Of a DNA stretch of 64,000 nucleotides, positions 1 to 64,000 are shown in pieces. Each line of letters opens with the position of its first letter. Position 1 is the stretch's first letter. The DNA is taken from positions 2,170,001 to 2,234,000 of the forward strand of contig NC_019964.1 in NCBI RefSeq assembly GCF_000328525.1, in the 5' to 3' direction. Under the pieces are notes generated by a model, which saw nothing but the letters and a program-made list of their open reading frames with translations, was not told the origin of the DNA and made no database searches. The translations under genes and the position numbers were made by a program. This stretch comes from Halovivax ruber XH-70. Lineage in GTDB: Archaea > Halobacteriota > Halobacteria > Halobacteriales > Natrialbaceae.

Positions 1-2
1 TG

Positions 3-1178
3 GACGCAGACTACGCGGCCGACACCGCCGACGAGGCGAAGCTCCACGAGTCGCTCGAAGGCGAGATCGAGAGCCAGATACAGGCGAACGACTCGGTCGA
101 CACGACGGCACTTCCCATCGACCGGTCCGTCGACGACATCCTCGCCGACTCGATCACCAGCGATTACATCCGCGCGCAGGTCGAGGCGAACATGGATCGG
201 TTCTACGCCTATCTCGACGGCGACCGAGAGACGCTCACGCTCGAGATCGAGACCGAGCCCGTCGTCCAGAACGTACTGGACGAACTCGAACCCGAACTCG
301 AGACGCTGCGCCCCAGTGACTTCGACGAGACGCTCGCGAACGTCGGCTCCGACGAGATGGCGGCCGACCACGGGACCGCGATCGAGGAGATGACCGAGAG
401 CGAGTCCCAGTTCCTGGCGCACAGACAGGCGTTCGAAGAGCGGGTCAAAGAGCGCATCCAGGAGGAGACGCCGTACCCGATGACCGACGAACAGTTAGAC
501 CGCGAGTACGAGAATCGCCGCGAGGATATCAGGACGGACCTGATCGCCACGCAGGACGAGCAGCTCGCGGCCGCCGTCGAAGACGGCACGCTTCCGGCGT
601 CCTTCGAGGCACCCGTCCGGACGATCATGACCGCACGGATCGACGCGTTGACCGGCGAGATCGGCTACGATTCGTACGTCACCGCCGTCGAGACGGGAAT
701 GGACGACCTGCGTGCGGCCGCCCTCGACGAGGCCGAGACGCGACTCCGCGAGGAGGTCCCCTCGACGATCGATCTCACGGAGGACTTTGGCTCCCAGGAA
801 CGAAGTTCCATGGAGACGGCCCAGCGGGCGACGGGACTGGCCGGAACGCTCACGATGGTCCTCCCGCTCGTCGCGCTCGGCGCAGCGGCGATCGTCGCCT
901 GGCGCTTCCCACCCGCGGTCGCAGCGCGCTCGATCGGTCTCGGGGCTGCTGTCGTCGGCCTCGTCAGCCTCGTCGGCGCCCGGGTGGCCGAGGGTGCGGT
1001 CGGCTCGGCCATCGACGACGCCGACGGGCCGGAGGCGGCGCTCCGATTCGTCAGATTGCTCTTCGAGGGATTGTTCGGCATGCTCACCTGGCAATCGGGC
1101 GGGTTACTCGTGGTCGGGCTCGGACTCGTCGGCGTGAGCGTCGCGATCCAGCGCGGACTCGTCCTCGCAGACGACTAG
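3..1178 (+). CDS. Uncharacterised membrane protein, 5' end outside window
   Basis: The reading frame is open to the left edge, so the N-terminus lies outside the window; the first internal ATG at 192 is probably not the start. The visible part is a long, acidic, mostly helical soluble region of about 270 residues. It is followed by three hydrophobic segments, roughly at 820-910, 920-1010 and 1060-1165, ending in a short cytoplasmic-like tail. This suggests a large extracytoplasmic domain tethered by a C-terminal membrane bundle. I recognise no catalytic motif and assign no function. The stop is TAG at 1176, about 100 bases from the convergent beta-propeller gene. Confidence 0.75.
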   Translation, partial: DADYAADTADEAKLHESLEGEIESQIQANDSVDTTALPIDRSVDDILADSITSDYIRAQVEANMDRFYAYLDGDRETLTLEIETEPVVQNVLDELEPELETLRPSDFDETLANVGSDEMAADHGTAIEEMTESESQFLAHRQAFEERVKERIQEETPYPMTDEQLDREYENRREDIRTDLIATQDEQLAAAVEDGTLPASFEAPVRTIMTARIDALTGEIGYDSYVTAVETGMDDLRAAALDEAETRLREEVPSTIDLTEDFGSQERSSMETAQRATGLAGTLTMVLPLVALGAAAIVAWRFPPAVAARSIGLGAAVVGLVSLVGARVAEGAVGSAIDDADGPEAALRFVRLLFEGLFGMLTWQSGGLLVVGLGLVGVSVAIQRGLVLADD

Positions 1179-1281
1179 CCGAAACAGACAACCGAGCAGA
1201 AGAACGAACAGACGGGCTAACAGTCACCTTCTGGCGTGTTGGCGTTGCAATCTGGCGTGACCTTTCTTGAGCCGTAGTGCG

Positions 1282-2217
1282 TTACCGTTCCAGATATGCG
1301 ATGCCGTCCGGGTGGATCCCTGCATCGTATCGCTCGACTTCCGCGAAGGTGTCGATGTCGACCACGGAGACGTCGTTCGTCTTGTTGTTCGCAACGAAGG
1401 CACGTTCGCCGTCGGGGGCGAAGACGGTGCCACCGGGCCAGATGCCGACCGGGAGCCGGGCGATCTCCCAGGGGCGCCGGTCACCATCGCGAACGTGGTC
1501 GGTATCGACGACGGAGACGCTATCCGACTCCCGGTTCGGCACGAGCGCGTACCGGCCGTCCGGCGAGAGCATCACCCGGATCGGCGTCTCGCCGAGGAGC
1601 GCCCGACTCGTCTCTTCGAAGGTCTCGGGGTCCAGGACCGAGAGCATGCCGTCGTCCTGGTTGGCAACGAGGAGTTCGCCCGTGTCCGGGTCGACGCCGA
1701 TCCCTTCCGGGCTCTCGCCGACCGGCGGATCCGCGACGACCCGACGGTCGTCGCAATCGACGACAGTCACGTTGTCGCTCCCGATATTGGCCACGTACGC
1801 TGTCGTTTCGTCGGGTGACAGTGTGACCATGTGGGACTTGTCCTGATAGGTCGGAAACGTCTCCAGAAGCGCCATCGTCTCGACGTCGAAGACGAACAGC
1901 TGGCTGCTGTACGTCGACACTAACCAGAGTTCGCCGGCCGACTCCCGCACGGCCAGGCCGTGCGGAAAGTCGAACAGGTCGTGTTCGAACCGATCGACGA
2001 CGGCCCGTTCGTCGGTGTCGATGGCGAGAAGGGAGTCGCCGAGCGAACACGTCACGTACGCGCGAGACCCGTCGGGCGAAATGGCGACCTCGTGTGGGTT
2101 GAAGTCCGTCTCGACGACGGCCGTCGTCGCGCCGGTCTCGACGTCGAGGAACGATACCGTATCGTCGTCCTTGTTGAGGACGAGCAACTGGTCGGTCGTC
2201 GCAGACGCATCGGCCAT
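1282..2217 (-). CDS. YVTN-family beta-propeller protein
   Basis: A 311-residue protein made of repeated blades with the signature SPDG-x-AYV-x-N followed by SVVDxxT. Blades of this kind recur about every 40-45 residues, as in YVTN/lactonase-like seven-bladed propellers. I chose the second Met (2217) because the longer frame adds only seven residues ahead of a typical acidic N-terminus. No signal peptide is seen, so it is probably cytoplasmic. Such propellers serve as binding scaffolds or lactonase-like enzymes; no catalytic residues can be assigned here. It lies 60 bases downstream of the BrkB-family gene on the same strand. Confidence 0.85.
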   Translation of the reverse strand: MADASATTDQLLVLNKDDDTVSFLDVETGATTAVVETDFNPHEVAISPDGSRAYVTCSLGDSLLAIDTDERAVVDRFEHDLFDFPHGLAVRESAGELWLVSTYSSQLFVFDVETMALLETFPTYQDKSHMVTLSPDETTAYVANIGSDNVTVVDCDDRRVVADPPVGESPEGIGVDPDTGELLVANQDDGMLSVLDPETFEETSRALLGETPIRVMLSPDGRYALVPNRESDSVSVVDTDHVRDGDRRPWEIARLPVGIWPGGTVFAPDGERAFVANNKTNDVSVVDIDTFAEVERYDAGIHPDGIAYLER

Positions 2218-2277
2218 GGCCGAACGCTCGGCAGCCACCGATTTACCGGTTTGTGTAGCGGCACGTGAGCGGAGAGT

Positions 2278-3096
2278 TCAGGCCACCCGTTCGGCGGCCC
2301 CCTCCTCGGTCACGGCGACGGACTCGGCCCAGACGACGTTGACGACGGCACCGAACAGGATGACGATGCCCGCCAGATAGAGCCACGTGAGAAGCAGGAG
2401 GATCCCGCCGACGGCCCCGTACGCCTCGTACTGGCCGGCTCTCGACGCGTAGAACTGGAAGCCGATCTGGAGGGCGGTCCACCCGACGGCGGCGAAGAGG
2501 ACGCCCGGGAGCACCTCCCTGATCGAGACGTCGACCGGCGGCATGACGTAGTAGATCGGCAGGAAGACCAGCGTCAGGCTGGCGAGCAGGCCGACCAGAC
2601 CGAGGAGATTCCCGAAGGGGACGTACGCCGCAGCGAAGCCGAGGAAGAGGCCGACACCGATCATCGCCGCGAGCCCGCCGGCCACGGCGACCAGCGCGAC
2701 GAGCCCGTCCACGAGGTGGCCGGTGAAGGACTTCTCGGCGTCGGTTCCGTAGATTCGGTCGAACGACATCGAGAGTCCCCGGAAGACCTTGAGTGCTCCC
2801 CAGACGGCCACGACGAGCGCGATGATCGTGGCCTGTGCCCGCCCCGACTCCGCGGTCAGTGCCTCCTCGATGAGTGCCACACCGACGGCCGGCATCGCGT
2901 CGCCAGCCCCTTCGACGAGTACGGCGGCGATGGCTTCGCCCCCGACGATCGAACTCACGACGAGTGCCAGGACGACCGTCGGCACGATCGAGACGAACGC
3001 GTAGTAGGCGAACGCCGCCGCGAGCACCGTGACCTCGCGGTCGGTCGCGATGCGATAGACGTCGAGTGCCGTCCGAGAGAGCGCGGCCGCATTCAC
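2278..3096 (-). CDS. YihY/BrkB family inner-membrane protein
   Basis: A 272-residue polytopic protein with about six hydrophobic helices. The N-terminal stretch AAAFAYYAFVSIVP matches the start of the first helix in the YihY/BrkB (formerly RNase BN-like) family. The later GWTALQIGFQFYAS and LLLLTWLYLAGIVILFGA segments also fit. The family is widespread and its transport role is poorly defined. Translation appears to start at GTG (3096). It is followed closely by the beta-propeller gene, possibly in the same transcript. Confidence 0.87.
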   Translation of the reverse strand: MNAAALSRTALDVYRIATDREVTVLAAAFAYYAFVSIVPTVVLALVVSSIVGGEAIAAVLVEGAGDAMPAVGVALIEEALTAESGRAQATIIALVVAVWGALKVFRGLSMSFDRIYGTDAEKSFTGHLVDGLVALVAVAGGLAAMIGVGLFLGFAAAYVPFGNLLGLVGLLASLTLVFLPIYYVMPPVDVSIREVLPGVLFAAVGWTALQIGFQFYASRAGQYEAYGAVGGILLLLTWLYLAGIVILFGAVVNVVWAESVAVTEEGAAERVA

Positions 3097-3180
3097 GGCT
3101 GGTCCCTCGGAGCGGTGTCGTCCCGAGAGTGCCGGTTCGCGGCTCCGCCACCGCCCCTCATCGACGGCGACCTGACACAG

Positions 3181-3930
3181 TCACCACTCGGTGCAGAAGT
3201 TGTGCGTGGCAAAGACTTTCCCTCCCTCCGTGATGTAGACGCCGACCCCGCCGCGATCCCAGCCCTCGGTGAGGATCGCCTTCCGATGAGGCGGTGAGTT
3301 CATCCACTGTTCTGCGAGGCCGTCGGCCAGTTCCTCGGCTGTCCGGTACTGGGCGGTACCACCGTCGTGGGTTTCGACCCGTCTATCGGCCCAGTTCTGG
3401 GCGATGTTTTCGCCGTACCCGTAACAGTAGTCCGCGGTCGTCTCGAATCGGTCCTTCGGACTCTGCCCGTCCGGGTTGTCGTGAGCGAAGTACTCCCGAT
3501 CGGCCATGTCTTCGCTGTGTGCCCGCGCGACCGACGCGATCGTCCCGTCCCAGATGAGCGGATCGAGGCCGTGTTCGGCCCGAATGTCGTTGATCCGATA
3601 GTGGACGTAGTCCTCGACGTGCTCGCTCCTGACCGTCGCCACCCCCTCGTAGGTCGAGTTCCCCGGGTTGTCGGCGTGCTGGAGCGACGGATTGTGGTCA
3701 CCCGCCGCGGGCGGCGCGTCGGTTTCGATCGCGCTCTGTTGGTAGACGACCTCGTCGACGAACTGCGGCGCGACGGTGACGGTCGCGAAGACCAGCCCGG
3801 CGAGCACGAGCACCGTCAGCACGAACCGGACCAACCCAAGCAGTGCCCGGTCCGCTGGCGGCCCTGTCGCGGAATTTCGGTCGGAGTCAGACCGCGTGTC
3901 CATCGCCTCGACCGTTGGATCGGCGGCCAT
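3181..3930 (-). CDS. Membrane-anchored CAP-domain (SCP/PR-1/YkwD-like) protein
   Basis: A 249-residue protein with a cytoplasmic N-terminal tail, one transmembrane helix at about residues 28-55, then a CAP domain at about 107-249 facing outward. The usual CAP cavity residues are visible: His138 in AHSEDM, His150 in YFAH, Glu174 in YGENI, and the WMNSPPHRKAIL block at 209-220. Cys169 and Cys246 could form a disulfide. CAP domains of the YkwD type are common in archaea and bacteria, but their substrates are mostly unknown. A later Met at residue 10 is an alternative start. Confidence 0.9.
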   Translation of the reverse strand: MAADPTVEAMDTRSDSDRNSATGPPADRALLGLVRFVLTVLVLAGLVFATVTVAPQFVDEVVYQQSAIETDAPPAAGDHNPSLQHADNPGNSTYEGVATVRSEHVEDYVHYRINDIRAEHGLDPLIWDGTIASVARAHSEDMADREYFAHDNPDGQSPKDRFETTADYCYGYGENIAQNWADRRVETHDGGTAQYRTAEELADGLAEQWMNSPPHRKAILTEGWDRGGVGVYITEGGKVFATHNFCTEW

Positions 3931-4129
3931 ATTGACCTGTGGGTTTTCGTCCGACCCTACAGCGCGTACGTGAGCCTTACGAGAACAGCCGAGAACCCAC
4001 GTTCACCAGTATGTGGGTGTATCCGGTTCACCACTCCCGGTGCCGCAAAGTGCCACCCGACGAAACCGGAACTCATCGACTCCCCTGCACCCGGTCAGCC
4101 CCCGATCACGTCCGCCGTTTTGAACCCAC

Positions 4130-4510
4130 TCACTCGGCACCTGACTGACGTTCGTGAACGAGCCCGTCGATGGCCAGTACGAGTCCGGGGACGACGACCA
4201 TGAACAGGTGTTCTTCGACGGGAATGCCGGCGACGTCCACGCCCGTTCGTAGCTCGATGCTGAAGACGCCGACGGAGAGGGTGTATCGATCCCAGACGTA
4301 CGCGATCGGATAGAGCGCGACGATGGTCCGTGCCGCTCGTCTCAGGGAGCCGGTCCGCCGAAGTGCGACGAACGCGATCGTCCCCCAGAACAGTTCGGTG
4401 ACGAGGTACGTGAAGCGACCGAAAACACCGATATCCGGACGGACACGCTCGCTCTCGTCGCCGACGGCCGCCCTGACGAACCGAGTGACGCCGGTAACGG
4501 GTGACACCAT
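4130..4510 (-). CDS. Single lycopene cyclase-type domain membrane protein
   Basis: A 126-residue protein with about three hydrophobic helices, a central YVWDRY and a PVEEHLF motif at residues 97-103. This is the signature of the CrtYc/CrtYd/CarR-type lycopene cyclase domain, in which the two Glu residues are functionally important. The usual haloarchaeal CrtY carries two such domains (about 230 residues); only one is present here. It may work as a half-subunit, like bacterial CrtYc/CrtYd, or have drifted to another role. The frame is open further upstream, but the extra sequence is Arg- and Pro-rich non-coding-like DNA, so I chose ATG at 4510. Confidence 0.75.
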   Translation of the reverse strand: MVSPVTGVTRFVRAAVGDESERVRPDIGVFGRFTYLVTELFWGTIAFVALRRTGSLRRAARTIVALYPIAYVWDRYTLSVGVFSIELRTGVDVAGIPVEEHLFMVVVPGLVLAIDGLVHERQSGAE

Positions 4511-4568
4511 ACAGTGTACCCGACGAGGCCGGCGAAAAAGCCCGGGCCTCCGAGAGTGGGGTGTTACC

Positions 4569-4600
4569 CCCTCGCAGGTAGCACCCCGCTCCTGCGAGGG
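4569..4600. repeat. Perfect 10-bp inverted repeat between divergent genes
   Basis: CCCTCGCAGG at 4569-4578 is repeated in reverse complement at 4591-4600, with a 12-base spacer. It lies 59 bases upstream of the lycopene-cyclase-domain start and about 160 bases upstream of the CBS-HPF start. The position fits a dimeric repressor operator or a structured leader; no protein can be assigned to it. Confidence 0.5.
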
Positions 4601-4758
4601 ACGCCAGTTCCAGGCGGCCCCAGGACGGACCAGGCAACCGATGTGGCAGGCGGGCCGGTTCTCGGCCCACGATAGCGGACGTGTCTGCAAGCCGGGTGCT
4701 ATCGACCCACACAGTCAATATGTTGATTACCGTCGGGCCGAAAGGACAGAACGGACCG

Positions 4759-5916
4759 ATGAATATTGCAGATATTGCGACCCGTGACCACCTCGAGATC
4801 GACGTCGGGACGCGCATGGGGAAAGTCAGAGCGGAGTTCGAGAACGGCAACCCCAAAGGGATCATCGTCACCGACGACGGGGAGTACGAGGGCGTCATCA
4901 GTGAACGCCAGGTGCTCCAGAGCCACGTCGAGGACGACGCGAAGGTCGCTGCGTTGCTCAAGCCGAGTCGATCGGCGCCGGCCCCGACGGTCGATCGCGA
5001 CGAAGACGTGCGTGAGACCGCCCGGATCCTCATCGAGGGCAACGCGAAGATCGCCCCCGTGTTCGAAAACGGCGATCTCTGGGGCGTCATCACCGACGAC
5101 GCCGTCCTCGAGGCTGTCCTCGAGAACCTGTCGGCGATCACCGTCGCGGACGTCTACACCGCCGAGCCGATCACGGTGACCGAGGACGACGGCGTCGGGA
5201 AGGTAATCAACCAGCTTCGCGAGAACGGCATCTCCAGACTTCCCGTTCGGAACGAGAACGGCTACCTGACGGGAATGGTCACGACCCACGACATCGCCGA
5301 CTTCGTCATCCGGGAGAACGAACGGATGACCCAGGGCGACCGAGTCGGCGACAACGAGCGCATGCTCGACGTCCCGGTCTACGACATCATGAACAGCCCC
5401 GTCGAGACGATCGAGTCCGCCGCGACCGTCCAGACGGCCGTCGAGACCATGCTCGAGTTCGACTACGCGGGGCTCGTGGTGACGCCGGCGGACGACGAGC
5501 GACAGATCGACGGCGTGATCACCAAGACGGACGTCCTCCGCGCGCTCACCTACACCGAAGAAGAACAGATGGACGTCCAGATCACGAACATCTCCCAGCT
5601 GGGCTCGATGAGTCGGGCCGACGTCGTCGAAAGCATCGAGTCGGTCGTCGACAAGTACGCCAAGATGCAGGTCCAGCACGCCCACGTCCGCTTCCACGAG
5701 CACAAGGAGAAACTCCGCGGCCAGCCCCTGATTCGCTGTCAGATCCGACTCCGGACGAACAAGGGCCAGCTCGCGGGCTCCGGCGAGGGCTACGGCGCCG
5801 ACAGCGCCTTCCGCGTCGCACTGGACAAGCTCGAACGGAACGTCCTCGAGCTGAAAGGAATCACGAGCGACGAGGAGTACCGCGGCCAGCTTCTCCGGAA
5901 GTTGAACGAAATCTGA
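4759..5916 (+). CDS. Four-CBS protein with C-terminal HPF/RaiA-like ribosome hibernation domain
   Basis: A 385-residue fusion. Residues 1-265 hold four consecutive CBS motifs, recognisable by repeated GxIxxxDxL/V-type endings such as GVISERQVL, GVITDDAVL, GMVTTHDIA and GVITKTDVL. Such modules bind adenine nucleotides. Residues about 275-385 resemble HPF/YfiA/RaiA: a beta-alpha-beta core with VRFHEHKEK, a QIRLRTNKGQ strand, and the helix FRVALDKLERNVLELKG. The likely role is nucleotide-sensing control of ribosome hibernation. I chose ATG 4759 (MNIADIATRDH) because it begins the first CBS domain; the in-frame codons upstream look non-coding. Confidence 0.85.
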   Translation: MNIADIATRDHLEIDVGTRMGKVRAEFENGNPKGIIVTDDGEYEGVISERQVLQSHVEDDAKVAALLKPSRSAPAPTVDRDEDVRETARILIEGNAKIAPVFENGDLWGVITDDAVLEAVLENLSAITVADVYTAEPITVTEDDGVGKVINQLRENGISRLPVRNENGYLTGMVTTHDIADFVIRENERMTQGDRVGDNERMLDVPVYDIMNSPVETIESAATVQTAVETMLEFDYAGLVVTPADDERQIDGVITKTDVLRALTYTEEEQMDVQITNISQLGSMSRADVVESIESVVDKYAKMQVQHAHVRFHEHKEKLRGQPLIRCQIRLRTNKGQLAGSGEGYGADSAFRVALDKLERNVLELKGITSDEEYRGQLLRKLNEI

Positions 5917-5955
5917 GTCGACGAAGTAACCGATAGCGGGCAGACGCCTGCGATT

Positions 5956-6768
5956 TCAGAACTGGAAGTCTGACAGCACGGCCTCGATCACGACGACGTT
6001 TCCGTCCACGCGAATCGACTGTATCTCCCCGTTCTCGACGAACTCCGCTTTCGCCTCCGCTTCTGCGTCTGCCTTTTCGGCCTCGGCCGTCTCCGCGTCG
6101 GCGTAGTGGGTTCGCGCCTCCATCGTGATATCGCTGCCGTCGGCGTCCATCGCGATCCCCATCAGCTCGAACGACTCGGCGTCGTCGAACATGACACCCG
6201 ACATCGCGGCGCCAGCAACACCGGAGAGTGCCGCGTCCCACTCCTCGTCGACATCCGAGATGCGATCGACGTCCCCGTTCCGAGCGTCGATCAGGGTCTC
6301 GTAGTCAGCACTCATGACGAGCGCGTCCGAGCCGATCGCGATCGCCCCGTTGACCACTTCGTAGTCGCCGACGGTTTCGGTCTCCGCCTCGCCGGCGAGT
6401 TCCGAGACGACCGCGTCGCGATCGAACGAGCCCGTCAAAACGAGCCCCGTTCTGCCCGTCTGGAAGACGAGCATGCCGTCAATGTCATCGACAGACACGC
6501 CGAGGCTGTCGGTCAACGAGTCGAGCCCAAGTTCCGAACGCGCTTCCTCCGGCCAGGAGTCGGTTATCCGACCGAGATCCGCGTGAATGACGGTTCCGGC
6601 ATCCATATCGACGAGGAGATCGGCCGCGAGCCACTCCTCGTAGGCGGCATCCGTCTCGTCGCTCGAATCCGCGTCGTCGTCGAGCAAATCGCCGGTACAA
6701 CCCGCCACCGCAGTAGCGGTTCCCGCTGCGACAGCACCCACCAACGTCCGTCGAGTAACGTCGTCCAT
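5956..6768 (-). CDS. Tat-exported lipoprotein of unknown function
   Basis: A 270-residue protein beginning MDDVTRRTLVG with a twin-arginine motif at residues 6-7, a short hydrophobic stretch and a lipobox AVAGC with Cys24. It should therefore be exported folded and lipid-anchored outside the membrane. The mature part is acidic and alternates beta-strand-like hydrophobic segments (IDGMLVFQTGRTGLVLTG, NGAIAIGSDALVMS). It ends in an Ala/Glu-rich helix and a final strand. I do not recognise a named domain. The longer open frame upstream of 6768 lacks the Tat context and was not used. Confidence 0.8.
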   Translation of the reverse strand: MDDVTRRTLVGAVAAGTATAVAGCTGDLLDDDADSSDETDAAYEEWLAADLLVDMDAGTVIHADLGRITDSWPEEARSELGLDSLTDSLGVSVDDIDGMLVFQTGRTGLVLTGSFDRDAVVSELAGEAETETVGDYEVVNGAIAIGSDALVMSADYETLIDARNGDVDRISDVDEEWDAALSGVAGAAMSGVMFDDAESFELMGIAMDADGSDITMEARTHYADAETAEAEKADAEAEAKAEFVENGEIQSIRVDGNVVVIEAVLSDFQF

Positions 6769-6936
6769 ACCACGGGCTATTCGAGCGGTCTCGAATAACC
6801 GTTCCGGCCTGTCCGCACCGGCTGCGGGGAGAACTGGTTCGAAGCGACGGATGGGTGAGCCGGTCTGAACGGGATGACCGAAGAAGCCGGCCGGCGACAT
6901 CGATGGCGGAAATCGACCCCGGCTCACCGAGCGGCC

Positions 6937-7653
6937 TCACACCTGCTGGTCGCTCCCCGTGAGGCCCTCGTCCGTGATCGCGAACTGGACGGACTCACCC
7001 GCCGGCTTCGCCCGGTGTTTCTCGAGCGTCGCGCGCCGGTTCCCACCGCGGAAACGATCGATCCGGAGGATGGCACCGGTCCAGTGTTCCAGGGTGTTAC
7101 CGCCGAGCGGGCGGGTTCGATCCGAGTCGGGATCGGTGAACACCTGGTTGGTGATCACGACGGCGATGTCGTGCTTGCGAGCGAGCGAGAGCAGGTGTGT
7201 CACCTGGCTGGTCACCTGCCGGAGTGCGTCACCGGCTTCGGCATCGCCGGCGCGTTCGAGGCGATAGAAACCGGTCGCGCTGTCGAGGACGATTAGGTCA
7301 GCCCGTTCGGCGAACTCCTCGACGTCGCGGACGGCTTCTGCCTGTTCGGCGAAATCGAGCGCGTCCTCGATGACGATCTGGGAGGCGATCGACTCCGCGT
7401 TCGCGATGTCGTCGGCGTCACCGTCGACACGGGCGGTGAGCAACTGTTCGAAGCGCTCGACCGAGAGCCCCTCAGTGTCGATGTACACCGCCGTGCCGCC
7501 GTCCGCAGCGGCCTCGACGGCGCCGGAGAGGGCGAGGTTCGTCTTTCCAGCCGCCGGTGGACCGTACAGTTGCGTGACGGCTCCGCGTTCGAACCCACCG
7601 CCCAGCAGGTCGTCGACCGGCGCACACCCCGTCGAGATCGCGGCGTCGTTCAC
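6937..7653 (-). CDS. radB: DNA repair and recombination protein RadB
   Basis: A 238-residue RecA-superfamily ATPase without the N-terminal helix-hairpin-helix domain of RadA, which is the RadB architecture. The Walker A motif GPPAAGKT is at residues 31-38 and the Walker B strand is ADLIVLDSATG. Further typical blocks are VVITNQVF and GGNTLEHWTGAILRI. Haloarchaeal RadB assists homologous recombination as a RadA paralogue or mediator. Translation begins at GTG. The next gene downstream is the Tat lipoprotein, 168 bases away, so it is not clearly co-transcribed. Confidence 0.93.
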   Translation of the reverse strand: MNDAAISTGCAPVDDLLGGGFERGAVTQLYGPPAAGKTNLALSGAVEAAADGGTAVYIDTEGLSVERFEQLLTARVDGDADDIANAESIASQIVIEDALDFAEQAEAVRDVEEFAERADLIVLDSATGFYRLERAGDAEAGDALRQVTSQVTHLLSLARKHDIAVVITNQVFTDPDSDRTRPLGGNTLEHWTGAILRIDRFRGGNRRATLEKHRAKPAGESVQFAITDEGLTGSDQQV

Positions 7654-7733
7654 ACAGTGATATTCGCGAGCGGCCGCAAAAAGGTCCCGGAACGGTCGAG
7701 TTGCGGTGGCAATCGACGACCCGGCGACGCTGC

Positions 7734-7937
7734 CTACCGAAGGTTGACGCCGCGGGTCGAGAGAAACTCGGTCACGTCCTTGATCTCGACCGGACTCCCG
7801 ATGATCCGGTAGTGCTCGTCGGACTCGGCGACGACGGTGACCGTGAACCGCTCGTCGAGCTGCACGTCCAGATCGTCGAGGGTGGCCCTCCGGATGACGA
7901 TTTGCGTGCTGTCGCGCAGCATCGACGCACTGGGCAT
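7734..7937 (-). CDS. Small conserved haloarchaeal protein (VNG_1110C-like)
   Basis: A 67-residue protein beginning MPSASMLRDSTQIVIRR and ending in the block IIGSPVEIKDVTEFLSTRG. This pattern agrees with my recollection of the VNG_1110C family, a haloarchaea-specific protein of unknown function. It has no membrane segment and a predicted alpha/beta composition. It lies 80 bases upstream of radB on the same strand, so the two may share a transcript. Confidence 0.65.
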   Translation of the reverse strand: MPSASMLRDSTQIVIRRATLDDLDVQLDERFTVTVVAESDEHYRIIGSPVEIKDVTEFLSTRGVNLR

Positions 7938-8076
7938 GTGTGAGGGTTTTCGAAGAGACCGTTTATACGTACCGAAAGCAGTTTCCAGTGGAAGCTACCC
8001 CAGGCGGCCGTCCGTGTACTGATCTGGCACTCGGTGCGCAGGCGTGCTCGTGAATGCGGTGTCGACGGCTCGGCGG

Positions 8077-8170
8077 GTCGGCCAGTCGTCGAAGGAGGAC
8101 GACGGTCGGTCGGCCAGTTGTTGAAGAAGATGACGATCGGTCGGCCAGTTGGTGAAGAGGATGACGGTCG
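8077..8170 (+). repeat. Imperfect 31-32 bp tandem repeat, three copies
   Basis: Copies start with GTCGGCCAG at 8077, 8109 and 8140, each followed by a GAAGAAGATGACG-like stretch. A decayed fourth copy starts near 8171. The array sits in the 366-base gap 7938-8303 upstream of the DRG GTPase gene. No convincing gene is seen in this gap. Confidence 0.7.
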
Positions 8171-8303
8171 GTCGATCAGTCGACGAACGCGAACGACGAA
8201 CGACCGACAATCGGCGCGAACGGGACGACTCGATACGGGCCGAAGGCCGCCGGCCGATCAGCATGGAAAGGGTTTTTCGAGCCGACCGGTTCCGTTGTGG
8301 TAT

Positions 8304-9416
8304 ATGGGGCTCGAGGAGGAGATCCGCGAGATCGAAGACGAAATCGCCAACACGCCCTACAACAAGTCGACGGAGGCCCACATCGGCCGGCTGAAGTCGA
8401 AGCTCGCGGAGAAAAAGGAGAAGTTCGAGAAACAGCAGTCCGGCTCCGGTGGCGGCGGAGGCTACTCGGTCGAGAAACACGGCGACGCGACCGTCGCGCT
8501 GGTCGGCTTCCCGAGCGTCGGGAAGTCCTCACTCCTGAACTCGCTGACCAACGCCGAGAGCGAGACCGGCTCCTACGAGTTCACCACGCTGGACGTCAAC
8601 CCCGGGATGCTGAACCACCGCGGCGCCAACATCCAGTTGCTCGACGTCCCCGGGCTGATCGAGGGCGCGGCAACCGGCAAGGGTGACGGCAAGCAGGTGC
8701 TGGCCGTCGTCCGAAACGCCGACCTGATCGTCTTCGTCCTCTCGGTGTTCGAGATCGACCAGTACGACCGCCTCCAGGAGGAGCTGTACAACATCAACAT
8801 CCGCGTCGACGAGGAACCGCCGCGAGTGACGGTCCGCCCGAAGATCAAAGACGGCATCAAGATCACCTCGAGCGCCGACCAGGAACTCGACGAGGAGACG
8901 ATCAAGGACGTCCTGCGCGACCAGGGCTACGTCAACGCCGTGCTCAACCTCCAGGAGACCCTCACCATCGATCGGCTCATCGACGGCCTGATGGAAAACC
9001 GTGAGTACATCCCCTCGATCACCTGCGTGAACAAGGTCGATCTGATCGAACCCAACTACAAGGAAACCGTCGACGAGCAACTCAGCGAGCGCGACCTGGA
9101 CCCCGAGGAAGTCACGTTCATCAGCGCGGAGGCGGAGAAAGGGCTGGACGTCCTCAAAGACCGCATCTGGGAGAAACTCGACCTCATTCGGGTCTACATG
9201 GACAAACCCGGCCGCGGCGTCGACTGGGAAGAACCGCTCGTCGTCGAACGGGGCACCACCATCGGCGAAGCCATCGAGAAACTCGGCGGCGAGATGGAGG
9301 AGCGATTTCGCTTCGCCCGCATCTCCGGGCCGAGCGCCACCCACGACGAACAGCAGGTCGGCACCGACCACGTCCTCGAAGACGAAGACGTCCTGAAACT
9401 CATTCTACGACGGTAA
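8304..9416 (+). CDS. DRG-family GTP-binding protein
   Basis: A 370-residue DRG/OBG-superfamily GTPase. An N-terminal charged helix (residues 1-45) is followed by a Gly-rich linker. The G1 loop GFPSVGKSS is at about 68-76, G3 DVPG at 114-117 and G4 NKVD at about 255. A C-terminal TGS domain holds the RGTTIGEAIEKL and DHVLEDEDVLKLI segments. DRG proteins bind ribosomes or RNA and assist translation. I chose ATG 8304 because family members begin with this MGLEEEI-type helix; the longer frame upstream runs through the tandem repeats. Confidence 0.93.
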   Translation: MGLEEEIREIEDEIANTPYNKSTEAHIGRLKSKLAEKKEKFEKQQSGSGGGGGYSVEKHGDATVALVGFPSVGKSSLLNSLTNAESETGSYEFTTLDVNPGMLNHRGANIQLLDVPGLIEGAATGKGDGKQVLAVVRNADLIVFVLSVFEIDQYDRLQEELYNINIRVDEEPPRVTVRPKIKDGIKITSSADQELDEETIKDVLRDQGYVNAVLNLQETLTIDRLIDGLMENREYIPSITCVNKVDLIEPNYKETVDEQLSERDLDPEEVTFISAEAEKGLDVLKDRIWEKLDLIRVYMDKPGRGVDWEEPLVVERGTTIGEAIEKLGGEMEERFRFARISGPSATHDEQQVGTDHVLEDEDVLKLILRR

Positions 9417-9499
9417 TCGGCGGTTCACGCGGCCAACGGGACTTACTACACTGCCAGTGACACATACACTTATTATTCCTTACCTTGCTACTTCCAACC

Positions 9500-11224
9500 A
9501 TGTCAGAATTTGGCGTCCTGTCGCTGGTCCCGCCATTACTGGCGATCGGACTGGCGATCATCACGCGAAAAGCGGTGTTGTCACTATTCCTGGGCATCTG
9601 GTCGGGGGCGGTCCTCTACGCCGGTGGACCGAGTCCGCTCGACGATCCTGTCGGCTGGCTCCGAAGCGTCGCCGCCGACGGCTTCGGGATCTTTACGACG
9701 TTCGACTGGATCGTCGCGGGGATCATCGCCGACGACGGGTTCTACGTGCAGATCCTCGTCTTCACGCTCCTGCTCGGCGCCGGCGTCTCGATGATCTGGA
9801 ATCTCGGCGGCTCCTACGCCGTCCGCGACTGGGCGTTAGAGCGCATCGAGACCCAGCGCGGTGCGACGTTCGCGGCGTGGCTACTCGGGCTCGTGATGTT
9901 CTTCGACGACTACGCCAACACGGCCATCGTCGGTTCGACGATCAAGGACGTCTCCGACGAGTTGCACGTCTCGCGGGAGAAGCTCTCGTACATCGTCGAT
10001 TCGACCGCCGCACCCGTCGCGACGCTCGCGATCTCCTCTTGGATCGCGTTTCAGTTGGGAGAGATCGAGAAAGCCTACGACGACCTCGGGCTTCAGGACG
10101 CGCCCGAGCCAATGGAGATCTTCCTCCAGTCGATTCCCTACAACATGTACGCCATCCTGGCGATCGTGATGGTGCTCATCATCGTCGTGACCGGTCGCGA
10201 TTACGGTGAGATGCTCACCGCCGAGCACCGATCCCGTTCGACCGGGAAGGTGACCCGGGACGACGCCCAGCCGATGCAAGACGTCGAGGGCGATCTCGGC
10301 GACCCGCACGCGGAGAATCCGCGATTGGCGAGTTTCTTCACCCCCGTCGTCGTCCTGGCCGTCGTGACCCTGGGAACGGCCCTCTGGACCGGCCTGCCCG
10401 CCGAACCGTTATCCACGTTCATCGACAGACCGGGGGACACGGTGTTCAACGCGTTCATCGACGCAAGTTACGCCTCGGCGCTCGTCTACGGATCGTTCGC
10501 CATGGTGGTCTCTGGATTCGTCCTCGGGAAAGTATACGGTATCATGGACGCCGGCGAGTCGACCGGCGCCACGATCGAAGGGTTCGGACTCATGCTCACG
10601 GCCGTGTCGATCCTCGTCCTCGCCTGGGGAATCGGAACGGCCGTCACCGCACTCGATACCGGCGGCTACGTCTCCAATGTGATCGGCGAGTCGCTTCCCA
10701 TCGAACTGCTCCCGGTCGTCGTTCTCGGAGCCGCCACGTTCATCGCCTTCTCGACCGGCACTGCGTGGGGGACGATGGCCATTCTGACGCCGATCGGAAT
10801 CCCCGTCGCGTGGTCGATGGCCGGCGACCACACGATGGTCGCCGTGATCGTCGGCATGATCTTCTCCGGAGCGATCTTCGGCGACCACAGTTCGCCAATC
10901 TCGGACACGTCCGTGCTCTCGGCGACGTTCACCGGTGCAGATTTGATCGACCACGTCCGAACCCAGATACCGTACGCGCTGACGGTCGGGCTGGTCTCGG
11001 CACTGTTGATCACCGTCTGGGGATTCACCCGCATCACGCCGTTCATCCTGCTGCCGATCGGCGTCGTGCTCCTGACCGGCCTGGTCTACGGTCTCTCGGA
11101 GTTCGACGCGCGTCGAAAAGGTGTCGAACCGATCGCCGCTAACGGATCGGAATACGCCGGTGATCCGGTGACGCCCGGGTCGGAGTCTGACGTGTCTGCC
11201 GACGGCGGCTCCCAACCCGAGTAG
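9500..11224 (+). CDS. NhaC-family Na+/H+ antiporter
   Basis: A 574-residue polytopic protein with about 12 hydrophobic helices. It contains the NhaC-family signatures FFDDYANTAIVGST and STAAPVATLAISSWIAFQLG. A further block with GTAWGTMAILTPIGIPVAW and FGDHSSPISDTSV forms the ion-binding helices in this family. Its likely role is sodium extrusion in exchange for protons across the cytoplasmic membrane. The last 50 residues are a hydrophilic tail. The start ATG at 9500 precedes the first helix directly. Confidence 0.9.
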   Translation: MSEFGVLSLVPPLLAIGLAIITRKAVLSLFLGIWSGAVLYAGGPSPLDDPVGWLRSVAADGFGIFTTFDWIVAGIIADDGFYVQILVFTLLLGAGVSMIWNLGGSYAVRDWALERIETQRGATFAAWLLGLVMFFDDYANTAIVGSTIKDVSDELHVSREKLSYIVDSTAAPVATLAISSWIAFQLGEIEKAYDDLGLQDAPEPMEIFLQSIPYNMYAILAIVMVLIIVVTGRDYGEMLTAEHRSRSTGKVTRDDAQPMQDVEGDLGDPHAENPRLASFFTPVVVLAVVTLGTALWTGLPAEPLSTFIDRPGDTVFNAFIDASYASALVYGSFAMVVSGFVLGKVYGIMDAGESTGATIEGFGLMLTAVSILVLAWGIGTAVTALDTGGYVSNVIGESLPIELLPVVVLGAATFIAFSTGTAWGTMAILTPIGIPVAWSMAGDHTMVAVIVGMIFSGAIFGDHSSPISDTSVLSATFTGADLIDHVRTQIPYALTVGLVSALLITVWGFTRITPFILLPIGVVLLTGLVYGLSEFDARRKGVEPIAANGSEYAGDPVTPGSESDVSADGGSQPE

Positions 11225-11319
11225 ACGCCGGTTCAGCGGAGCAATTCGGTGATCGCACGCGAATCGGCCTCCCTGCCGGCTTCCACACGTTTTTTCGCCA
11301 CGACCGCGTACGCACGCCC

Positions 11320-12117
11320 ATGGACGGCATCGTCGATCACACCATGATTCGCGTTTCGGACCTCGAAGAATCGCTCGAGTGGTACCAGACACACCTGGAC
11401 TACGAAGAGAAAGACCGCCACGAGGGCGAGGACTTCACGCTCGTCTACCTCGGCCCCGAGGACATGCACGACGACGCCGCGTTGCTCGAGCTCACGCACA
11501 ACCACGGGACGGACGAGGTCGAGATCGGTGACGCGTGGGGCCACATTGCGGTGCGGGTTCCCGAAGGCGAACTCGAAGCCTACTACGAGCAGCTGATGGA
11601 CGAGGGCGTCGCGGACTACCGCGATCCGGAGTCCTGCGGCGGTCACTACGCCTTCGTCAAGGACCCCGACGGCCACGAGGTCGAGATCGTCCAGCGTTCT
11701 CCCGACGAGGGCGCGCTGTGGTCGATCGACCACACCATGATCCGCGTCGAGGACGCCGACGATGCACTCGGCTTCTGGACTCGCAAGTTCGAGTACGACG
11801 AGGTCGGCCGCTGGGAGGCCGACTCCTTCGCGAACTACTTCCTCGAACCCCGAAACGCCGCCGACGAGGCCATGGCCGTCGAACTTACCTACAACTACGA
11901 CGGGCGTTCCTACACGCAGGGTGACGGCTGGGGCCACCTCTGTGTGCGCGTCGACGACCTCCAGGACGACTGGGACAAGCTGCAGACGCGCGAGGCCGAC
12001 GACTACCGCGAGCCAGCCGACTGCGACCACCTGTACGCGTTCACCCGCGACCAGGACGGCCACGAGATCGAACTGCTCGAACGCGATCCGGCGGCCGACT
12101 CGCTGTTCCCGTTCTGA
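11320..12117 (+). CDS. Tandem VOC-domain protein, glyoxalase I-like
   Basis: A 265-residue protein made of two homologous vicinal-oxygen-chelate modules. Each starts with DHTMIRV, continues with an ELTxN strand, then WGHxxVRV, and ends DxDGHEVEI or DQDGHEIEL. The metal ligands expected for glyoxalase I (His, Glu, His, Glu) are therefore present in both halves. Lactoylglutathione lyase or another VOC metalloenzyme acting on a small-thiol adduct is likely; haloarchaea use gamma-glutamylcysteine rather than glutathione. The gene stands alone between antiporter and lipoprotein genes. Confidence 0.87.
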   Translation: MDGIVDHTMIRVSDLEESLEWYQTHLDYEEKDRHEGEDFTLVYLGPEDMHDDAALLELTHNHGTDEVEIGDAWGHIAVRVPEGELEAYYEQLMDEGVADYRDPESCGGHYAFVKDPDGHEVEIVQRSPDEGALWSIDHTMIRVEDADDALGFWTRKFEYDEVGRWEADSFANYFLEPRNAADEAMAVELTYNYDGRSYTQGDGWGHLCVRVDDLQDDWDKLQTREADDYREPADCDHLYAFTRDQDGHEIELLERDPAADSLFPF

Positions 12118-12166
12118 CGCCGCGTTCCGCGATCGGCTATAAAAGCGTGTGAAGCGCTCGATTCCG

Positions 12167-13273
12167 TTACTCGATGATCGATTCGGCGACGCTTCGGAGC
12201 GCGTCCTCGTCGGCGGTGCCGCTGACGGTGTAGGTCAGGTCGTCGGTCGTCCACCTGATGGACGTCGACGTGATGTTCAGCAGTTCGGTGCTCGTTTTCG
12301 TCGCCTCGACGTCTCCGATCGTGATCGTCTCGCCGCCGAGTCCGCCCATGGCATCACCCGACGCTTCGGTAGCGGTGACCGTGAGGCGACCGTCAGCTCC
12401 GTCCGTGTACCTGAGGGAGGCCGACCAGCCCTGGAGGTTCTGCATCGTCACCGAACTGTTGAGCGTGTACGCCTCGGGCACGGTCGGCTCCGTCAGGTCG
12501 AACGGCACGACCTCGTCGGCAGATTTCACGTCGTCGTGGGTCTCCGTCGGCAGTTCGTCGAAGTCGAGTACCTCGGCGTCCTCGGGCGGATCGAATGTGA
12601 ACCGATCGTCAGAGAGCTCCGCGTCCGGGTCGAACTCCTCGTAGGTCATCGTCATCGTGACCCCCGATTGGCCCGGCATCTCCATCTCCTGTTTCAGCGG
12701 GTAGTAGGTCTCGTCGTCGATCCACAGCGTCATCTCACCGGGCAACAGGCCCGACTCGTTGCCGGTGAGTTCGACCTTCGTGACCGACCGATCGGCGACG
12801 GTGTCGGTGCCGACACGCTCGGCCTCCATCCCGTCGAAGGCGACGTCGTTCAGCTGCTCACCGAACTCCACCATCTCCTCGGGGCCGAATCCCATATCCA
12901 TCCGGACGGCTCGGTTCGCGTCCTCGTCGTACATCCAGGTGGTCGACCCGTCGAGAACCATCACGTCCGGCGCGCCCAGTCCCTCGTCGGCGTCGACGAC
13001 TTCCATGCGCATCTCGCCGGCGGACCGCTGCCAGACCTCGTAGGTGACCGATTGTGTCTCCGTGCCGTCACTCATCGACGTCGTCATGGTTGCGTGAAGT
13101 GGGCCGGACGAGGCGTTGAGCGACTGCGATCGCTCGACGAGTTCGGCCGCTTCGAGTGATTCGGATTCCGGTTCGGTCTCGCTCCCGTCGTCCGGGGAAA
13201 ACGGCCCCAGACAGCCCGCAGAGAGCAGGAGGGCAGCGACTGTACAGACTAGCAGTGTTCGTCGGAAGACCAT
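12167..13273 (-). CDS. Lipoprotein with LolA-like and DUF4367-like regions
   Basis: A 368-residue lipoprotein with signal FRRTLLVCTVAALLLSAGC ending in a lipobox. Residues about 45-240 resemble LolA/outer-membrane lipoprotein-sorting folds: a run of beta strands with MTTSMSDG, EVWQRSAGEMRMEVV, TTWMYDEDANRAV, and LWIDDETYYPLKQEM. The C-terminal third (VPEAYTLNSSVTM onward) resembles the DUF4367 domain. The role is unknown; it is presumably a lipid- or ligand-binding surface lipoprotein. A GTG at 13282 is an alternative start three codons upstream. Confidence 0.8.
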   Translation of the reverse strand: MVFRRTLLVCTVAALLLSAGCLGPFSPDDGSETEPESESLEAAELVERSQSLNASSGPLHATMTTSMSDGTETQSVTYEVWQRSAGEMRMEVVDADEGLGAPDVMVLDGSTTWMYDEDANRAVRMDMGFGPEEMVEFGEQLNDVAFDGMEAERVGTDTVADRSVTKVELTGNESGLLPGEMTLWIDDETYYPLKQEMEMPGQSGVTMTMTYEEFDPDAELSDDRFTFDPPEDAEVLDFDELPTETHDDVKSADEVVPFDLTEPTVPEAYTLNSSVTMQNLQGWSASLRYTDGADGRLTVTATEASGDAMGGLGGETITIGDVEATKTSTELLNITSTSIRWTTDDLTYTVSGTADEDALRSVAESIIE

Positions 13274-13427
13274 TGTCGTCACATAACAGTTCTAACTCGT
13301 CGTGTGAAAATTGTTTCTCTTCACTACAGATCCCAATGGTGGTTGATGACACGAACCGGTGAAAGGAACCGGAACTCGTTCCGAGTTGACGGCTGAACGC
13401 GGCAGGACCGACGACGAAACGGTCCTT

Positions 13428-14756
13428 TTAGTCGTCCGCCGCGGCGGCTTCGGTTTCGGGTGCGGACTCGCGTTCCAGTTCCTCCAGATACTCGTCGGCG
13501 TCGATGGCGGCTTTCGAACCCATCCCGGCGGCCGTCACGGCCTGCTGGTAGTGGTAATCGACGACGTCGCCAGCGCCGAAGATGCCGGGCACCCCGGTTC
13601 TGGTTTGTCCAGCGCCGTCACCACCCTCGGTGATGAGGTAGCCCTCGTCGTCGGTCTCGATGCCAGTGCCAGCGAGGTAGTCGGTGTTTGGTGTGTGGCC
13701 GATGGCGAAGAAGACGGCGCCGACGTCGAAGTCGAACTCGTCGGTGTCCGGGTCGTCCAGTTTCTCCGTCGGGTGGCCCTCGGGATGCTCGACCAGTGTG
13801 ACGTGGTCGACACCGTCTTCCTGCGAGCCGTGGATCTCGGTCAGTTCCGTATTCGTCATGATCTCGATGTCGCCGGCGTCGACCTGCTCCTGGACACGAT
13901 CGATCCAGTAGTCTTCCGCGCGGAAGCCCTCGCGACGGTGGACCAGGTAGACCGTGTCGGCAAATTTCGTGAGGAAGGTCGCTTCCTCCATGGCCGCGTC
14001 GCCGCCGCCGACGACGAGCATGTCCTCGCCGCGGAAGAAGGCACCGTCGCAGGTCGCACACGTCGAGAGCCCGTAACCCATGAGTTCGTCCTCACCGGGA
14101 ATCCCCAGGGTACGCGCGCTGGCTCCCGACGCGGCGATGATCGCGTCCGCCGTGTAGACGTCACCGTTCGTGAGTTCGACGCGGAACGGCCGATCGCTCG
14201 CGTCCACCGATTCGACGATCCCGTTTCGCGTCTCGGCGCCGAACTGGCGGGCCTGTTCTTTCATGTTGTTCACCAGTTCGGTTCCGTTGATGCCGTCCGG
14301 GAAACCCGGGTAGTTCGCGACGTCGGTCGTCAGGGTGAGCTGGCCGCCGGGTTCGTCGCCCTCGATGACCAGCGGCTCGTTGTTCGATCGGGCGGCGTAG
14401 ATCGCCGCAGTGAGTCCGGCGATACCCGTCCCAGTGATGACGAGCCGTCGGTGTTCGAGCACCTCGCCTTCGTCGCTCCCGCCGTCGGTCACCAGCCCGA
14501 GTTTCTCGTCGAGTTCGCCCGTCTCTTCGAGCGCGCTCGTCTCGTCCCAGCCGCCGACGAGCTCGTCGTCGACGAATACTTCGGGTGCGGTCTGCCGGCC
14601 GTCGGCCCGTTCGACCATCTCCTCGAACAGTTCGTCGTCGCCGGTCACGTTGTACGTCTCGTACTCGACTCCCTTCTCATCGAAGAGATCCATCGCCTTC
14701 ACGCAGTAGGGACACGCCTCCTTCGTGTAAATCTCGACTCGGGCGCTCTCGCTCAT
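13428..14756 (-). CDS. Glutaredoxin-thioredoxin reductase fusion
   Basis: A 442-residue fusion. Residues 1-85 are a glutaredoxin with the active-site CPYC (15-18) and TAPEVFVDDELVGG. Residues about 100-425 are a thioredoxin reductase. This part has the FAD Rossmann motif GTGIAG (109-114), the redox pair CATC (Cys233 and Cys236), a second dinucleotide motif VVGGGDAAMEE and a GIFGAGDV near the C-terminus. The enzyme probably passes electrons from NAD(P)H through the reductase dithiol to the attached glutaredoxin. I chose ATG 14756, which begins MSESARVEIYTKEAC; the extra upstream frame is low-complexity sequence. Confidence 0.92.
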   Translation of the reverse strand: MSESARVEIYTKEACPYCVKAMDLFDEKGVEYETYNVTGDDELFEEMVERADGRQTAPEVFVDDELVGGWDETSALEETGELDEKLGLVTDGGSDEGEVLEHRRLVITGTGIAGLTAAIYAARSNNEPLVIEGDEPGGQLTLTTDVANYPGFPDGINGTELVNNMKEQARQFGAETRNGIVESVDASDRPFRVELTNGDVYTADAIIAASGASARTLGIPGEDELMGYGLSTCATCDGAFFRGEDMLVVGGGDAAMEEATFLTKFADTVYLVHRREGFRAEDYWIDRVQEQVDAGDIEIMTNTELTEIHGSQEDGVDHVTLVEHPEGHPTEKLDDPDTDEFDFDVGAVFFAIGHTPNTDYLAGTGIETDDEGYLITEGGDGAGQTRTGVPGIFGAGDVVDYHYQQAVTAAGMGSKAAIDADEYLEELERESAPETEAAAADD

Positions 14757-14949
14757 GGCCACGTATAGGAGGACGGATCCTAAACGCCTTGCGTTCGGTC
14801 CGAAATGGCGTCCGAAACGGGAGGAGTTGCGTTTGGAACGGAAGTGGCTGCGGTTGGAACGGGAGGGGCTGGCGCCTGGAGAGATTTTGTGCACCCATGC
14901 GTCGCCCTAACCCGACGGGCTTACGGCCCAGACTGTCGAGTACTCTCGT

Positions 14950-15234
14950 ATGGCCGCTGACCTCGCGGAGAAGACGGATCGCTACGAGGGGCTGCTCGCG
15001 GAGGCGCTGGACGCCGCGACGATCGCACCACCGCCGGGGACACCGATGGAAGCTGCCGCGGCCGAGTGCCGGGAGATGGCCGACTCCTACCTCGAGGACG
15101 GCCGGCACTTCCGTGACGACGACGATCTGGTCAACGCACTGGCGGCGTTTTCCTACGGGCACGCCTGGCTCGATGCCGGTGCGCGCATCGGGCTCTTCGA
15201 CGTTCCGACCGAGGGACACCTCTTTACCGTCTGA
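14950..15234 (+). CDS. DUF357 family protein
   Basis: A 94-residue helical protein. The pattern MADSYLEDGRHFRDDDDLVNALAAFSYGHAWLDAGARIGLF is that of the archaeal DUF357 family, whose function is unknown. It is soluble and predicted to be two to three helices. It lies upstream of tfb on the same strand but is separated by a promoter-like AT-rich region, so it is probably transcribed separately. Confidence 0.87.
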   Translation: MAADLAEKTDRYEGLLAEALDAATIAPPPGTPMEAAAAECREMADSYLEDGRHFRDDDDLVNALAAFSYGHAWLDAGARIGLFDVPTEGHLFTV

Positions 15235-15304
15235 GTGAACTCGCCGCCGAGACCATCACGATCGATCGTCGTATATACGAAAACTACTTAACCAAATCGG
15301 AGAG

Positions 15305-15340
15305 TTACTTATATAGTAGTCGAAACCTTTAAGTCGCTTT
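15305..15340 (+). promoter_or_regulatory. Promoter region of the TFB gene
   Basis: Two TATA-like elements lie here: TTATATAG at about 15309-15316 and, preceded by a BRE-like CGAAACC, TTTAAG at about 15328-15334. The second would place the transcription start near 15355, at the ATG of an 18-codon upstream ORF. Confidence 0.45.
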
Positions 15341-15352
15341 CGCCCTTACCAT

Positions 15353-15409
15353 ATGTTAGCTGAGGTGACCGGGTTTCTTCTGGATTCCCCACCCGGGAGC
15401 ACCGAGTAA
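15353..15409 (+). other. Short upstream ORF (possible leader peptide) of tfb
   Basis: ATG at 15353 opens an 18-codon frame (MLAEVTGFLLDSPPGSTE) ending in TAA at 15407-15409, 15 bases before the TFB start codon. It is close to the expected transcription start, so it could be translated as a leaderless message. Whether it is real or chance is undecided. Confidence 0.3.
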
Positions 15410-15424
15410 CGCACCCGATCTACG

Positions 15425-16396
15425 ATGACAGAAACACGAATCAGAACCTACACGGACGAAACGACGCGGGAGGAAGAGACCGAACGGGGCGAGGAGCAAG
15501 AACGCTGTCCCGAATGCGGCGGGCAACTCGTCTCCGACGAAGAACACGCCGAGACCGTCTGTACCGATTGCGGACTGGTCGTCGAGGAAGACGAGATCGA
15601 TCGCGGCCCAGAGTGGCGCGCGTTCGACAGCGCCGAGCGAGACCAGAAGTCCCGCGTGGGCGCCCCGACGACGAATATGATGCACGACCAGGGCCTGTCG
15701 ACCAACATCGGCTGGCAGAACAAGGACGCCTACGGCAAGTCGCTGTCGAGCCGACAGCGCCAGAAGATGCAGCGCCTGCGCACCTGGAACGAGCGCTTCC
15801 GTACCCGCGACTCCAAGGAGCGCAACCTGAAGCAGGCCCTCGGTGAGATCGACCGAATGGCCAGCGCGCTCGGCCTGCCGGAAAACGTCCGCGAGACCGC
15901 GTCGGTCATCTACCGCCGCGCGCTCGAGGAGGACCTCCTCCCCGGACGCTCCATCGAGGGCGTCGCCACGTCGTCGCTGTACGCCGCCGCCCGACAGGCC
16001 GGCACGCCGCGCAGCCTCGACGAGATCTCGCAGGTAAGCCGCGTCGACCGCATGGAACTGACACGAACCTACCGGTACATCGTCCGCGAGCTCTCCCTCG
16101 AGGTAAAGCCCGCCGATCCGGAACACTACGTACCCCGGTTCATCAGCGATCTGGACCTCTCGGAGGAGACCGAACGGACCTCGCGCGAGCTACTCGAGTC
16201 GGCCCGCGGTGACGGTGTCCACTCGGGCAAGAGTCCGGTCGGACTCGCCGCTGCAGCGGTCTACGCCGCGGCCTTGCTCACGAACGAGAAGGTAACCCAG
16301 AACGAGGTCAGCGAAGTGGCGAACATCTCAGAAGTGACGATCCGCAACCGGTACAAGGAGCTCCTCGAAGCCTCTGAAATGGCCGCACCGGCCTGA
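15425..16396 (+). CDS. tfb: Transcription initiation factor IIB (TFB)
   Basis: A 323-residue general transcription factor. The N-terminal zinc ribbon has Cys28, Cys31, Cys46 and Cys49 (CPECGG and CTDCGL). The B-finger region follows with EWRAFDSAER. Two cyclin repeats cover about 120-205 and 215-310, including RSIEGVATSSLYAAARQ and KSPVGLAAAAVYAAALL, and end with a helix-turn-helix NEVSEVANISEVTIRNRY. Haloarchaea encode several TFB paralogues with different promoter preferences; which one this is cannot be told from the sequence. Confidence 0.96.
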   Translation: MTETRIRTYTDETTREEETERGEEQERCPECGGQLVSDEEHAETVCTDCGLVVEEDEIDRGPEWRAFDSAERDQKSRVGAPTTNMMHDQGLSTNIGWQNKDAYGKSLSSRQRQKMQRLRTWNERFRTRDSKERNLKQALGEIDRMASALGLPENVRETASVIYRRALEEDLLPGRSIEGVATSSLYAAARQAGTPRSLDEISQVSRVDRMELTRTYRYIVRELSLEVKPADPEHYVPRFISDLDLSEETERTSRELLESARGDGVHSGKSPVGLAAAAVYAAALLTNEKVTQNEVSEVANISEVTIRNRYKELLEASEMAAPA

Positions 16397-16485
16397 TCAC
16401 GGCCGCTGGACGAGCACACGCCGATCGGGGACGAACCAGTTAGGTGACGACAACGTTTTTGGGTAGTGGTGTGTACTAGCGTGAC

Positions 16486-16665
16486 ATGGACGAGACGAGC
16501 GTGCAATTACTCTGTCCGGAGTGTACCAAAGACTGGCAGCAAGCGCCGACGGATCTCCCCGCCCCCGCAGACCTCTTTCACTGTCCGAACTGTCACGCGA
16601 GCAGGCGAACAGCCGAATTTACTCGCACGGATCGAGACCTGCAAACGCTGAAGACCCTGGGCTGA
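16486..16665 (+). CDS. Small double-CxxC zinc-ribbon protein
   Basis: A 59-residue protein beginning MDETSVQLLCPEC. Cys10/Cys13 and Cys33/Cys36 (CPEC and CPNC) form a probable zinc ribbon, followed by a charged helix. It starts 90 bases after tfb on the same strand. Many such haloarchaeal mini-proteins are known and few have a function. Codon use and third-position G+C fit a real gene. Confidence 0.7.
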   Translation: MDETSVQLLCPECTKDWQQAPTDLPAPADLFHCPNCHASRRTAEFTRTDRDLQTLKTLG

Positions 16666-16999
16666 CGCGCATCACCAGCTCCGGCCCGGCCCACCTCGAC
16701 ACGCCGAGTTGCGCATCGGTGACAGAGATGAGCGGGGCGACGAACGCTGCCATAGACACTATCTGGAGCGTGTGGGTCACGAGCACCGCAGCGTTCGACC
16801 GGATCGAGACGAGTGAAGGGTGGAGAAATCCGTCGTGACCTGTAATAAATACCGCATTACCACGTCGTCGTCCGGCGATACGAGGGCGGTAGGGAGAGCC
16901 GAAAAACAGCAGAGAGTCGTGACAGTAATTCGCGAGAGACAGAGAAGCGTGGTAACGAGCCTCAGGATAATAATATAACCCTGCAGTTGGTAGACTGGG
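16666..16999. other. Intergenic region without a supported gene
   Basis: I see no convincing coding frame here. The minus-strand frame that spans it has atypical composition and runs through the zinc-ribbon gene. An AT-rich TATA-like stretch at about 16967-16980 lies about 27 bases upstream of the UPF0058 gene and is its likely promoter. Confidence 0.5.
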
Positions 17000-17005
17000 A
17001 TGGTT

Positions 17006-17245
17006 ATGAAGAAGCAGGAACTCATTCACCTTCACGGGCTTCTTGCCGAGGTATCGAACCAGTGCCGAGCCTGGGACGACTGTACGATCGACCTCTCGAC
17101 ATACGAGTCACTCGGGATTCGGCCGACATCGATCCACAAATCGAAAACTGACCACAAGGACGCTGTTTTTGCGATTGCGAACGGAATTACGGAGAATATG
17201 ACCGAATCGGAAGAGACCGAAACGGTCGCTGCGACTGCGGATTAA
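17006..17245 (+). CDS. UPF0058 family protein
   Basis: A 79-residue protein beginning MKKQELIHLHGLLAEV and containing YESLGIRPTSIHKSKTDHK, the family pattern of UPF0058, a small haloarchaeal and methanogen protein of unknown function. An in-frame ATG two codons upstream (17000) is an equally possible start and would give a leaderless transcript from the TATA-like box at about 16970. It probably stands alone. Confidence 0.87.
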   Translation: MKKQELIHLHGLLAEVSNQCRAWDDCTIDLSTYESLGIRPTSIHKSKTDHKDAVFAIANGITENMTESEETETVAATAD

Positions 17246-17409
17246 GCACTTCCTGCGGCGTCTCGGCCAGACACGACAGTGACGACGCTGGGTCCGAACA
17301 CGGTCGTGAGCCGTTCTACGGTTCGAGAATCAAAGCGTCGTTCGAATGTAATCGAGTGCAGATACGAACGCGGTAGGGACCAAATACCGACGTGATCGAT
17401 CGACGGGAG

Positions 17410-17889
17410 TCAGTCGAGTAACTCGTCGAACTCCGGAAGCACGTCGTCATCGTCTTCGTCCGACGAGGTCGACGGCTCGCTCTCACTCGCGTTCGTCGTC
17501 TGGTCAGACTCCGTCGACTCGGCGTCCGCCGACGACTCGTCCGACTCGGATTCGTCGGGGAGCTCCTTGACGACGAGTACCTCTAACGGAATGTTCTCGA
17601 GTCGCTGGCCGATCTCCTTGCGGGCGATGCGAGCGGCGTGTTCGTCGCGTTCGACGTTGAACACGGTCATCTCGAGTTCGAGTGCGACGAGGGCTTCGTC
17701 GGCGGCGATAAACGCCGGGGGCAACTCCTCCCCCGAGGGAGTGGTTCGCTCGCCCATGGAGATTTCGACGTAGTTCAGGTCAGGGTTCAACAGTTCTCCC
17801 GTCTTCGAAATCGCGATCCGAATCGCTTCATCCGGTGTCTCCACGTCGAACACCGGCACGGCAGCCTCGACGACGACCCTGCAATCCAT
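17410..17889 (-). CDS. UPF0212/DUF555 family protein
   Basis: A 159-residue protein. The first 115 residues follow the DUF555 pattern (MDCRVVVEAAVPVFDV, ISKTGELLNPDLNYVEI, NVERDEHAARIARKEIGQRL, PLEVLVV). The last 45 residues are a low-complexity Asp/Ser/Glu tail typical of halophilic extensions. Function is unknown; the family is archaeal. The gene is divergent from the glycosylase gene. Confidence 0.88.
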   Translation of the reverse strand: MDCRVVVEAAVPVFDVETPDEAIRIAISKTGELLNPDLNYVEISMGERTTPSGEELPPAFIAADEALVALELEMTVFNVERDEHAARIARKEIGQRLENIPLEVLVVKELPDESESDESSADAESTESDQTTNASESEPSTSSDEDDDDVLPEFDELLD

Positions 17890-18032
17890 ACCTCGGTATT
17901 CGGTCGCATGCAGTATGAAGGTTCGCCTGATTGTCGACTGTCGCTACGGACTGGCAGTCCGCGGGCGCCCATCGCGAACGGGTCGTCGGCGTCTCGAAAG
18001 GCAAAAGCCGGTCGCGCCGCTCTGAGCAGTCG

Positions 18033-18926
18033 ATGGAAACCGGGACGATTCCGCACACTGAACTCGACGGCGGGATCGACTGTTATCTCACGATCGAGAG
18101 CGGCCAGACCTACCGCTGGACGCGCAGCGACGACAAGCTGTACGCCGGCAACCGGGCCCCGGAGGCCTGGTACGAACTCGCCATCGACGGCGAAGTCGTC
18201 CGCGCCAGGTCGACCGACGCCGGTCTCGAGTGGGAGTCGACGACCGACGCCGAACCGATACTGCGACGCCGACTCCGGCTCGACGACGACCTTCCAGCGA
18301 TCGTCGCCGACGCGCCCGACGACACGCTCGTCGAAGATGCCTACGCAGCCCACCAGGGCCTGCGGCTGGTGACGGATCCGCCGTTCGACACGCTGATCGC
18401 ATTCATCTGTTCGGCACAGATGCGCGTCGAACGGATCAACGAGATGGTGACGACGCTCTCGACGGAGTACGGAACCCCGATCGAGTTCGACGGTCGGACC
18501 TACCACGACTTCCCGACGCCGGACCAACTCGCCGCGGCGACAGAGTCCGAGTTGCGCGACCTCGGACTGGGCTACCGCGCGCCCTACGTGGTCGAAACGG
18601 CACGCATGGTCGCCGACGGGGAAGGCCATCCCGAAGACGCACGGGATCTCCCCTACGAGGAAGCGCGCGAATACCTCACCCGGTTCGTCGGCGTCGGCGA
18701 GAAGGTCGCCGACTGCATCTGCCTCTTCGCCCTCGAGTTCGACGAGGCGGTGCCACTCGACACCTGGATTCGCAAGGCCATCGCCACGTACTACCCCGAC
18801 TGCGATCACGGTTCCTACGCCGAGACCTCGCGAGCCATCCGTGAGCGGTTCGGCGGCGCGTACGCCGGGTACGTTCAAACCTACGTGTTTCACCACCTTC
18901 GGACCGGTGAAGCGACCGTGGACTGA
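18033..18926 (+). CDS. OGG1-type 8-oxoguanine DNA glycosylase/lyase
   Basis: A 297-residue HhH-GPD glycosylase. The N-terminal part has the OGG_N-like LTIESGQTYRW. The catalytic domain carries the hairpin FVGVGEKVADCICLFALEF, with Lys224 at the place of the Schiff-base lysine, and VPLDTW with the catalytic Asp243. These are hallmarks of eukaryote-like OGG1, which excises oxidised guanine and nicks the backbone. I chose ATG 18033 (METGTIPHTELDGG), because the longer upstream frame has no homologous content and overlaps the region shared with the divergent DUF555 gene. Confidence 0.88.
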   Translation: METGTIPHTELDGGIDCYLTIESGQTYRWTRSDDKLYAGNRAPEAWYELAIDGEVVRARSTDAGLEWESTTDAEPILRRRLRLDDDLPAIVADAPDDTLVEDAYAAHQGLRLVTDPPFDTLIAFICSAQMRVERINEMVTTLSTEYGTPIEFDGRTYHDFPTPDQLAAATESELRDLGLGYRAPYVVETARMVADGEGHPEDARDLPYEEAREYLTRFVGVGEKVADCICLFALEFDEAVPLDTWIRKAIATYYPDCDHGSYAETSRAIRERFGGAYAGYVQTYVFHHLRTGEATVD

Positions 18927-19017
18927 TCGCAGTGTGACCGAACGGCCGGATGGGAACTCGACGCTCACCCAGTCCTCACTCGCACATTCGGTCTCTCTCT
19001 CTCTCCCTTCACCCAAC

Positions 19018-20025
19018 TCACCCAAAATCAGCAAGTGCCGTCTGATCCCGCTTCAACGGCCGGGCGGTGTACCCGTATTCTGTCGCGAGAACGTCGGCGA
19101 ACTGCTCGTCGAACCCGTGCTGCGTGTACACCAGCTCCGGATCGATCGACCGCACCGTCTCTATCAGTTCGTCGAAATCACAGTGATCGGTCAGCGGGAA
19201 GGTGACGTCGTAGTCGCCACGATACAGGAACGAGTCCTCGACCGCCCAACCGGAGAAGCCAGCCTTCAGCGCTCCCGTCTCGTCGGCGATCGCATCGATC
19301 CAGTCACGACGGGACTGGTTCGAGGGAACGACGACGATCTCGTCGGTGAGGGCCGCCGGTTGCAGCTCCGATATCGAACCGGCGTCGACGGATTCGCCAG
19401 CGAACCCGATGTCCGTCGAGGATTCGATCGCCCGGTTGACCTCGTCGATCGTCCGCGAGACGAGGATTCGCCGATCCGTCGCCTCGGCGGCCAGCCACTG
19501 CAATTTCTGGGCGCGACCGAGCGAATAGCCAAAGAGGAACAACGGCTGATCGGGGTGGTCCCGGATCCAGTCGTGGATCGACGCTTCGAGCTCGGCCTGG
19601 TCGGGAAACCGGTAGCGCGGGTGGCCGTAGGTGGTCTCCATCACCAGGACGTCGACGTCGAGGGCCGCCGGATCGAATCCCTCGAGGTAGGCCCGGTCCC
19701 GGGTCGAGAAGTCGCCGGTGTAGCAGTACCGGGTCCCGCCTGCGGCCTCGATGACGGCCGCTCGCGACCCGACGACGTGCCCTGCCGGAACCAGCTCGAC
19801 GCCCGGCGCAGCGGAAACCGAGTCGAACTCGACGCCCGTCCGGGCGGTCGCAATCGCCGCCGTCTCGGCCGAACAGACGACCGTCCCGGGACTCGAACTG
19901 AACGTGTGGTCGGCGTGGGCGTGGCTCACGACGTTGACGTCGCCTGCGGTGGTGCGGGCGTCGGCGACGACGTGGCGATCGAGGTCGAAGTGGATCCCGT
20001 CCCGGTGCGTGACGCGGCGTGACAC
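19018..20025 (-). CDS. Beta-CASP/metallo-beta-lactamase exonuclease-like protein
   Basis: A 335-residue protein of the mRNA 3'-end processing/Snm1-like group. The metal-binding motif SHAHADH is at residues 34-40, followed by GHVVGSR, YTGDFS, METTYGHP, a beta-CASP-type LFGYSLGRAQKLQ, and the closing LTDHCDF and YTQHG. It probably acts on nucleic acid ends (RNA processing or DNA crosslink repair); the two cannot be separated by sequence alone. It starts with GTG and is convergent with the OGG1 gene. Confidence 0.87.
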   Translation of the reverse strand: MSRRVTHRDGIHFDLDRHVVADARTTAGDVNVVSHAHADHTFSSSPGTVVCSAETAAIATARTGVEFDSVSAAPGVELVPAGHVVGSRAAVIEAAGGTRYCYTGDFSTRDRAYLEGFDPAALDVDVLVMETTYGHPRYRFPDQAELEASIHDWIRDHPDQPLFLFGYSLGRAQKLQWLAAEATDRRILVSRTIDEVNRAIESSTDIGFAGESVDAGSISELQPAALTDEIVVVPSNQSRRDWIDAIADETGALKAGFSGWAVEDSFLYRGDYDVTFPLTDHCDFDELIETVRSIDPELVYTQHGFDEQFADVLATEYGYTARPLKRDQTALADFG

Positions 20026-20073
20026 TGGCCAGCGTAGGGGCTGGATCGATGTCGGCCTGTCGGTCGCGAGTCG

Positions 20074-20579
20074 TCAGTCGATCGTACGTTCGTAGCGGAT
20101 CCGTTCGACCTCGAACCGATTGTCGAAGGCCGTGTCGTACTGCTCGAACCCGAACGATTCGTAGAAACTGCGGGCCCGTTCGTTCGTGGCAAAGACGGTC
20201 AGTTCCAGCGAGCGTGCCCCACGGTCGACTGCTGTCCGTTCGAGTCGTTCGAGCAGTCTCGTTCCGATTCCCTGCCCGTAGTGGGCCGGATGGACGTAGA
20301 TCCGGTAGACGTGATATCGTTCCTCGTCGCCGTCGTCCGGAACCCCTTCGATGAACCCCCCACGACATCGTCGGATATCGTGGCGACGAACAGCGGCCGA
20401 TCGTCGGGGAGGATGTCGTCTCGGACGAGCCGATCCGGATCGAACCACGAATCGACGGTCGACTGGACCGTCTCGGCACCCATGATCTCGTCGTACGCCT
20501 CGTGCCACGATTGACGGGCGACGCGTTGGATGGCCGCAGCATCTCCTTCGGTCGCGTCGCGAAGCGTTACGTCAGACAT
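20074..20579 (-). pseudogene. GNAT acetyltransferase gene interrupted by a frameshift
   Basis: The N-terminal half (MSDVTLRDATEGDAAAIQRV through PLFVATISDDVVG) reads in one frame from ATG 20579. The C-terminal half (GFIEGVPDDGDEE, YRIYVHPAHYGQGIGTRLL, FATNERARSFYESFGFE) reads in another frame to a stop at 20074. Together they form one complete GNAT domain with the acetyl-CoA loop QGIGTR. The switch falls in a run of six G (C at 20355-20360 on the plus strand); seven G would restore one frame. It could be a sequencing error, phase variation or a true null allele. Confidence 0.85.
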
Positions 20580-20672
20580 ACTGGACGATTCACAGCCTGA
20601 TGACATTGTAGTTGCGGGCCGGGTGGACCTCGATCACTGGTATATTAGGATCCACCCATCACAGGACTACCT

Positions 20673-20951
20673 ATGGCCGATCGGACTCGCGCACACGTGT
20701 TCGTCAGCGGCACGGTCCAGGGCGTCTACTACCGGGCGACTACCCGTGACACCGCCAGGGAGCGAGGCGTCGACGGCTGGGTGAGAAACCTGGACGACGG
20801 CCGCGTCGAGGCCGTCTTCGAGGGTCCCGAGGACGCCGTCGAGGGAATTGTCGAGTGGTGCCACGAGGGCAGCCCCGCCGCCGACGTCGACGACGTGACG
20901 GTCGAGTACGGGGAGCCGCAGGGCGAGGATGGGTTCGAGATCGAGTACTGA
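20673..20951 (+). CDS. acyP: Acylphosphatase
   Basis: A 92-residue acylphosphatase. The phosphate-binding loop GTVQGVYYR ends with the catalytic Arg21, and GWVRN provides the catalytic Asn39. The strand order and C-terminal FEIEY also fit. It hydrolyses acyl phosphates such as carbamoyl phosphate or 1,3-bisphosphoglycerate in the cytoplasm. It starts 93 bases from the divergent GNAT gene; a TATA-like TATATTAGG at about 20640 is a likely promoter. Confidence 0.94.
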   Translation: MADRTRAHVFVSGTVQGVYYRATTRDTARERGVDGWVRNLDDGRVEAVFEGPEDAVEGIVEWCHEGSPAADVDDVTVEYGEPQGEDGFEIEY

Positions 20952-20998
20952 GCCACCGGCGGTGCCGGATTGTCGTCAGTACCCGGTCGGCACCGTGA

Positions 20999-21496
20999 TC
21001 AATCGTCCACGGTCCGATACCGGTCGAGCCACGGCGGTTCGTCGGTGTGGGCCCACTCCGCCCACTCGGCCTTCTCCCCGGCGTAGTACGCCCGATAGGC
21101 CGCGACCGGATCGTCGGGGTCGCGGTAGTCCGCCGGCATGGCCTGCGGTTTCGGCGTCGGCGCCGATCGCGGAAAGTCGATCGCGTCGGGGTCGATCCGA
21201 TCGATGACCGCCCAGCTGGCGTGGTCGTCCTCGTGATCGTACCGCGCTTTGAACTCCGCGTTGAGAGCTTCGGCGTGGTCGCGCAATTCCAGCCAGTTGG
21301 CCCGCGACTCGGTCGCCCACCTGGTCACCGGGTGGTCGGTGTGGGTCGCCCGGTACAGAAAATCCCGTTCGTACCCGTTCTGGCGAGCCGCGGTGCAGAG
21401 GACCTGCGCCGCCTCGAGGAGCATCTTGTTGACGTGCTGGTCGCAGTGGTACCGGGCGGCCAGCTCGGGCGACTCGTCCAGCCAGAAGACGTTCAC
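20999..21496 (-). CDS. Conserved protein with YHCDQHVNKMLLE motif
   Basis: A 165-residue soluble protein. The N-terminus MNVFWLDESPELAARYHCDQH continues with VNKMLLEAAQVLCTAAR and, further on, THTDHPVTRWATESRANW. This pattern belongs to a family I recall from tailed phages, bacteria and haloarchaea, with conserved His, Cys, Asp and Lys residues. I cannot give a reliable function; it has been listed as a possible DNA-modification or repair protein, which I have not verified. It starts with GTG, divergent from nnr. Confidence 0.7.
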   Translation of the reverse strand: MNVFWLDESPELAARYHCDQHVNKMLLEAAQVLCTAARQNGYERDFLYRATHTDHPVTRWATESRANWLELRDHAEALNAEFKARYDHEDDHASWAVIDRIDPDAIDFPRSAPTPKPQAMPADYRDPDDPVAAYRAYYAGEKAEWAEWAHTDEPPWLDRYRTVDD

Positions 21497-21603
21497 GTTC
21501 CAACGTAGCCGTTCTGCGGTCGAAAGCGTTTCGTCCGGACTGCCGGTCGAACCGCCCGCCTCCGTCCCACACGTTTTTCGCCACGTCGGCCGAACCGGCG
21601 GGT

Positions 21604-23091
21604 ATGATCACCGGCAGACGGATGGCCGCCGTCGACGAAAACGCCGCGGCCCTGGGCGTCTCACAGGCCCAGTTGATGGAATCCAGCGGTAACGCGGTCG
21701 CCCGGCTCGTGCGCGAGGTCGCCCCGTCGGACGCGACGGTCGTGGTGGTCGCCGGTCGCGGGAACAACGGCGGAGACGGATTCGTCGCCGCCCGATTTCT
21801 CGAAGACCGTGAGTCGATGGGCGAGTCGACCATCGAGCACGTCGAGACTCACCTCCTGGGGCGAGCCGACCGGATCGGGACCGACGTCGCCCGACGGAAC
21901 TGGAAGGCGCTCGTCGCGGCCGACGCAGACGTACACGAGGTGCGAGATTCGACCGCCATCTCCCTCCCCGAAGCCGACGTCATCGTCGACGCCATGCTCG
22001 GGACCGGAATCAGCGGGGCGTTACGAGAACCCGCGGCGACGGCCGCCGCCGCGATAGCCGCGTCGGACGCAACGGTCGTCTCGGTCGACGTTCCCTCCGG
22101 CTTCGATGCGACCGACCCTGACGCCAACGCGAACCCGATCGGGGCCGACTACGTCGTCACGTTTCACGACACGAAACCGGGCCTCCCCGAACTCGACGCC
22201 GACTGTCGGGTCGCGGACATCGGCATCCCGGCCGCAGCCGAGCGGTTCGTCGGGCCCGGCGACGTCGGTCTCGCGCAGCCAGCGTCGCGAACCGGTCGGG
22301 CCTACGTCGTCGGCGGCGGGCCGTACACCGGCGCTCCGGCGCTCGCCGCCCAGGCGGCCCTGCGAGCCGGGATGGAACTCTCGTTCGTCGCAGCCCCCAC
22401 CGGGGTCGCAGACGAGATTCAGGGCTACGCCGCAGACCTCATCGTCCAGCCTTACGACGGCGACCGGCTAACACCCGACCACGTCGACGAGCTCGTCGAA
22501 ACGGCCGAACGGTACGACGACGTGGTCGTCCTCGGCCCCGGCCTCGGCAGTGCCGACGAAAGTCTCGCGGCAGCCCGGCAGTTCCTCGAAGCCTACACCG
22601 GCCCTGCAGTCGTCGACGCGGAAGCGCTCTCGGTCGTGCCCGAGCTCGAGACAGAGGCGACGCTCGTCTGTACGCCGAACGCCCGCGAACTCGAACGGAT
22701 GGGCGGCCCGGCTGTCGACGAGCTTCGTAGCGGCCGCGCCGAAATGGAGGCCGTCACCGACGAAATCGAGGCGTTCGCCGCGGACCTCGGCCACGTCGTG
22801 CTCGTGAAGGGCGTCGACGACGTGATTTCGGACGGCGAACGGACCCGGATCGCGCGCGTCGGCGTCCCCGGCATGGCCGTCGGCGGCACCGGAGATCTGC
22901 TCGCCGGGATCACCGCCGGGCTGCTCGAACACGCCGACCCGTTCGAGGCGGCCTCCGCAGCGGCATACGTCAACGGCCGCGCCGGCGAGGTCCTCGCCGA
23001 TCGGTGGGGCGCCGGCGACGGACTCGGAATCACGGCCTCTGACCTGCTGACCGAGATTCCCGGCGTCCTGTGGGGTGAGAGTGATGACTGA
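21604..23091 (+). CDS. nnr: Bifunctional NAD(P)H-hydrate epimerase/ADP-dependent dehydratase
   Basis: A 495-residue nicotinamide nucleotide repair enzyme. Residues 1-225 are the YjeF_N epimerase domain with GRGNNGGDG (51-59) and VDVPSGFDA. Residues 226-495 are the carbohydrate-kinase-like dehydratase domain with LGPGLG, CTPNARELERM, VLVKG and the nucleotide-binding GGTGDLLAG. It repairs NADHX and NADPHX. The stop overlaps the moaC start by eight bases, so the two are co-transcribed and probably translationally coupled. Confidence 0.95.
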   Translation: MITGRRMAAVDENAAALGVSQAQLMESSGNAVARLVREVAPSDATVVVVAGRGNNGGDGFVAARFLEDRESMGESTIEHVETHLLGRADRIGTDVARRNWKALVAADADVHEVRDSTAISLPEADVIVDAMLGTGISGALREPAATAAAAIAASDATVVSVDVPSGFDATDPDANANPIGADYVVTFHDTKPGLPELDADCRVADIGIPAAAERFVGPGDVGLAQPASRTGRAYVVGGGPYTGAPALAAQAALRAGMELSFVAAPTGVADEIQGYAADLIVQPYDGDRLTPDHVDELVETAERYDDVVVLGPGLGSADESLAAARQFLEAYTGPAVVDAEALSVVPELETEATLVCTPNARELERMGGPAVDELRSGRAEMEAVTDEIEAFAADLGHVVLVKGVDDVISDGERTRIARVGVPGMAVGGTGDLLAGITAGLLEHADPFEAASAAAYVNGRAGEVLADRWGAGDGLGITASDLLTEIPGVLWGESDD

Positions 23092-23617
23092 CGGCGAGAA
23101 AGACACTGCCCACCACGCCGCGGACGCCGCCGCGACGGAGGACCTCACTCACACGACGGGCGAGGGAGAGGTCCAGATGGTCGATGTGGGCGGAAAACCG
23201 GATTCGAAGCGACGGGCCGTCGCCACTGGACGGATCCGACTTCGACCGTCCACCGTCGAGGCGATTCGGGCGGACGACGTCGATAAGGGCGACGTGCTCG
23301 CGACCGCGCGCATTGGGGCGGTACAGGCCGTCAAACACACCTGGGAGACGATCCCTATGTGCCACCAGATTCCGATCACGAACGTGGAGACGGATATCGA
23401 CCTGGCCGACGACACCGCTACGCTCACCGTCGCCGTGGAGACGACCGGCACGACCGGCTGCGAGATGGAGGCTCTCCAGGGCGTGACGACCGGACTGACC
23501 GTCGTCTGGGACATGGTCAAGGCCGCCGAGAAAGACGAAGACGGGCAGTACCCGGAGGCGCGGATCGAGGACGTCCGCGTCGTCGAGAAACAGAAAGTGC
23601 GGGTCGACCGGGACTGA
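23084..23617 (+). CDS. moaC: Cyclic pyranopterin monophosphate synthase
   Basis: A 177-residue MoaC protein. The active-site blocks MCHQIPI and TGCEMEALQGV are both present, along with MVDVGGKPDSKR near the N-terminus. It catalyses the second part of cyclic pyranopterin formation in molybdopterin (or tungstopterin) cofactor synthesis. I chose ATG 23084 rather than the upstream GTG codons, because it makes the standard ATGACTGA overlap with the nnr stop. Confidence 0.95.
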   Translation: MTDGEKDTAHHAADAAATEDLTHTTGEGEVQMVDVGGKPDSKRRAVATGRIRLRPSTVEAIRADDVDKGDVLATARIGAVQAVKHTWETIPMCHQIPITNVETDIDLADDTATLTVAVETTGTTGCEMEALQGVTTGLTVVWDMVKAAEKDEDGQYPEARIEDVRVVEKQKVRVDRD

Positions 23618-23820
23618 CGAGGGTCGAACCGCGAGAGCGAACCGTGTCGTGGATAGGGTCGTCGCGATGGGCGTCCCCGCAGAGGACCACTGCCCGCCCG
23701 ATCTCCGCTGTCTCTGTGTTCATGCAGACGACCGTCGCCAGGGATACACCCGCTCCTTCGGCTGACGGCAGAATCGTCGGTGGGCAGAAGGTACTTTTTC
23801 GCCCACACGTAACGACGGGC

Positions 23821-24870
23821 ATGACAGACGTGGATCCGGACGCCGACACGGGAGCGGGTGGCGACGAAGCGCTGCCAACAACGGCCGGCACGGTCGACGA
23901 CTCCGTCCACGTCACCGAACCGAGTGAGGCGTTTCAGGCGCTGGGAAACGACGTTCGCACGGGAATTCTCCGGACGATTCGCGATCGGACCGAGGACGAA
24001 GCCAACGCGGGTCGGGTCTCGTTCTCGACACTCTTCGAGGCCGCGGACGTCGACACGACGGCCGGGTTCGCCTATCACATCGACGAACTGGTCGGACCGT
24101 ACCTCTCGAAGACGGAAGAGGGGTATGCGCTGACCGCGACCGGCAGGCGCGCCGCCCGCGCCATCGAATCCGGCACGTACACGCATCAGGTCGACCGCCA
24201 GGCGGTCGCCGTCGACGATCCGTGCCCGTTCTGTGGCGCCCAGGAACTCGCCGCCGCCGTCGACGACAACGAAGTGGCCATCACCTGTGAGGCGTGTGAG
24301 CGGTCGATCCTCCGGATGGACTTTCCGCCGGCAGGCCTCGAGGCACACGATGACGACCTCCCCGCCGCGTTCGATCGCCACCACCGACACCGCATCGCCC
24401 ACCTCAGTGACGGCGTCTGTCCCGAATGTGGCGGCCCCGTCGAGTCGCGTCTCGACGTGGTCCGGCCCGACCCTGGCGACGAGAAGGCCCGCGAGTCCGT
24501 CCCGGACCCGGTGCAGGCGTCGTTCACCTGTGCGGCGTGTGGATACGGACTCCGCTGTCCCGTCGCGCTGACGCTGCTCGATCACCCCGAACTCGTGTCG
24601 TTCTACCACGACCACGACGAGTCGATCGACCAGCGACCGATCTGGAACGTCGGGCGCGAGTGGACCGAGACGCCGCTGTCGCACGAGCCGATGGCCGTCC
24701 GTGTGGCAGTCACGCTGGACGACGAGACCGTCGAGTGCTACGTAGACGGCGAGTGTACCGTCGTCGCCACTCGACGAGTGGGTGCGGAGGTGGCCGACGC
24801 CGAAGAAAGTGGGTGCGAATCGACGACGGCAGCGACGGCGGACACAGCCCCCGAAGCCGACGTCGCATAA
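23821..24870 (+). CDS. Winged-HTH protein with zinc-ribbon domains
   Basis: A 349-residue likely regulator. Residues about 30-115 form an ArsR-like winged helix: EAFQALGNDVRTGILRTI, FSTLFEAADVDTTAGFAYHI, YALTATGRRAARAI. Then come cysteine pairs CPFC/CEAC, CPEC and CAAC, which look like two zinc ribbons in a C-terminal domain of about 200 residues. Such proteins are common in haloarchaea and their ligands are unknown. ATG 23821 begins a typical acidic tail; the longer frame upstream overlaps moaC and is not coding. Confidence 0.8.
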   Translation: MTDVDPDADTGAGGDEALPTTAGTVDDSVHVTEPSEAFQALGNDVRTGILRTIRDRTEDEANAGRVSFSTLFEAADVDTTAGFAYHIDELVGPYLSKTEEGYALTATGRRAARAIESGTYTHQVDRQAVAVDDPCPFCGAQELAAAVDDNEVAITCEACERSILRMDFPPAGLEAHDDDLPAAFDRHHRHRIAHLSDGVCPECGGPVESRLDVVRPDPGDEKARESVPDPVQASFTCAACGYGLRCPVALTLLDHPELVSFYHDHDESIDQRPIWNVGREWTETPLSHEPMAVRVAVTLDDETVECYVDGECTVVATRRVGAEVADAEESGCESTTAATADTAPEADVA

Positions 24871-24931
24871 GGAAGCCAACGTCGCGTAAACACTGCGACG
24901 AACCCGCAGCCTGGGTTCGTCGTGAGAACCG

Positions 24932-25702
24932 CTACGACGCCGTCTCCCTGAGAACCGTCTCGATTTCGTCCGTCGACCGGGTCGTCACCGTCGGCCCCGG
25001 TTCGATCGTTAGGCACTCGTAGGCGTCCGGGTCGGGCTCGTCGTCGTCCACAGCGAGCCCGTCGAGCGCCGTGGGTACGGCGTCGTCGACCGTGGTTTCG
25101 ATGTCCGCAGTCGCCGGGTCGAGTGCGGACTCGAACGTTTCTCTGATCGTCGTCGAGCCCTCGCCGATCCCGACGGCACGCCAGCCGTACGGCGTCCCGC
25201 TCGGGTCGAGTTCGAAGAGCTGACCGACCGAGCCGGCGGCGGACTGTGCCGTCGATTCCCCAGCATCATTCGGGTCGATGCCCGCGATCAGGAGCGCCGT
25301 TCCGTAGGGGCGGGTTCCCCCGGTCTGCGTAGACTCCTGGATGTGGTCTGCGAGGGACGTCGTCACCGATTCGACGGGCGCTGGCTCCCCGTACTGGAGA
25401 CGGTGGCGCTGAGCGGCGACCCGGGCGCGGTCGACGAGCTGACGCGCGTCGGCGGCGTGGCCCGCCGAAGCGATCGAGATGTGATCGTCGATTCGGTGGA
25501 GCTTCGCCACCGAGTCCGGTTCGAGCAGCGGCGAGGCGCGTCGCTTTCTGGCAGCGAGGACGACGCCGTCGGCCACGCGAACGCCGACGGCGGGTGATCC
25601 GCGTTCGACCGCCTCCCGGGCGTACTCGACCTGGTAGAGGCGACCATCCGGCGAGAAGATTGTCTGACCGCGGTCGTAGGCCTGCCTGCGAGTGTCGTCC
25701 AT
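24932..25702 (-). CDS. psmA: 20S proteasome alpha-type subunit (divergent paralogue)
   Basis: A 256-residue proteasome alpha subunit. It has the alpha-ring N-terminal signature YDRGQTIFSPDGRLYQVEYA, an RPYGTALLIAG strand and DPSGTPYGWRAVGIGEG. Compared with the canonical haloarchaeal alpha1 it is more divergent in the C-terminal half, with an acidic extension. It would form the outer gate ring of a 20S particle. It starts one base after the psmB stop, so the two are transcribed together and in the order beta then alpha. Confidence 0.9.
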   Translation of the reverse strand: MDDTRRQAYDRGQTIFSPDGRLYQVEYAREAVERGSPAVGVRVADGVVLAARKRRASPLLEPDSVAKLHRIDDHISIASAGHAADARQLVDRARVAAQRHRLQYGEPAPVESVTTSLADHIQESTQTGGTRPYGTALLIAGIDPNDAGESTAQSAAGSVGQLFELDPSGTPYGWRAVGIGEGSTTIRETFESALDPATADIETTVDDAVPTALDGLAVDDDEPDPDAYECLTIEPGPTVTTRSTDEIETVLRETAS

Positions 25703-25703
25703 C

Positions 25704-26411
25704 TCAGGCCACCTCCTCGTCCGCAGTTTCGGGAGCCGGGCTCGCTCCATCCGCTCCAGCAAGCGCCTCGCGGCCGAGGGCGTTCGTCCGGCGCTCGGAG
25801 AGGCCCTCGTCGGTGATCGTCGTGATCGTCATCCCGTCCCCGCTGGCGACGTCCCGTTCGGCGGCGGCTGCGAGGGCGTCGGCGGCAAGTGGTTGCAGGT
25901 CGGACACCGGCCGATCCGGTTCGTACGCGCCTTCGAGGGCGCCGTAGGCCAGTTGCATCCCGCTGCCGCTTGCCGCGTACGCGTCACGCATGACACCGCC
26001 ACCGCCGTCGATCCAGTAGACGGCCGACTCGTCGACCCCGCCGAGCAAGAGGCCGATCGAGCGGAACTGTCCGGTGCGGATCAGTCGCCCCGTTACCGTC
26101 GCGAGTGCGTCCGTCGGCATCGGCCGCCCGTGATCGAGTTCGTAAAGTTGGCGTTCGGTTCGCAACTGATCGACCACCGACTGCGCGTCGCTGACACCGC
26201 CGGAAAAGGCGACGGCGGCCCGCTCACCGATCGGTTCGACCTTCCGCGCCGACCGATTGGTCACGAAGCGCCCACCCAGACTCACGCGAGCGTCCGCACC
26301 GAGAACGACCCCGTCGTCGCCACCGAGAGCGACGATCGTCGTCCCCGTGGAGAATTCGTTCGCCGACTCGTGCGCTGTCCCTGCGGGACTTTCACCCGAT
26401 TGTTCGATCAT
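25704..26411 (-). CDS. psmB: 20S proteasome beta-type subunit (divergent paralogue)
   Basis: A 235-residue beta subunit with a short propeptide. Cleavage at STG|TTIVAL leaves Thr24 as the N-terminal nucleophile. The partner residues Asp40 and Lys57 are present, with one extra residue between them compared with canonical beta subunits. The GSG and RDVASGDG blocks that complete the active site are kept. It is therefore probably catalytic. I chose ATG 26411 (MIEQSGESP). The pair differs in sequence from the usual haloarchaeal PsmB and is likely a second proteasome set. Confidence 0.9.
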   Translation of the reverse strand: MIEQSGESPAGTAHESANEFSTGTTIVALGGDDGVVLGADARVSLGGRFVTNRSARKVEPIGERAAVAFSGGVSDAQSVVDQLRTERQLYELDHGRPMPTDALATVTGRLIRTGQFRSIGLLLGGVDESAVYWIDGGGGVMRDAYAASGSGMQLAYGALEGAYEPDRPVSDLQPLAADALAAAAERDVASGDGMTITTITDEGLSERRTNALGREALAGADGASPAPETADEEVA

Positions 26412-26445
26412 ACCTGCAGGAAGACTCCGCACCCGTTATATGTTA

Positions 26446-26463
26446 GCTAAAATATATTTTAGC
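26446..26463. promoter_or_regulatory. Perfect 18-bp AT-rich palindrome in a divergent promoter
   Basis: GCTAAAATATATTTTAGC at 26446-26463 is a perfect palindrome. It lies 35 bases upstream of psmB and 110 bases upstream of the hexomutase gene and contains TATA-like sequence on both strands. It could be a shared TATA/BRE element or a dimeric operator. Confidence 0.55.
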
Positions 26464-26572
26464 CGGCCGCAGGAACGAACGATCGTGGCGAGTCCTCAAG
26501 TGGCAGTAGCGGCCGACGCCCCGACGTACGAGGGTCAGTGGGTCTAAGTACGTGCTCGCGCAACCCAGTCGC

Positions 26573-28006
26573 ATGACGCTGTTCGGGACCGCGGGAATCC
26601 GCGGACCGGTCGCGACCGAGGTTACGCCCACACTCGCCCTCTCGGTCGGCCAGGCCGTCGGGCGAACGATCGACGGCACGGCCGACTCCGAAGGAAGATC
26701 CGACTCGCCGATCGTCGTGCTCGGGTACGACGGGCGGGAGACGAGCGAGCCCCTTGCCGCAGCAATGGCCGCAGGACTCGCGAGCGCCGGAGCGAGGGTT
26801 CGGCGAGTCGGCCAGGTTCCAACGCCAGCACTTGCGTCCGCGTCGCAGGGCCGATTCGGCGTGATGATCACCGCGAGCCACAATCCGCCGACCGACAACG
26901 GGATCAAGCTCTTCGACGACGGCGTCGAGTTCGATCGCGACGCCGAACGCGAGATCGAGGCCACCGTGGCGACCGCTGAGACGGCAGCCTGGGATCGGTG
27001 GGGGACGATCGAACGCGCCGAGGTCCTCTCGTCCTACCGTGAGGCCGTCTGTGCCTACGTCCGCGACCAGTTCGGCGGGCACGGCCGATCGCCTGACGCC
27101 GGGTCAGCGCAGACCGACGCACGACCGCTCGCCGGCCTGTCGATCGCGGTCGACTGTGGAAGCGGCGTCGGCGGAGAGGCCACCCCACAGGTTCTCGATC
27201 GCCTCGGTGCCGCCGTGACCGCGCTCAATGCGAACGTCGACGGCCACTTCCCGGCCAGAGAGAGCAAACCGACGCCGGAAACCCTGTCCGACCTGCGGGC
27301 GTTCCTCGCCGACGGCGACTTCGACCTCGGCCTCGCTCACGACGGGGACGCAGACCGCCTCGTCGTCTGCGGTCCGGACGGCGACGTCGTCCACGAGGAC
27401 ACGGTCCTCGCCGTCGTCGCAGCCCACTACGTCGAGGCGTCGAGCGCTGGCGACCCCGTCGTCGTGACGACACCGAACGCCTCGGCACGGATCGACGAAC
27501 TGGTGGGCGCTGCCGGCGGCCGCGTCGAGCGCGTGCACCTGGGCGCGCTCCACGAGGGGATCGCTCGCGTCCGCGCCGGGGCGGACGAGGAGACGGCCGT
27601 CGTCTTCGCGGCCGAACCCTGGAAGCACATCCATCCGGCGTTCGGCGGCTGGATCGACGGCGTCGCGAGCGCCGCCGTCGTCGCCTCGCTCGTCGCCGCG
27701 GCCGGCGACGTCGCGACCCTGCGCCAGCCCGTGACCGAGCGACCGTACCGGAAGGTGAGCGTTCCCTGTCCGGACGACGCGAAGACGAACGCGATGGCGC
27801 GCCTCGAATCGAGCCTCCCCGACGCGTTTCCCGAGGGGACGGTCGAAACGGAGTACGGCATCAGAATCGAGTTGCCCGACGCTTCGTGGGTACTCGTCAG
27901 ACCGAGCGGGACGGAGCCCTACGTGCGGCTGTACGCCGAAAGCGACGAGGTCGACGAACTCGTGGCCGTGGTCCGAGACGCGATCGAAACGGCCGTCGAA
28001 GACTGA
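26573..28006 (+). CDS. Phosphomannomutase/phosphoglucosamine mutase family enzyme
   Basis: A 477-residue alpha-D-phosphohexomutase. The catalytic serine loop ITASHNPPTDNG has Ser102; the metal loop DGDADR is at 257-262; the phosphate-binding loop is RPSGTEPYVR near the C-terminus. The sugar-specificity loop is unusual, with AEPWKHIHPAFGG where GlmM/ManB enzymes have a GExSGH-like sequence. The substrate is therefore uncertain (glucosamine-, mannose- or glucose-phosphate). I chose ATG 26573 (MTLFGTAGIRG), which is the family N-terminus. Confidence 0.88.
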   Translation: MTLFGTAGIRGPVATEVTPTLALSVGQAVGRTIDGTADSEGRSDSPIVVLGYDGRETSEPLAAAMAAGLASAGARVRRVGQVPTPALASASQGRFGVMITASHNPPTDNGIKLFDDGVEFDRDAEREIEATVATAETAAWDRWGTIERAEVLSSYREAVCAYVRDQFGGHGRSPDAGSAQTDARPLAGLSIAVDCGSGVGGEATPQVLDRLGAAVTALNANVDGHFPARESKPTPETLSDLRAFLADGDFDLGLAHDGDADRLVVCGPDGDVVHEDTVLAVVAAHYVEASSAGDPVVVTTPNASARIDELVGAAGGRVERVHLGALHEGIARVRAGADEETAVVFAAEPWKHIHPAFGGWIDGVASAAVVASLVAAAGDVATLRQPVTERPYRKVSVPCPDDAKTNAMARLESSLPDAFPEGTVETEYGIRIELPDASWVLVRPSGTEPYVRLYAESDEVDELVAVVRDAIETAVED

Positions 28007-28114
28007 GGACGACGACCGGTCACCCAGTCAATATTGATTCCTGTGGGAGAAGCCTGACATCACCGACTCACAGTCTCGAATCGTCACACCACTATCCGAC
28101 CCACACAGTCACCC

Positions 28115-28498
28115 ATGGCAACCGACTACGTCATCTCCAGTCCTGATCGCGATGCCGACAGCCCCCACAGTTCCGAGTGGCCGAAAGAACTCAGGCTCTC
28201 CTTTGAGGACGAAGAGATCAGCCTCTTGCAGGACAAGGGACACAGGCTTGGTGGTGCCTTCTATGACTTCGAGGAGTTCCGGGTCGCGGAGTGGACCGAA
28301 TCCATCGAAGCCGGTGCTGGCGAGTGGCTCCTCGCGGAACTCTCAAGCTACGAGTCACTGACTGCGATCGAGGAGACGGGCTTCGTCCGTCGCTTTATAA
28401 AGAAGATGTGTCAGAAATATAGTGAGAGGAGAATGACGCGATTGCGAAGACAGCGGCAACCACATATAGACTCCCCTCTAACATTGGAGGAAAAGTAA
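28115..28498 (+). CDS. Uncharacterised protein at the edge of an AT-rich island
   Basis: A 127-residue hydrophilic protein beginning MATDYVISSPDRDADS. The first 90 residues have normal haloarchaeal composition. The last 35 (from FIKKMCQKYSE on) are Lys/Arg-rich and encoded in AT-rich DNA. The 3' part overlaps the convergent small membrane protein gene by 104 bases. The original C-terminus may have been replaced when the island at 28.4-29.7 kb was inserted. No domain is recognised. Confidence 0.5.
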   Translation: MATDYVISSPDRDADSPHSSEWPKELRLSFEDEEISLLQDKGHRLGGAFYDFEEFRVAEWTESIEAGAGEWLLAELSSYESLTAIEETGFVRRFIKKMCQKYSERRMTRLRRQRQPHIDSPLTLEEK

Positions 28499-28676
28499 CC
28501 CACCCCATATTTACAGCCACGATCAATGAAATACATATCCAAGCCAATAGAAGTAATACCCACCCGTACAATTCGTTTGAATCCGAGACAGAGATAATAG
28601 AATGTACTATTAAATATAGCAAAGTTATAAATAACATCACATAAATAAAAATGGTTAGGTATTCTATTAAAGTCAT
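28395..28676 (-). CDS. Small three-helix membrane protein next to the halocin-like gene
   Basis: A 93-residue protein with three hydrophobic segments at about residues 4-24, 38-57 and 68-85, followed by a short polar tail. It starts 45 bases after the stop of the halocin-like gene on the same strand and has the same AT-rich composition. A role in immunity or export of the cysteine-rich product is a reasonable guess from its position but has no sequence support. Confidence 0.65.
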   Translation of the reverse strand: MTLIEYLTIFIYVMLFITLLYLIVHSIISVSDSNELYGWVLLLLAWICISLIVAVNMGWVTFPPMLEGSLYVVAAVFAIASFSSHYISDTSSL

Positions 28677-28720
28677 GGATATTAGTCACCAATATTGTTT
28701 ATTTTCTTTGAACTACTTCT

Positions 28721-29668
28721 TTACTCCTCACAAGTAGGTAACTCGTCATTGTAAAAACTCTCTGAAACCATTAATGTTTTATCATTACTTGGTTCAAAGT
28801 CAAAGCAGCTGTAATCATTATCCGATAGCCAAATAGTATCAACCCCTTCTTGGATAGTGACTGTACTACTAAAACAATGAGCAGTCGAAATACCAGAGGC
28901 AGCAGCACCAATAACGCATAGAGCACACGTTCCTTTTGTCGGGTCAACAATACAAGCGCCACATGTCCATCCTGAAAGCCCGGCTGAAATAATAGCTAAC
29001 GCCGTACAACCCCATTTTGCATCAGACCCGATTTCAACATCAACTGTACAACAATCGTCACCCCCGGGAGGTGATGGTCTAATCGGTTCGGGCGATAATG
29101 GTTCACCATCTTTCGACTCACCGGACTGTTCTTGATCGTGGAAGTCACGCTCACGTTCCTGAATCGTTCCATTATCGGATGTTATCACTGTTATCGCGTC
29201 CCATCCAAACAATCCATTACTTCGCATATTGTCACCGCTGGTAAAGCTAGATGTCTTACGGACATGATGGGCAACAGAATACTGGTCTAAATCTAAACCC
29301 ACTGTGTCGTTACCGATCCAGATAGCAACCATTTCATCGGTGTCGGCGGTCTGTTTTTCTGAAGATATTTTCTCAGCGTTCGCAACAATAAAATCGTACC
29401 CCCCACCGTCTTCCTCATAAATAACTCGCCTGGCTTCGGTTTGTGGTTTTGATATCTTCCAACCATCAGACCCAACATGGTTGACAATATTCCGAAACGT
29501 GTCATCGGCAAATGCATCTGAGATCACATTCTGACGATCACTGGCGTCAAATGTTTCGACAGTCGGCCCAGTCATATCATCCTGGGCTGTATCCGCACTA
29601 ACCAAATTCACTGACCCCATTCCAACTGATGCCGCACCGATAGCTTGGAGGATTCTTCTTCGATCCAT
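28721..29668 (-). CDS. Halocin C8-like precursor with ten-cysteine C-terminal domain
   Basis: A 315-residue protein with a Tat signal (MDRRRILQAIGAASVGMG) and a probable cleavage after VSA at residue 25. Residues 26-185 are an acidic domain without recognisable motifs. A Pro-rich linker (PLSPEPIRPSPPGGDD) follows. Residues 206-315 are hydrophobic and Gly/Ala-rich with ten cysteines, at 206, 207, 221, 236, 239, 248, 251, 265, 288 and 313. This matches the plan of halocin C8: Tat-exported precursor, N-terminal immunity part, ten-cysteine peptide released from the C-terminus. The DNA is much richer in A+T than its surroundings, which suggests transfer. The spacing of the cysteines was not compared by alignment. 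Confidence 0.7.
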   Translation of the reverse strand: MDRRRILQAIGAASVGMGSVNLVSADTAQDDMTGPTVETFDASDRQNVISDAFADDTFRNIVNHVGSDGWKISKPQTEARRVIYEEDGGGYDFIVANAEKISSEKQTADTDEMVAIWIGNDTVGLDLDQYSVAHHVRKTSSFTSGDNMRSNGLFGWDAITVITSDNGTIQERERDFHDQEQSGESKDGEPLSPEPIRPSPPGGDDCCTVDVEIGSDAKWGCTALAIISAGLSGWTCGACIVDPTKGTCALCVIGAAASGISTAHCFSSTVTIQEGVDTIWLSDNDYSCFDFEPSNDKTLMVSESFYNDELPTCEE

Positions 29669-29767
29669 AGTACAAGTTTACTCCCATTACAGTTATAGTT
29701 TTCTATAGCTTAAGGAAGAATTGATATCTGCCAAAGCATTCATATTCACCCCCAGTTAACCGAACAC

Positions 29768-30172
29768 ATGAACAAATTAGTCAGAGCCGCAAGGGAGATC
29801 CAGTCCGCCTCACACGTCCCCTACTCCGAGTATCGCGTGGGTGCCGCCCTCGAGACCACCGACGGCACCGTCTTCACGGGGTGCAATCTCGAGAACGTCA
29901 ACTTCTCGAACAGCCTCCACGCCGAAGAGGTGGCGATCGCCGAGGCCGTCAAGAACGGTTCCCACGAATTCGCTCGGCTGGCGGTCAGTTCCAGTCGTCG
30001 TGACGGCGTCACCCCTTGCGGGATGTGTCGCCAGACGCTCGCCGAATTCTGTGACGACGACCTCGTGATCGCCTGCGACGAAGGCGACGACGAGTCGGGA
30101 ACGCCGATCGTTACGACATACACACTCGGCGAGTTGCTCCCGGCTTCGATGAGCGAATCCGACCTCGACTAG
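29768..30172 (+). CDS. cdd: Cytidine deaminase
   Basis: A 134-residue cytidine deaminase. The zinc site is His51 and catalytic Glu53 in HAEE, with Cys84 and Cys87 in PCGMCRQ. The N-terminal PYSEYRVGAAL and GCNLENVNFSNSLHAE blocks bind the nucleoside. It deaminates cytidine and deoxycytidine to uridine forms, feeding the uridine phosphorylase encoded 560 bases downstream. It follows the AT-rich island immediately, where normal composition resumes. Confidence 0.95.
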   Translation: MNKLVRAAREIQSASHVPYSEYRVGAALETTDGTVFTGCNLENVNFSNSLHAEEVAIAEAVKNGSHEFARLAVSSSRRDGVTPCGMCRQTLAEFCDDDLVIACDEGDDESGTPIVTTYTLGELLPASMSESDLD

Positions 30173-30219
30173 GCCGCAGCCGGTCCGATTCGCGCGCCGA
30201 CGCTGTGTGTTCTTGCGGG

Positions 30220-30678
30220 CTATGCAGTTCGCTCGAGTCGGGCTGCGATATGCTCACGAAGCGTCGTCCGGTGACAGCGTTTCTTCGCCGTGTTTTCGAA
30301 ACAGACCAGGGTGATCGACTCGCCGTGACAGAGTCGGTCCACGATTGCGTCGATCGCCGCCTGTGCGTCGGCCGAGCCATCGAGGTGGGCTTCGTAACGG
30401 GACTCGAAGTCGACCTGGTCCCAGGCGGCGTTGTGCGCTTCTTCGTCGCAGATGCCGCGTCGTTTCAGGTCCGTCTCGGCTCGTTTCGTCTCCTCCAGTA
30501 GTTCCGCCGGCGGCGCCAGCTGCGGGACGTTCTCGTCGACGGCTCCGTGGAACCAGCCGGTCGGGCGGCGCACCACGCCGACCAGCGTCGACGCCGGCGG
30601 CAGTGAGGCCAGGTCGTGTTGAATCGCCGCGACGTAGGAGTCGGTGAGCGAGCCGAGAGTCGGGCCCGAATCCGTCAT
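30220..30678 (-). CDS. DUF488 family protein
   Basis: A 152-residue protein with DUF488 features: STLVGVVRRPTGWF at the N-terminus and a C-terminal ITLVCFENTAKKRCHRTTLREHI, where the family usually has LLCFE-x-CHR. The Cys and His of this block suggest a metal or phosphate site; the biochemical role is unknown. I chose ATG 30678; the upstream frame to 30723 overlaps the promoter shared with udp. Confidence 0.82.
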   Translation of the reverse strand: MTDSGPTLGSLTDSYVAAIQHDLASLPPASTLVGVVRRPTGWFHGAVDENVPQLAPPAELLEETKRAETDLKRRGICDEEAHNAAWDQVDFESRYEAHLDGSADAQAAIDAIVDRLCHGESITLVCFENTAKKRCHRTTLREHIAARLERTA

Positions 30679-30691
30679 CGCCGGGGATAGG

Positions 30692-30704
30692 TTCGGATCA
30701 GGTA
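30692..30704 (+). promoter_or_regulatory. TATA-like element of udp
   Basis: GGTATATACTCC lies about 30-40 bases upstream of the udp ATG at 30735, at the distance expected for a leaderless or nearly leaderless transcript. Confidence 0.4.
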
Positions 30705-30734
30705 TATACTCCGGGCCCGCCAATCGTGCGACAG

Positions 30735-31562
30735 ATGACAGACCGACCGGACAGCGAAGATCCGAACGCCGAGACGCAGTACCACGTCGACGTCGGTCCC
30801 GACGACGTGGCCGAGACGGTGCTCCTGCCGGGCAATCCCGAGCGAATCGACCGGATCGTCGAGTGCTGGGACGAGTACGACGACGTCGCTCACCACCGCG
30901 AGTACCGGACCGCGACGGGTCGATACGACGGGGCGCCTCTCTCGGTCACCTCGACCGGTATCGGCAGCCCGTCGGCCGCCATCGCCGTCGAAGAACTCGC
31001 GCGCGTCGGCTGCGAGACGTTCATTCGCGTCGGGTCCTGTGGAGCGATCCAGCCGGACGTCTCCGTCGGCGACCTCGTCATCACGACAGGGGCCGTCCGC
31101 CAGGAGGGGACGAGCGACGAGTACGTCCGCGAGGACTACCCGGCGGTCGCCGATCACGAGGTCGTGAGCGCGCTCGTCGCCGCCGCGGAACGGCTCGGCT
31201 ACGACTATCACACCGGACTCACCGCGAGTACCGACTCGTTCTACGCCGGTCAGGGTCGACCCGGGTTCGAGGGGTTCGAAGCCGCCGGCGCCGAGGGACT
31301 CATCGACGAACTCAGCGAGGCCAACGTCACGAACGTCGAGATGGAAGCGAGTGCGATCCTGACGCTCGCGTCCATCTACGGACTGCGCGGCAGCGCCGTC
31401 TGCACCGTCTACGCGGACCGCAACGGTGGCGAGTTCAGCGTGACGGGCGAATCACGTGCGGCCGAGACGGCGTCGTTGGGGGCCGCCCTCCTCGCGAAGA
31501 TGGACGCTCGGAAGGCGGAGGCGGGCGTCGATCGCTGGCACGCCGGGCTTTCGATCGAGTGA
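30735..31562 (+). CDS. udp: Uridine phosphorylase family protein
   Basis: A 275-residue purine/uridine phosphorylase. It has LLPGNPERIDRI at the N-terminus, the phosphate-binding GSCGAIQPDVSVGDLVI and the substrate block TNVEMEASAILTLASIYG. It cleaves uridine (or a related nucleoside) with phosphate to give the base and ribose-1-phosphate. Together with cdd upstream it completes a pyrimidine salvage step. Start ATG 30735 is preferred over the GTG three codons earlier. Confidence 0.9.
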   Translation: MTDRPDSEDPNAETQYHVDVGPDDVAETVLLPGNPERIDRIVECWDEYDDVAHHREYRTATGRYDGAPLSVTSTGIGSPSAAIAVEELARVGCETFIRVGSCGAIQPDVSVGDLVITTGAVRQEGTSDEYVREDYPAVADHEVVSALVAAAERLGYDYHTGLTASTDSFYAGQGRPGFEGFEAAGAEGLIDELSEANVTNVEMEASAILTLASIYGLRGSAVCTVYADRNGGEFSVTGESRAAETASLGAALLAKMDARKAEAGVDRWHAGLSIE

Positions 31563-31609
31563 ACTGCCAGTCGATCGGCCGGTAACGCGTCGACCGAACT
31601 ACCGGCCGC

Positions 31610-32374
31610 TCACTCGCGCAGTTTCACGATCCCCGCGTCGAACACCTGGCGGTTGGGGATAACGTACTGTTCGTCCTCGCTCTCGACGATCGTCACGAAG
31701 ATATCGACCTCCTGGACGATTCCCGACCGATCGCCGATGCGGATGCGATCGCCGATGCCGTAGGGCTGGTTGAGCAGGAGGTAGATGCCGACCGCACTGG
31801 AGACGAGGAAGTCCTTGAACGCGAAGGCCCCGACGATGACGATGCCGGCCGAGTAGACGATGAGCAATACGAGCAGCGCGAGGACGTTGACACCGACCTG
31901 GGCGAGCGCGATGAGGATGACGACGTAGAGGAGGGAGTACTTCACCACCCGCGGGATGAGCGACGCCTCCGGCAGTTTCACGCTCCGGAGGTACTCGCCG
32001 ACCATCAGCTCCGCCTTGTCGGCGACGATGAACCCGACGACGAGCACTAAGATGGCGACGAACAGTTGCGGGAGAAAGAGCGTCACGTCGGCCCAGAACC
32101 GATCGGTGTCGATCAGCTGGGCGATGTGGATCGCCGTCAGCGCCGCGATCCCGTAGACGAACCACGAACTCAATCGGGCGACGATCTGGACGGTCGAGGT
32201 GCCCAGACTCTGGGCGCTCCGCTCGAACGGGGTCCCCTCGACGGCGTCGGGGACGCCCGCGGCCGTGAGCAGTTCCTCGTTCAATCGGCCGACGAGGTAG
32301 CCGACCACGACCCCAAGCGCGAGGACGGCCGCCGCGATGACTGCCGGCTCCTCTAAAAACGCCTGTGCATCCAT
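31610..32374 (-). CDS. Small-conductance mechanosensitive channel (MscS family)
   Basis: A 254-residue MscS-type channel with four to five hydrophobic helices. The pore-like helix is GAFAFKDFLVSSAVGIYLLLNQPYGIGDRI, shown here by its key words AFAFKDFL and PYGIGDRI. A short beta domain follows (GIVQEVDIFVTIV, VIPNRQVFDAGIV). The large C-terminal cage of E. coli MscS is missing, as in many archaeal forms. It starts two bases after the dacZ stop, so it belongs to the dacZ transcript. Confidence 0.9.
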   Translation of the reverse strand: MDAQAFLEEPAVIAAAVLALGVVVGYLVGRLNEELLTAAGVPDAVEGTPFERSAQSLGTSTVQIVARLSSWFVYGIAALTAIHIAQLIDTDRFWADVTLFLPQLFVAILVLVVGFIVADKAELMVGEYLRSVKLPEASLIPRVVKYSLLYVVILIALAQVGVNVLALLVLLIVYSAGIVIVGAFAFKDFLVSSAVGIYLLLNQPYGIGDRIRIGDRSGIVQEVDIFVTIVESEDEQYVIPNRQVFDAGIVKLRE

Positions 32375-32375
32375 G

Positions 32376-33194
32376 TCAGTACGCCTCCGGGTCGACCTCC
32401 AGGATCAATTCACCGGCCTTGAACGCCCGCACCATGCCGTCGCTCTCGGAGAGGACGACGGCGATCGAGTTCGTGTCGCGCGTGATCGCCCCGGCGGCCA
32501 TGTGACGCGCGCCGAGTCCCTTCGGGATGTCGACACCCTCCGCCGCGGGTTCGAGGTAGCGGTAGGCGGAGACGATCTTGCCCGAATCGGAGATGACGAA
32601 GGCCCCGTCCAGCCGGGAGAACTCCTTCAGCATGACGGTGACGATGGGGTCCCCGACGTGGACGTGGGACTTCTCGAATGGGTTGTACGACAGCGGGCGG
32701 GACTTGTTCATCACGTTGCCCGCGTCGCCGACGACGAACAGGGCGCCGACCGGCTTGCCCTTCTGGCCTTTCTTCCCGAGGTTGATCGCCACCTCGAAGA
32801 CGGCCTTGATGACGTCGGCGTCGGCCCGCGACTTCGAGAAGAGGTCGTACAGTCCGAGCTGATCCTCCGCGTTGGCGCGTACCCGAGAGACGGTGTCGAT
32901 CCCGCCGTCGAACACGCTCGTCGCGCAGGCGAGGACGTCCCCGCCCTCGATGATACCCTGTTCTAACGCGCCCTCGAGACCGAAGCGAACACGCTCGGCC
33001 ACCGCCGAAAACTCGAGCGGTAACTCGACGAAGGGGTCGGCACCGACGGTGTTCTCGGTCCCGACGACGATGACGTCGAGGCCGTCCTCTTCGAGCGGCG
33101 CCACTCGTTCGTAGTACGACCCACTCGGGGAGAAGAGTACGAGTGCGTCGACGTCGTCGTAGATCTCGCCAAACACGTCGTCGAGCCCGTCCAT
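32376..33194 (-). CDS. dacZ: Diadenylate cyclase DacZ
   Basis: A 272-residue DacZ-type enzyme that makes c-di-AMP from two ATP. The C-terminal DAC domain has DGAF at residues 196-199 and GARHMAAGAIT at 228-238, where other DACs have RHRAA. The N-terminal half is the pyruvate-kinase-like domain of archaeal DacZ. c-di-AMP controls osmotic homeostasis in haloarchaea. The MscS-type channel gene directly downstream supports a role in pressure and ion control. Confidence 0.93.
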   Translation of the reverse strand: MDGLDDVFGEIYDDVDALVLFSPSGSYYERVAPLEEDGLDVIVVGTENTVGADPFVELPLEFSAVAERVRFGLEGALEQGIIEGGDVLACATSVFDGGIDTVSRVRANAEDQLGLYDLFSKSRADADVIKAVFEVAINLGKKGQKGKPVGALFVVGDAGNVMNKSRPLSYNPFEKSHVHVGDPIVTVMLKEFSRLDGAFVISDSGKIVSAYRYLEPAAEGVDIPKGLGARHMAAGAITRDTNSIAVVLSESDGMVRAFKAGELILEVDPEAY

Positions 33195-33342
33195 TATGCG
33201 TACAACCCGTGTGCGCTCGAATAAGCGTTTGGGAGCGTGTCTGACGTGCGACGGACTTGCGTCGAACGGACGCTGTCAGTCGTCACGCCGCTTGACGGTG
33301 CAGCCGCTCTCGGACGTAGCGTCGATAAAAATGAAAGCGCGA

Positions 33343-33360
33343 ACTCGGAGCGTTCCGAGT
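33343..33360 (-). terminator. Hairpin plus T-rich tract after the S-layer gene
   Basis: A seven-base-pair hairpin (ACTCGGA with TCCGAGT, four-base loop) starts 13 bases past the S-layer stop. Read on the minus strand it is followed within 10 bases by CTTTCATTTTTAT. This fits a terminator for a highly expressed gene. Confidence 0.5.
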
Positions 33361-33372
33361 GGTTAGTGGTCG

Positions 33373-35712
33373 TTAGTCCTGACGGCGGAGCGCCAGCATC
33401 GCCGCGCTCAGCAGGGCGACCAGTGCGACAGCAACGCCGAATCCGGGCGACTCGTCGGAGTCGTCATCGTCGGATCCGCCGGACTCGTCGGACTCGTCGG
33501 ACTCGTCGGACTCGTCACCGGAGCCGGACTCGTCCCCTTCGTCAGGGTCGTTAACGGTGAGCGTACCGGACGCGGAGTCGTCCTCGTCACCGTCGTCACC
33601 GGTCGTGGTGACGGAGTACTCGATGTCACCAGCGGAGCTGGTGTCGAAGTCAGCGGTGAACTCCTGCGAGCCACCGGCTTCGAGTTCGAGTTCCTCGGAC
33701 GTGACCTCCTCACCGTCGACGGTGATGGAGATCGTACCCGCGGCCGTGCCTTCTGGGACGTCGTTGCTAGCGGTGACCGTCAGGGTTGCGTCTTCGTCGA
33801 CAGCAACCTCGGACGGCGCGTTAGCGGTAACGCTGAGGGACGGCTCTGCGCCAGTACCTTCGCCGATGATTCCGTCAGCGGTGTCCGTCAGACTCGTACC
33901 GAGGAGCTGCGCTTCGATACCGAACTCGGTATCCTGGACCTCACCGGTGAGGTCGACAGTTGCCGTCCACGTGCCATCAGCAGCGACCGTTCCCGTTGCT
34001 GATTCGTAGAATGGGTTGTCCGCTCCATCCGGGGTCTCGGCGACGACGTCGACTTCTGCGCCTGGCGCGACGTTCGTCGTACCCGTGATCTCCTGACCGG
34101 ATTCAGGAGCGAGGTTGAACGAATCAGAGGCGAGGGCGAACGACGGCTCCTCGACACTGAACGTCGAACTGAAGGATTCCGTTTCTTCAGTGTAGTGGTT
34201 GTAGTTTGCGATGGTGCCGTCTTCGGCCGCGTCAGCCTTGTTGTAGACGTCGAACGAGACTTCGAATTCGTTCGAGGCGTTGCCTTCCGACACGTTGTAG
34301 AAGGCAGCGATCGTGCCGTTCTCCTCATTGGCGAGGAAGTTTTCGGCCGTCATATCTACAGGCGATTCACCGAAGCCAGGGTTCTGGTGCGTGACGTTGA
34401 GGTACGCACCCTCCTGGGCGAGGGCGTCAACGCTGTCAGCGTAGCCGAAGAGGCCGTTCGCTTCAACTACGACTGCCAGGTAGTCGCCTTCAGCCATCGA
34501 GCCATCGATCTGAGCACCGTTCTCAGCGATTGCGCCGATGTTGCTTGCCTCAACGTTTTCGGCCACACTCTTGGAGACCGTGTACGTGTTCAGATTCTCG
34601 GTCGAGCGGTCGGTAACACGGAACGCGCCACGGTCAACCTGATTGCCGTCAGCGTCCTCAAGTTCCATGTTAAGCGTGCTCGTCATGCCCCAGATCTCCT
34701 CAGCGGAGGAGTCCCATTCGTCAGAAGAGGCATTCATCGCGTAGTTGGCTGTGAAACTGCCATCCTGGTCCGACATGTCACCAACAACGTTGGTGGTGTC
34801 GTCCTTGAACAGCGCGTGCGTGTTGATAGGGATGTCAACCTGCGAAACGCCAGCAGGTGCGGTAATGTCCCCAGCAAGGACGGTAATCGGCTCGCCGTTC
34901 GGACTCCAGGTGAGCGAGAGGTTGGCGTCAGTCGCCTCCTCCATGTTGACGGTGACCGTAACGTGGTCGCCTTCAACCCCTTCAGCGACAGATTCTGGGA
35001 ATTCAATCGCCGATTCAATCTTCTCAGTCACTTCGATCGAAGTCGAAACTTCAGCCGTCGTCCCTGCAGCTGCGATGGTGAAGTTGTACTCACCAGGGTC
35101 AACGGATTCGGCGAAGGTTACGTTAAGGGTAGCGTCGCCTTTGACAGTCACGAAGTCTCCATCGTGCGACGTCGTAGACGCACCCTCAATCATCGTTTCC
35201 AGCTGGCTCGCACTGAAGGAGTCAGAGCTGATCTCAGCGTCGAACTCGCCCATGTTGGAGTTCAGCTGGAGCGTGGCGTTGTCGCCCTGCTGAACAGAGT
35301 TCTCGATGAACATCGTTCCGCCCTTCGAACCATCGTTGAGCGAGAGCACTCGAACGTCGATGGTAACGTCAGTGGAACCATCAGTCAGGTTGTAGGTACC
35401 CTTCTCGAGGCTTCCTGTTTCGAAGACGTAGTGAGATCCGTTAGTGTCAACGTTGAACTGGAACGATTCTCCGTTTTCGTTTACCTTTACCAGTTCGACA
35501 CTATCCCCGGTGAGGGCAGTGTCGTCAACAGCTACTGTTTGGCCCTGTACTACACTCCCGCCAGTACCGTCCATTACCACTCGCTGCTCTCCGTGATCCG
35601 CAGCCGCAGGAGCAGCAAACGCTGCGCCCATTGCGACGACGGAGAGCACCATAAGCGCGGCCAGGACGACTGCACGTCCCTTCTCGCGCACTGATGTCGT
35701 GTCTTTTGTCAT
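33373..35712 (-). CDS. csg: Major S-layer (cell surface) glycoprotein
   Basis: A 779-residue secreted protein. The N-terminal signal (REKGRAVVLAALMVLSVVAMG) ends after PAAA and is followed by a domain typical of haloarchaeal surface proteins. At least ten N-x-S/T sequons (such as NLT, NFT, NLS, NGT) suggest N-glycosylation. A Ser/Asp/Glu-rich stalk made of ESD repeats precedes SPGFGVAVALVALLSAAM and a basic end. This is a PGF-CTERM tail recognised by archaeosortase A for lipid anchoring. The length is slightly below the 820-850 residues of known haloarchaeal S-layer proteins. The gene is less G+C-rich than its neighbours, in keeping with Asn/Thr-rich content. Confidence 0.9.
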   Translation of the reverse strand: MTKDTTSVREKGRAVVLAALMVLSVVAMGAAFAAPAAADHGEQRVVMDGTGGSVVQGQTVAVDDTALTGDSVELVKVNENGESFQFNVDTNGSHYVFETGSLEKGTYNLTDGSTDVTIDVRVLSLNDGSKGGTMFIENSVQQGDNATLQLNSNMGEFDAEISSDSFSASQLETMIEGASTTSHDGDFVTVKGDATLNVTFAESVDPGEYNFTIAAAGTTAEVSTSIEVTEKIESAIEFPESVAEGVEGDHVTVTVNMEEATDANLSLTWSPNGEPITVLAGDITAPAGVSQVDIPINTHALFKDDTTNVVGDMSDQDGSFTANYAMNASSDEWDSSAEEIWGMTSTLNMELEDADGNQVDRGAFRVTDRSTENLNTYTVSKSVAENVEASNIGAIAENGAQIDGSMAEGDYLAVVVEANGLFGYADSVDALAQEGAYLNVTHQNPGFGESPVDMTAENFLANEENGTIAAFYNVSEGNASNEFEVSFDVYNKADAAEDGTIANYNHYTEETESFSSTFSVEEPSFALASDSFNLAPESGQEITGTTNVAPGAEVDVVAETPDGADNPFYESATGTVAADGTWTATVDLTGEVQDTEFGIEAQLLGTSLTDTADGIIGEGTGAEPSLSVTANAPSEVAVDEDATLTVTASNDVPEGTAAGTISITVDGEEVTSEELELEAGGSQEFTADFDTSSAGDIEYSVTTTGDDGDEDDSASGTLTVNDPDEGDESGSGDESDESDESDESGGSDDDDSDESPGFGVAVALVALLSAAMLALRRQD
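33470..33545. repeat. 9-bp repeats encoding the Glu-Ser-Asp stalk
   Basis: GACTCGTCG is repeated about five times in a row within csg, encoding Glu-Ser-Asp units just before the PGF-CTERM anchor. Length variation by slippage is likely. Confidence 0.7.
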
Positions 35713-35773
35713 GTTGTATCGTGTTGTGTTGTTTCGCTTCGGTAGCGATCCATGCGCCGGGATCGTTCACCTC

Positions 35774-35794
35774 CCGTCTGCCCGGCGCAGACGG
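35774..35794 (-). promoter_or_regulatory. Structured leader hairpin of csg
   Basis: CCGTCTGC and GCAGACGG are eight-base inverted arms around a five-base loop, about 60-80 bases upstream of the csg start. With a TATA-like GTAATAAG at about 35846-35853, transcription would begin near 35820, giving a leader of about 110 bases that contains this hairpin. The rest of the gap 35713-36159 shows no gene. Confidence 0.45.
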
Positions 35795-36159
35795 TATGGC
35801 TATCTGCCTCCCGGGTAGGGGTGTCTGATTCATTACAAGGTATCCGTAATAAGTCTTCTAGTTTCAGATTGAGTGAGCGACGGCGAAGTAATGGCGGAAT
35901 ACAGGCGTAGCGAGCCTCGTGGCCCCAGATATCGTTCGGTAAGAGTGTCACAGGTAAAGTGGGGTTTATCTGGAGGGGCGGACCTCCGGCCAGCGACAGC
36001 ATCGGGATACAGCTGAGGTTGCGTCGCTCACGGGGCCAACAATCGAACGGAACACCCGAGCGCTGTCACCAAAGACTACAATTGATCCCGCGTGCGTGGA
36101 AACAAATATACTTAATCTGGAGTGGCTAAACATCCGGGAGTCTCTCACTCCACCGTGGA

Positions 36160-36426
36160 CTACCCGTTCCTCTCTGCGTGGTCCGCTGGGACTCGATCGG
36201 CGTCCGGTGGCTCCACCGGTTCCGGCTCACCGTAACCGGCAAATTCGAGCAGCCCGAGGGCTGCCACGCAATCCACGCAGACCAACCGTACGCCGTCCTC
36301 GTATCGATCTGATTTCGTGCCTTGATGGAGCGCTTCGAGCCGGACCCAGTGATCTGCGGTGAGTTCGACGTTACACCGCTCGCACGCGGGACCCGATCGT
36401 TGCGCGTCGTACTCGTAACGCCCCAT
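36160..36426 (-). CDS. Small double-CxxC protein
   Basis: An 88-residue protein with Cys15/Cys18 (CERC) and Cys50/Cys53 (CVDC), separated by 31 residues including HWVRLEALHQG. It is a probable zinc-binding fold of unknown function, with an acidic Pro-rich tail. I chose ATG 36426 (MGRYEYDAQR); the open frame extends upstream but without conserved-looking content. Confidence 0.65.
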   Translation of the reverse strand: MGRYEYDAQRSGPACERCNVELTADHWVRLEALHQGTKSDRYEDGVRLVCVDCVAALGLLEFAGYGEPEPVEPPDADRVPADHAERNG

Positions 36427-36778
36427 CAGCGCACCTCCGACGAACTGGCGTGGGGTGCCAGTCGGGTTTTGGATCCTAAAATGAATGGCGCGAGGAGCTG
36501 GCGCTGGCTGTTCCACAGACGTGCGAGACCTTTTTGGCTCAGTGGTTTGTACGCAATCATGGTTGACAAATCCGTTCCTGGATTTGGAAGCCACGTCTCG
36601 GGTGGACCTAGCACCCGGGACATTTCCTATGCGCATGTCCCCGCGACAGTGATCGAGCGCGGCTTCCGTTCTGACAGTACACGTGAGAGAATATATAATT
36701 ACTGGATTGACAGACGATGGATGAATGGTGTGCCCGCTTCATAGGTTCGCCGCCACAGCAGCCGCCGATGCCAGTCGA
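36427..36778. other. Accessory intergenic DNA with one weak short frame
   Basis: A 61-codon frame at 36559-36744 (plus strand, MVDKSVPGFGSHVSGG start) is the only candidate; I do not recognise it. The DNA has lower G+C than the core genes. It is probably decayed accessory sequence. Confidence 0.4.
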
Positions 36779-37009
36779 TCAGGTTGTCGCTCGTCTCGTC
36801 CGGTTCATACGCGGGACCGTGACGATATCGAACACCTGATAGTGGCGATCGTCGGTCGTGAGATGGTCAATTTCGAGTTCATCAATGTGGCACGCGATCG
36901 TAAAATCCGTAACCGAAGCGTCGACGCCCTTCGGTTGTGTCGCGCGGACGTAGAATGGAATCGGCTCAACCCGGTGAACTACCCAGCATCGGATGTCGTC
37001 GGGAGTAAT
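36779..37009 (-). pseudogene. Remnant of a PIN-domain (VapC-like) gene
   Basis: An open frame without a start codon encodes the C-terminal part of a PIN domain. It contains VTDFTIACHIDELEIDHL followed by TTDDRHYQVF, which matches the helix-strand segment with the third and fourth acidic residues of PIN nucleases. A stop (TAA) precedes it directly and the N-terminal half is missing, so it is a truncated toxin gene. Confidence 0.6.
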
Positions 37010-37046
37010 TTACCGTGCCCCCGCTTGTCGTCCGTGGTTCGATAGT

Positions 37047-37475
37047 TCAAGCCGGTGTCGCGGAGGCGTCTCCCCGATTGGGGGAGCGGGGGAAGCGAAT
37101 CGAGAAATCGATGTTCTCGGCTCCACCACGAAGCATGGGCCGCTTACAAGCGCCATCGTCTTCGAACTCGACGACCCCCAGTGAGTCGAGTTCAGTCAGG
37201 TTGCGGTGGACTTCGCGGTAGTCTCGGTCGACACGCTCCGCGAGCTGGCGGATGCTCGCTGGCTCTTCGGAGACGATCGTCTCGATGAGTTGGAGGTTCG
37301 CAGTACGCATGAGGCGAGCGATGTCGTCGAACTCCTCGAAGTTGAGGATAAAGCGCACGTCCTGTTCGATTCCGTCTCCCGTCTCGTCAGCTTCGGCCCG
37401 GCGCAACCGCTCGCGGGCGGTGTTTCGATGCTCCGCGGCTTGCTGGAACGTGATTTTGAGTGTGTTTTCGATCAT
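37047..37475 (-). CDS. HTH regulator/antitoxin (HVO_A0114-like)
   Basis: A 142-residue winged-helix protein. The core LMRTANLQLIETIVSEEPASIRQLAERVDRDY continues into REVHRNLTELDSLGVVEF, with a C-terminal KRPMLRG strand. This is the pattern of the HVO_A0114 family of putative DNA-binding proteins. Its start overlaps the stop of the upstream TumE-like gene by four bases (ATGA), the usual arrangement for a toxin-antitoxin pair. It probably neutralises the partner and represses the operon. Confidence 0.75.
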   Translation of the reverse strand: MIENTLKITFQQAAEHRNTARERLRRAEADETGDGIEQDVRFILNFEEFDDIARLMRTANLQLIETIVSEEPASIRQLAERVDRDYREVHRNLTELDSLGVVEFEDDGACKRPMLRGGAENIDFSIRFPRSPNRGDASATPA

Positions 37476-37753
37476 GAGTGGGTATCGATTTCCTCGAGGA
37501 ATCGGTCGCGGAGTGCCAGCATCCCCGGAAACTCGATTTCAGTGACTCCCTCAGGCGTGTGGCACTCGTGGCGACCGACGGTTTCGTTTTCGTTATCGTA
37601 CCTGAGGATGGTGCCTCGGCCGTTCGTGTAGCCGTAGTGGAGCGCGTAGCGGTACCCGCTCGGATACTGTGGGTCATCGGTCCTGATGATCTTGCGCCGG
37701 ATAACACGGGTATCGACACGATCCTCCACGTCTTCGATGACCGTATGACCCAT
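37472..37753 (-). CDS. TumE-like toxin (DUF6516)
   Basis: A 93-residue protein with the segments RVIRRKIIRT, YRYALHYGYTNGRGTILRYDNE and GRHECHTPEG. These match my recollection of the TumE/DUF6516 toxin family (YRYxLH, LxRYDN, HxH). It is the first gene of the pair with the HTH antitoxin. The toxin's biochemical target is not known from sequence. Confidence 0.7.
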   Translation of the reverse strand: MGHTVIEDVEDRVDTRVIRRKIIRTDDPQYPSGYRYALHYGYTNGRGTILRYDNENETVGRHECHTPEGVTEIEFPGMLALRDRFLEEIDTHS

Positions 37754-38079
37754 CGACAGTGTATGGTACGAACCCCATCACCAAGAGTCTATGGGACCGA
37801 ACCCGTATCGCAGGCATCTCAATCGTCGGATGCAAGGAGCTATTCTGATGGCTATCTTGATGGTGATGACAGCTATCACAAATCGGGAATACGCGGTGGA
37901 CGGTCTCCAGTAGCTCAAATTCCAATGTTGATCAGTCGAGTGAAACCAGGAGAGAGTTGTGTGATACGCCCACTTTGGGTTCGTGGCTGCGGTACAAGTA
38001 CGTCGTTCACCGATCGCGGAGCGGTTGAGCCGACGGCCGAACCAGAAAGCGCGGCGTGGCGGCGCGAAAAGTCGAGTCG

Positions 38080-38100
38080 CGCGGGACCACAGGTCCCGCG
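38080..38100. repeat. Hairpin, 9-bp stem with three-base loop
   Basis: CGCGGGACC and GGTCCCGCG are perfect inverted arms around ACA. The same design (8-9 bp stem, three-base loop) recurs at 38111, in valS and in the MMPL gene. Confidence 0.8.
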
Positions 38101-38110
38101 GACCATGCGA

Positions 38111-38129
38111 ACGGGCGCAAAGCGCCCGT
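38111..38129. repeat. Hairpin, 8-bp stem with three-base loop
   Basis: ACGGGCGC and GCGCCCGT are perfect inverted arms around AAA, ten bases from the preceding hairpin. Confidence 0.8.
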
Positions 38130-38275
38130 AAGCAGACGGTGAAACCGCGAGACAACAGCGCTTTCCACGGCTGGCGGGGAGGAAGGAGTGCTTTTGGTCA
38201 ACATTTTATCGAGTGTCAGCGGAACGTGTGCCAGCAGCGCTGGCCTCGTTCCGCCAGAACGGAGGGCAAAAGGTT

Positions 38276-38294
38276 GCGGGACAAGATTCGAACC
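38276..38294 (-). repeat. Partial copy of the tRNA-Leu 3' end (candidate att scar)
   Basis: A 19-base stretch repeats the T-arm/acceptor region of tRNA-Leu (38449-38467) with one mismatch and in the same orientation, 173 bases away on the 3' side. That is the pattern left by integrase-mediated insertion into a tRNA 3' end. A weaker, inverted match lies at 38394-38414. Confidence 0.6.
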
Positions 38295-38445
38295 ACGCCG
38301 AGACGATCGCTCGCTTCGCTCACGGTTACACCGTTCGCATCGCGATTCTCACTTCGTTCCGAACCGCGCTTCGCTCGCGCTGCGACTCGTCTACTTCGAA
38401 TCCCTTGTCGCGCATACACGCCGCTCACGGTTGTTCGCGGCGGTA

Positions 38446-38528
38446 TGCGCGGGACAGGATTCGAACCTGCGGAGGTCTACACCACAGCGTCCTAAGCGCT
38501 GCGCCATTGGCCACTTGGCTACCCGCGC
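38446..38528 (-). tRNA. tRNA-Leu, anticodon TAG
   Basis: An 83-base class II tRNA. The acceptor arms GCGCGGG and CCCGCGC pair exactly; the T-loop is TTCGAAT. The anticodon stem CAGCG/CGCTG encloses CTTAGGA, giving anticodon TAG (reads CUA and perhaps other CUN codons). There is a long variable arm and no intron, and CCA is not encoded. A TATA-like TTTTTATAG lies about 70 bases upstream on the minus strand. Confidence 0.93.
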
Positions 38529-38875
38529 GCAACATCCCAAGTACTCCCCAGCGGGAGTGAACGGGACGTCTGATCGAAGATGCTCGTGGGATCTATAAAA
38601 ACCTGACTTCCCGCAAGCGATTGGGGCGATCGAATGCTGTACATCTCACGGATCAACATAGTTGTGACACTGATCCCACCAGAACTGGTGGGAGGACTTC
38701 AATAGGAAGGTAACAAGTACACGGCAGATTGTGTAGACAAGCCCTTCGTCAGACATACATCAACCATCAGCTCGTTCTTAAAAGGAGTGGTGCTACTTTG
38801 ATGTGGTAAAAATACTGGTTTAGGTTTTGAATTTCGTCACAACGGTTATGCAGTGAGCCAACATTAGGATCGTAT
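38529..38875. other. Intergenic region between tRNA-Leu and HTH gene
   Basis: No gene is seen. It contains the tRNA promoter and a perfect inverted repeat at 38674-38693 (TCCCACCAG, two-base loop, CTGGTGGGA), which could be an insertion-sequence end remnant. The DNA near 38700-38870 is AT-rich and includes the promoter of the next gene. Confidence 0.5.
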
Positions 38876-39244
38876 ATGAGTGTGATCGACGCGGGTGAGG
38901 AAGCGAGCATGCGCAAGCAGCGACTCGAGTATCCGAGCGGCTGGCTCTATCTTTGCAGACACGAAAGTGTTCACTTCATTATCGACGCTCTCCTCCAGGT
39001 CGACCCCAAAAAGGAGTTCAATCAGACCGAGCTCGCGGAGTTCGCTGGCATCAGCCGACAGAGCGTCCGTCGACACATCGATCGGCTGGTCGAGCTTGGC
39101 GTCGTCGCCGAAACCGCTGGCGGGAAACGCTACCACTACAACATAGAAAGTCCGGTCGGCCAGTTGATCGCCGAATTGAACGGGGAACTGGCTGCAATCG
39201 GCATTGAACAGGCGGCCGACGAGACTGCTGGAGACGAGTCGTAA
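38876..39244 (+). CDS. Winged-HTH transcriptional regulator
   Basis: A 122-residue DNA-binding protein. The core HFIIDALLQVDPKKEFNQTE continues into LAEFAGISRQSVRRHIDRLVELGVV and a wing with KRYHYN. This is an ArsR/MarR-like winged helix typical of haloarchaea. It may be an accessory-region regulator; its target is unknown. The low-G+C upstream region has no clear operator. Confidence 0.82.
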   Translation: MSVIDAGEEASMRKQRLEYPSGWLYLCRHESVHFIIDALLQVDPKKEFNQTELAEFAGISRQSVRRHIDRLVELGVVAETAGGKRYHYNIESPVGQLIAELNGELAAIGIEQAADETAGDES

Positions 39245-39384
39245 CCGGCCTTCTATCCTGTTACAGGTGTAGAGTCTGTGGCAGCCAATCTCTCGCCTCT
39301 CTTTCTAGCACTGCGCTCTCACGGACTAGCGCCCTACGGTTGCAACTGATGGACGTCGAGACGTTCCAACCGCACAACTGTCGA

Positions 39385-39558
39385 TCACCGGTGCGTGACC
39401 GGCTCTTCGGGCGTCCAGTCCGGGGGGACGATGAAGGTGACGTGTTCGTCGTCGCGGCGCTGGTGGTGCTCGGCGGCCTGTTCGGCCAGCGATCGTTCTC
39501 GATAGCCCATCTCGAGGCCGCAGCCGGTACAGACGAGTTTACACGTGGGTTCGGTCAT
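39385..39558 (-). CDS. Small zinc-finger-like protein
   Basis: A 57-residue protein. Its N-terminus has CKLVCTGCGLEMGYRER and a following HHQRRDDEH segment, so Cys10, Cys13 and the His residues could bind one zinc ion. It resembles many haloarchaeal mini-proteins of unknown function. Base composition fits the core genome. Confidence 0.6.
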   Translation of the reverse strand: MTEPTCKLVCTGCGLEMGYRERSLAEQAAEHHQRRDDEHVTFIVPPDWTPEEPVTHR

Positions 39559-39732
39559 GAGACACCGGAGCCGCGACGCGTCAGCAAGAGTCCGTGCCCC
39601 TCCCTCCTAAGTAAGAGCCTCGTAGCCAACGAACTCGTGACTCATCGGGTCGAGCGGGTGTTAGTAGCGAGTTATTGGACGGCATGGTTTCCGAGACACT
39701 CATCGAAGGATACGGACACCGGGGGCGGATTT

Positions 39733-40068
39733 ATGCACCGCGGGACGAAACCCCGCTATGTGTACAGCGCGCGCGAACGACTCGCCCAGAAGCAGTGGAT
39801 CGAAGAGCTAGAGCGAGCAGCTGACGAACTCGAGCTGTCGGACGACATCCGGTCGACGGCCGTCGATCTCTTTCTCTCGGACGTCCCGGAGACCGACCGA
39901 TCGAAACGGGCCGTCGTGGCGTCGAGTCTGTACGCCGCGGCGCTGATCGGCAGCGACGGGCGAACGCAGGGAGCGGTCGCCGACGCCGTAGACGTCTCAC
40001 GGCTCTCGATTCAGTCACGGTGGAAGGAACAGCTCGAAGCGGCCGGACTGGACGCACCGGGCTGGTAA
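39733..40068 (+). CDS. TFB-like protein with a single cyclin repeat
   Basis: A 111-residue protein with one cyclin fold of the TFB type: QKQWIEELERAADELELSDD, RSKRAVVASSLYAAALIGSDG, and the recognition-like helix VADAVDVSRLSIQSRWKEQLEA. The final GLDAPGW resembles the end of TFB. It lacks the zinc ribbon and the first repeat, so it cannot replace TFB. It may bind DNA near promoters or modulate TFB paralogues. I chose ATG 39733; the open frame upstream is antisense to the zinc-finger gene. Confidence 0.75.
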   Translation: MHRGTKPRYVYSARERLAQKQWIEELERAADELELSDDIRSTAVDLFLSDVPETDRSKRAVVASSLYAAALIGSDGRTQGAVADAVDVSRLSIQSRWKEQLEAAGLDAPGW

Positions 40069-40156
40069 CGGACACAGACGCAGACACGCTCAAACGGAGG
40101 CAAAAACGCAGACGCACGATCGCGACGACAACACGCACGAATGCGATCGCCTGGCC

Positions 40157-40663
40157 CTATTCGGTCGATCGCGAATCAGAATCCCGATCGCGTCCGTCCT
40201 GCTCCGGCGTCAGCGCGCCGTGTTCGTCGATTTCGCCATTGACGATTCGCGTACTCGAGATAATATCGCCGTCTTCGGCTCGGGCGTGGGGAACGACGAT
40301 CAGTTCGAGCGCGTCGTGACCGCGCTCGCGACGGAGTTCGTTGATCTGCTTGCCGCCGGCGACCGTCTCCGGCGAGACGACGAGGGCGTCGAACTGCGGT
40401 TCGGTCGCAATACCGGTCGACTCTTCGAGTTGGCGGATCTCGAAGTCTCGCCCACGCGGATCGGCGAGGCGTTCGAGTTCCGCCCGGAGATCGCGTTCAC
40501 GTTCGCTGTAGGGACGGACGTAGCGGTCGACGTGGCGTGTCGCGGGCGCGAGTTCGTCACTCGTCAGCCCCACGGTGACGTCGCCGAGTTCAAACGCGCG
40601 TTCGAAGAGTCGACGGTGGCCGTCGTGGACCGGGTCGAACGTGCCACCGAGCGCGACCTGCAT
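40157..40663 (-). CDS. coaD: Phosphopantetheine adenylyltransferase (archaeal CoaD)
   Basis: A 168-residue nucleotidyltransferase. The HxGH motif appears as GGTFDPVHDGH at residues 6-16, followed by FELGDVTVGLTSDE and a C-terminal DIISSTRI (the usual ISSTxI/R block). It makes dephospho-CoA from ATP and 4'-phosphopantetheine. I chose ATG 40663 (MQVALGGTFDPVH); a TATA-like TTTTATAC lies about 30 bases upstream. The tail of 30 residues is acidic and low-complexity. Divergent from the malic enzyme gene. Confidence 0.93.
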   Translation of the reverse strand: MQVALGGTFDPVHDGHRRLFERAFELGDVTVGLTSDELAPATRHVDRYVRPYSERERDLRAELERLADPRGRDFEIRQLEESTGIATEPQFDALVVSPETVAGGKQINELRRERGHDALELIVVPHARAEDGDIISSTRIVNGEIDEHGALTPEQDGRDRDSDSRSTE

Positions 40664-40817
40664 ACCCGCTTCTTCGACCCCGCGAGTATAAAAGAGTCGA
40701 AACTGCCGTTCCACGGGCGGCGGTACCGGCAATCGCCGCCCCCTCTCTGCGTGGTGGCGACCGCTCGTCACGCCTGATCCTCACAACATTTGTATCTGGC
40801 CACGTCAGTGTCGGGGT

Positions 40818-43070
40818 ATGGGACTCGACGAGGACGCACTCGACTATCACCGACTGGACCCCCCGGGAAAGCTCGAGATTTCGACGACGAAGCCGACGAA
40901 CACCCAGCGCGATCTCTCACTCGCGTACTCGCCGGGTGTCGCGGCGCCGTGTATGGAGATCCACGAGGACGAAACCGACGCCTACACCTACACCGCGAAG
41001 GGTAATCTCGTCGGCGTCGTCTCGAACGGCTCCGCGGTGCTCGGACTCGGCGATATCGGCGCACGGGCATCCAAACCCGTCATGGAAGGGAAAGGCGTGC
41101 TCTTCAAGCGCTTCGCCGACATCGACGTCTTCGACATCGAACTCGACACCGACGATCCCGAGCGGTTCGTCGAGGCCGTCTCGATGATGGGGCCGACCTT
41201 CGGCGGAATCAACTTAGAAGACATCGCCGCTCCCGAGTGTTTCACGATCGAGGAACGCCTCCGCGAGGAGATGGACGTCCCCGTCTTCCACGACGACCAG
41301 CACGGGACGGCGATCATCTCCGGCGCGGCATTGCTCAACGCGGCCGAGGTCGCCGGAAAGGACCTCGAAGACCTCGAGATCGTCTTCTCCGGCGCCGGCG
41401 CGAGCGCGATCGCGACGGCCCGCTTCTACGTCTCGCTCGGCTGTCGGAAGGAGAACATCACGATGTGTGATTCCTCGGGGATCATCACCGAGGCGCGCGC
41501 CGAGAACGGCGATGCCAACGGGTACAAGCGCCAGTTCGCTCGCGACATCCCGGAAGGCGACCTCGCGGATGCCATGGAGGGCGCTGACGTCTTCGTCGGC
41601 CTCTCGGTCGGCGGCATCGTCAGCCAGGAGATGGTCCGTTCGATGGGATCGAACCCGATCATCTTCGCGATGGCCAATCCCGACCCGGAGATCACCTACC
41701 CCGACGCGAAAGCGGCTCGCGACGACTCGGTCATCATGGCGACCGGGCGCTCCGATTACCCCAATCAGGTCAACAACGTGCTCGGCTTCCCCTTTATCTT
41801 CCGGGGCGCGCTCGACGTGCGCGCGACGGACATCAACGAGAAGATGAAGGTCGCCGCCGCCCGTGCACTGGCCGACCTGGCACGCGAGGACGTCCCCGAC
41901 GCGGTGGTCAAGGCCTACGGCGACGAACCTCTCCAGTTCGGCCCCGAGTATATCATCCCGAAGCCGGTCGATCCCCGGGTCCTCTTCCGCGTCGCGCCGG
42001 CGGTCGCGAAGGCCGCGATCGACTCGGGCGCTGCCCGCGTCGAACTCGATCTCGACGAGTACGAGGCCGAACTCGAGGCCCGTCTCGGTAAATCCCGCGA
42101 GATGATGCGGGTCGTGCTCAACAAGGCCAAGAGCGATCCAAAACGCGTTGCGCTCGCGGAGGGCGACGACGAGAAGATGATCCGGGCGGCCTACCAGCTC
42201 GCCGAACAGGGGATCGCCGAGCCGATCCTGATCGGCGAAGAGGCGGGAATCACCGAGACGGCGGCCGATCTCGGCCTCGACTTCGAACCGACCGTCGCCG
42301 ATCCGATGGCGGGCGATTACGACGCGTACGTCGACCGACTCTACGAACTCAGAAAGCGCAAGGGACTCTCGCACTCCGAAGCCAAGGACCGCATCCGCCG
42401 CGACACCAACTACTTCGGTAGCGTGATGGTCGAAGAGGGTGACGCCGACGCACTCCTCACCGGGCTGATGCACAACTACCCCTCCGCGCTCCGTCCACCA
42501 CTGCAGGTGATCGGGACCGCCGACGACGTCGACCACGTCGCGGGCGTCTACCTCCTCGCGTTCAAGAACCGCGTCATCTTCATCGCGGACGCGACGGTGA
42601 ACATGGACCCCGACGAGGAGGTCCTCGCCGAGGTTACCCAGCAGACCGCGAACCTCGCCCGCCGGTTCAACGTCGAACCGCGAGCCGCCCTGCTGTCGTA
42701 CTCGAACTTCGGGAGCGTCGACAACGAGGGGACGCGAAAGCCCCGCCGCGCAGCCAACATGCTCCGGAACGACCCCGACGTCGACTTCCCCGTCGACGGT
42801 GAGATGCAGGCCGACACGGCCGTCGTCGAGGACATCCTCGAGGGAACCTACGGCTTCTCGGATCTGGACGAGCCCGCAAACGTCCTCGTCTTCCCGAACC
42901 TGGAGGCGAGCAACATCGGCTACAAGCTCCTCCAGCGTCTCGGCGGCGCCGACGCGATTGGCCCGATGCTCGTCGGGATGGACGAGCCAGTTCACGTGTT
43001 GCAGCGGGGCGACGAGGTCAAGGATATCGTCAACCTGGCCGGGGTTGCGGTTGTGGATGCGCAAGAGTAG
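40818..43070 (+). CDS. maeB: Malic enzyme with phosphotransacetylase-like domain (MaeB type)
   Basis: A 750-residue two-domain enzyme. Residues 1-430 are the malic enzyme part, with [33 protein letters not shown] and the NAD(P)-binding [11 protein letters not shown]. Residues about 435-750 resemble phosphate acetyltransferase ([33 protein letters not shown]) but in this family act as a regulatory acetyl-CoA-sensing domain. It oxidatively decarboxylates malate to pyruvate. The gene starts at ATG 40818, divergent from coaD. Its stop abuts a repeat array. Confidence 0.94.
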
Positions 43071-43141
43071 CGCGGTTCGGAGTGAGCGCAGCGAGCGAGA
43101 ACCGCGTTCTACGAGCGGGGAGGAACGACCCGCGAGTAGCG
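43071..43141 (+). repeat. Repeat copy A downstream of maeB
   Basis: Begins CGCGGTTCGG directly after the maeB stop and ends GAGTAGCG. It contains AGTGAGCG/GCGAGCGAG words and GCGGTT...AACCGC inverted arms. It matches copy B over most of its length. Confidence 0.7.
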
Positions 43142-43188
43142 AAGGCCTCGTATCGGAACGGCGAACGAAGTGAGCCGTGGAAGAGTGG

Positions 43189-43260
43189 CGCGGTTTGAGC
43201 GAACGGAGTGAGCGAGAACCGCGTTTTACGAGCGGGGAACGGAGTGACCCGCGAGTAGCG
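43189..43260 (+). repeat. Repeat copy B downstream of maeB
   Basis: Matches copy A: CGCGGTTTGAG... to GAGTAGCG, including ACGAGCGGGGAA. It carries the same inverted arms. Confidence 0.7.
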
Positions 43261-43282
43261 CGGTTCAAACGAAGTAAGCGAG
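43259..43282 (+). repeat. Partial repeat copy C downstream of maeB
   Basis: CGCGGTTCAAACGAAGTAAGCGAG repeats the first 24 bases of copies A and B with substitutions. The remaining bases to 43436 hold no gene. Confidence 0.55.
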
Positions 43283-43436
43283 ATCCTCGGACAGCCGAAC
43301 GAGGAAGCAGGACCCGTCAACAACCAAGGAGAAGGCCTGAACCTCGAACGCAGGCCCGCCGAGGATCGACGTCGAAGGTTCAAGATCTCTTTTACCAAAC
43401 CTTAGCATTATAGATGATGCCCGTGAAATATCCACC

Positions 43437-43949
43437 ATGGAACGACGTGCATACCTCGGCGTCGCCGCGGCAGGGCTCGTTCTCGCTGGCGGACGGTATG
43501 CGACCATGCTCGACGGGCAGGCTGTTCCCGACGGAATCGATGTCGCGACCGAACACGTAGTCGACGACGTGCTCGAAGGTGGGCTGAGTACGCAGCAGGG
43601 ACCGGACGAATATCCAGTTCACTATTACCACCTCGTTCCCGACGAAGCTTCGGCTTCAGCGGCACTCACCGAGGAAGCCAGCCGGAAATCGTTCGTACAG
43701 GAGACCGAGTTCGACCGGTCGGTCTTGCTCGTCGTCCAGTACATGATGTCGAGTGAACAGTGGCTAACGCTCGAACAGATCGAGCGCATCGAGGATGGAC
43801 TCGCTGTGGCCGTCGACACGGAATCACCCGCTGGTGAGTACGTGCAGGATGAAGGCGTTCACTCACTGATGATTCGGATCACTGACGACAAAGGGACCAT
43901 ACCGACCGAGTTGCGTGTGTCGGTCAATTCTGAGCGAATCGATGTATGA
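43437..43949 (+). CDS. Secreted or membrane-anchored protein of unknown function
   Basis: A 170-residue protein starting MERRAYLGVAAAGLVLAGG, a twin-arginine-like signal with a short hydrophobic core and no lipobox cysteine. The mature part has beta-strand-like segments (RSVLLVVQYMMSS, GVHSLMIRITDD, TELRVSVNSE). I recognise no domain. A TATA-like TTAGCATTATAG lies about 25-35 bases upstream. Confidence 0.65.
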   Translation: MERRAYLGVAAAGLVLAGGRYATMLDGQAVPDGIDVATEHVVDDVLEGGLSTQQGPDEYPVHYYHLVPDEASASAALTEEASRKSFVQETEFDRSVLLVVQYMMSSEQWLTLEQIERIEDGLAVAVDTESPAGEYVQDEGVHSLMIRITDDKGTIPTELRVSVNSERIDV

Positions 43950-44138
43950 GTACGCTGTACGGACGGCTTAGAGTGTTTGTTCCGGTAGCAATTCGTTGGT
44001 GACCGACCGACGAACCGAATAACGCTTGGGCGGGCGACATGAGAAACCGGTCGGAGCGGGGGACAGGTAACGCGAACTGCGGGCGACGAGAATCGAGCGA
44101 GTGAATCGATCCCAGGCTGACACGGTCGGCCTCCGGTA

Positions 44139-44621
44139 TTACTTGTACGCGTCGTTCATGCCGCCGTCGCTGGCGGTCGTCGACGGGGAGGCGGTCGTCG
44201 CGGTGACGAACTCGCGCCAGTGACGGATGCCCCAGATGCCGAGGCCGGTGCAGATGATGCCGGCGGCGAGGAAGACGACGATCAGGCCGCGTCGGAGGAG
44301 CGCGGTCGGGTTGTAGGCGAGGTAGAATGCGCCCTCGGTGGCCAGGCCGAAGAGGAGGGAAGCGGCGAACCCGATGCCGGCGGTGGCGATCAGGATCTGC
44401 ATGCCGTCACGATTGCGATTGTCGAGTTTGAGCAGGGAGACGATGAAGGCGAGTGCGAAGACGAGGACGTAGATGGGAAGTCGGGTCACGAGGTTGGTGA
44501 CGACCAGGCCCTCGACGACGACGGCGATGCCGACGAACGCCAGTGTGAGGAGGATCGTCGACGGGACGACGGTGAGGACGGCCCGACTAGTCAGGAGGTC
44601 GACGATGCGATCCGTGTTCAT
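44139..44621 (-). CDS. Small four-helix membrane protein
   Basis: A 160-residue protein with four hydrophobic segments, at about residues 13-40, 43-65, 75-100 and 108-130, and a polar C-terminal tail. It is divergent from the HerA-like ATPase gene with 123 bases between starts. The function is unknown. Confidence 0.72.
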   Translation of the reverse strand: MNTDRIVDLLTSRAVLTVVPSTILLTLAFVGIAVVVEGLVVTNLVTRLPIYVLVFALAFIVSLLKLDNRNRDGMQILIATAGIGFAASLLFGLATEGAFYLAYNPTALLRRGLIVVFLAAGIICTGLGIWGIRHWREFVTATTASPSTTASDGGMNDAYK

Positions 44622-44744
44622 GCCCTACTCACGTGGGTACTCCCTCAAAAACGTTGAGGAACTGGTGACCGTCGGGCAGGGTGACCAGTCGGGGATCGGA
44701 CGGGAAGCATATATGGGGGGACTACATAGCGAGAACCGATAGGT

Positions 44745-46343
44745 ATGGCCGAATCGATCGAGCGCTTCCCCGTCTCGGAGAAGGGCTACTCGCTGCCCAT
44801 CAACGACGTCCTGACGGGACGCGGGTTCATCACCGGCAAGTCCGGCAGTGGTAAGTCTAACACGGCGAGCGTCGTTGCGGAGGAACTGCTCGATCGAGGC
44901 CTGGGGCTGTTGATCATCGACACGGACGGCGAGTACAGCGCCCTGAAAGATCGCTACGAACTGCTCCAGGTCGGCGGCGACGACGCGTGCGATCGGGAGA
45001 TTACGGCCGAGGACGCGCCGCTGATCGCCGACCTCGCACTGGAGGAGAACGTGCCGATCATCCTGGACGTCTCCGGTTACATGGACGAGGAAGTGGCCGA
45101 CGACGTCATCCACGCGGTCGTGCGCGAACTCTTCGTCGCGGAGAAGCAGCACCAGAAACCGTTCTTGCTGTTCGTCGAGGAGGCCCACGAGTTCATTCCC
45201 GAACGGGGCGGTGGCGACGACGTCCACAAGATGCTGGTCCGCGTAGCAAAACGTGGCCGAAAGCGCGGCCTCGGCGTCGTCGCGATGTCCCAGCGACCCG
45301 CCGCGGTCGCGAAGGACTACATCACGCAGTGTGACTGGCTCGTCTGGCACCGCCTCACCTGGGAGAACGACACGAAGGTCGCGGGTCGAATTCTCGGCGG
45401 GGACGCGGCCGAGAGCGTCCAGTCACTCGACGACGGGGAGGCGCTCGTCATGACCGACTGGGACGAGAAACTCTCACGGGTCCAGTTTCGCCGGAAGAAG
45501 ACGATCGATCGAGGGTCGACGCCGACGCTCGAAGACGCGTACGGGCCGCCATCAGCCCGCGAAGACCACGTCACTGGAACGACGGAAGAGGAAGCGGACG
45601 ACGAGGCATCCGAGAACACGGCCGGCGACGGCGACGGTGATAGCGGCGACACGACCGATTCGGCCGACGAACCGGAGCCGGCCACGGAGGAGCCACGGCC
45701 CGAAGACGACGGCGGATCGGCCCAGGATCGGACGAGCAACTGGGACCTGAGCGACGTCGACATCGAACCCACACAGCCGTCGCTCGAGGCGGCATCGGCC
45801 GAGCAACCGACGCCGGCCGATAGTGTCGACAGGGGCCAGGCAGGCAGCGGCCCGAGGACGGAACCGGCGACCGCCGAACCGAGCACTGCCACACCGAAAC
45901 CGCCGGCGCAAGCCGACCAAGGGCATTCTGGTGCGAGGACACCCGCGGCGAGCCCCGAGCAAACCGGCGATCCCCAACCCGACGCCTCAGTGCAGGTGAG
46001 TGGCACGACCGACGGTGGATCGGTGTCTCGACGCCGGCAGGCGCCATTGGACGAACCCGACGAGTACGATCCGCTCTGGGAGATCGCACAGTTGATCGTC
46101 TACTGTTACGGTGTCATCGCGGACACCCACGCGAGATTCTACCAGTCGCTCAGACGGCGATACACCACACTCTGTCTCCGATTTCGGCAAACGGCATTTG
46201 GAACCTACCAGCGCGGATCGGCGGGCCGAATCGAGCGTCGTGTCGGAACTGCACTGGCGATGATCACGGTACTGGTCGTCTACGCGATCGTCGCCGTCGC
46301 GATCGTCGCCGGGCTAAATCAGTATCGAACGCAGATCGGGTAA
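44745..46343 (+). CDS. Membrane-anchored HerA-like ATPase
   Basis: A 532-residue protein. Residues 1-270 are a HerA/DUF87 P-loop ATPase with Walker A GKSGSGKS (31-38), Walker B FLLFVEEAHEF and the following block AKRGRKRGLGVVAMSQRP. Residues about 280-440 are a long disordered linker rich in Glu, Ala, Pro and Thr. A C-terminal region of about 90 residues ends in a transmembrane helix (ALAMITVLVVYAIVAVAIVAGL). HerA-type ATPases pump DNA or proteins; a membrane tether is unusual for the NurA-linked repair type. A TATA-like CATATATGG lies about 35 bases upstream. Confidence 0.85.
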   Translation: MAESIERFPVSEKGYSLPINDVLTGRGFITGKSGSGKSNTASVVAEELLDRGLGLLIIDTDGEYSALKDRYELLQVGGDDACDREITAEDAPLIADLALEENVPIILDVSGYMDEEVADDVIHAVVRELFVAEKQHQKPFLLFVEEAHEFIPERGGGDDVHKMLVRVAKRGRKRGLGVVAMSQRPAAVAKDYITQCDWLVWHRLTWENDTKVAGRILGGDAAESVQSLDDGEALVMTDWDEKLSRVQFRRKKTIDRGSTPTLEDAYGPPSAREDHVTGTTEEEADDEASENTAGDGDGDSGDTTDSADEPEPATEEPRPEDDGGSAQDRTSNWDLSDVDIEPTQPSLEAASAEQPTPADSVDRGQAGSGPRTEPATAEPSTATPKPPAQADQGHSGARTPAASPEQTGDPQPDASVQVSGTTDGGSVSRRRQAPLDEPDEYDPLWEIAQLIVYCYGVIADTHARFYQSLRRRYTTLCLRFRQTAFGTYQRGSAGRIERRVGTALAMITVLVVYAIVAVAIVAGLNQYRTQIG

Positions 46344-46447
46344 CTGGCTACTTGGGACCAGGCAGTCCGGAGAGCCGTCCCAGTCGGACCGTCGACACCA
46401 ACCGATCGGCCCGCTACATTTTTGAGCAGGCTGGCACGAGAGTCACC

Positions 46448-47326
46448 ATGGTCACGGTCCGGGCGCCGGCGACGAGCGCGAATCTGGGGAGCGGGTTCGA
46501 CGTGTTCGGGCTCGCGCTGGCTCGCCCGGCCGACGTCGTCCACGTAGAGAAAGCCGACGAGACGACGATCACGGTCGAGGGAATCGGCAGCCAGTACGTC
46601 CCGGAGGATCCGCGAAAGAACACCGTTGGAGCCGTCGCCGAGGCGCTCGACGCACCGGCGTCGATCACGATCGACAAGGGTGTCAGACCGTCCTCGGGGC
46701 TCGGCTCGTCGGCGGCGAGTGCAGCCGGCGCCGCCGTCGCACTGGACGCGCTCTACGGCCGCGAGACAGATCCGGAGGAGCTCGTTCGCATCGCGGCGAA
46801 AGGCGAAGCCGTCGTCTCCGGCGAGGCCCACGCCGACAACGTCGCGCCCGCGATCCTCGGTGGCTTTACCATCGCCACCCCGGAGGGAATCACGTCGATG
46901 GAGACGTCGCTCTCGCTCGTCGCCTGCCTGCCGGACATCGTCGTCTCGACCAGAGACGCACGGGCGGTGGTCCCGTCGGAACTCTCGCTGGATGATCTCG
47001 TCGGTACTGTCGGTGCGGCGGCGACACTCACTGCCGGGGTGGCACGGAACGATCCCGAGCTCGTCGGACGCGGGATGGCCGACGGCGTCGTCACCCCGAC
47101 ACGCGCGGCACTGATCGACGGCTACGACGCAGTCCACGCCGCAGCCACCGCGGCGGGGGCGACGGGCGTCACAGTGAGCGGCGCCGGCCCGGCCGTCCTC
47201 GCCGTCTGTCAGGACGGGACGACCGAAGCTGTCGCGTCGGCGATGATCGACGCCTTCGCCGAGCAGGGTGTCGACAGTCACGCCTACCAGACGATCGTCG
47301 GGCAGGGCGCAGAAGTGTTCGTCTAG
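46448..47326 (+). CDS. thrB: Homoserine kinase
   Basis: A 292-residue GHMP kinase. It has APATSANLGSGFDVFGLAL at the N-terminus, the ATP loop PSSGLGSSAASAAGAAVAL and the C-terminal VSGAGPAVLAV. It phosphorylates homoserine in threonine synthesis. ATG 46448 gives the usual MVTVRAPA start; an open frame upstream is a read-through of the intergenic space after the HerA gene. Convergent with pdxS. Confidence 0.94.
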   Translation: MVTVRAPATSANLGSGFDVFGLALARPADVVHVEKADETTITVEGIGSQYVPEDPRKNTVGAVAEALDAPASITIDKGVRPSSGLGSSAASAAGAAVALDALYGRETDPEELVRIAAKGEAVVSGEAHADNVAPAILGGFTIATPEGITSMETSLSLVACLPDIVVSTRDARAVVPSELSLDDLVGTVGAAATLTAGVARNDPELVGRGMADGVVTPTRAALIDGYDAVHAAATAAGATGVTVSGAGPAVLAVCQDGTTEAVASAMIDAFAEQGVDSHAYQTIVGQGAEVFV

Positions 47327-47360
47327 GTGCTTCGTCCCAGTCGCGTCCCTCGTCCTCGTC

Positions 47361-48272
47361 TCAGACGCCGCGGCCTTGCAGTTTCTCTTCGTCCGACAGG
47401 TCGACGTTCGCGTCGCCTTTCATTCCCTTGCCAACGTTCGTCGCGATCTCGGCGAGCCGCTCGGGGTCGTCCCAGTTGTTGACGGCTTCGACGATCGCTT
47501 CGCCCATGGCTCGCGGGTTCTCCGCGCCGAAGATGCCGCTGCCGACGAAGATGCCGTCACACTCGTGGTGCATCATGAGCGCCGCGTCGGCGGGCGTCGC
47601 GATGCCGCCGGCGGCGAAGTTGACGACCGGCAGGCGACCCATCTCGGCGGTCTCGTGCACGAGTTCGGCGGGCGCTTCGATGTCGCGGGCGTAGGCCTCG
47701 CGTTCCTCGTGAGTCATCCCAGCGAGTTCCCGAATGGCGCCCTTGATCGTCCGCTGGTGGTGGACGGCCTGGTTGACGTCGCCGGTTCCCGCCTCGCCCT
47801 TGGTCCGGATCATCGCTGCACCTTCCTCGATCCGGCGGAGTGCCTCGCCGAGATCGCGAGCGCCACAGACGAACGGCGCGGTGAAGTCCCGCTTGTCGAT
47901 GTGGTAGGCGTCGTCGGCCGGTGTGAGCACCTCCGACTCGTCGATCATGTCGACGCCCGTGGCCTCCAGGATCTGGGCCTCCTTCGTGTGGCCGATCCGG
48001 GCCTTACCCATCACCGGGATCGAGACCTCGTCGATGATCTCGGCGACGTCCGCGGGATCGGCCATCCGCGCGACGCCGCCGCGCTTGCGAATGTCCGCGG
48101 GGACGGCCTCCAGGGACATGACGGCGACGGCACCCGCGTCCTCGGCGATGCGCGCCTGTTCGCGATTCACGACGTCCATGATGACGCCGCCTTTCTGCAT
48201 CTGTGCGAAGCCTCGCTTGACGAGGTCGGTCCCCCGTCGGAGATCCTCCAGATCGGTCGCAGTCTCGGTCAT
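47361..48272 (-). CDS. pdxS: Pyridoxal 5'-phosphate synthase lyase subunit PdxS
   Basis: A 303-residue PdxS protein, almost identical in pattern to other archaeal members: [27 protein letters not shown] (with the conserved lysine), [41 protein letters not shown]. With PdxT (glutaminase, not in this window) it makes PLP from ribose-5-phosphate and glyceraldehyde-3-phosphate. The start ATG 48272 follows an AT-containing promoter region. Confidence 0.97.
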
Positions 48273-48636
48273 ACTGCCGGCTTTGCCCCCGCCTTACTTA
48301 CGCGTATCCATTCCGTCAGTTCGATTTGTGGCTGCCCAGTCGGGATGAAAATTCGGTACTACCACCCAAAATTACGAGAGGGAACGACACTGATCCGCCG
48401 AGCGGCAGTCAGAATGTCCCCCCACAATACGGACGAACGCCATCGGCCCCACAACGTAGTATTCGGACGGGCGTCGGCCCACTCGTGGCGAGGCCGACGG
48501 AGGGGAAATTGGATCGACAGGAACGGCGACAGCATCGCCGCAGCTCGACCGACAGTACGTCGGTTCGACCTCGGGGAGGCGGCTCTCCCGCACTGAATCG
48601 CTACCTCTTTGCGGGTTCGCTGAGTGGGACAGGCCG
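48273..48636. other. Gene-free intergenic region between pdxS and DUF1405 genes
   Basis: Divergent promoters of pdxS and the DUF1405 gene lie here. Several overlapping frames exist but none has the composition or a start that supports a gene. A run of AT-rich sequence at about 48340-48380 is the only notable feature. Confidence 0.5.
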
Positions 48637-49311
48637 ATGGCAGTGGCCACAGCTCACCCTCGTCTGCCTCGGTGGCTCGCGCCCGTTCCGAACCGGCTCG
48701 AGGACCTGGGCCTGCGCCTCGCCTGGCTCGTCGTCGCGGTGAACCTCGCGGGGACCGCCTTCGGGTTCTGGTACTATCGCTACCAGTTCGTCGAGACGGC
48801 GACCGTCATGTGGCCGTTCGTCCCCGACAGCCCGCTCGCCACGCTGTTGATCGCGCTCGCGATTGCCGCCTGGAAGCTCGGGTACGAACAACCCTGGCTC
48901 ACCGCGCTGGCCTTCTTCGGAAACCTGATACTGGGGCTGTGGACGCCGTTTACCCTCGTCGTCTTCGCCGACCAGTTCGCCGCGCAGGGAATCGCGCCGG
49001 CCATGTACGCATTCCTCTTCGGCAGCCACCTGGCGATGGCGCTCCAGGCGCTGGTCCTCTATCGGATCAGCGACTTTCCACCCTGGGCGATCGCCGTGGC
49101 ACTTTGCTGGTACACGCTCGATCTCGTCGTCGATTACTTCGTGCCGGTCGTCGGGGAGCCCCACCACACTACGCTCCCCGTCGCCCGCGACGAACCGATC
49201 GCCCTCGGTGCCGACGCGCTGGGTATCGCCGGTGCGGGGGCGACCGTACTCACACTGCTCGCGCTCTTTCTCGCGTTCTCGACTCACGTCTACGTAACGA
49301 GACCCAGGTGA
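48637..49311 (+). CDS. DUF1405 family membrane protein
   Basis: A 224-residue protein with about six hydrophobic helices. GFWYYRYQ near the N-terminus and DLVVDYFVPVVGEPHHTTLPV near the C-terminus agree with the DUF1405 family found in archaea and Bacilli. Function is unknown. It is convergent with the DUF7344-like regulator gene, 15 bases apart. Confidence 0.85.
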   Translation: MAVATAHPRLPRWLAPVPNRLEDLGLRLAWLVVAVNLAGTAFGFWYYRYQFVETATVMWPFVPDSPLATLLIALAIAAWKLGYEQPWLTALAFFGNLILGLWTPFTLVVFADQFAAQGIAPAMYAFLFGSHLAMALQALVLYRISDFPPWAIAVALCWYTLDLVVDYFVPVVGEPHHTTLPVARDEPIALGADALGIAGAGATVLTLLALFLAFSTHVYVTRPR

Positions 49312-49326
49312 CGCGAGTCCGGCCGG

Positions 49327-49674
49327 TTAGGCGACGCGATCGCTCGCTCGAACGGCCTCGAGCAGCGAATCGAGTTCGCCGGAGTGTGTCCGGGCATGGA
49401 CGCGGTGGCGCTCCGCGTCGTAGCGGACCAGTCCGGCGTCGGCCAACTTCGGGAGGTGACAGTGGTGTAGTTCGAGGTGGAGCGTCTCGGCCGGGAGGTC
49501 GCCACCCTCGACGGCGAGTGCCTCGGCCAGTTCGTCGACCGTCATCATTTCGTGCCCCGACAGCAGGGAGAGTGTTCGACGTCGCCACTCGTTCGAGAGC
49601 GTCTCGAGCGCGACGCTCACTGGAAGGTCGGGGTCGGTGCGTCTCCGGGACGAGTGTGTGATGTGGGGGTTCAT
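49327..49674 (-). CDS. DUF7344-type winged-HTH protein
   Basis: A 115-residue regulator-like protein. SVALETLSNEWRRRTLSLLSG, TVDELAEALAVE, LELHHCHLPKLADAGLVRYD form the winged helix that many haloarchaea encode in large numbers. It probably binds DNA; its target is unknown. ATG 49674 gives a typical length; the open frame extends further to a GTG at 49725. Confidence 0.78.
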   Translation of the reverse strand: MNPHITHSSRRRTDPDLPVSVALETLSNEWRRRTLSLLSGHEMMTVDELAEALAVEGGDLPAETLHLELHHCHLPKLADAGLVRYDAERHRVHARTHSGELDSLLEAVRASDRVA

Positions 49675-49899
49675 ACCGAGTCGTTCCCTGTTGGGCCGTC
49701 GGTTCTGTCCGTGTCCTGCATTCACACGGCCTCGAGTGAGTAATTACACGGAGTGCACATAACTATTACTATTGGCTGTATTCTGCGGTCGTGTCCGGTG
49801 GGAGACTCAGCAGCGGACAGCATCAACCACGACCAACGCGGACACGCACTCGGCAAAACCAGTAAAAACGTCAATGCGGACGGCGACGGCGGAATTACC

Positions 49900-52713
49900 T
49901 CACTCGACGACGACGATCGCCGACTCGGTCTCGATCATCTCGCCGGATCCCGAGTAGGTCCGTTCGTGGGAGATCTCGAACAGCTCCGGTTCGAGCGTTT
50001 CGCCAGCGACGACCAGTGTGTCACCGTCGAGTTCGAACGCGTCGTCGTCGATAGCGTCGTCGATCTCGCCGACTTTTTCACCGAATCGCGGCCCGAGTGT
50101 CGCGTAATCGAGGCTGATGCCGGCGATCTCGGTCGTCACGTCGGGATCCTCGTCACTGGTCGTGAGGTCGCCGACGTGCATCACAGTTCGGACGACGTCT
50201 TCGAAGCCGTCGATCGCACCGTAGACGGTGACGGTGTCGAGTTCGCTGTTCAGCGGGAGCTGGTTCTCGCTCTTGTACCGCCGAAGCGCCGAGATGACGT
50301 CCATCGCGGTCTCACCGGCCTCGAGATCGGCCTCGTAGCCCTGCGGGGCGGGCCAATCGCGAACGTGGATGCTCGAAGATTCGAGAGCGCCATCGTCCGT
50401 GTCCTGTGCCTCGCTACGTTCTCCGCTCGATTTCTCCGAGGCGCTTCGCGCCTCGCTCTCAGCGTACACCGCCTGCCAGAGTTCCTCCGTGACGTGCGGG
50501 AGGAACGGCGCCCACAGTTCGAGGAAGGTGCGATGGGCCGTCCGCAGCGCGTAGGCGGTCGACGGATCACCCTCGCGTTCCTTCGCGATCTCCAGGTAGT
50601 CGTCGCAGAAGGTGTTCCAGAAGAACGTGCGCAGGCGATCGCGAGCCTTCGCGTACTCGTGAGCTTCGAAGTGCGCCGTCAGATCCTCGATAGCGTCGTC
50701 GAGCTCGGCCAGCAGCCACCGGTCGATCGGCGCGAGATCGTCGGGCTCGGCCGGATCGGCCGGGGCGAGGCTGTCGACCAGCTTCGAGGCGTTCCAGAGC
50801 TTGCGCAACAGCTTCTCACCGGCCCGGAGATCTTGCTCCTGATACGGGAAGTCGTCGCCAACCGCGGCGCTGGCTGCCCAGAAGCGGATCGCGTCGACGG
50901 GGTACTCCGCGATCACTTCGTCGGGGGCTACGACGTTGCCCCGCGACTTGGACATCTTCTCGCGGTTCTCGTCCAGGACGTGACCGTTGATCAACGTCGC
51001 GTCGAAGGGCACCTCGCCGGTGTGCTCGTAGCACTTGATGACCGTGTGGAACAGCCAGAACGAGATGATGTCGTGGCCCTGCGGCCGGAGGTCGAACGGG
51101 TAGAGTTCGGGGTTGTCCATCTCGAAGGACTCGCTGTCCTCATCCCAATCCCAGCCGGCGTTGATCAGCGGCGTGAGCGAGGATGTTGCCCAGGTGTCGA
51201 AGACGTCCTCCTCCGGAACGAAGTCGCCGTGGCCGCACCCGGGACAGCTATCGACCGGCGGCTCCTCGGAGAGCGGATCGACCGGCAGGTCCTCACGCTC
51301 GGCCATAACTGGGTGATCGCACTCGCCACAGTACCAGACCGGGAACGGGATCCCCGAATCGCGCTGGCGGGAGATGAGCCAATCCCACTCCAGCCCCTCG
51401 ATCCAGTGCTTGTACCGGGTGAACATCTTCTCTGGGTACCAGTCCATCTCCCGACCGGCTTCCAGGTACTCCTCCTTGTGATCCAGGATCTCGACGTACC
51501 ACTGCTTGGAGACGCGGTACTCGACGGGTGTGTCACAGCGTTCGTGGACGCCGACAGCGTGAGTGATCTCCCACCGGTCGCGGAGTGCACCCTCCTCGTC
51601 CAGGTCCTCGACGATGGCCTCGCGCGCTTCCTCGGTCGAGAGGCCCTCGTACTCCCCGGCGAGGTCCGTCATCGTCGCGGTCTCGTCGATGGCGACGCGA
51701 AGCGGCAGGTCGTGGGCCTGGTACCACTCGATGTCGTTCTGGTCGCCGAAGGTACAGCACATGACGACTCCGCTGCCCTTCTCCATGTCGACGCGCTCGT
51801 CTTCGATGATCGGCACCTCGTGCCCGAAGATGGGGACGCGGGCCGTCTCGCCGACGAGGTCCTGATTGTCGTCGTCCTCGGGATGGACGAAGACCGCCAC
51901 GCAGGCCGGAATCAGTTCCGGGCGCGTCGTCGAGATGACGAACTCCTCGCGATCCGTGCCTCGCGGCTCCGCCGCTCGGCTTTCCGAGGAGCGTTGCTCC
52001 TCGCTTCCGGCACCCGCAATCTCGAACGCGATGTCGTTGAAGTGTGAGCCACGCTCGTCGTCTTCGACTTCGACCTGCGAGATGGCCGTCTCGCACTCGG
52101 GACACCAGATCGCGGGCGCCTTCTTGCGGTACTCGCGTCCCTTCTCGTAGAGGTCGAGGAACGAGAGCTGGGAGATGCGCTGGACGCGTGGCTCGATCGT
52201 CTTGTAGGTACGATTCCAGTCGATCGAGGTGCCGAGCCCCTGCATCTTCTCGGTGAACTCGGCCTCGTACGTCTGACAGACGTCGCGACAGAGGTCCTGG
52301 AATTCCTGGCGCTCGTAGTCCTGGTGGCGGATATCGAGCTCGTCCTCCGTGAGGCGCTCGCTCGCGATGCCGTTGTCGTCGTAGCCGAACGGGAAGAGGA
52401 TGTCGCCGTCGGCCATCCGCTGGAAACGGGCCGCGAAGTCCTGCAGCGTGTGCCCGTAGAGGTGGCCCATGTGCAGACTTCCCGAGACCGTCGGCGGTGG
52501 CGTGTCGATCGAGTAGACGGTGTTAGGGTCCTGTTCGGGATCGCCCTCGTAGGCGTAGGTGTCGGTCTCGACCCACCGGCGCTGCCAGTGGGATTCGATG
52601 GCCTCGGCGTCGTACTCCCCGGCGAGTTCGGGCGTGTGCGCTTCGGCGTCGCGGCTCGCGGTTTCACCGCTCGCTTCGTCCGAGGGCTCACTTTGATCGC
52701 CCTCGCGAGTCAT
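49900..52713 (-). CDS. valS: Valyl-tRNA synthetase
   Basis: A 937-residue class I synthetase. The HIGH motif is SLHMGHLYGH and the KMSKS motif is REKMSKSRGNV. An editing domain and a C-terminal helical anticodon-binding domain follow the usual order. Two low-complexity inserts (around 50400-50460 and 51955-52010) encode short Ser/Glu/Arg-rich runs and carry perfect hairpins in the DNA; they are absent from ordinary ValS. I chose ATG 52713 (MTREGDQSEPS). The upstream frame would need TTG. Confidence 0.96.
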   Translation of the reverse strand: MTREGDQSEPSDEASGETASRDAEAHTPELAGEYDAEAIESHWQRRWVETDTYAYEGDPEQDPNTVYSIDTPPPTVSGSLHMGHLYGHTLQDFAARFQRMADGDILFPFGYDDNGIASERLTEDELDIRHQDYERQEFQDLCRDVCQTYEAEFTEKMQGLGTSIDWNRTYKTIEPRVQRISQLSFLDLYEKGREYRKKAPAIWCPECETAISQVEVEDDERGSHFNDIAFEIAGAGSEEQRSSESRAAEPRGTDREEFVISTTRPELIPACVAVFVHPEDDDNQDLVGETARVPIFGHEVPIIEDERVDMEKGSGVVMCCTFGDQNDIEWYQAHDLPLRVAIDETATMTDLAGEYEGLSTEEAREAIVEDLDEEGALRDRWEITHAVGVHERCDTPVEYRVSKQWYVEILDHKEEYLEAGREMDWYPEKMFTRYKHWIEGLEWDWLISRQRDSGIPFPVWYCGECDHPVMAEREDLPVDPLSEEPPVDSCPGCGHGDFVPEEDVFDTWATSSLTPLINAGWDWDEDSESFEMDNPELYPFDLRPQGHDIISFWLFHTVIKCYEHTGEVPFDATLINGHVLDENREKMSKSRGNVVAPDEVIAEYPVDAIRFWAASAAVGDDFPYQEQDLRAGEKLLRKLWNASKLVDSLAPADPAEPDDLAPIDRWLLAELDDAIEDLTAHFEAHEYAKARDRLRTFFWNTFCDDYLEIAKEREGDPSTAYALRTAHRTFLELWAPFLPHVTEELWQAVYAESEARSASEKSSGERSEAQDTDDGALESSSIHVRDWPAPQGYEADLEAGETAMDVISALRRYKSENQLPLNSELDTVTVYGAIDGFEDVVRTVMHVGDLTTSDEDPDVTTEIAGISLDYATLGPRFGEKVGEIDDAIDDDAFELDGDTLVVAGETLEPELFEISHERTYSGSGEMIETESAIVVVE
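50437..50455. repeat. Hairpin with three-base loop inside valS
   Basis: CGAGGCGC and GCGCCTCG are perfect inverted arms around TTC. It lies within a low-complexity insert near the C-terminal domain of ValS. Confidence 0.8.
51963..52003. repeat. Two adjacent hairpins with three-base loops inside valS
   Basis: CGAGGAGC/GCTCCTCG around GTT (51985-52003) and a shorter GCGGC/GCCGC around TCC (51963-51975). They sit in the insert that encodes SSESRAAEPRG, which shares words with the MMPL insert. Confidence 0.8.
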
Positions 52714-53093
52714 AGTCTCACCGCCCGATTCGGGCGCCGTCGATACATCGGTTGCAGCCAATTGTCGGTCTGAGCGTCAAACATCGGTGGTACTGGTCGT
52801 TGTTCGTCGTATTTCAGTCGGCGACAATACATCCGTCGAAACGGGGAGGAGTGGTGGGCCTAGACGGCCCCTACGAAGACGGTTCCGCAGGACCCGCCGA
52901 ACCGGCGCTCGGTGACGGATTCGTCCATACGCTCACCTCACCTTCATTCCAGTTAGGTGTTTCGCGTCAGGGGCCAATCCCACGCCGTTGGACACGAACC
53001 AACCTATATGACCCATCGGCAGCGAAGAGCGAGCAATGACCGGGCGAGACCGACCGAACTGGAAGTGTTGGTGCGAACGGAGGCGGCGATAAG
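52714..53093. other. Divergent intergenic region between valS and MMPL genes
   Basis: No gene is supported. A TATA-like ACCTATATG at about 53002-53010 is the likely promoter of the MMPL gene, with a leader of about 60 bases. Sequence further left serves valS. Confidence 0.45.
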
Positions 53094-55826
53094 ATGGCCG
53101 ATCTGGCCGACCGCTACGCCGCGTGGATCGCCGACCACAGCCGAGCCGTGCTGATCGCGGTCGTCGTGCTCACGACCATCGTCGCAGCGGGCGCCGCAGT
53201 GGGTGACGCCGGAAGTGCCGGGATCGGCGAGTTCGACGTAGACACCCCTGAGACCCGCGCCGGCGACTACGTCGCCGCGAACTACGAGACCGACGACCGC
53301 GTCGTCACCCAACTCGTCGTACGCGACGAGGGCGGCGACGTGCTCACGAAGGAATCGCTCCTCGACGGGCTCCGGCTGCAGGCGGACGCGCGAGAGCGGG
53401 CGTCGATCGAGTCGACGCTCGCCGAACCCGGCTTCCAGGGCATCGAGAACGTCGTCGCCACCGCGGCCGTCTTCGAGGATCGCGCCGCCGCGGCGAACGG
53501 CCAACCCGACACCAGCCAGCCAACTCTCGACGAGCAGGTCGCGGCCCTCGAAGCGCGCTCACCAGAAGAAGTCGAGTCGCTCGTGGGTGACGTCCTCTCC
53601 GGGGAGACAGCCCACCCGGGAGGGGCCACCGGCGCGGACGCCACCGCGTTTCTGCCGAACGACTACGAATCCGGGAGTACGAACGCCGAGTCGCGACTGA
53701 TCCTCACGTTCCAGAGCGACGGCACGGCCGACGACGAGGAGCCCCAGGCAGCCTACGACGCGCAGGTCGAACTCGAGACGCTGTTCGACGAACGCTTCGA
53801 GGACGGCTTCGTCTTCGGCCAGGGGATCACCGACGAGGCCTCGACGAACGCCGTCGGGGACAGTTTCGCGATCATCACGCCGGTCGCGCTCGTCCTCGTG
53901 CTGTTCGCGCTCGGAGTCACCTACCGGGACGTCGTCGACGTCCTTCTCTCGATCGCCGGAATCGCGGTCGTGATGGCGTGGCTCGCGGGTCTCATGGGCT
54001 GGCTGCAGATCCCGTCGAGTCAGCTCCTGATCGCGGTCCCCTTCTTGCTGATCGGGCTGGCGATCGACTACTCGTTGCACGTCATCATGCGCTATCGGGA
54101 GGCCAGAACGGGGGAACTCACCGGCGTCGATTCGGACGTCGACGTTCGAACCGGCATGGCGATCGGCCTCGGGGGCGTGATCCTCGCGCTCGCGGCGGCC
54201 ACGTTCTCGACCGGCGTCGGGTTCCTCTCGAACGTCGTCAGTCCGCTGGCCGCAGTCAGGGACTTCGCGATCCTCGCCGGCGGCGGTATCTTCGCCACCC
54301 TGATCGCGTTCGGCATCTTCGTCCCCGCGCTGAAGGTTGCCGTCGACGGACTGCTCGAGAACCGGTTCGGCCGGGATCGAGCGAAGCCGGCGTTCGGGTC
54401 GACCCCTGGCCCGGTGAACCGACTCCTGTCGGCAGGCGTCACCCTGGCCCGGCGCGCCCCCATCGCCGTCGTACTCGTCACGGTGGTACTCGCCTCGACG
54501 GGCGCCTACGGGGCGACGACGATCGACACCGAGTTCAACGAGACGGATTTCCTCCCGCGTGACGCGCCCGACTGGGCGAAATCCCTCCCGGGACCGCTGG
54601 CTGCGGGGACGTACACGATCGCCGACGACGCCACGTACCTGGGCGAGAACTTCCGCGCGGGTGGCGAGGGATCACAGGCGGAGATACTGATACGACCGTC
54701 TGATGGGGAAGGATCGCTCACGGATCCGGCCGTCCTGGCCGCGATCGAGGACGCGAGGACGAGCGACGGCGAGTGGGAGACGATCGACGCCGGACCGGAC
54801 GGGAGCGCCGCCGTCGACGGACCGCTCACGCTCGCCCGCGACCTCGCCGCGACGAACGAAACCGTCGCCCAGGCGATCGACGAGCGGGATATCGATGGCG
54901 ACGACGTCCCCGACGAAGACCTTGCCGGGCTGTACGACGTACTCTACGAGACCGACGCCGAGCAGACCGCGACGGTCGTAGAACGCACCGACGGCGAGTA
55001 CGACTCCATCCGACTCGTCCTGAGCGTCCGCGGCGACGCCAGCTCCCAGGACGTCGCGACCGACGTCGAGGCGTTCGCCGCGGAGATCGAAGCCAGCGCT
55101 CCCGTCTCGGCGACGCCGACCGGCGGCCCGGTCCAGACCGCGGTCGTCCAGGACGCCCTCCTGGAGACGCTCGTGCAGGCGCTCGCGATCACCCTGGTCG
55201 TCATCCTCGTCTTCCTCACCGCGCTGTACTGGATCCGCCACGGTGCCCCCTCTCTCGGCCCGATTACGATGGCACCCGTCGTCGCTGCCCTGGCCTGTTT
55301 GCTCGGCGCGATGGCCCTGCTCGACCTGCCGTTCAACAGCGAGACGGCCGTCATCACGAGCCTCGCGATCGGACTCGGTGTCGACTACAGCATCCATTTA
55401 GGAGAACGATTTGTGAGTGAGAAGCGGGATTCCGAAGGAATCTCGGGAACGCGAACGGCGACCAACGGGAGCCGTGAGAAGCGAGGCTCCGTAGGAGCCT
55501 CGAACACTCGAGCGGAGAGCGGAGCGAACCGCGAGAAGCGAGATTCCAAAGGAATCTCGGAAAGTCGAGCGGCTGAACCAAACCGCGATCTGACGAACAT
55601 CGAGGACGTGCTGTCGGCGACGGTGACGGGCACCGGCGGTGCGCTACTCGGCAGTGCACTCACCACGGCGGCAGGGTTCGGGGTACTGGCACTCGCACTC
55701 GCACCGCCCCTCCAGCGGTTCGGAATCGTGACCGGGCTGGCGATCGTCTTCGCCTTCCTGGCGTGCGTCCTGGTGCTGCCGAGCCTGCTGGTCGTCCGCG
55801 AACGACTGCTTCGCCGGATGGCCTGA
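53094..55826 (+). CDS. MMPL/RND-superfamily transporter with a sterol-sensing-like core
   Basis: A 910-residue transporter with two six-helix bundles, each preceded by a large extracytoplasmic loop. The first bundle includes ALVLVLFALGVTYRDVVDVL, SQLLIAVPFLLIGLAIDYSLHV and a GVGFLSNVVSPLAAV segment; the second has LGVDYSIHLGERFV and GGALLGSALTTAAGFGVLAL. Such archaeal MMPL proteins export lipids or lipoid compounds driven by a proton gradient. Residues about 780-835 are a Lys/Arg-rich low-complexity insert inside the second bundle, encoded by hairpin-rich DNA. Confidence 0.88.
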   Translation: MADLADRYAAWIADHSRAVLIAVVVLTTIVAAGAAVGDAGSAGIGEFDVDTPETRAGDYVAANYETDDRVVTQLVVRDEGGDVLTKESLLDGLRLQADARERASIESTLAEPGFQGIENVVATAAVFEDRAAAANGQPDTSQPTLDEQVAALEARSPEEVESLVGDVLSGETAHPGGATGADATAFLPNDYESGSTNAESRLILTFQSDGTADDEEPQAAYDAQVELETLFDERFEDGFVFGQGITDEASTNAVGDSFAIITPVALVLVLFALGVTYRDVVDVLLSIAGIAVVMAWLAGLMGWLQIPSSQLLIAVPFLLIGLAIDYSLHVIMRYREARTGELTGVDSDVDVRTGMAIGLGGVILALAAATFSTGVGFLSNVVSPLAAVRDFAILAGGGIFATLIAFGIFVPALKVAVDGLLENRFGRDRAKPAFGSTPGPVNRLLSAGVTLARRAPIAVVLVTVVLASTGAYGATTIDTEFNETDFLPRDAPDWAKSLPGPLAAGTYTIADDATYLGENFRAGGEGSQAEILIRPSDGEGSLTDPAVLAAIEDARTSDGEWETIDAGPDGSAAVDGPLTLARDLAATNETVAQAIDERDIDGDDVPDEDLAGLYDVLYETDAEQTATVVERTDGEYDSIRLVLSVRGDASSQDVATDVEAFAAEIEASAPVSATPTGGPVQTAVVQDALLETLVQALAITLVVILVFLTALYWIRHGAPSLGPITMAPVVAALACLLGAMALLDLPFNSETAVITSLAIGLGVDYSIHLGERFVSEKRDSEGISGTRTATNGSREKRGSVGASNTRAESGANREKRDSKGISESRAAEPNRDLTNIEDVLSATVTGTGGALLGSALTTAAGFGVLALALAPPLQRFGIVTGLAIVFAFLACVLVLPSLLVVRERLLRRMA
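55428..55559. repeat. Three hairpins with three-base loops inside the MMPL gene
   Basis: GATTCC/GGAATC around GAA (55428-55442), CGAGGCTCC/GGAGCCTCG around GTA (55482-55502) and CGAGATTCC/GGAATCTCG around AAA (55539-55559). They repeat with a unit of about 50-55 bases and encode EKRDSxG, EKRGSVG, EKRDSKG runs. The insert is a whole number of codons, so the frame is kept. Confidence 0.85.
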
Positions 55827-55912
55827 AGGCGGACTCGTCACTGAATTGGGAAGGACAAGATCGAAGCCGTCGACAACCTCGTCACGCGCTCATAGAGAGG
55901 AAGTGAGAGGGT

Positions 55913-56959
55913 CTACGAGAGGTCCTGGTTCGCGTGGGTGCGGACCCAGAGTTCGCCGATCGTCGAGAGGCGCGTCCGGTAGGACTTGCCGTGTTCGTCG
56001 CGTTCGACGTAGCCCTTGCCGCCGGGGCCAAGCCGGTCGACAGTGTAGATGACTTTCGAGCGAAAGCTGTCGGTGTACTCCTCGTTTAGCTCTCGGGCGA
56101 GCGCCTCCGCGAGCTCGGAGACGGAGTCGAACTCGCCGTCCTCGCCGAGTTTGAAGAGGATGAGTTCCTCGAAGGGTTTGACGGGTGAGAACGAGCCGAC
56201 GGGCAGTTCGACGACGTGGCTGTCGCCAATCTCCTTCGCACCGATGGTGGTCCCCCGTTCGTCGAACTCCGCCAGGAGTTCTTTCGCGCTGTCGAGTCGC
56301 TCCTGCAACCGGGATGGGTCGATCTCGATCCGGGTGCTGGGAGTGTCGGCCCCTGAAGTCCGGTCACGGTCGTCGGTGGCTCCAGTTTCGACGGATTGGG
56401 AATCAGTATCCACACTCGCGTCTGCATCTATCCACTCCTCCTCACGCACGGCCGTCTCCGCATCATCGCCTTCGAGTGACGTGGTCAGATCGTCCAGCAG
56501 ATCGCGCTGGGCGCGCAATTCTTCAGCCAGTTCCGTCTCGAGGTACTTCTCGGGGGCGGTGTAGTAGGTGTGGATCACGTCCCGGTCGGCTTCGCGTTCG
56601 ACCATCAACGAGTGCGCCGCGTTGGCAAAGGCGAAGCTCACGGTTCGCGGCATCGCGGCGACGTTCACCCAGACCTCGTTGCCGCGATCGAGTTCGTCCG
56701 TGATGAGTTCGTACCCCTGTTCGAACGCACCGTCGTAGTCGTAGACGTCCGCCAGCACGACCCGCTCGGTCGTCGCCCCGAGCAGGTTCTCGAAGTCGGT
56801 CTCGAGTTTTCGTGCCAGATTGCGAGAGTACTCGACGTTCGCCTGGCTCCCGACCGCCCCCTCGAGCATGACGACGCGATCCACGTCGCGCTGGTCGCGG
56901 ACGAGCGGCGCGATGAGCCGGTCGTAATCGAATCCGACCGGAACGATGTGCGTTTGCAT
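55913..56959 (-). CDS. HFX_2341/DUF6293-like regulator with CARF-like domain
   Basis: A 348-residue protein. The N-terminal 130 residues resemble CARF or related Rossmann-like sensor domains (HIVPVGFDYDRLIAPL, VWVNVAAMPRTVSFAFANAA). An acidic linker follows, and the C-terminal 110 residues form a winged helix (KPFEELILFKLGEDGEFDSVSELAEAL). This is the layout of Csa3-like CRISPR regulators, but also of the haloarchaeal HFX_2341 family found outside CRISPR loci. No CRISPR array or cas gene is seen in the window. The ligand is unknown. Confidence 0.78.
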   Translation of the reverse strand: MQTHIVPVGFDYDRLIAPLVRDQRDVDRVVMLEGAVGSQANVEYSRNLARKLETDFENLLGATTERVVLADVYDYDGAFEQGYELITDELDRGNEVWVNVAAMPRTVSFAFANAAHSLMVEREADRDVIHTYYTAPEKYLETELAEELRAQRDLLDDLTTSLEGDDAETAVREEEWIDADASVDTDSQSVETGATDDRDRTSGADTPSTRIEIDPSRLQERLDSAKELLAEFDERGTTIGAKEIGDSHVVELPVGSFSPVKPFEELILFKLGEDGEFDSVSELAEALARELNEEYTDSFRSKVIYTVDRLGPGGKGYVERDEHGKSYRTRLSTIGELWVRTHANQDLS

Positions 56960-56984
56960 GCCGAGGCCTTCGCAGTCGGGCTAC

Positions 56985-57272
56985 TCAAACCCGGCGAGTG
57001 TCGTCGGTCGCGATCCGGTATCGTCGATCACCGGTGGCGCGGAGCGTCGACTCCTCTCGCAGTTTGACGATACGGCCGGTCGGATTGTCGATCACCTCGT
57101 GTCGCGCCTCGATCCGCCCCAGCGTTCCCAGCAACTGCGCCGACGGCGGCTTCTGGGCGGCGCCACAATCGTAGATCGTCAACAATCCGTCCTCGTCACG
57201 GTCGTAAACGACGATGTGGGCGTGTCTTGGCAAGTGCCAGCGCCGCTCACCCGCTCGAACGAGCCTGTTCAT
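56985..57272 (-). CDS. Small conserved haloarchaeal protein (DUF7112-like)
   Basis: A 95-residue beta-rich protein: MNRLVRAGERRWHLPRHAHIV, GLLTIYDCGAAQ, IARHEV-like and LRATGDRRYRIATDD segments. I recall a similar haloarchaeal family labelled DUF7112, not verified. It precedes the HFX_2341-like regulator on the same strand by 26 bases and is probably co-transcribed. Confidence 0.6.
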   Translation of the reverse strand: MNRLVRAGERRWHLPRHAHIVVYDRDEDGLLTIYDCGAAQKPPSAQLLGTLGRIEARHEVIDNPTGRIVKLREESTLRATGDRRYRIATDDTRRV

Positions 57273-57555
57273 ACGAGACGTGTCGGACCGAACGGGGAAA
57301 GCGGTGTCCATCAGCCGCCCTCAGCGACAACAAGGATGGCACAACGGACGTTTTAGTTGGGTAGTTGTCGAGAAGGTAGCCGCAGAAGGGGCGAGAGCGA
57401 ACGCCGAAACACGACGCTGCCCATCCACTCAACGATACTTCACTATAGAGAGATTGGCCGACAGAGTTCTCCAAACCCTGTAGATCAAAAGGTAAAATGC
57501 GTACTTCAGGTATGGAAAGTGTATAGGTAGCTGAGTCCGTACCGACGAGTGACCA

Positions 57556-58380
57556 ATGGCCCGGTTGTTCCCCCTGCGCTCAGAAACGCCGACGACCGAC
57601 GGTACTCCCCGGGTCGTCGACCTCGACGGAGAGGATGCGGACGACGTCTTCGGTGCGCTCTCCTCGACGACCGCCCGTCAGATCTACGCGACGCTCGATG
57701 CGGAGCCCGGAACGCCGAGCGACGTCGCCGACGCGATCGACTCCTCCATCCAGAACGTCAGATACCACCTGGAGAAACTGGAAGACGCCGGACTGGTCGA
57801 AGTCGTCGACACCTGGTACTCCTCGCGCGGGAACGAGATGAACGTGTACGCGACGGCCAACGGACCCCTCATCGTCGCCAGCGACGAATCGCGTGCCACG
57901 CAGCTGAAACAGGCGGTGTCGCGGTACATCGGCGGGATCGGCGCCCTCGCGATCGGGAGTTTCGCCCTCCAGGCGATCGCGATGCGGTACGGCGGAGTAA
58001 ACGATGCGACGGGCGCCGGATCGGGCGATTCGACGGGAGCCGGAGGGGACGAATCGTATACGGAGCAAAGCGAGAGTGATTCCGAACTGGACTCGTCGTC
58101 CACGGATTCCACTGGTGGCGAGGACGGCGATGCGATCTCGATCGCATCGGAGCAGAACAACACGACTGCTGCCGGCGACGAGGCGAGTGGTGGCGGAGGC
58201 GAACCGGACGGGCTCCTCGACGGCGCTATCGACGGATTCGTCTCGACGATCGAGGCGTTCGCGTCGCTCGACTCGCCAGGGCTCCTGTTCTTCCTCGGCG
58301 GACTCGTCGTGCTCACCGCCCTCGTCGCCTGGTGGTACGTCGAGAATTACCAGCGACCGCAGCAACTCGGTCGCCCCTAA
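57556..58380 (+). CDS. Membrane-anchored ArsR-like regulator
   Basis: A 274-residue protein. Residues about 25-110 are a winged helix (VFGALSSTTARQIYATLDAE, DSSIQNVRYHLEKLEDAGLVEVVDTWYSS). A hydrophobic stretch GGIGALAIGSFALQAIAM follows at about 125, then a long acidic extracytoplasmic-like loop, and a second helix LLFFLGGLVVLTALVAWWYV near the C-terminus. Such two-helix ArsR-like proteins are common in haloarchaea and probably report membrane or surface state to DNA. The gene is preceded by a 283-base gap with no other gene. Confidence 0.82.
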   Translation: MARLFPLRSETPTTDGTPRVVDLDGEDADDVFGALSSTTARQIYATLDAEPGTPSDVADAIDSSIQNVRYHLEKLEDAGLVEVVDTWYSSRGNEMNVYATANGPLIVASDESRATQLKQAVSRYIGGIGALAIGSFALQAIAMRYGGVNDATGAGSGDSTGAGGDESYTEQSESDSELDSSSTDSTGGEDGDAISIASEQNNTTAAGDEASGGGGEPDGLLDGAIDGFVSTIEAFASLDSPGLLFFLGGLVVLTALVAWWYVENYQRPQQLGRP

Positions 58381-58527
58381 TCCGGCCCTGGCATCGCTCG
58401 CGGACCGCTCGGTCTACTTACCATAGGCAGGTTCGATCCAGTGACTGAAAACCCATCAGTCAACAGGTATTAGGTCGTGCTAGCCCTAGGGAGTGACAAC
58501 ACAGACAGTCCCCGACAGAGCCCACCT

Positions 58528-60138
58528 ATGGACGAAACCGAGAAGTACCTGATTCACGCGGCCGTCACGGCAGCTGGCGTCGTCGAGCGAAGCGACGTCG
58601 TCGGTGCAATTTTCGGCCAGACCGAAGGACTGCTGGGGGACGAACTCGACCTCCCAGAGCTCCGGCGAACGGGAAAACTCGGTCACATCGACGTCTCGGT
58701 GTCGAGTTCTGGGGGCGAATCACGCGGCGCAGTGACGATTTCGACGAGCCTCGACAAGGTCGAGACCGCGACGCTCGCCGCCTCGCTCGAAACGATCGAT
58801 CGGGTCGGCCCCTGCCGCGCCGCGTTCGAAGTCGAGGAGATCGAAGACGTGCGAGCGGCCAAGCGCCGCGAGGTGGTCGACCGCGCCGCCGAGTTACTCC
58901 AGACCGGGTTCGACGACAGCGTGATGTCCTCGGCGGAGATCCTCTCGTCCGTCAGAGAGCACGTCCGAGTCGCCGACATCGACACGTACGAAGGCCTGCC
59001 GGCCGGGCCACGCGTCACCGAGAGTGACGCGATCATCGTCGTCGAAGGACGGGCCGACGTCCTCACGCTACTGCGCTACGGCATCAAGAACGCTGTCGGC
59101 GTCGAGGGGACGGACGTTCCCGACGAGATCGCGTCGTTGACACGCGACCGGACGACCACGGCGTTTTTCGACGCCGATCGTGGCGGTGAGTTGATCCTCG
59201 AAGAACTCCGCCAGGTCGGCGACGTCGACTACGTCGCTCGGCCCCCCGACGGAACCTCCGTCGAGGATCTGGACCACCACGAAGTGTTCACCGCACTCAG
59301 AAAGAAAGAACCGATCGAACCGGACGTCGCTGCCGACGTCGTACATGCAGTGCAAGCGGGCGAGCAATTCGATCCGGAGACGAGCGAACCGCAAGATGAC
59401 CCGTCCAGGGCACCCTCCAGTACCGACGGCGGTGCGTCGACCCGCGACCCACCAGCCGCCGACCCGAGCCCGGTCGATCACCAGGACAGTACCGAAGAGA
59501 TGGCGTCGCCGGGACGGGCGAGTACGACAGGCGAGACGGGGGCACGGACGGCACGTTCGAGCTCACCGAGCGCTATCGATACCAACGAGCGGGCGGCAAA
59601 CTCGGACGACGACACCGCCACGTCGTCCACCGAATCGACAACAGCCGACACCGCCACGTCGTCCGCCGAACCGGCGACTGCGGACACCGCCACATCGTCG
59701 GTCGAGCCAGCGACAGCCGGCGCCGACACCACAGACACGCAGGACACCTCGACGAGTTCGGGCGCCGAGTCGGTCGATCCCACGGACGAAACGACTGTCG
59801 ACGAACCCGCTGTCGACACGGACGAGTCGCCACACTCTCTGTACGAACACGTCGCCGAACTTAGCACGGGAGAGAGCGGAACGGCACGGTTCCTCGACGA
59901 GGACCGGACGATCATCGGGGACTACCCCGTAAACGAGGTCTCAGACAGACTCGAGACCGATGCGGTGCCATCGGTGATACTCCTCGACGGCGTCCTGAGT
60001 CAGGAACTGGTCGATCGGGCGGCCACAAGCGGCGTCTCGACGATCATCGCCACGTCACTGGGCCAGTTCGTCAAACGACCGACGTCGGTACGGATCTTCG
60101 CGGCCGATTCGGTCGCGAGCGAGCCGCCAGCGGAGTGA
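58528..60138 (+). CDS. dnaG: Archaeal DnaG primase
   Basis: A 536-residue DnaG-type protein. The TOPRIM core has VVEGRADVL (Glu173) and FFDADRGG (213-220). An N-terminal helical region (residues 1-160) matches archaeal DnaG, which binds the exosome as well as having primase activity. Residues about 285-455 are a low-complexity linker containing three 12-residue repeats. The C-terminal domain (RFLDEDRTIIGDYPVNEV and after) is the usual one. Start ATG 58528. Confidence 0.93.
   Translation: MDETEKYLIHAAVTAAGVVERSDVVGAIFGQTEGLLGDELDLPELRRTGKLGHIDVSVSSSGGESRGAVTISTSLDKVETATLAASLETIDRVGPCRAAFEVEEIEDVRAAKRREVVDRAAELLQTGFDDSVMSSAEILSSVREHVRVADIDTYEGLPAGPRVTESDAIIVVEGRADVLTLLRYGIKNAVGVEGTDVPDEIASLTRDRTTTAFFDADRGGELILEELRQVGDVDYVARPPDGTSVEDLDHHEVFTALRKKEPIEPDVAADVVHAVQAGEQFDPETSEPQDDPSRAPSSTDGGASTRDPPAADPSPVDHQDSTEEMASPGRASTTGETGARTARSSSPSAIDTNERAANSDDDTATSSTESTTADTATSSAEPATADTATSSVEPATAGADTTDTQDTSTSSGAESVDPTDETTVDEPAVDTDESPHSLYEHVAELSTGESGTARFLDEDRTIIGDYPVNEVSDRLETDAVPSVILLDGVLSQELVDRAATSGVSTIIATSLGQFVKRPTSVRIFAADSVASEPPAE
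59611..59718 (+). repeat. 36-bp tandem repeat in the dnaG linker, three copies
   Basis: Copies at 59611-59646, 59647-59682 and 59683-59718 each start GACACCGCCAC and encode DTATSSxEPATA-type units. They are in frame and lie in the variable linker of DnaG. Confidence 0.8.
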
Positions 60139-60170
60139 GCGGACCACGAGAGCCAGTTTTCGACACCGAA

Positions 60171-61493
60171 TTAGACGATGCCCAGCGGCGCCAGCAGGAG
60201 GGCTGCGACGACGGCCCCGGTAAGCGTCGCACAGAAGTTCACGCTCCCGTTATCGAGCGTGTTTCCCTCGAGCGTCGCCCCGAAGAGGCTGTCGGCGAGG
60301 ATGCCGACGGTGCCGGCAGCGACGATGACGCCGAAGCCCAGCGGGCCGATCGGGGCGGCGAGCCAGAGCGAGATCGCGCCGACGATGGTGATGCCGGCGA
60401 TCCCCGCGACCTGGCCCTGCCAGGTGACGGCGCCGTCGGTCCCCGGCGCCACGGGTTCGAGCGTCGTGATCAGGCGTGGCGACGGAAAGACGCCGCCAAT
60501 TTCACTCGACAGCGTGTCCCCGAGTGCGGTGGCGACCGCTCCCGCGAACGCGTACTGAAAGAGCAGTGAGTCGACGGCGAGGAGTCCGGCGTCGCTCGCT
60601 GCGTAGCCAAGCACGGCGACGAGTGCGATCGCGGAGTTGCTGAAGACGTTCGCGCTGCCGCGGGCGCCGTCGTTCCCTTCGGCGACACCGCGTGCTCGTT
60701 TCTCCTGGTAGCGGAACTTCGTCGAGAGGCCGCCGATACCGAAGAACGAGATCAACACGACGAACCAGCTCCAGCCGCCGAGAACGATCGTCAACAGGCC
60801 GAGGAGGATGCCGGCGAGCATGCCAGCGACCGACGCGGTATCGAGCGCGTAGGACAGGTAGCCGAGGACGATCATCACGCCGAGGGCGAGGGCGAGTTCG
60901 GGCGCGGAAATCGACGGGTCGAGCCGCCAGAGGAGCCAGCAGAGCCCACCAGTCACGACGACGACCAGCGGGTCGTCGTATCGGGGGAGTCTGGCCCGGA
61001 GGATCGCTGCCGCGAGGGCACCGCTGGCACCCAGAAACACGGCGGTCGGGGCGAGAGTCGGGATCGAACCGCCGTTCAGTGCGTGCGTGAGAAGTTGTCC
61101 GACGCTCGCCGCGACACCACCACCAACGCAGAACGCCGCCGCCGTAACCGCCCGATCGGTCGTGTAGAGCCCGGCGACGGCTTCCGAGAGATCGCCGTAC
61201 CCGACGAGGACGACGACGCCGATCACGATGGACCAGGGGAGTGAGGTGGCGCCGACCAGCGAGCCGAGAACGACGACCGCCAGGACGAACGCCAACAGCG
61301 AATTGAGTCGACCGTCCTCCCGGTCGGCCGGGAGCGCCAGCACGTCGAACACGCGTCCGCTGCGAACGGTGAACCCGGCGACAGCCACGAGCGCCGCGAG
61401 TCCGCCCGCGACGAGTGGCCCGAACAGCGGAACCGCGAGCGAGAGCGTGCCGAGTGCCGCGACGACGCTCGCTCGCCGAACGGTCGATGACAC
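60171..61493 (-). CDS. DUF92 family membrane protein
   Basis: A 440-residue polytopic protein with about ten hydrophobic helices. SISAPELALALG, GGLSTKFRYQEKRARGVAEG, and GDTLSSEIGGVFPSPRLIT match the DUF92 family. A plant member (VTE6) phosphorylates phytyl phosphate, so a lipid-phosphate kinase role is possible here, but the archaeal substrate is unknown. The GTG start faces, across 153 bases, the cis-prenyltransferase-like genes. Confidence 0.85.
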   Translation of the reverse strand: MSSTVRRASVVAALGTLSLAVPLFGPLVAGGLAALVAVAGFTVRSGRVFDVLALPADREDGRLNSLLAFVLAVVVLGSLVGATSLPWSIVIGVVVLVGYGDLSEAVAGLYTTDRAVTAAAFCVGGGVAASVGQLLTHALNGGSIPTLAPTAVFLGASGALAAAILRARLPRYDDPLVVVVTGGLCWLLWRLDPSISAPELALALGVMIVLGYLSYALDTASVAGMLAGILLGLLTIVLGGWSWFVVLISFFGIGGLSTKFRYQEKRARGVAEGNDGARGSANVFSNSAIALVAVLGYAASDAGLLAVDSLLFQYAFAGAVATALGDTLSSEIGGVFPSPRLITTLEPVAPGTDGAVTWQGQVAGIAGITIVGAISLWLAAPIGPLGFGVIVAAGTVGILADSLFGATLEGNTLDNGSVNFCATLTGAVVAALLLAPLGIV

Positions 61494-61646
61494 GATGGCC
61501 GATGCTTTCTGTGGGGGTTACTTAACGGTTCTTGACCGATTTGCCAACTCCCTCACGTACTGAGACGATTCACTCACCGTCGAGTCGTTTGCTTCGCGTG
61601 CGACGGGACCGAAATTGTAAGGCCCCGCCGGCTCGTTCGGTGGAGT

Positions 61647-62252
61647 GTGGGGCTTTACGAACGATACCTCGCCGCTCGGATCGGCCGCCACGAGTGCGAC
61701 GGCCCCGACCACGTCGCCCTCGTCATCACCGAACGGGATCTGCTGGAACAGGGCGCCTACGAGACGCTCTCCGCGTTCGTCGAGTGGGCACTGCGCCCAG
61801 CCGAGCGAGCGACCATCTACGTCAGCGTCCTGGACGAGGAGGCGATCCCGACGCTCAGACGGGAACTCGCGGCTCTCGAGGTGCCAGTCGACCTCGCAGT
61901 CCGCGGGCCCGACGACCGGCAGCCGGCCGACGCACCCGTCCAGATCGGGATCGGCCTCGGCGGCAAACACGAGTTCACGAACGCCGTCACGACCCTCGCC
62001 ACGGCCGTCGACGCCGGGGAACTCGCCGCCGACGAGATCGAAGATCGCCACGTCGAATCCCACCTCGTGTTCCCGAGCGAACCGGATCTGGTCATCAAGA
62101 CCGGCGCCGAACGGCTCTCCGATTTCATGATCTGGCAGTCGGTGTACTCCGAGCTGTACTTCACCGACGTCAACTGGCGCGATTTCCGCAAGCGGGACTT
62201 CCTCCGGGCCGTCCTCGAGTACTGTAATCGCTCCAGGCGCTACGGGCGGTAA
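61647..62252 (+). CDS. Cis-prenyltransferase family protein without the catalytic Asp
   Basis: A 201-residue protein starting with GTG. The C-terminal half has the family blocks GIGLGGKHEFTNAV, DLVIKTGAERLSDFMIWQ and VYSELYFTDVNWRDF. The N-terminal motif that carries the catalytic aspartate (QDGNRRYA in UppS) is HVALVITERD here, so it probably cannot catalyse alone. It looks like a regulatory or structural subunit, comparable to eukaryotic NgBR/Nus1. The true UppS gene lies 350 bases downstream on the opposite strand. Confidence 0.8.
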   Translation: MGLYERYLAARIGRHECDGPDHVALVITERDLLEQGAYETLSAFVEWALRPAERATIYVSVLDEEAIPTLRRELAALEVPVDLAVRGPDDRQPADAPVQIGIGLGGKHEFTNAVTTLATAVDAGELAADEIEDRHVESHLVFPSEPDLVIKTGAERLSDFMIWQSVYSELYFTDVNWRDFRKRDFLRAVLEYCNRSRRYGR

Positions 62253-62292
62253 ACTGGACCGTGGGGCCAACGAGACGGCCAGCCAGACGTGT

Positions 62293-62514
62293 TCACTCCG
62301 GCAGTGACGCTGCCAGCCAGACGATCAGCCCCAGCACGACGAGTGTGAGCGAAGCCCCGATCGCGACGAACTCGACGGGCGTCGTCCGTGCCGCTGCCGC
62401 GAGTGGGTGTCGTATCGAACCGGTCACGGCGAGCGCCAGAAACACGGTACAGCCGGCCACAACCAGCCCGACACCGACGAGTCGATGGTGGCTCGTGGGC
62501 GAATCGTGACTCAT
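62293..62514 (-). CDS. Small two-helix membrane protein
   Basis: A 73-residue protein with hydrophobic segments at about residues 12-30 and 48-70 and a short polar N-terminus. It lies between the two cis-prenyltransferase-like genes and follows UppS on the same strand by 88 bases. A link to polyprenyl metabolism is possible only from position. Confidence 0.6.
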   Translation of the reverse strand: MSHDSPTSHHRLVGVGLVVAGCTVFLALAVTGSIRHPLAAAARTTPVEFVAIGASLTLVVLGLIVWLAASLPE

Positions 62515-62602
62515 CGGAGTCGATCACCGTGGGGCGATCCTCGTTCCGTGTTCCTGCGGGAGCGAGCAAGAACGGGCGTATCCGGTGAGCGAAAGCGAGC
62601 GC

Positions 62603-63541
62603 TCATTCCGGAGCGGTCTCCTGTGAGTCCACCTCGAACTCGTCGAGCGATTCGCGTTCGGTCGAGGGGAGTGAGTCACGAAATCGGCCGAGGATCGAGC
62701 GGGCATCCGCGAGTTCGGTCTCACCCATCGCGCGCAAAAGGGCGAGGGCACGCCTGGCGCGAGTCCGTCGCCACGAGCGCTCACGGTGTTCGTAGGTTCT
62801 GACCGCACGGAGGAAGTCCGCCCGGGAGAACGCTGGCCAGTACGGTGTGCAGAAGTAGACGGCGGCTTCGTTGCCGTTCGCGTGCCAGGGGAGGAAGTTC
62901 GAGGTTCGTTCGTCACCGCCGGTCCGGATGATGAGGTCGACGTCGCGAACGGTGCGGCCGTACAGGCGCGACTCGATCGTCTCCACGTCGATGTCGTCGG
63001 GCGTCAGATCACCGCCTTCGATCTCCCTGGCGACGCTGCGGGCCGCGGAGAGGAGTTCGTTCCGACCGCCGTACGCCAGCGCGATGTTGAGGACGAAGTC
63101 GTCGTAGTCGCGGGTTCGGTCCTCCGCGTACGCGATGGCCGTCTGAACGCGGTCGGGCAGCCGATCGACGTCGCCGATGGCCCGGATGCAGACGCCTTCC
63201 TCGTGGACGCGTTCGGCATCGGCGAACTCTCGTAACTTCTCACAGAGGAGATCGAAGATCACTTCCTGCTGTTCGGGCGGGCGCTCGAAGTTCTCCGTCG
63301 AGAACGCGTACAGAGTGAGTTCCTCGACGCCGACTTCCTGACACCACTCGAGGACGCGTTCGGTGGTGTCGGCACCGGCCTCGTAGCCCGTGGCGGTGTC
63401 CGCCCCGGCCTCACGTGCGTACCGACGGTTCCCGTCCTGAATAACCGCGACGTGCGCCGGCGCTCGCTCGTCGTCACCCAGTTCACGACGGAGGAGCCGT
63501 TCGTAACTCTCACCCAGCTGTCGGCGCAACCAGCCACGCAT
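62603..63541 (-). CDS. uppS: Undecaprenyl/polyprenyl diphosphate synthase (cis-prenyltransferase)
   Basis: A 312-residue cis-prenyltransferase. The catalytic aspartate is in QDGNRR (Asp36), followed by LYAFSTENF, the ALAYGGRNEL block and RTGGDERTSNF (206 onward). The segment after it (PWHANGNEAAVYFCTPYWPAF) differs from the usual WQSxYxELYFT pattern, which is retained instead by the degenerate paralogue at 61647. It makes long-chain polyprenyl diphosphate for glycan carriers. ATG 63541 is chosen over an upstream start four codons earlier. Confidence 0.93.
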   Translation of the reverse strand: MRGWLRRQLGESYERLLRRELGDDERAPAHVAVIQDGNRRYAREAGADTATGYEAGADTTERVLEWCQEVGVEELTLYAFSTENFERPPEQQEVIFDLLCEKLREFADAERVHEEGVCIRAIGDVDRLPDRVQTAIAYAEDRTRDYDDFVLNIALAYGGRNELLSAARSVAREIEGGDLTPDDIDVETIESRLYGRTVRDVDLIIRTGGDERTSNFLPWHANGNEAAVYFCTPYWPAFSRADFLRAVRTYEHRERSWRRTRARRALALLRAMGETELADARSILGRFRDSLPSTERESLDEFEVDSQETAPE

Positions 63542-63701
63542 CGGTCGAACCAACGGGACCCACGTCCATGTGTCTTTCGAGGCGATCGGATCTGTGAAAA
63601 ACGAACTAACTCGCCGCCATCGGGCGATCGATCACACTCGCGGGCGTGTCTCGCCAACGGAATCGTGACCGCTATCCGTGGTGACCCCGAAAGGCGAGCA
63701 A

Positions 63702-64000
63702 ATGGATGGCGTTATCGACGAGGACCTCTACCGGCGGACGAAGGCCCTGCTCGAACCCGGCGAGATCGAGTTGAACGGCGCGATCGTCCACACCGACTAC
63801 GACGGACAGGAAGACGTCCAGATGATGCAGGCGACGATCGATAGCGGCGACGTCATCGCCGAGGCAGCCGGCTACGACCCTGCGGACTGTTACGTCTACT
63901 CGGGGAACGACGACACGGACTTCTCCTCGAACCAGCACCAGGGCAAGACCATCGACGGCGACGAGTTCGTCTGGGAGTGCCAGCAACTCCTTCGAAAGGG
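63702..64000 (+). CDS. DUF5778-like protein, 3' end outside window
   Basis: The first 99 codons of a gene starting at ATG 63702 (MDGVIDEDLYRRTKALLEPG). It continues with ELNGAIVHTDYDGQEDVQMM and SGNDDTDFSSNQHQG. I recall this pattern from a haloarchaea-specific family of unknown function (DUF5778), not verified. The gene runs past the right edge of the window. Confidence 0.7.
   Translation, partial: MDGVIDEDLYRRTKALLEPGEIELNGAIVHTDYDGQEDVQMMQATIDSGDVIAEAAGYDPADCYVYSGNDDTDFSSNQHQGKTIDGDEFVWECQQLLRK

Follow-up and report, generated by a model that had tools for sequence, protein, structure and literature searches.

The window analysed here is the whole stretch of 64,000 nucleotides of Halovivax ruber XH-70 spanning positions 2,170,001 to 2,234,000 of contig NC_019964.1 (forward strand), and coordinates are window-based unless a locus or genome handle precedes them. 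It carries an AT-rich island with two co-oriented genes, one for a putative secreted peptide precursor and one for a small membrane protein. The features are the following:

28115..28498, plus strand: hypothetical gene truncated by the island; its sequence is native as far as 28389 and beyond that reads into island DNA; a flanking gene outside the system
28390..29767, strand not applicable: AT-rich inserted island of 1.38 kb, delimited by the GC profile and by homology breaks with the congener G071
28395..28676, minus strand: three-helix membrane protein of 93 aa, putative immunity protein (ORF; counterpart in G361; recurrent pairing)
28721..29668, minus strand, stop codon included: putative halocin-type precursor of 315 aa (ORF; full-length relatives; third-position excess)
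28724..28867, minus strand: acidic C-terminal tail with two cysteines, residues 268-315 (net charge -11)
28868..29053, minus strand: hydrophobic core with eight cysteines, residues 206-267 (composition; cysteine pattern common to 22 relatives)
29054..29098, minus strand: Pro/Gly-rich linker PLSPEPIRPSPPGG, residues 191-205 (from the sequence; Pro/Gly-rich in many relatives)
29369..29563, minus strand: HalI-type N-terminal domain, residues 36-100, assigned by hhalign against TIGR04449 precursors without their signals and by an HMM test
29594..29668, minus strand: putative Tat signal, residues 1-25 (RR-x-x-L with a hydrophobic stretch after it, conserved in relatives)
29692..29697, minus strand: TATA-box-like element TATAAC, 24-29 bases upstream of the ATG and centred about 26 bases before it

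All the parts that the initial annotation had read from the 315-residue ORF are present, namely a Tat-like start, an acidic N-terminal part, a Pro-rich linker and a hydrophobic C-terminal part with ten cysteines. The start, MDRRRILQAIG, is of the twin-arginine type; RR-x-x-L and the hydrophobic stretch are conserved, yet the curated Tat models all score this precursor below their cut-offs. Residues 26-190 are acidic (net charge -20) and contain no cysteine, and the linker that follows them is the likely cleavage region. The core has a mean hydropathy of +0.89 and contains two C-x2-C pairs, while the tail, which ends in ...ELPxC in the closest relatives, may be either retained in the mature peptide or lost from it. 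The C-terminal 110 residues hold exactly ten cysteines, at positions 206, 207, 221, 236, 239, 248, 251, 265, 288 and 313. Full-length relatives exist (56% identity in G361, 40-42% in others), the differences from the G361 gene are in excess at third codon positions (83/90/154 by codon position), and a TATA-like element stands at the distance expected for a leaderless haloarchaeal transcript, where TATAAC would act as promoter; the ORF is therefore real, beyond what chance would give.

The island has a GC content of 42.2%, against 67.1% in the 10 kb to its left and 60.6% in the 10 kb to its right, so that the initial annotation was right in describing it as richer in A+T than both flanks, and it lies within the lowest-GC segment of equal length in the window. 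It is flanked by the truncated hypothetical gene on one side and by a cytidine deaminase gene (cdd) on the other. The congener G071 is 91.6% identical at the DNA level from 24000 to 28389, at a distance of 6 bases from where the membrane ORF ends, and diverges from there; homology restarts at about 29781, within cdd, and between the two breakpoints different genes, rich in GC, fill 4.5 kb in G071. Because its homology stops at 28389, the last 35 or so codons of the 28115 ORF are island DNA, which bears out the earlier view that the island interrupts the 3' end of that gene. A second congener, G043, offers a near-empty site, in which the flanking phosphoglucomutase-like gene and cdd nearly touch. 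Two congeners are thus without the island at the corresponding place, and the differing congener DNA indicates an insertion in a variable location, which replaced the 3' end of the 28115 gene. Low GC content, insertion boundaries and these two congeners together support the acquired origin proposed for the locus.

The region that separates cdd from the phosphoglucomutase-like gene (28007-29767) is a small variable hotspot: its content differs in each congener examined (G043, G071 and G207), G207 having a different insert there, made of 1.6 kb of other genes. In G361, the 56%-identical copy of the precursor lies on the opposite side of cdd. For an origin from a plasmid, phage or viral contig, searches found no relative. 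Several related islands are flanked by direct repeats, which consist of the 3' end of an adjacent gene and a second copy of it beyond the island:

L088:3335-3630 and 5168-5458: direct repeat around the related island in G361
L091:4360-4624 and 6062-6326: direct repeat around the related island in G106
L130:3238-3290 and 4717-4769: direct repeat around the related island in G059
L092:3752-3827 and 5673-5753: direct repeat around the related island in G308

The duplicated genes include those for cytidine deaminase and prolyl-tRNA synthetase (265 bp, 98%), among others. These repeat-flanked islands showed no integrase, and no direct repeat of this type surrounds the island of the window.

The initial annotation had called the precursor halocin C8-like, and for the C-terminal domain this assignment did not hold. 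The model of the halocin C8 domain (TIGR04449, halocin_C8_dom), a comparison that the initial annotation had itself suggested, matches 35 of 292 Halobacteria genomes at E values up to 0.01, with 31 above the curated 24-bit cut-off, and gives no match in the genome studied here, nor to the 315-aa precursor even at E = 10. Profile-profile comparison of the cysteine-rich domains with hhalign, also when 22 members were used, gave no match either, the score falling within the shuffled range. Both peptides have ten cysteines, but their spacing differs throughout, being 0-13-14-2-8-2-13-22-24 in the precursor and 2-7-3-7-13-7-8-8-5 in halocin C8 (the C-x2-C-x7-C-x3-C type). We therefore rejected a halocin C8 domain as the identity of the C terminus, which by model and profile comparison is a different one. 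Since the defining TIGR04449 domain is absent, the precursor is not filed under the halocin C8 family; searches of Pfam, PHROGs, NCBIfam and the PDB returned no relatives, and these libraries contain no model for its cysteine pattern. The suggestion that the peptide might form a new subclass with other cysteine spacing agrees with these results.

This second cysteine pattern is found in 22 precursors across diverse Halobacteria, referred to below as the new kind. The intact relatives all combine a Tat-like start with a hydrophobic, cysteine-rich end, and cysteine spacing varies across the family. Its spread is patchy, often in AT-rich islands, and some copies carry stops or frameshifts, as is usual for conflict genes. 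The initial annotation had set its reading against a conserved non-secreted family with another role and against a gene of normal composition kept in syntenic positions across relatives, and neither describes what was found. In the contig search, the precursor alone retrieved no relatives, and a four-sequence alignment retrieved only Natrialba hulunbeirensis and Natrialba sp. SSL1. The genome of H. ruber holds a second precursor of the new kind (L090:3371-4318; G000:C1:194885-195730), with 315 aa and 14 cysteines in its last 108 residues; 43-44 bases downstream of it lies the gene of a 133-residue four-helix protein (L090:4362-4763), and this pair (G000:C1, about 194870-196260) is also situated in a GC dip.

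The stops or frameshifts in related copies of several genomes could suggest that the island is a decaying or silent remnant of a mobile cassette, functionless in this strain. We hold this to be very unlikely, as both ORFs are intact here, the TATA-like element is correctly spaced, and third-position differences are in excess against G361 in the precursor and, with 49/34/64 by codon position, highest in the membrane gene.

What links the precursor to halocins is its N-terminal domain. A search with the family profile gave N-terminal matches in TIGR04449 precursors. One of these, L020, is of the halocin C8 type, its last 70 residues matching the halocin C8 sequence. For the comparison by hhalign, the Tat signal was cut off all sequences, and 20 N-domains of the new kind were aligned with their counterparts from TIGR04449 precursors, a set selected by the C terminus alone. 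The two sets matched with a probability of 96.2, P = 2.3e-9 and a score of 59.5, compared with 12.6 for the best of 100 column shuffles and 10.6 for the reversed alignment. Similarity remains with the signal removed, so the Tat signal alone was rejected as its source. With a profile of the new-kind N-domain alone, the majority of 30 TIGR04449 precursors were hit (best E 6e-7; E 0.0024 for L020), and 600 shuffled sequences gave no hit. These profile comparisons show homology between the N-domain and the HalI-type part that TIGR04449 precursors carry. The absence of a halocin-model match, which the initial annotation had named as an outcome that would count against it, does apply to the C terminus; it is outweighed by the N-domain homology, which is independent of the C terminus. 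The likeness to halocin C8 thus stands for the order of parts, the N-domain and the number of cysteines, and fails for C-terminal sequence and spacing.

In 125 genomes of the family, nearly all matches of an N-domain model that draws on both sets are cysteine-rich precursors of the two kinds, a result that displays what the domain is attached to and is no independent test of homology. The N-domain tree mostly splits the two kinds, with poor support within them, and so does not show frequent swapping of N-domains between peptide kinds. Matches of the N-domain profile in the PDB, mostly to designed helical repeats and with no stretch that passed, were set aside. An AlphaFold2 model of the precursor (three input sequences, mean pLDDT 34, so of low confidence) has its best-scored part in the shared N-domain, with helices at 42-53 and 56-67, a predicted helix-loop-helix. 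In halocin C8 the N-terminal part, HalI, is reported to be the immunity peptide and the C-terminal part the halocin (PMC11509114; PMC12893001), and Mei et al. 2008, to whom PMC11509114 refers, name in their title a helix-loop-helix at the N terminus of HalI as essential for immunity.

Two further observations concern this part of the precursors. A leader motif like DDGGGCxEAWxA stands ahead of the Tat signal, at residues about 20-45, in precursors of the TIGR04449 kind (L023, L031, L040) and of the new kind (L066, L071, L073); matches to its DNA pattern in 242 genomes were few, at a level close to that of the reversed control. At two loci the N-domain forms a separate gene (L121:1273-1908, then 1911-2456; L067:1291-1896, then 738-1289), and the second ORF follows after 2-3 bases and encodes about 182 residues, which include a hydrophobic stretch rich in Gly/Ala; from their sequences, these are perhaps split precursors of a third kind.

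The two C-x2-C pairs of the core would also suit a secreted redox or metal-binding protein whose N-terminal part assists folding, with no antagonism, and neither solved relatives nor curated families give a contrary verdict. We nevertheless rate this as the least probable of the alternatives, given an N-domain homologous to that of halocin precursors, a patchy distribution of AT-rich and often broken copies that is unlike that of housekeeping genes, and a cysteine spacing that is not fixed in the family.

The second gene of the island starts 44 bases downstream of the precursor, in the same orientation, and encodes three hydrophobic segments; the initial annotation had described this 93-residue three-helix protein correctly, except for a gap of 45 bases. 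Its counterpart in G361 is 34% identical. Counting small ORFs with at least two predicted helices that start no more than 150 bases downstream of a precursor, we found one in 24 of 49 precursor loci of both kinds pooled, half of the loci being without (new kind, 11/22; TIGR04449 loci, 13/27). Dinucleotide shuffles predict 0.03 such ORFs over all loci together, and among 110 control genes the number is 2. By the identical test, the halocin C8 loci L020, L021 and L027 have no small membrane ORF. The downstream proteins share little sequence across loci. G106, G230 and G202 each carry a broken precursor next to an open membrane ORF. In G202 (L146 / L065; G202:C1:1414613-1414825) the precursor is reduced to its last 72 codons, with two stops, and the membrane ORF beside this remnant is 90% identical to that of G005. 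Since substitutions in this membrane gene are spread 6/5/7 over the codon positions, with no sign of selection, an open membrane ORF beside a broken precursor is at most suggestive.

Our preferred reading, which we consider likely, is that the precursor of the island belongs to a new halocin subclass, acting like halocin C8 and with a possible membrane immunity partner. This reading is drawn from the N-domain homology, the shared architecture, the recurrent pairing with a membrane gene, and the patchy spread of AT-rich and broken copies. The precursor would be folded and then exported by the twin-arginine pathway; an extracellular protease would cut it within the Pro/Gly linker, releasing a hydrophobic, disulfide-rich C-terminal peptide of about 60 residues (110 if the acidic tail stays attached), and the freed peptide would target the membrane of competitor haloarchaea. 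The N-domain would probably neutralise or chaperone the peptide, as the HalI-type part does in halocin C8, and the three-helix membrane protein, by association, most likely provides additional self-protection. Counting against this reading are the C terminus, which matches no halocin model, the lack of a membrane ORF at C8 loci and at half of the related loci, and the G202 membrane gene with its lack of selection.

The same architecture is also compatible with a secreted peptide of halocin design that serves in signalling or kin recognition, the membrane protein being its receptor or sensor; killing by members of the new kind is itself a prediction, and the membrane proteins are diverse in sequence, as a set of receptors could be. 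That role seems unlikely to us, as the shared N-domain is otherwise found on TIGR04449 halocin-type precursors, the island has no sensor kinase or regulator, and the core is strongly hydrophobic.

For the halocin-type reading, several known systems offer comparisons. Bacillus SdpC is a small hydrophobic disulfide peptide made from a secreted precursor, with the membrane immunity protein SdpI encoded next to it; we draw an analogy only and claim no homology, as the export route differs and SdpC has far fewer cysteines. The halocin C8 precursor ProC8 (HalI plus HalC8) shares with ours a Tat-like start, a homologous N-domain, a hydrophobic C-terminal peptide with ten cysteines, and a similar length, 283 aa (PMC11509114) against 315 aa. 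It differs in a C-terminal domain unrelated by sequence and spaced otherwise in its cysteines, in the absence of the acidic tail of about 48 residues, and in the neighbouring three-helix membrane protein, which the test for small downstream ORFs did not find at halocin C8-type loci. Other TIGR04449 precursors (for example L017, L018, L031, L039 and L040) likewise share the N-domain and the order of parts and differ in the pattern of the cysteine-rich domain. As for maturation, halocin H4 and HapP (HFX_0892) of Haloferax mediterranei are secreted as precursors and become active through an extracellular serine protease; protease cleavage is known for HalH4, and release of a C-terminal fragment for HalC8 (PMC12893001). 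By analogy, H4 and HapP are a likely model for the precursor studied here; PMC12893001 makes no mention of a cysteine-rich peptide for either.

We propose the family with the second cysteine pattern as a new halocin subclass, and it may have been listed earlier by the 2019 survey of archaeal antimicrobial peptides. In that survey, Makarova et al. reportedly enlarged the halocin C8 family and named candidate analogous families, which may already include this one. To our knowledge, few halocins are known at the sequence level. A more tentative idea, to which we give somewhat less than even chances, is that the archaeocins of haloarchaea form a polymorphic system. A single HalI-type self-protection domain, equipped with a Tat signal, would be joined to at least two unrelated cysteine-rich peptides (the L067 and L121 precursors perhaps being a split third kind), often in small AT-rich cassettes with a small membrane immunity protein. 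If so, the N-domain would be a general handle on unknown archaeal toxins. A membrane gene beside both kinds of peptide makes it testable whether immunity comes from the precursor, from the partner protein or from both. Searches with the halocin C8 domain miss the group with the new pattern; the shared N-domain gives access to further archaeal antimicrobials, and points to a wider, largely undescribed class of them.
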